A DNA stretch of 10,452 nt from Alphaproteobacteria bacterium (GTDB taxonomy: Bacteria > Pseudomonadota > Alphaproteobacteria > Micropepsales > Micropepsaceae), in assembly GCA_015654715.1 (NCBI GenBank), contig JAATGK010000132.1:1-10452 (forward strand), read 5' to 3'. The number at the start of each line of letters is the position of its first letter. The stretch's first letter is position 1. The translations under genes were made by a program, and so were the position numbers. The notes beneath the pieces were generated by a model. The model ran no database searches, had not been told where the DNA came from, and saw only the letters and a program-made list of their open reading frames with translations. Of this stretch, positions 1-10,452 are shown piece after piece.

Positions 1-399
1 CGCCGCGAAAGCTACTCCAGTCCGGTGATGCCGCGCATGACGAACACTTACATGCTGGCAGGCGACAAAAGCCCGGAAGAAATCATGGCGAGCGTGGAAA
101 AAGGCATCTACGCCACCAATTTCGGCGGCGGCCAGTTTGACATCACCAACGGCAAATTCGTCTTCACCTGCACCGAGGCTTACCGGATCGAGAACGGCAA
201 AGTCGGCGCCCCGATCAAAGGTGCCACCCTGATCGGCAACGGCCCGGATTGTCTCACCCGCGTCACGATGATCGGCAACGACATGAAACTCGACGCCGGT
301 ATCGGCACCTGCGGCAAGAACGGCCAAAGCGTCCCGGTCGGCGTCGGCCAGCCGACCCTGCGAATGGACGGCCTGACGGTGGGCGGCACGGCGGCGTAA
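1..399 (+). CDS. tldD: TldD-type metalloprotease, C-terminal part (5' end outside window)
   Basis: The reading frame is open from base 1 and ends at TAA 397-399, so only the last 132 codons are present. The segment matches the C-terminal domain of the TldD subunit of the TldD/PmbA (TldE) metalloprotease. Recognisable stretches are [13 protein letters not shown] near its start, [20 protein letters not shown] in the middle, and [19 protein letters not shown] followed by MDGLTVGGT at the end. From family knowledge, TldD works with PmbA in the cytoplasm to cleave unfolded or modified peptides; the zinc-binding HExxxH motif lies upstream of this window. The final codons hold a 21-bp sequence that recurs exactly at 1123-1143. 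A C6T6 run follows the stop, but I see no hairpin in front of it. Identification is firm; the N-terminal half cannot be judged. Confidence 0.93.
375..395 (+). repeat. 21-bp direct repeat, copy 1 (tldD 3' end)
   Basis: This sequence starts GACGGTGGGC and ends ACGGCGGC. It encodes the last residues of TldD (TVGGTAA) and is repeated exactly, in the same orientation, at 1123-1143. Between the copies lies one complete toxin-antitoxin pair. It resembles the footprint of an insertion at, or duplication of, a gene 3' end, but no integrase is visible. Confidence 0.75.
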
Positions 400-422
400 C
401 GGCGGCCCCCCTTTTTTATGAC

Positions 423-461
423 TTGACCTTTTTATGGTACATGCCCATTATATGGTGCATG
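423..461 (+). promoter_or_regulatory. Promoter with overlapping operator of the first toxin-antitoxin pair
   Basis: A sigma70-like promoter is readable: TTGACC (423-428), 17-bp spacer, CATTAT (446-451). Two near-identical 11-mers, TATGGTACATG (433-443) and TATGGTGCATG (451-461), lie 18 bp apart. The outer CATG boxes (440-443 and 458-461) also frame an imperfect inverted repeat centred at 450/451, right on the -10 box. This arrangement suits an autorepressor, presumably the HTH antitoxin at 813-1106. The repeats and spacing are seen directly; the regulator is inferred. Confidence 0.55.
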
Positions 462-471
462 TGAGGCGGCC

Positions 472-813
472 ATGGATGCCCGCAAAACACCTGTCGTCTT
501 CTTCCAATCGACGTCTGGCGGCGAGCCGGTACGCGATTGGCTGAAAGCTTTAAGCCGCTCGGATCGCCACGCCGCCGGTCAGGACTTGATGCGGCTGCAA
601 TACCGCTGGCCGGTGGGAATGCCGCTGTGCCGAGCACTCGGCGACGGCCTGTGGGAAGTGCGCACAACCCTACCCAGCCGCCGGATCGCCCGGATGCTGT
701 TTTGTTTTCACGATGGGGAACTCTTCATCCTGCACGGCTTCATCAAGAAAACGCAAAAAACGCCGGAACAGGACCTCTCCCTGGCGCGGAAAAGAATGAA
801 GGAGATCGGCTAA
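472..813 (+). CDS. RelE/ParE-superfamily toxin, HigB-like (phage Gp49 / DUF891 family)
   Basis: This 113-residue protein has the Gp49-like toxin layout. An N-terminal strand (VVFFQS, 8-13) is followed by the EPVRDWLKAL helix (18-27), MPLCRALGDGLWEVRTTLPSRRIARMLF across the middle (50-77), then FILHGFIKKTQKTP (85-98) and a basic C-terminal helix. From family knowledge such proteins are ribosome-dependent mRNA interferases that arrest translation until neutralised by the partner antitoxin. GAGG at 463-466 precedes the ATG by 5 nt and supports this start. The stop TAA shares its last base with the ATG of the antitoxin gene, implying translational coupling. The toxin-first order is typical of HigBA modules. 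The family call is strong; activity and exact mRNA specificity are not visible from sequence. Confidence 0.87.
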   Translation: MDARKTPVVFFQSTSGGEPVRDWLKALSRSDRHAAGQDLMRLQYRWPVGMPLCRALGDGLWEVRTTLPSRRIARMLFCFHDGELFILHGFIKKTQKTPEQDLSLARKRMKEIG

Positions 814-1106
814 TGGCAAAAAAGAAGAAAAACCCGCATCGCGGCACGACGCTGGAGTCCTTCCTCGCCGAAGAAGGTATCCTCGAAGAAACGCAAACCC
901 TCGCGATCAAGGAAGTTCTGGCTTGGCAGCTTCTGGAAGCGATGCGGACGCGCAAACTTTCACGCAGCCGTCTGGCGCTGGAAATGGGAACCAGCCGCAG
1001 CCAGATTGGGCGCCTGCTTGACCCCACCGACGGCAACGTCACGCTGGCAACGCTTCAGCGCGCAGCAGCAGCCATCGGCCGCAAAGTGCGGGTGGAACTG
1101 ATTTAG
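813..1106 (+). CDS. HTH (XRE-like) antitoxin of the HigB-like toxin
   Basis: This 97-residue protein begins at the ATG whose A is the last base of the toxin's TAA. AAGGAG (799-804) lies 8 nt upstream, so this start is preferred over the longer frame-open extension. A lysine-rich N-terminus (AKKKKNPHR) leads to a helical section. The DNA-binding helix-turn-helix is at about 50-70 (SRSRLALEMGTSRSQIGRLL, then the conserved-looking DPTDGNVTLATLQRAA), and a C-terminal strand KVRVELI closes the protein. By family knowledge it binds and neutralises the toxin and represses its own promoter; the CATG-flanked repeats at 433-461 are the likely target. It is followed by a second copy of the tldD 3'-end repeat. 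Confidence 0.87.
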   Translation: MAKKKKNPHRGTTLESFLAEEGILEETQTLAIKEVLAWQLLEAMRTRKLSRSRLALEMGTSRSQIGRLLDPTDGNVTLATLQRAAAAIGRKVRVELI

Positions 1107-1122
1107 GCGCGCGCTGCGTCTC

Positions 1123-1143
1123 GACGGTGGGCGGCACGGCGGC
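1123..1143 (+). repeat. 21-bp direct repeat, copy 2
   Basis: Exact second copy of bases 375-395, 748 bp downstream, starting 17 bases after the antitoxin stop codon. Similarity stops abruptly on the left and fades on the right, where a loose gapped resemblance (TAAC versus GAAC) may continue. Read in the tldD frame it still encodes TVGGTAA and stays open into the small membrane protein gene at 1178. Confidence 0.75.
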
Positions 1144-1177
1144 TTGGAACAGCCGAGCATTCTTCTGTGGGGCGAAG

Positions 1178-1432
1178 ATGAGCAAAGCGTGGTTTGCACC
1201 AAAGAAATACGGTTACGGTTCGGGGCTGCCGGTTAGCTGGGAAGGCTGGGTGCTCCTGGCGATTTTTTTTGCTGGGAGTTCAGCATTACCCTTTCTCGCC
1301 GTCGCGTGGCTGCCGCCTGCGGTTGCCGCTGCTGTGACGTTTTCCGGTATCGTCATTCTCGTCGCGGCCCTCGTCCTGATCGCTCGCGCCAAAACCGAAG
1401 GCGGCTGGCGCTGGCGTAATGGCAAGGACTGA
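1178..1432 (+). CDS. Small two-helix membrane protein, function unknown
   Basis: This 84-residue protein starts MSKAWFAPKKYGYGSGLP, an aromatic and basic head (1-18) followed by VSWEGW. Two hydrophobic segments are clear: about 23-43 (VLLAIFFAGSSALPFLAVAWL) and about 48-69 (AVAAAVTFSGIVILVAALVLIA). The short hydrophilic tail is KTEGGWRWRNGKD. I chose the ATG at 1178 because a G-rich Shine-Dalgarno-like stretch (GGGGCGAAG) precedes it and the composition changes there. The open frame could also start at GTG 1127, but that extension runs through the 21-bp repeat and reads like non-coding sequence. The head motif (WFxPKxYGYGxGLPxxWxGW) looks like that of uncharacterised small inner-membrane proteins of proteobacteria. 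It lies between two toxin-antitoxin pairs, but nothing shows a functional link. I do not know its role. Confidence 0.75.
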   Translation: MSKAWFAPKKYGYGSGLPVSWEGWVLLAIFFAGSSALPFLAVAWLPPAVAAAVTFSGIVILVAALVLIARAKTEGGWRWRNGKD

Positions 1433-1444
1433 CGGCCCATTGCT

Positions 1445-1473
1445 TTGACATGTGCAGCACATGTGACTATCAT
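1445..1473 (+). promoter_or_regulatory. Sigma70-type promoter of the vapBC/fitAB operon
   Basis: TTGACA (1445-1450) and TATCAT (1468-1473) are separated by exactly 17 bp, a near-consensus promoter. Transcription should start about 6-8 bases after the -10 box, near 1480, essentially at the proposed ATG. Together with the lack of a Shine-Dalgarno sequence, this suggests a leaderless or nearly leaderless mRNA. Confidence 0.68.
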
Positions 1474-1483
1474 TTTCACATGT
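1448..1483 (+). promoter_or_regulatory. Palindromic operator (ACATGTGC-A-GCACATGT plus a third half-site)
   Basis: Bases 1448-1464 form a perfect palindrome: 8-bp arms around a single central A. It covers the 3' half of the -35 box and most of the spacer. A third CACATGT half-site (1477-1483) lies at the predicted transcription start and overlaps the ATG. Ribbon-helix-helix antitoxins of the FitA/VapB type bind inverted repeats in their own promoter, so autorepression by the adjacent gene product is the natural reading. The repeat is seen directly; the regulator is inferred. Confidence 0.65.
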
Positions 1484-1728
1484 CCAAGATGATCCAATTG
1501 CGCAATGTCCCGGACGCGCTGCATCGGCGGCTGAAAGCCTGTGCGGCGAGCGAAGGTTTGACGCTGTCCGATTTCCTGACGCGGGAAGCCAAGAAAATTG
1601 CCGAACGGCCGACCCAGCAAGAATTCCTGGCGCGGCTGCGCGCTCTGCCGGTGCGCCATCTCAAAGTTTCACCAACCGCGATCATCCGTGAAGAACGCGA
1701 CCGGCGCAGCGGCGATGATCGTCGTTGA
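1480..1728 (+). CDS. vapB: FitA/VapB-type ribbon-helix-helix antitoxin
   Basis: This 82-residue protein has an Arc/MetJ-type ribbon-helix-helix at its N-terminus: strand MIQLRNVP (4-11), helix A DALHRRLKACAASEG (12-26), then LTLSDFLTREAKKIAE (27-42). The region from about 45 to 82 is the toxin-contacting tail and ends in a strongly charged REERDRRSGDDRR. From family knowledge the N-terminus binds the operator and an Arg in the tail reaches into the PIN active site of the partner. Start choice: ATG 1450 would lie inside the -35 box and is rejected. ATG 1480 sits at the predicted transcription start, and ATG 1489 is a second option. No Shine-Dalgarno sequence is visible for either. The last 14 bases overlap the start of the toxin gene. 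Confidence 0.87.
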   Translation: MSKMIQLRNVPDALHRRLKACAASEGLTLSDFLTREAKKIAERPTQQEFLARLRALPVRHLKVSPTAIIREERDRRSGDDRR

Positions 1729-2104
1729 TGCCTCGGTGGCGTTCGAGATCGCGCTGCGGACCCCGCTCGGCCTCAGCGCCGCTGAGCGCCTTGCGGACGA
1801 AGACCTTCATGTCCCCCATCTGGTCGATCTGGAGATCGCGAGCGCGCTCCGGCGTCTCGTCCTCGCCAAGGAAATCGACGTGGATGCCGCCGAAGAAGCC
1901 TTGCTCGCCTTGATGGAATGGCCGTTGATACGCCACGCGCACACGGCGTTATTGCCGCGCATCTGGACTTTGCGCCATGGCGTTTCCGCTTACGATGCCT
2001 GCTATGTCGCGCTGGCGGAGACGCTCGGCGTTCCGCTTCTGACCTGCGACGCGCGGCTGGCGCACGCCCACGGCCACAGCGCCAAGATCGAACTGCTAAG
2101 CTAA
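1715..2104 (+). CDS. vapC: VapC/FitB-type PIN-domain ribonuclease toxin
   Basis: This 129-residue PIN-domain protein is of usual length for the family. The acidic residues that bind Mg2+ are all in place: Asp5 in MIVVDASVAFE, Glu40 in HLVDLEIASALRR, Asp94 in GVSAYDACYVALAE, and Asp112 in LLTCDARLA. From family knowledge it is an endoribonuclease, commonly cleaving tRNA or rRNA, held inactive by the upstream antitoxin. ATG 1715 is chosen because MIVVDASV is the canonical PIN N-terminus; it overlaps the antitoxin frame by 14 bp, implying coupled translation. An extended frame from 1598 is open only because it overlays the antitoxin gene. The gene ends 4 bp before the convergent gene at 2109, leaving no room for a separate terminator. 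The active site looks complete. Confidence 0.92.
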   Translation: MIVVDASVAFEIALRTPLGLSAAERLADEDLHVPHLVDLEIASALRRLVLAKEIDVDAAEEALLALMEWPLIRHAHTALLPRIWTLRHGVSAYDACYVALAETLGVPLLTCDARLAHAHGHSAKIELLS

Positions 2105-2108
2105 TTCC

Positions 2109-2789
2109 TCACCACTTGATGTACGCCGCATAGCTCCAGGCGTTGAGCAGCACGTGCGCCAGGATCAGCGGCCACAGGCGGCCGGAGCGCACGTACCAGG
2201 TGCCGAAGATGAGGCCGATCGGGATCATCAAGACCAGACTCATGGTGCCTTGGAAGAGATGCGCCGCCAGCCGGATCGCGATGCTGAGATTGATCGCGAG
2301 ATTGGGCAGCGATTTTTCCTTCAGCGCGGTGATGGCGTAACCGGCGACGAAGACCTCTTCGTACACCGCATTGACCAGGACCAAGGCGCCGACGGCGTAA
2401 GGCGTCAGCGCGGGTGTCGCCACAGCGGCGGTCCTGCCCGCGGGGTGGAGCAAGCTGGGGGCCAGTTTGGCCAGCAGGATGAAGACCAAGTAGATGGCGA
2501 CATAACTGCCGGCCGCCAGCGCCAGCCCCCACAGCCCGTCGATCCAATGGGTGTCGAGCCCCATGCGCTTGCCCGTCCAGCCGCGGCCCCACAGAAAGGC
2601 GCCGAGCACGACAAGGGTGATCGCTTCCAGCCCGACCGTGCGCCACACCCCCATCTCGGCCGGACCGGCCGATCCGGTATGGTGATGGAGGAGCGCCAAC
2701 GCGCTGGAGACGATGGTGAGCCCGAAAGCACCGGCCACGACCACCGCAAACTCCACCGGAAATGGCAGTTTCTGCAGCAGGTTTCGCAT
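2109..2789 (-). CDS. CPBP-family (CAAX protease/bacteriocin-processing, Abi) intramembrane protein
   Basis: This 226-residue polytopic membrane protein has hydrophobic segments at about 13-33, 52-68, 86-107, 131-143, 184-199 and 206-221. The CPBP/Abi motifs are present in variant form. Motif 1 is YEEVFVAGY (Glu144, Glu145), motif 2 is IRLAAHLFQG (His177), and motif 3 is ILAHVLLNA (His212, Asn216). The Arg that usually follows EExxx in motif 1 is replaced (EEVFVAG). A subgroup with EEVxVxGY and RxxxHLxQG is, as I recall it, common in bacteria. By family knowledge these are glutamic-type intramembrane proteases or peptide-immunity proteins; the substrate is unknown. ATG at 2787-2789 (reverse strand) is chosen because upstream frame extension runs into the divergent DUF952 gene. 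It converges on the PIN toxin with a 4-bp gap. Biological role uncertain. Confidence 0.86.
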   Translation of the reverse strand: MRNLLQKLPFPVEFAVVVAGAFGLTIVSSALALLHHHTGSAGPAEMGVWRTVGLEAITLVVLGAFLWGRGWTGKRMGLDTHWIDGLWGLALAAGSYVAIYLVFILLAKLAPSLLHPAGRTAAVATPALTPYAVGALVLVNAVYEEVFVAGYAITALKEKSLPNLAINLSIAIRLAAHLFQGTMSLVLMIPIGLIFGTWYVRSGRLWPLILAHVLLNAWSYAAYIKW

Positions 2790-2852
2790 GAAGCCTCTTT
2801 GCCGAAGGCGGACGACCGGGATAGGAAAGGGCGCAGCCTTCGGAAAACCACG

Positions 2853-3188
2853 ATGATCTACAAGATTTGTCCGGCCGCGGAATGGACGCAAGCGATAGAG
2901 CGACACAGGTATGACGGTTCGCCGCTCGACCGCAAGGACGGCTTCATCCATTTTTCGCAAGGACCCCAGGTGGCCGGGACGCTGGCCAAATACTACGCAG
3001 ACGCGTGCGATCTGGTGCTGGTCGCAGTCGACGAGGCGGGGCTGCAAGGCTTACGCTTCGAACCGTCGCGCGACGGACAATTGTTCCCGCACCTCTACGG
3101 CACGCTGGCGATGCCGCATGTCGTTTGGATCAAGCCGCTCGCACGCGGCGAGGACGGCGCGTTTTTGCTGCCGGAAGAATGCAAGTAA
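2853..3188 (+). CDS. DUF952 domain protein
   Basis: This 111-residue protein covers the whole DUF952 family length. Characteristic features are the IYKI start (2-5), a Trp at 11, DGFIHFSQGPQVAGTLAKYY (29-48), the hydrophobic strand DLVLVAVD (53-60), and GQLFPHLYGTL (75-85). The conserved His33, His80 and Tyr82 could form a pocket. The family has known structures, but I know of no established biochemical function. The frame stays open upstream to 2154, but that extension is antisense to the CPBP gene and is rejected; ATG 2853 coincides with the conserved family start. A convincing Shine-Dalgarno sequence at normal spacing is absent; AGGAAAGGG at 2823-2831 is rather far away. It is divergent from the CPBP gene across a 63-bp gap and is followed by a palindromic repeat. 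Confidence 0.85.
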   Translation: MIYKICPAAEWTQAIERHRYDGSPLDRKDGFIHFSQGPQVAGTLAKYYADACDLVLVAVDEAGLQGLRFEPSRDGQLFPHLYGTLAMPHVVWIKPLARGEDGAFLLPEECK

Positions 3189-3196
3189 CCCACTTC

Positions 3197-3296
3197 CGTC
3201 ATGGCCGGGCTTGACCCGGCCATCCAGCGGAACAAAGAGTCTTCCGGCGCGTGGACACGCGCCGACTGGGTGGCCGCATCAAGGGCGGCCATGACG
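3197..3296 (+). repeat. 100-bp palindromic intergenic repeat with three nested hairpins
   Basis: The ends are perfect 10-bp inverted repeats: CGTCATGGCC (3197-3206) and GGCCATGACG (3287-3296). Inside are three hairpins in a row. The first is ATGGCCGGG/CCCGGCCAT (3201-3209 with 3215-3223). The second is CGGCGCGTG/CACGCGCCG (3245-3253 with 3256-3264). The third is TGGCCGC/GCGGCCA (3271-3277 with 3285-3291). CGTCATGGCCGGGCTTG...CCCGGCCAT elements are widespread in alphaproteobacterial intergenic regions. It lies between two co-oriented genes, 16 bp before the next ATG; its structure could act on the transcript. Related shorter copies are at 5310-5367 and, degenerate, at 7722-7772. Confidence 0.8.
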
Positions 3297-3312
3297 CTTA
3301 AGGAGAATGACC

Positions 3313-4344
3313 ATGCGCTATCGGATGCTCGGCAATACCGGTTTCTACGTTTCGGAAATCTGTCTCGGCACCATGACCTTCGGCGGGCGCGGATTTTTCG
3401 AGGCGGTCGGCAAGGTCGATCAGAAGACCGCGACCAGTCTGGTCGCCCGCGCGCTCGAAGCCGGGGTCAATTTCATCGACACGGCGGATGTCTATTCCGA
3501 AGGCCTGTCCGAAACCCTGCTCGGCAAGGCACTGAAGGACATCGGCGTCAAACGGTCGGACGTCGTGGTAGCGACCAAGGTCTACGGCCGCATGAGCACG
3601 GCGCCCAACGATGCCGGCCTGTCGCGCGGCCACATCATGGATGCGGTGCAGGCCAGCCTCGAACGGCTGCAAACCGACCATATCGATCTTTATCAGGTGC
3701 ATGCGCAGGACCTCGTCACGCCGGTGGAAGACGTGATGGAAAGCCTCAATGATATCGTGCGGCGCGGCTTGGTGCGCTACATCGGGGTGTCGAACTGGCA
3801 GGCGTGGCGCATCATGAAGGCGCAAGGCATCGCCGATAAGCGAGGGTCCGCGCGGTTCGAAAGCTTGCAGGCCTACTATTCCATCGCCGGGCGCGACCTC
3901 GAACGCGACATCGCCCCGATGCTGGCCGACCAGAAGATGGGCCTGATGGTATGGAGCCCGCTGGCCGGTGGTATCCTTTCCGGCAAATTTTCGCGTGACG
4001 CGGAAGGCCCCGAAAACGCGCGGCGGTCGAAGTTCGATTTCCCGCCGGTCGATAAGGAACTGGCGTTCCGCCTCGTCGATGCGATGCGCGAAATTGGTAC
4101 CGCCCATGGTGCCAGCCCGGCGCGGGTGGCGCTGGCCTGGGTGCTGTCGCGGCCCTTCGTGACCAGTGTGATTATCGGCGTCAAAACGCTCGACCAGCTC
4201 AACGACAATCTGGCGGCGGCGGACCTGAAATTGTCGGAGGCCGAAATCGCGCGGCTGGACGGCCTTTCGGCGCTGAAGCCCGAATATCCCGGCTGGATGG
4301 TGAACCGGCAGAACGATGAGCGGCGCAATCCGAACACAAAATAG
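3313..4344 (+). CDS. Aldo/keto reductase
   Basis: This 343-residue NAD(P)H-dependent oxidoreductase belongs to the aldo/keto reductase superfamily, a (beta/alpha)8 barrel. It opens MRYRMLGNTGFYVSEICLGT. The full catalytic tetrad is visible: Asp56 and Tyr61 in VNFIDTADVYSEG, Lys89 in VVVATKVYG, and His130 in HIDLYQVHAQD. The cofactor-binding C-terminal part includes VALAWVLSRPFVTSVIIGVKT. From family knowledge it reduces carbonyl compounds or oxidises alcohols in the cytoplasm; the substrate cannot be told. Start choice: AGGAG at 3301-3305 is 7 nt from ATG 3313 but only 1 nt from ATG 3307, so 3313 is preferred. The ribosome site directly abuts the palindromic repeat, so the repeat may influence expression. 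Length and motifs look intact. Confidence 0.94.
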   Translation: MRYRMLGNTGFYVSEICLGTMTFGGRGFFEAVGKVDQKTATSLVARALEAGVNFIDTADVYSEGLSETLLGKALKDIGVKRSDVVVATKVYGRMSTAPNDAGLSRGHIMDAVQASLERLQTDHIDLYQVHAQDLVTPVEDVMESLNDIVRRGLVRYIGVSNWQAWRIMKAQGIADKRGSARFESLQAYYSIAGRDLERDIAPMLADQKMGLMVWSPLAGGILSGKFSRDAEGPENARRSKFDFPPVDKELAFRLVDAMREIGTAHGASPARVALAWVLSRPFVTSVIIGVKTLDQLNDNLAAADLKLSEAEIARLDGLSALKPEYPGWMVNRQNDERRNPNTK

Positions 4345-4377
4345 CGTTAAAGTTGCTTTCGAAAAATGGAGGCAAGC

Positions 4378-4737
4378 ATGCGCGGAGTGCTCGTGATGGC
4401 CTTGCTGGCGGCGACGGTACCGGCCGAGGCCGGGATGTGGACCGCCGCCTGCCAGGATCAGCAAATTCAGTATCAGCAGATCACCGGCGCCGAAGGTTAT
4501 CTGCATGTCAGCCAAGGCGATGGCACCTATCGAACGGTCAAGCTCAAGCAGAGCTTTCTCGACGCCAAGATGGTGTGCGGCAGCGTTGCCGCCAAAGTCG
4601 GCGCCAGCGACATCGCCACGGTCTGTGCCGACAGTGACGCCCAAACGCTCCGGGTGCTGATGGGCGCCGACCTCGCCAAAGGCATCAAGCCGGACAAAGC
4701 GCCGGTGTTCTGCCAAGCCGTGGTCAACGTTAATTAA
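4378..4737 (+). CDS. Small secreted four-cysteine protein, paralogue 1 (unknown function)
   Basis: This 119-residue precursor has a signal peptide, MRGVLVMALLAATVPAEA, with probable cleavage after AEA at 18. GGAGG (4368-4372) lies 5 nt before ATG 4378, so this start is preferred over ATG 4366, which overlaps the ribosome site. The mature part has four cysteines (25, 67, 83, 112), which may pair as two periplasmic disulfides. It aligns along its whole mature length with the protein encoded at 4860-5285. Shared elements are C-x-DQxxQYxQ, an aromatic-(L/F)HV strand, TY, QSFL/QSTF, a central Cys, VCAD, VL, and the ending C(Q/E)AxVxV. I do not recognise a named family. It follows the aldo/keto reductase by 33 bp and may share its transcript. 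Confidence 0.78.
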   Translation: MRGVLVMALLAATVPAEAGMWTAACQDQQIQYQQITGAEGYLHVSQGDGTYRTVKLKQSFLDAKMVCGSVAAKVGASDIATVCADSDAQTLRVLMGADLAKGIKPDKAPVFCQAVVNVN

Positions 4738-4738
4738 A

Positions 4739-4784
4739 GCGCTTCCCGAAAAGTGGGCACCGGTTTTCGGATAAGAAGCGCGAC
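4739..4784 (+). repeat. Palindromic repeat, family B, copy 1
   Basis: An extended imperfect hairpin starts 1 bp after the upstream stop codon. The outer arm is GCGCTTC (4739-4745) with GAAGCGC (4775-4781), and the inner arm is CCGAAAA (4746-4752) with TTTTCGG (4764-4770). The loop region is GTGGGCACCGG. The core CCGAAAAGTG...CGGTTTTCGG resembles a palindromic element scattered through alphaproteobacterial genomes. It matches 37 of 46 bases, ungapped, with the reverse strand of 6882-6927. It may act as a transcript-stabilising or attenuating hairpin between the two paralogous genes. Confidence 0.72.
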
Positions 4785-4818
4785 AAAACAAAGAGTGCAA
4801 AGGTTGCATCGATCTTTG

Positions 4819-4835
4819 GGATAAGACATTTATCC
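4819..4835 (+). promoter_or_regulatory. Short inverted repeat upstream of paralogue 2
   Basis: GGATAA (4819-4824) and TTATCC (4830-4835) form a 6-bp inverted repeat with a 5-nt loop, 24 bp before the ATG at 4860. No T-run follows, so it is not a standard terminator. It could be an operator or a leader hairpin; there is no evidence to decide. Confidence 0.3.
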
Positions 4836-4859
4836 GGCCGGTTTACACGGAGAGGAATC

Positions 4860-5285
4860 ATGCGGGCATTGGTATTGATAGCTGCGCTGGCGATGATGAC
4901 CGGCACGGCCTTGGCAAAACCGCCGCATAAGCCCGCCGCGCCGCCCGCCAAGGCGGCCGCTGAGGCGACCTGGATCGTGGTTTGCTTCGACCAGCACGCC
5001 CAATACACGCAAGTTCTCGGCGGAGCGGGCTTCTTCCATGTCGCCAACGACGACCACAGGACCTACGACACCCAGAAGCTGGTGCAGTCCACCTTCGACG
5101 GCAACACGCTGTGCGCCATTCCCGATCCCAAGGCGCCGAAAGCCGCATCGGGCGTGGCCGAAGTCTGCGCCGACCGCAATGGCAAGATGCTGTCGGTGCT
5201 GTACGTGAAAGAGACCGCTACCAAGCGCGTCCTGCCCAAGAACGCCGATCCCTATTGCGAGGCGCACGTCGACGTCGTGCAGTAA
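4860..5285 (+). CDS. Small secreted four-cysteine protein, paralogue 2 (unknown function)
   Basis: This 141-residue precursor has a signal peptide, MRALVLIAALAMMTGTALA, with cleavage likely after ALA at 19. A Lys/Pro/Ala-rich spacer (20-36, KPPHKPAAPPAKAAAEA) that its neighbour lacks follows, then the domain shared with 4378-4737. The cysteines are at 42, 85, 103 and 133, with spacings of 43, 18 and 30 against 42, 16 and 29 in paralogue 1. GAGAGG just upstream supports the start. The Pro/Ala spacer could hold the domain away from the membrane or cell wall, or be flexible; no lipobox or anchor is seen. Tandem duplication followed by divergence is the simplest origin. No known family is recognised, so function is left open. 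Confidence 0.8.
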   Translation: MRALVLIAALAMMTGTALAKPPHKPAAPPAKAAAEATWIVVCFDQHAQYTQVLGGAGFFHVANDDHRTYDTQKLVQSTFDGNTLCAIPDPKAPKAASGVAEVCADRNGKMLSVLYVKETATKRVLPKNADPYCEAHVDVVQ

Positions 5286-5309
5286 TAAATTCTCAGGACG
5301 TGCCTATAC

Positions 5310-5367
5310 CAACGGCCTAATCCCAAACTCTTTCCGTCATGGCCGAACATCAAGCCCGGCCATGACG
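5310..5367. repeat. Palindromic repeat, family A, between convergent genes
   Basis: CGTCATGGCCG (5335-5345) and CGGCCATGACG (5357-5367) form a perfect 11-bp stem with an 11-nt loop. A leader, CAACGGCCTAATCCCAAAC, comes before it. It lies between the stop of the secreted protein gene (5285) and the stop of gshA (5385), where a bidirectional hairpin could serve both transcripts, although no T-run follows on either side. The stem ends match the termini of the 100-bp repeat at 3197-3296. The leader plus left half matches 7722-7772 in about 40 of 51 aligned columns. Confidence 0.75.
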
Positions 5368-5384
5368 ATTAGGGGTTGCTGATA

Positions 5385-6749
5385 TTACAGGAAATTGTAT
5401 TCCGTAAAGATCTGCTTGAGGTCCTTGCCCCAATCGGTGCGGTATTTCTGTAAAAGTTCTTCGGCGCGCGTGTAGCCGCGATTGACCAACTCGCGCAAGG
5501 GGACGAGGAAGCCCTCTTCCGTCATGCCGATGGCATCGTGCGCGGCGCGGCGCCTCAAACCTTCCGCCGAAATTTCCAGCATGCGCTGTGCCAGTTCCCA
5601 TACCGTGGACTTGCGGAACGGGGTCTGGAAGGCTGTACGCGCCACGCAATCGCGCATCGCCTGACGCTCGGCAGTCGTCCAATCCTTGACCATGTCCCAA
5701 GCGGCATCGAGGGCGACGTCGTCGTAGAGAATGCCGACCCATAATGCCGGCATGCCGCAGATGCGCCGCCAAGTGCCGCCGTCGGCGCCGCGCATTTCGA
5801 GGAATTTCTTGAGCCGCACTTCCGGGAAAATGGTGGTGAGGTGATCGGCCCAATCCGACATCTGCGGCTCGATGTGCGCCACTTCGGGGATTTTGTGCGC
5901 CATAAAATCGCGGAAACTTTTGCCCGCCAGATCAATGTATTTGCCGTCGCGATAGATGAAGTACATCGGCACATCGAGCACGTAATCGACATAACGCTCG
6001 AAACCCATGCCGGAATCGAACACCCACGGCAGCATGCCGGCGCGATCGTTGTCGACATCGGTCCAGACTTGGGCGCGATAAGAGAGGAAGCCGTTGTGCT
6101 TGCCTTCGCGGAACGGCGAATTGGCGAACAAAGCGGTCGCCACCGGCTGCAGCGCTAAGGCGACGCGGAATTTCTTGACCATGTCGGCTTCGGAGGAGAA
6201 GTCGAGATTGACCTGCACGGTACAGGTGCGGAACATCATCTCTTCGCCATAGCCGCCGACCTTCGGCATATAGCGCTTCATGATCTCGTAGCGTCCTTTC
6301 GGCATCGGATAGACTTCCGACAGCGGCCAGGTCGGCGCATAGCCGAGACCGATCGCACCGGCGCCGATCTCGGCGGCGACCTGGCGCACCTGCTGCTTGT
6401 GGATGTTCACCTCGGCACAAGTCTCATGCACCGTTTTCAAGGGCGCGCCCGACAGCTCGAACTGGCCGCCCGGCTCCAGACTGATGCCGGCGCCGTTCTG
6501 GGTCAGGCCGATGATGTTCTCGCCTTCCAGCACCGGCTCCCAGCCGAATTTCTGCATGCCTTGGAGCAAGGCTTTGATGCCGGGAACGCCTTCGTAGCGC
6601 AGCGGGTTGTGGGTCTTCAGGCAGTAGACGAATTTCTCGTGCTCGGTGCCGATGCGCCAATCCTCGCGCGGCTTGCTGCCATCGGCCAGATAACGCACGA
6701 GATCGTCGCGCGATTCGATAGGCCCGCCGGCCGACTGCGGAATAGACAT
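5385..6749 (-). CDS. gshA: Glutamate-cysteine ligase (plant/alphaproteobacterial type)
   Basis: This 454-residue enzyme joins L-glutamate and L-cysteine with ATP to give gamma-glutamylcysteine, the first and committed step of glutathione synthesis in the cytoplasm. Signature stretches are IGTEHEKF (33-40), SLEPGGQFELSG (90-101), PKGRYEIMKRYMP (150-162), and FRTCTVQVNLDF (173-184); these fit the GCS2-type fold of the plant-like group. The start is ATG 6747-6749 on the reverse strand, with GAGG 5 nt upstream of it; an in-frame extension to 6824 covers promoter-like sequence and is rejected. Length is normal and the C-terminus ends TEYNFL. It lies downstream of rsmE in the same direction, separated by 158 bp that hold a repeat and a candidate promoter, so it probably has its own transcription start. 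Confidence 0.96.
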   Translation of the reverse strand: MSIPQSAGGPIESRDDLVRYLADGSKPREDWRIGTEHEKFVYCLKTHNPLRYEGVPGIKALLQGMQKFGWEPVLEGENIIGLTQNGAGISLEPGGQFELSGAPLKTVHETCAEVNIHKQQVRQVAAEIGAGAIGLGYAPTWPLSEVYPMPKGRYEIMKRYMPKVGGYGEEMMFRTCTVQVNLDFSSEADMVKKFRVALALQPVATALFANSPFREGKHNGFLSYRAQVWTDVDNDRAGMLPWVFDSGMGFERYVDYVLDVPMYFIYRDGKYIDLAGKSFRDFMAHKIPEVAHIEPQMSDWADHLTTIFPEVRLKKFLEMRGADGGTWRRICGMPALWVGILYDDVALDAAWDMVKDWTTAERQAMRDCVARTAFQTPFRKSTVWELAQRMLEISAEGLRRRAAHDAIGMTEEGFLVPLRELVNRGYTRAEELLQKYRTDWGKDLKQIFTEYNFL

Positions 6750-6765
6750 GATAACCTCGTGGGGG

Positions 6766-6780
6766 ATTCCCCTAGGGAAT
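6766..6780 (-). promoter_or_regulatory. Inverted repeat in the gshA leader
   Basis: ATTCCC (6766-6771) and GGGAAT (6775-6780) form a perfect 6-bp inverted repeat around CTA. It lies 16 bp upstream of the gshA ATG, just before the ribosome site. It could be a protein-binding site or a leader hairpin that affects translation. No known regulator motif is recognised. Confidence 0.35.
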
Positions 6781-6808
6781 GTGTGGGTTTGACGCCGATG
6801 TGCGCCGC

Positions 6809-6837
6809 ATATGTAGGAACGCAAACAGGGCCGGGCA
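6809..6837 (-). promoter_or_regulatory. gshA: Candidate promoter for gshA
   Basis: Reading the reverse strand, TTGCCC (6837-6832) and TACATA (6814-6809) are separated by 17 bp, a fair sigma70-like match. Transcription would start near 6802 and give a leader of about 50 nt that contains the inverted repeat at 6766-6780. Matches are imperfect, so this is only a candidate. Confidence 0.35.
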
Positions 6838-6881
6838 AGTTGCTGCGCCCAAGCGCCTCAGTTTATCAACATTTTGATTTG

Positions 6882-6927
6882 GTCGCGCCACTTATCGGAA
6901 AACCGCTTCACACTTTTCCGGTCGCGC
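6882..6927 (-). repeat. Palindromic repeat, family B, copy 2, overlapping the rsmE 3' end
   Basis: On the reverse strand this matches 37 of 46 bases of the repeat at 4739-4784. The stem arms are CGGAAAA (6896-6902) and TTTTCCG (6914-6920). The rsmE stop TGA (6910-6908) lies in the loop, and the last codons of rsmE (encoding ATGKV) come from the right arm and flank. It could double as a 3'-end hairpin for rsmE mRNA. Confidence 0.68.
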
Positions 6928-7678
6928 TCCCGCGCCAATCGCCGCAAACTGATTGCCAGATCGCCAGCGCCGCCAGCGCCGCCGTATCGGCGCGTAAGAT
7001 GCGGGTGCCGAGTGTCACCGGCGTGACCAGTGGCAAGCTGCGCAAAAGGGCGCGCTCGGCCGGATCGAAGCCGCCTTCGGGACCGATAACTACTGCCCAA
7101 GGCTGGTGCGGGGCTGCGCGCAAAGCCTCGGCAATCGGCGCGGCGTCGCCGCCTTCGTCGCAAAACAGGATGCGGCGTCCGGCCGGCCAGGCGGCGAGCA
7201 ATTTGTCGAACCCGAGCGGCTCGCGTATTTCGGGAACACTCACCCGTCCCGATTGCTCGGCGGCTTCCACCGCGTTGGCGCGCATGCGCTCGGTGTTGAC
7301 CCTTGTGACGATGGTGCGCCGGGTGACGACCGGCTGCAGCACCCGCACGCCAAGCTCGGTCGCCTTTTGAGTGAGATAATCGGCGGGGGTTTTCTTGACC
7401 GGCGCGAACACCAGCCACAAATCCGGCACCTCGGACTGCGGCGCGATTTGCTGGGTGCACTCCACCGTGCAGGTGCGCTTGGCGGTTTCGCGCACCTCGG
7501 CCAGCCATTCGCCGTCGTGGCCATTGAACAGGCTGAGCCGGTCACCCGCTTTGGCGCGCATCACATGCAACACGTAATGCGCCTGACCCTCTTCGATCAC
7601 GACACGCGCGTCTTGCCCCAGCGCCGCCTCGACAAACAGGCGGAGTTTGCCGCCGGGATAGGTCAGATCAGAGGTCAT
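6908..7678 (-). CDS. rsmE: 16S rRNA (uracil(1498)-N3)-methyltransferase
   Basis: This 256-residue SPOUT-family methyltransferase uses S-adenosylmethionine to methylate N3 of U1498 in 16S rRNA of the 30S subunit. An N-terminal PUA-like RNA-binding part (RLFVEAAL at 13-20, HYVLHVMRAKAGDRLSLFNG at 34-53) precedes the knotted catalytic domain. That domain carries KATELGV (105-111), EAAEQSGR (138-145), IGPEGGF (198-204) and LGTRILRADTA (223-233), the last two forming the SAM site. The ATG lies at 7676-7678 on the reverse strand behind a GGAACGGGAG purine stretch. The C-terminal tail GSATGKV is derived in part from a palindromic repeat that also carries the stop codon. Its position next to gshA and near ubiA is a neighbourhood I recall from other alphaproteobacteria. 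Confidence 0.96.
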   Translation of the reverse strand: MTSDLTYPGGKLRLFVEAALGQDARVVIEEGQAHYVLHVMRAKAGDRLSLFNGHDGEWLAEVRETAKRTCTVECTQQIAPQSEVPDLWLVFAPVKKTPADYLTQKATELGVRVLQPVVTRRTIVTRVNTERMRANAVEAAEQSGRVSVPEIREPLGFDKLLAAWPAGRRILFCDEGGDAAPIAEALRAAPHQPWAVVIGPEGGFDPAERALLRSLPLVTPVTLGTRILRADTAALAALAIWQSVCGDWRGSATGKV

Positions 7679-7711
7679 CTCCCGTTCCGCCGTTACAGAT
7701 TCGAAAAAGCA

Positions 7712-7784
7712 GTGTAATATTCAACGGCTTTAATCCCAGACACTTTTCGTCATGGGTTACGATCAACGCCCGCTGGTGTAATAT
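7712..7784. repeat. Degenerate family A repeat flanked by 9-bp direct repeats
   Basis: Bases 7722-7772 match the repeat at 5310-5358 in about 40 of 51 columns (two gaps), including AACGGC, TAATCCCA, CGTCATGG, ATCAA and GCCCG. The right stem arm has decayed, so it no longer folds. An exact 9-bp direct repeat, GTGTAATAT, lies at 7712-7720 and 7776-7784, tightly bracketing the element like a target-site duplication. It occupies the gap between rsmE and the small ORF at 7792. Confidence 0.6.
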
Positions 7785-7791
7785 CACAACC

Positions 7792-7944
7792 ATGAACATG
7801 CCACGATCCAGCGGACCGATAGATTCCGACGAGCGGTTGTTCCTAAAGCTCGGCGAATTGGCTTTTGAGGAATGGAATAGCGCCGAAAACGAAGCGGCCT
7901 TCGCGGCGCTGGATTTGGCGAACCCCACCAAGACTGGGGACTAA
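7792..7944 (+). CDS. Putative 50-residue acidic protein, function unknown
   Basis: The ORF runs ATG 7792-7794 to TAA 7942-7944 and encodes MNMPRSSGPIDSDERLFLKLG... ending in PTKTGD. Residues 13-42 are acidic and helix-prone, including LGELAFEEWNSAENEAAF. That EW(N/D)SxExExAF-like pattern recalls the C-terminal tails of some small antitoxins, but the similarity is too weak to assign a function. Third codon positions are not clearly GC-rich in the first half. No Shine-Dalgarno sequence is evident; a second ATG is at 7798. It fills an otherwise empty gap and converges on the lipoprotein gene at 7962 with 17 bp between them. It could be a real small gene, a truncated remnant, or chance. Confidence 0.45.
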   Translation: MNMPRSSGPIDSDERLFLKLGELAFEEWNSAENEAAFAALDLANPTKTGD

Positions 7945-7961
7945 GTTATTCCGCGTTCCCG

Positions 7962-8483
7962 TCACTCATGAATCTTCCCGGTTCCGTTCAGGCTGACGGG
8001 TTTGACGACCAAGCGGTCGCCGTCTTCGGTGACGTCGTATTCGTCTTGCACATAGCCGGCTTTTTGCAAGGCTTCGCTTTCGCCGTTGACGTGGCAGAGG
8101 ACGCGCGCGGTGCCGCTGGGCAGGTCGGTGCGTTCCGAAACGCTGCAAATGAAATCGGTCATGCCGCCCTCGCAGCCTTTGAACTTCGCCACCCGGCCGT
8201 AATAGGGCTCGCACGCCGACCATTTGCGCAGGAACCGGTGCTTGGTGAATTCGGCGTCGAGCAATCCGGGCGGAAAATCCTCCACCGCCTCGTCGCGGTA
8301 ATGGCCGACGCACAAGCATTTGCCCGGCTTCCACGCGCTGTTCTTGGCCAGACTCGCCGCCACCAGACGCACCGGGGCGGCGGACAACGCGATTTCCTTA
8401 TCGACGCTGCGGCCGCAGGCGGTGAGCACCAGCGCCAAAACAGCCACGAAACGCCATCGCAACCCGTGCCCGATTTGTGGCAT
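7962..8483 (-). CDS. Putative lipoprotein with cysteine-rich domain, function unknown
   Basis: This 173-residue precursor has a lipoprotein signal. The basic start (MPQIGHGLRWR) is followed by the hydrophobic run FVAVLALVLTAC; lipobox LTAC places the lipidated Cys at 23. The mature part has further cysteines in CLCVGHYRDE (56, 58), SACEPYYG, KGCEGG, FICSVSE and VLCHVNGE, so disulfides in the periplasm are likely. The C-terminal part (QDEYDVTEDGDRLVVKPVSL) looks like a beta-rich end. GGGAG (8489-8493, reverse strand) is 5 nt from the ATG. The gene is divergent from ubiA with just 20 bp between start codons. I do not recognise the family; envelope location is inferred from the lipobox. Confidence 0.82.
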   Translation of the reverse strand: MPQIGHGLRWRFVAVLALVLTACGRSVDKEIALSAAPVRLVAASLAKNSAWKPGKCLCVGHYRDEAVEDFPPGLLDAEFTKHRFLRKWSACEPYYGRVAKFKGCEGGMTDFICSVSERTDLPSGTARVLCHVNGESEALQKAGYVQDEYDVTEDGDRLVVKPVSLNGTGKIHE

Positions 8484-8503
8484 AACGACTCCCGGTTCCT
8501 GTA

Positions 8504-9457
8504 ATGGCCAGTATGACAGATAACACCGAGACGCTCGTCAAGCCTGCCGATGCCGTGGCCGCCGCTTTGGTGGATCGCGCCCCGCTCGCGCTGCAGCCGT
8601 ACCTCAGGCTGATGCGGCTCGACCGTCCGATCGGGACTTGGCTGCTTTACTGGCCATGCGTGTTCGGGCTGATTCTGGGTGCGGCCGCCGACAGCCGGCC
8701 ATTTGGAACCCTGCACGACATTTTTCTGGTCATTCTCCTCGGCATCGGCGCCATCGTGATGCGCGGCGCGGGCTGCACCTATAACGACATCGTCGACCGC
8801 GATTACGACGCCAAGGTCGCCCGCACACGGGCCCGCCCGATCCCCTCCGGCGCCGTCAGCGTCCGCCGCGCTTGGGCGTTCACGCTCGGGCAATGCCTGG
8901 TGGGGCTGATCGTGCTCGTCATGCTGAACCGGATGGCAATCATCCTCGGCATGGCCTCGCTGGTGCTGGTGGCGGGCTATCCCTTCATGAAGCGCATCAC
9001 CTGGTGGCCGCAGGCGTGGCTGGGACTGACCTTCAACTGGGGGGCCGTGCTCGGCTTCGCGGCCCAGACCGGCAGCGTCGATATCGGCGACCTCTATCTC
9101 TATGCCGGGCTGTTCTTCTGGACGCTCGGCTACGACACCATCTATGCCCATCAGGACAAAGACGACGACGCCCTGATCGGGGTGAAATCGACGGCGCGGC
9201 TCCTCGGCACGCGCACCCGCGAATGGATTCTCGGCTTCTATGCCGTGGCGTTCACGCTGATTCTGGCAGCGGGCTTCACCGAGCACACCGGCGGTGTGTT
9301 CTGGATGCTGCTGCTGGCGGCAGGCGCCCACCTGCTGTGGCAGGTGCGCAGCCTCGAAATCGACAATTCGGCGAAATGCCTGAAACTGTTCCGCGCCAAC
9401 CGTGAAACCGGCGCGTTGATTGCGGCGGCCCTGCTGATTTCGACCTGGGTGGGGTGA
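8504..9457 (+). CDS. ubiA: 4-hydroxybenzoate polyprenyltransferase
   Basis: This 317-residue integral membrane prenyltransferase attaches the polyprenyl tail to 4-hydroxybenzoate in ubiquinone synthesis. Both Asp-rich Mg2+/diphosphate motifs are intact: NDIVDRDYD (94-102), and DTIYAHQDKDDD (211-222). YLRLMRLDRPIGTWLLYWP (33-51) is the usual family opening of the first helix, and RPIPSGAVS (111-119) follows motif 1. About eight hydrophobic helices are expected and visible through LIAAALLISTWVG at the end. The start at ATG 8504 or ATG 8513 cannot be decided: neither has a clear Shine-Dalgarno sequence. Its promoter must lie in or near the divergent lipoprotein gene. It converges on the phosphorelay gene with only 3 bp between stops. 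Confidence 0.96.
   Translation: MASMTDNTETLVKPADAVAAALVDRAPLALQPYLRLMRLDRPIGTWLLYWPCVFGLILGAAADSRPFGTLHDIFLVILLGIGAIVMRGAGCTYNDIVDRDYDAKVARTRARPIPSGAVSVRRAWAFTLGQCLVGLIVLVMLNRMAIILGMASLVLVAGYPFMKRITWWPQAWLGLTFNWGAVLGFAAQTGSVDIGDLYLYAGLFFWTLGYDTIYAHQDKDDDALIGVKSTARLLGTRTREWILGFYAVAFTLILAAGFTEHTGGVFWMLLLAAGAHLLWQVRSLEIDNSAKCLKLFRANRETGALIAAALLISTWVG
8513..8541 (-). promoter_or_regulatory. Candidate promoter of the lipoprotein gene, inside ubiA
   Basis: On the reverse strand, TTGACG (8541-8536) and TGTCAT (8518-8513) are separated by 17 bp. Transcription would begin around 8506, leaving a leader of about 20 nt with GGGAG before the lipoprotein ATG. The -35 box is good and the -10 box moderate. 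It falls within the first codons of ubiA, as the 20-bp intergenic gap requires. Confidence 0.38.
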
Positions 9458-9460
9458 CGC

Positions 9461-10452
9461 CTACGCCGCCACGGGTTTGTGGGCGCGCTGGCCGATGGCG
9501 AGCCAGGCGGCTTGCGAGGCGGTGTGCAGGCCGTCGACCAGGCGCGGCACTTCGGCGTCGTCGCTGCATTGACAGGCGCGTTCGAGCTGTTCGGAGAGCG
9601 CAAACACCCGCATGGCGCCGAAGGTGCCGGAGTTCGACTTCAGATCGTGCGCCTCGCGGCGGATGGTGTTGAAGTCGAGCGTTGCGGCCGCCGCTTCGAT
9701 GCGTTGCAAAGTGCCGCGCGTGTTGGAAAGATAGGCCAGCAGCATCGCGTTGTAGCGGTCCGGCGGCAGCACCTTGGCGAGCGCATCGAGCTTTTCGACG
9801 TCGAGTTCGGGAACCTCTTCCTGCGCCGGCGCGCAGTCGCCGCCATCGTCCTCCAGCCACAGCTCGGCCGAAGAGAAGCGCGCGATAACGGCCAGGAAGG
9901 TGTCCGGATTGATCGGCTTGGTGACGAACTCGACCATACCGGCCTCGGTACAGGCTTCCTTGTCCTCGCGCATGGCATTGGCGGTCATCGCCACGATCGG
10001 CACACTGCCGGCCGGCGGCGGCAGCGCCTTGATGATCTTCGAAGCCTCGATACCGCCCATGCGCGGCATCTGCATGTCCATCAGGATGACGTCGAAGCCG
10101 CCGGCCTTCGCCGCTTCCACCGCCTGAATGCCATCACCGGCGATCTCGACCGCATAGCCCGCCGATTCCAGCAGCGTGCGCGCGACCATGACGTTGATTT
10201 CGTTGTCCTCGGCGAGCAGCACGCGGCCGCGGGTACGGGCCGGTTCGGGCCCGCCCTCGGCGGCAGCCGGTGCGGACGGTGCGGGAGGTGCGACATTTGT
10301 CTGGACGGGCGCGGGTTGCGGCGCAAGGGATGCGGCCTCCGGCAGCACCGGCGCGGCAACGGACACGTCCTCGCGCCCGTCGGCTTTAAAATTCTGCACC
10401 AGCGTCGTTTCGCGCACCGGCTTGGTCAGCACCGCATCGACCCCGGCCTTGC
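9461..10452 (-). CDS. Phosphorelay protein, C-terminal part: receiver end, receiver, Hpt (probable hybrid histidine kinase)
   Basis: The frame is open to the window edge, so the N-terminus is missing; GTG 10432 is not a real start. The first visible residues, KAGVDAVLTKPVR, are the end of a first receiver domain (the conserved KP). A long Ala/Pro linker follows (10357-10240 or so). Next is a complete second receiver: acidic pair in LLAEDNEIN, phospho-acceptor Asp in VILMDMQMP (codon 10076-10078), Thr in AMTANAMRED, Lys in FVTKPIN. Near the C-terminus is an Hpt domain whose phospho-His is in REAHDLKSNSGTFGA (codon 9647-9649). This order is usual at the C-terminus of BarA-like hybrid sensor kinases, so a kinase core probably lies upstream. 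The signal and output are unknown. The stop is 3 bp from the convergent ubiA stop. Confidence 0.9.
   Translation of the reverse strand, partial: KAGVDAVLTKPVRETTLVQNFKADGREDVSVAAPVLPEAASLAPQPAPVQTNVAPPAPSAPAAAEGGPEPARTRGRVLLAEDNEINVMVARTLLESAGYAVEIAGDGIQAVEAAKAGGFDVILMDMQMPRMGGIEASKIIKALPPPAGSVPIVAMTANAMREDKEACTEAGMVEFVTKPINPDTFLAVIARFSSAELWLEDDGGDCAPAQEEVPELDVEKLDALAKVLPPDRYNAMLLAYLSNTRGTLQRIEAAAATLDFNTIRREAHDLKSNSGTFGAMRVFALSEQLERACQCSDDAEVPRLVDGLHTASQAAWLAIGQRAHKPVAA

Follow-up and report, generated by a model that had tools for sequence, protein, structure and literature searches.

The analyzed stretch of DNA (10,452 nucleotides; hereafter the window) opens with the 3′ part of tldD, which encodes a metalloprotease subunit (1–399, forward strand, with the stop codon TAA at 397–399; PF19289, E = 1.5e-30). 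This part also matched the metalloprotease TldD model NF008006 at 2e-62, under a cut-off that is set for the whole protein. A promoter-like site identified by consensus scan (TTGACC-17-CATTAT, 423–451, forward strand) precedes a predicted toxin–antitoxin operon on the same strand. The first gene (472–813) encodes a predicted toxin of the Gp49/HigB (RelE/ParE-type) family, with matches to PF05973 (6.9e-22) and the HigB toxin 6af3_A (1.2e-8), and weak PADLOC matches to NsnC models. Its plasmid relatives, at 61% identity, are annotated as RelE/ParE family. The second gene (813–1106), the start of which shares 1 base with the toxin stop codon, encodes a predicted antitoxin with a Cro/C1-type helix-turn-helix (HTH). 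The pair shares with HigBA/Gp49-type II pairs the toxin-first order, the HTH antitoxin and the overlapping genes, and differs from them in that all HTH matches of the antitoxin (E = 0.0036–0.06, the best being PF13443 at 0.0036) lie below curated cut-offs; a search of solved structures returned no relative of the antitoxin at 0.1. An antitoxin homologue stands beside a toxin homologue at 14 other loci (30 loci were fetched for the toxin and 16 rows held both genes, from which the window and L090, a duplicate of L073, were subtracted). At one of these, L067 (G067), the homologous pair is flanked by a 14-bp direct repeat, TTTCGACCCTCCCG; controls for the left flank in question do not exceed 10.

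Downstream of the pair, a weak terminator-like stem-loop (1142–1158, forward strand), which overlaps the rear end of the second repeat copy described below, was found by consensus scan; the same type of scan gave five terminator-like sites in 330–1520 compared to 1.8 expected. It is followed by 'msk' (1178–1432, forward strand), a gene for a small membrane-like protein without a Pfam family and a frequent downstream neighbor of tldD in the genus. A second toxin–antitoxin operon (1445–2104, forward strand) comprises a promoter-like site (1445–1473), a FitA/VapB-like ORF (starting at 1450 or 1480 and ending at 1728; PF22513 at 3.6e-5, below cut-off) and a PIN toxin gene (1718–2104; PF01850, 2.4e-13); its match to NF050181 is likewise below cut-off. 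Over 414 alignment columns, 1445–1857 of this FitAB-like operon is 75% identical in DNA to the operon located just after tldD in the relative G020 (L108), and the similarity begins at the promoter-like site. A CPBP/Rce1-like protease gene (2109–2906, reverse strand; PF02517, 2.5e-14) and a DUF952 protein gene (2853–3188, forward strand; PF06108, 2.7e-27) follow, the latter being the right-hand syntenic anchor of the region. The remaining window genes, as scanned, are ordinary.

The direct repeat and its rear copy

The first-pass annotation had described the toxin–antitoxin pair as enclosed by two identical, like-oriented copies of the 3′ end of tldD, and the description is correct. The 21-mer GACGGTGGGCGGCACGGCGGC occurs at 375–395 (copy 1, the last sense codons of tldD) and, identical and on the same forward strand, at 1123–1143 (copy 2), at a spacing of 748. 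The 727 bp between the copies contain the complete operon as described, with its promoter-like site. Copy 2 is indeed downstream of the antitoxin stop codon (1104–1106) but does not directly adjoin it as had been stated, as it starts 16 bases further on.

That the 21-mer might be a common GC-rich word had been named as a point against the repeat. In the organism's own draft assembly (74% complete, 518 contigs, 4% contamination), the exact 21-mer is found at these two places only; with up to three mismatches allowed, the search added two further places, each with three mismatches, and a reversed control pattern gave four. We then compared 139 tldD loci (the window, 58 from the same genus and 80 others that come from named genomes, with L153 and L154 duplicating two genus loci) and determined the longest stretch of the final 48 bases of tldD that recurs exactly within 4 kb downstream. 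The full 4 kb was present in 48 of the 58 genus loci and 64 of the 80 others. This length was 21 for the window, and no other locus exceeded 13; none of the other 138 contains the exact 21-mer. Simulation of the 4 kb downstream with an order-3 Markov model reached 16 in one of 3,000 runs and never more, from which a length of 21 can be extrapolated to about 1e-6. The 21-bp repeat is not a product of chance.

Copy 2 may extend beyond the exact 21 bases. Approximately 36 bp (~1111–1147, forward strand, the left limit being approximate) can be read as a relic tldD 3′ end, an assignment that is supported but post hoc. Relative to a tldD end, this stretch lacks 8 bp, differs in its upstream codons and reads TGG (1145–1147) at the position of the stop codon; in tldD, two GACGG words lie 8 bp apart. 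When offset by the 8 nt expected for slippage between these words, the 9 nt that precede copy 2 agree with the tldD genes of 58 relatives at a mean of 6.28 of 9, compared to at most 3.72 of 9 for the other 15 offsets. Five of 2,000 shuffles and none of 2,000 window segments performed as well on the mean at this offset (47 and 6, respectively, on the best single match), and lengths of 12–18 nt gave 2–19 of 2,000 shuffles and 0–11 of 2,000 window segments as good on the mean. Two earlier, less specific tests of longer homology had given less. The first, a free-gap alignment of the sequence before copy 2, was negative, as 186 of 300 shuffles were as good on the best score and 83 of 300 on the mean; the second was weak, with 33, 13, 92 and 12 of 400 shuffles as good at 9, 12, 14 and 16 nt, respectively. 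Because the 8-nt offset had been spotted by eye before the fixed-offset test, the result supports the longer relic without proving it.

Copy 2 contains RL-type codons, as do 43 of 59 tldD ends, while the window's own tldD has RM codons that are otherwise found only in G007, G065 and G004 among the 59. Copy 2 looks like the decayed end of another tldD allele rather than a fresh duplicate of the front copy. The position of its lost stop is 30 bp before msk; in G032, the one genome used for this comparison, which lacks the pair, the tldD stop is 32 bp from msk, and in other relatives with msk directly after tldD the gap ranges from an overlap to ~60 bp. The DNA similarity of the toxin–antitoxin pair to its best homologue (L064) stops at 1112. 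The tldD tails of the window and G062 have 26 exact bases in common; as tails from different species share words this long, 21 identical bases do not require a site-specific core.

The slot downstream of tldD in relatives

The 3′ side of tldD is a slot occupied by differing toxin–antitoxin operons (CcdAB, FitAB-like and Gp49/HigB-like). In relatives, the core genes tldD and DUF952, the latter often downstream of tldD in the genus, bracket varying cargo. The Gp49 pair is found at tldD in the window alone (0 of 58 genus relatives), while ccdAB is present at tldD in 14 of 58, in eight cases before DUF952 or where DUF952 was not found and in six beyond it. Two relatives (G010 and G083) have ccdA alone, and G020 has FitAB-like genes. 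Searches detected msk in 15 of 61 genomes, and it lies downstream of tldD in 23 of the 58 relatives, one of these being a short remnant. The ORFs of the slot were called mechanically as the longest ones, and some are consequently in the wrong frame; in G020, for instance, an antisense ORF was called in place of the FitAB genes. In L133 (G030), the ORF at 4754–5428, 42 bp after the tldD stop, is, judging by its first residues, most likely the slot ORF that matches GIY-YIG/T5orf172 nuclease-type domains.

The window tldD resembles that of the sister G007 over the whole tldD end, and in G007 only 200 bp separate tldD from the CPBP gene. An inverted repeat, GTCATGGCCGGGCTTGACCCGGCC ... GGCGGCCATGACG, is located ~70–165 bp after the tldD stop in G007 (L092), in the place occupied in the window by msk and both toxin–antitoxin pairs.

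Within the downstream stretch present (up to 4 kb), 56 of the 58 relatives have a single tldD tail, as does a 59th, G003. The other two, G061 and G020, carry an additional, diverged tail located 11 bp past the stop codon of tldD, with scores of 19.2 and 16.2, compared to a background over 59 loci of 11.5 for the best reverse-strand match and 8.8 for the next forward one. The second tail stands before CcdAB genes in G061 and before FitAB-like genes in G020, both of which lack the Gp49 pair. It is missing in G032, the sister of G061, and in G073, G026 and G031, the clade mates of G020. The tldD tree does not group G061 and G020 as sisters, and the three tail carriers, including the window, require three changes on it. 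In both G061 (L094) and G020 (L108), the tandem tldD end falls in the first 40 bp after the stop and follows the same 11-bp spacer, CGGCCGCGGGC.

Origin of the two tldD ends

We favor, with moderate confidence, the interpretation that the two tldD ends are the scar of homology-assisted illegitimate recombination in the toxin–antitoxin slot. Recombination between related bacteria would have been anchored by homology on one side, in tldD or, at the opposite end, in the CPBP/DUF952 genes, and closed on the other side by an illegitimate join ~45 bp before a tldD stop. This would leave two tldD ends flanking the operon, with the front copy providing the functional end of the gene. No longer under selection, the rear copy would have lost its stop codon, and 8 bp through slippage between the two GACGG words, and would still stand ahead of msk, the gene that often follows tldD in the genus. 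The imported part could be either the front (tldD end and pair) or the rear (relic end, msk and FitAB). Both the route and the imported side are ones that we infer; as the window tldD end is like that of G007 throughout, the front copy does not look imported, and import of the rear is tentatively favored. No donor or intermediate genome for such a recombination was found. Against the relic reading, 21 of 21 identical bases exceeds the expectation for an old displaced allele.

Segments of this kind have been described. In the part of one comparative study available to us (PMC2884548), direct repeats, mostly <30 bp, flank 10–18% of small variable segments, and homology-assisted illegitimate recombination is one proposed cause; PMC3240628 appears to treat a related subject. 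The window resembles those segments in having a small cargo between core genes, a repeat of <30 bp, no recombinase seen and cargo that differs between relatives. It differs in that the repeat is the recognizable end of the upstream core gene and that the rear copy has lost its stop. The repeat is a specimen of a known kind, and it illustrates that, where exact copies of a gene's end enclose a small operon, one of them can be a leftover of that end instead of the mark of a dedicated insertion system. The comparisons made here indicate which ones separate a relic tail from a dedicated insertion system.

The second tail could instead be older than the pair, an ancestor with tandem tldD ends like those of G061 and G020 having received the operon between them later. 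We consider this unlikely. The tandem tails of the two relatives, with scores well clear of the next forward one, show that such an arrangement exists in the genus, but neither the spacer CGGCCGCGGGC nor an intact GCGTAA is seen around copy 2, both G007 and G032 are single-tailed, and in the tree of tldD the three carriers again imply three changes. The idea that copy 2 descends directly from the tandem tails of G061 and G020 was rejected, as their sequence does not fit.

Integrative elements enter the 3′ ends of genes, such as tRNA genes, and rebuild them. As in such elements, the cargo in the window is flanked by two copies of a gene end, and the first-pass annotation had read the pair as a cassette that entered at tldD and left a duplicated site. 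Of that proposal, the duplicated tldD end around a whole operon stands, and the insertion site does not. Site-specific integration, in which a recombinase acting from elsewhere inserted the operon at the 3′ end of tldD with duplication of a 21-bp core, is in our judgment improbable, even though cargo does lie between exact direct copies of a gene's 3′ end. Unlike integrative elements, the window has no integrase, no attachment site elsewhere and no clean empty site that could be found.

The empty site predicted for a clean cassette is a single 21-mer joined directly to TTGGAACAGC (1144 onward). Such a join has no stop codon, so that tldD would run in frame into msk (ORF 1127–1432). While relatives lacking the pair are single-tailed, as had been anticipated, in 56 of 58 cases, the anticipated junction of the exact 21-mer with the sequence after 1143 was found at 0 of 138 loci, and a search with the 12-mer after 1143 returned one unrelated record only and no empty site. 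G061 and G020, without the pair yet with a second, diverged tail, are relatives of the type that had been named beforehand as contradicting the cassette. Nor does the same repeat surround the pair elsewhere: at none of the 14 other loci (one with a short left flank and one with a masked one) was a tldD tail or a flanking direct repeat >14 bp found, and the pair without the repeat had likewise been named beforehand as contradicting the cassette.

The absence of an integrase, noted in the first reading, was confirmed in the scanned window genes and extends to the relatives' downstream ORFs. Among 78 of these, no integrase or transposase family was seen in the commonest 25 of 57 Pfam families or in the full Pfam lists available for 49 ORFs, the other 29 being window genes or matches to msk, ccdAB, CPBP, ATP synthase or a Clp-type ATPase. 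A degenerate pattern for the tldD end matched 35 times, in 34 of 69 genomes, compared to three matches for a backwards control; 34 were at tldD and one, in G061, was inside an unrelated ORF and was discarded, leaving no orphan tldD tail among them, with a pattern that does not detect the tldD ends of half the genomes and would overlook tails that have decayed. None of 26 viral matches had tldD context. In the literature searched, the sole mention bearing on tldD as an attachment site, and a point in favor of integration, is a table in the accessible part of PMC3091717, in which plasticity regions adjoin tldD in Photorhabdus and Xenorhabdus; the available portion of PMC6207609 has tldD as cargo only. 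With no stop in the empty site, no repeat elsewhere and no integrase seen, clean cassette insertion with an att-like core was rejected as the main reading.

An assembly artefact, in which a short-read assembler fused two strains at a shared 21-mer, is very improbable. The draft does consist of 518 contigs with 4% contamination. Furthermore, 21 is a common starting k-mer in short-read assembly. Against fusion, both copies lie within coherent flanks of their own, and the right-hand order from msk to CPBP–DUF952 agrees with that in G032, G061 and G010. Chance similarity of GC-rich words is the least credible account, for although a 24-base match at 96% to 376–399 occurs in G090 at an unrelated place inside a long ORF, copy 2 lies just downstream of tldD at one of 139 loci, and both the Markov simulation and the upstream extension of copy 2 speak against coincidence. 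The tail-like matches in G090, all in long unrelated ORFs, were themselves taken as chance.

Linkage of ccdAB to tldD

The linkage of ccdAB to tldD is the better lead and matters more than the repeat itself. CcdB was found in 15 of 69 genus genomes, one each, and in 14 of these 15 it is encoded within ~4 kb downstream of tldD, the 15th (G082) not having been placed relative to tldD. Examples of the linked loci are L094, L260, L120 and L146. According to the accessible text of PMC5810440, Escherichia coli TldD/E degrades the CcdA41 fragment, and full-length CcdA is stable in vitro. The genus parallels that system in having ccdAB at tldD, and the window differs from it in lacking ccdAB. Together, the 14 of 15 linkage and the action of E. 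coli TldD on a CcdA fragment make a role of TldD/E in toxin–antitoxin control directly testable. Among the titles and abstracts listed in searches of the literature on these genes, no ccdAB–tldD linkage was found.

Across the class outside the genus, a TldD-family gene lies within ~8 kb (less where contigs end) at 5 of 36 CcdB loci compared to 1 of 40 MazF loci, among the matches listed. The CcdB set comprises 36 of 37 matches, one below cut-off having been dropped, and the MazF set the first 40 of a longer list. Two of the five linked CcdB loci are from one genus, and at four of the five the TldD-family protein is 27–31% like the window TldD and presumably PmbA/TldE. A class-wide link of CcdB to TldD/PmbA genes is suggestive at best and not a firm difference.

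The CcdAB–tldD pattern in the genus could be explained by a single old insertion that was inherited vertically, without any further cause. A more speculative idea, to which we attach little probability, is that the tldD 3′ side is a dedicated slot because TldD/TldE clears the adjoining antitoxins; protease and toxin–antitoxin pair would then be inherited as a unit, with the conserved tldD end acting as a homology handle for exchanging one pair for another and leaving relic tails such as copy 2. Three further loci place ccd genes next to tldD. In G047 (L292, 6603–8552), from another family, ccdB is convergent with tldD and lies ~10 bp after the tldD stop. In a Hyphomicrobiales record (L230, 3699–4691), ccdAB is found ~70 bp after a tldD match, and in an alphaproteobacterial draft (L152, 6001–7137) it is found ~210 bp after tldD.
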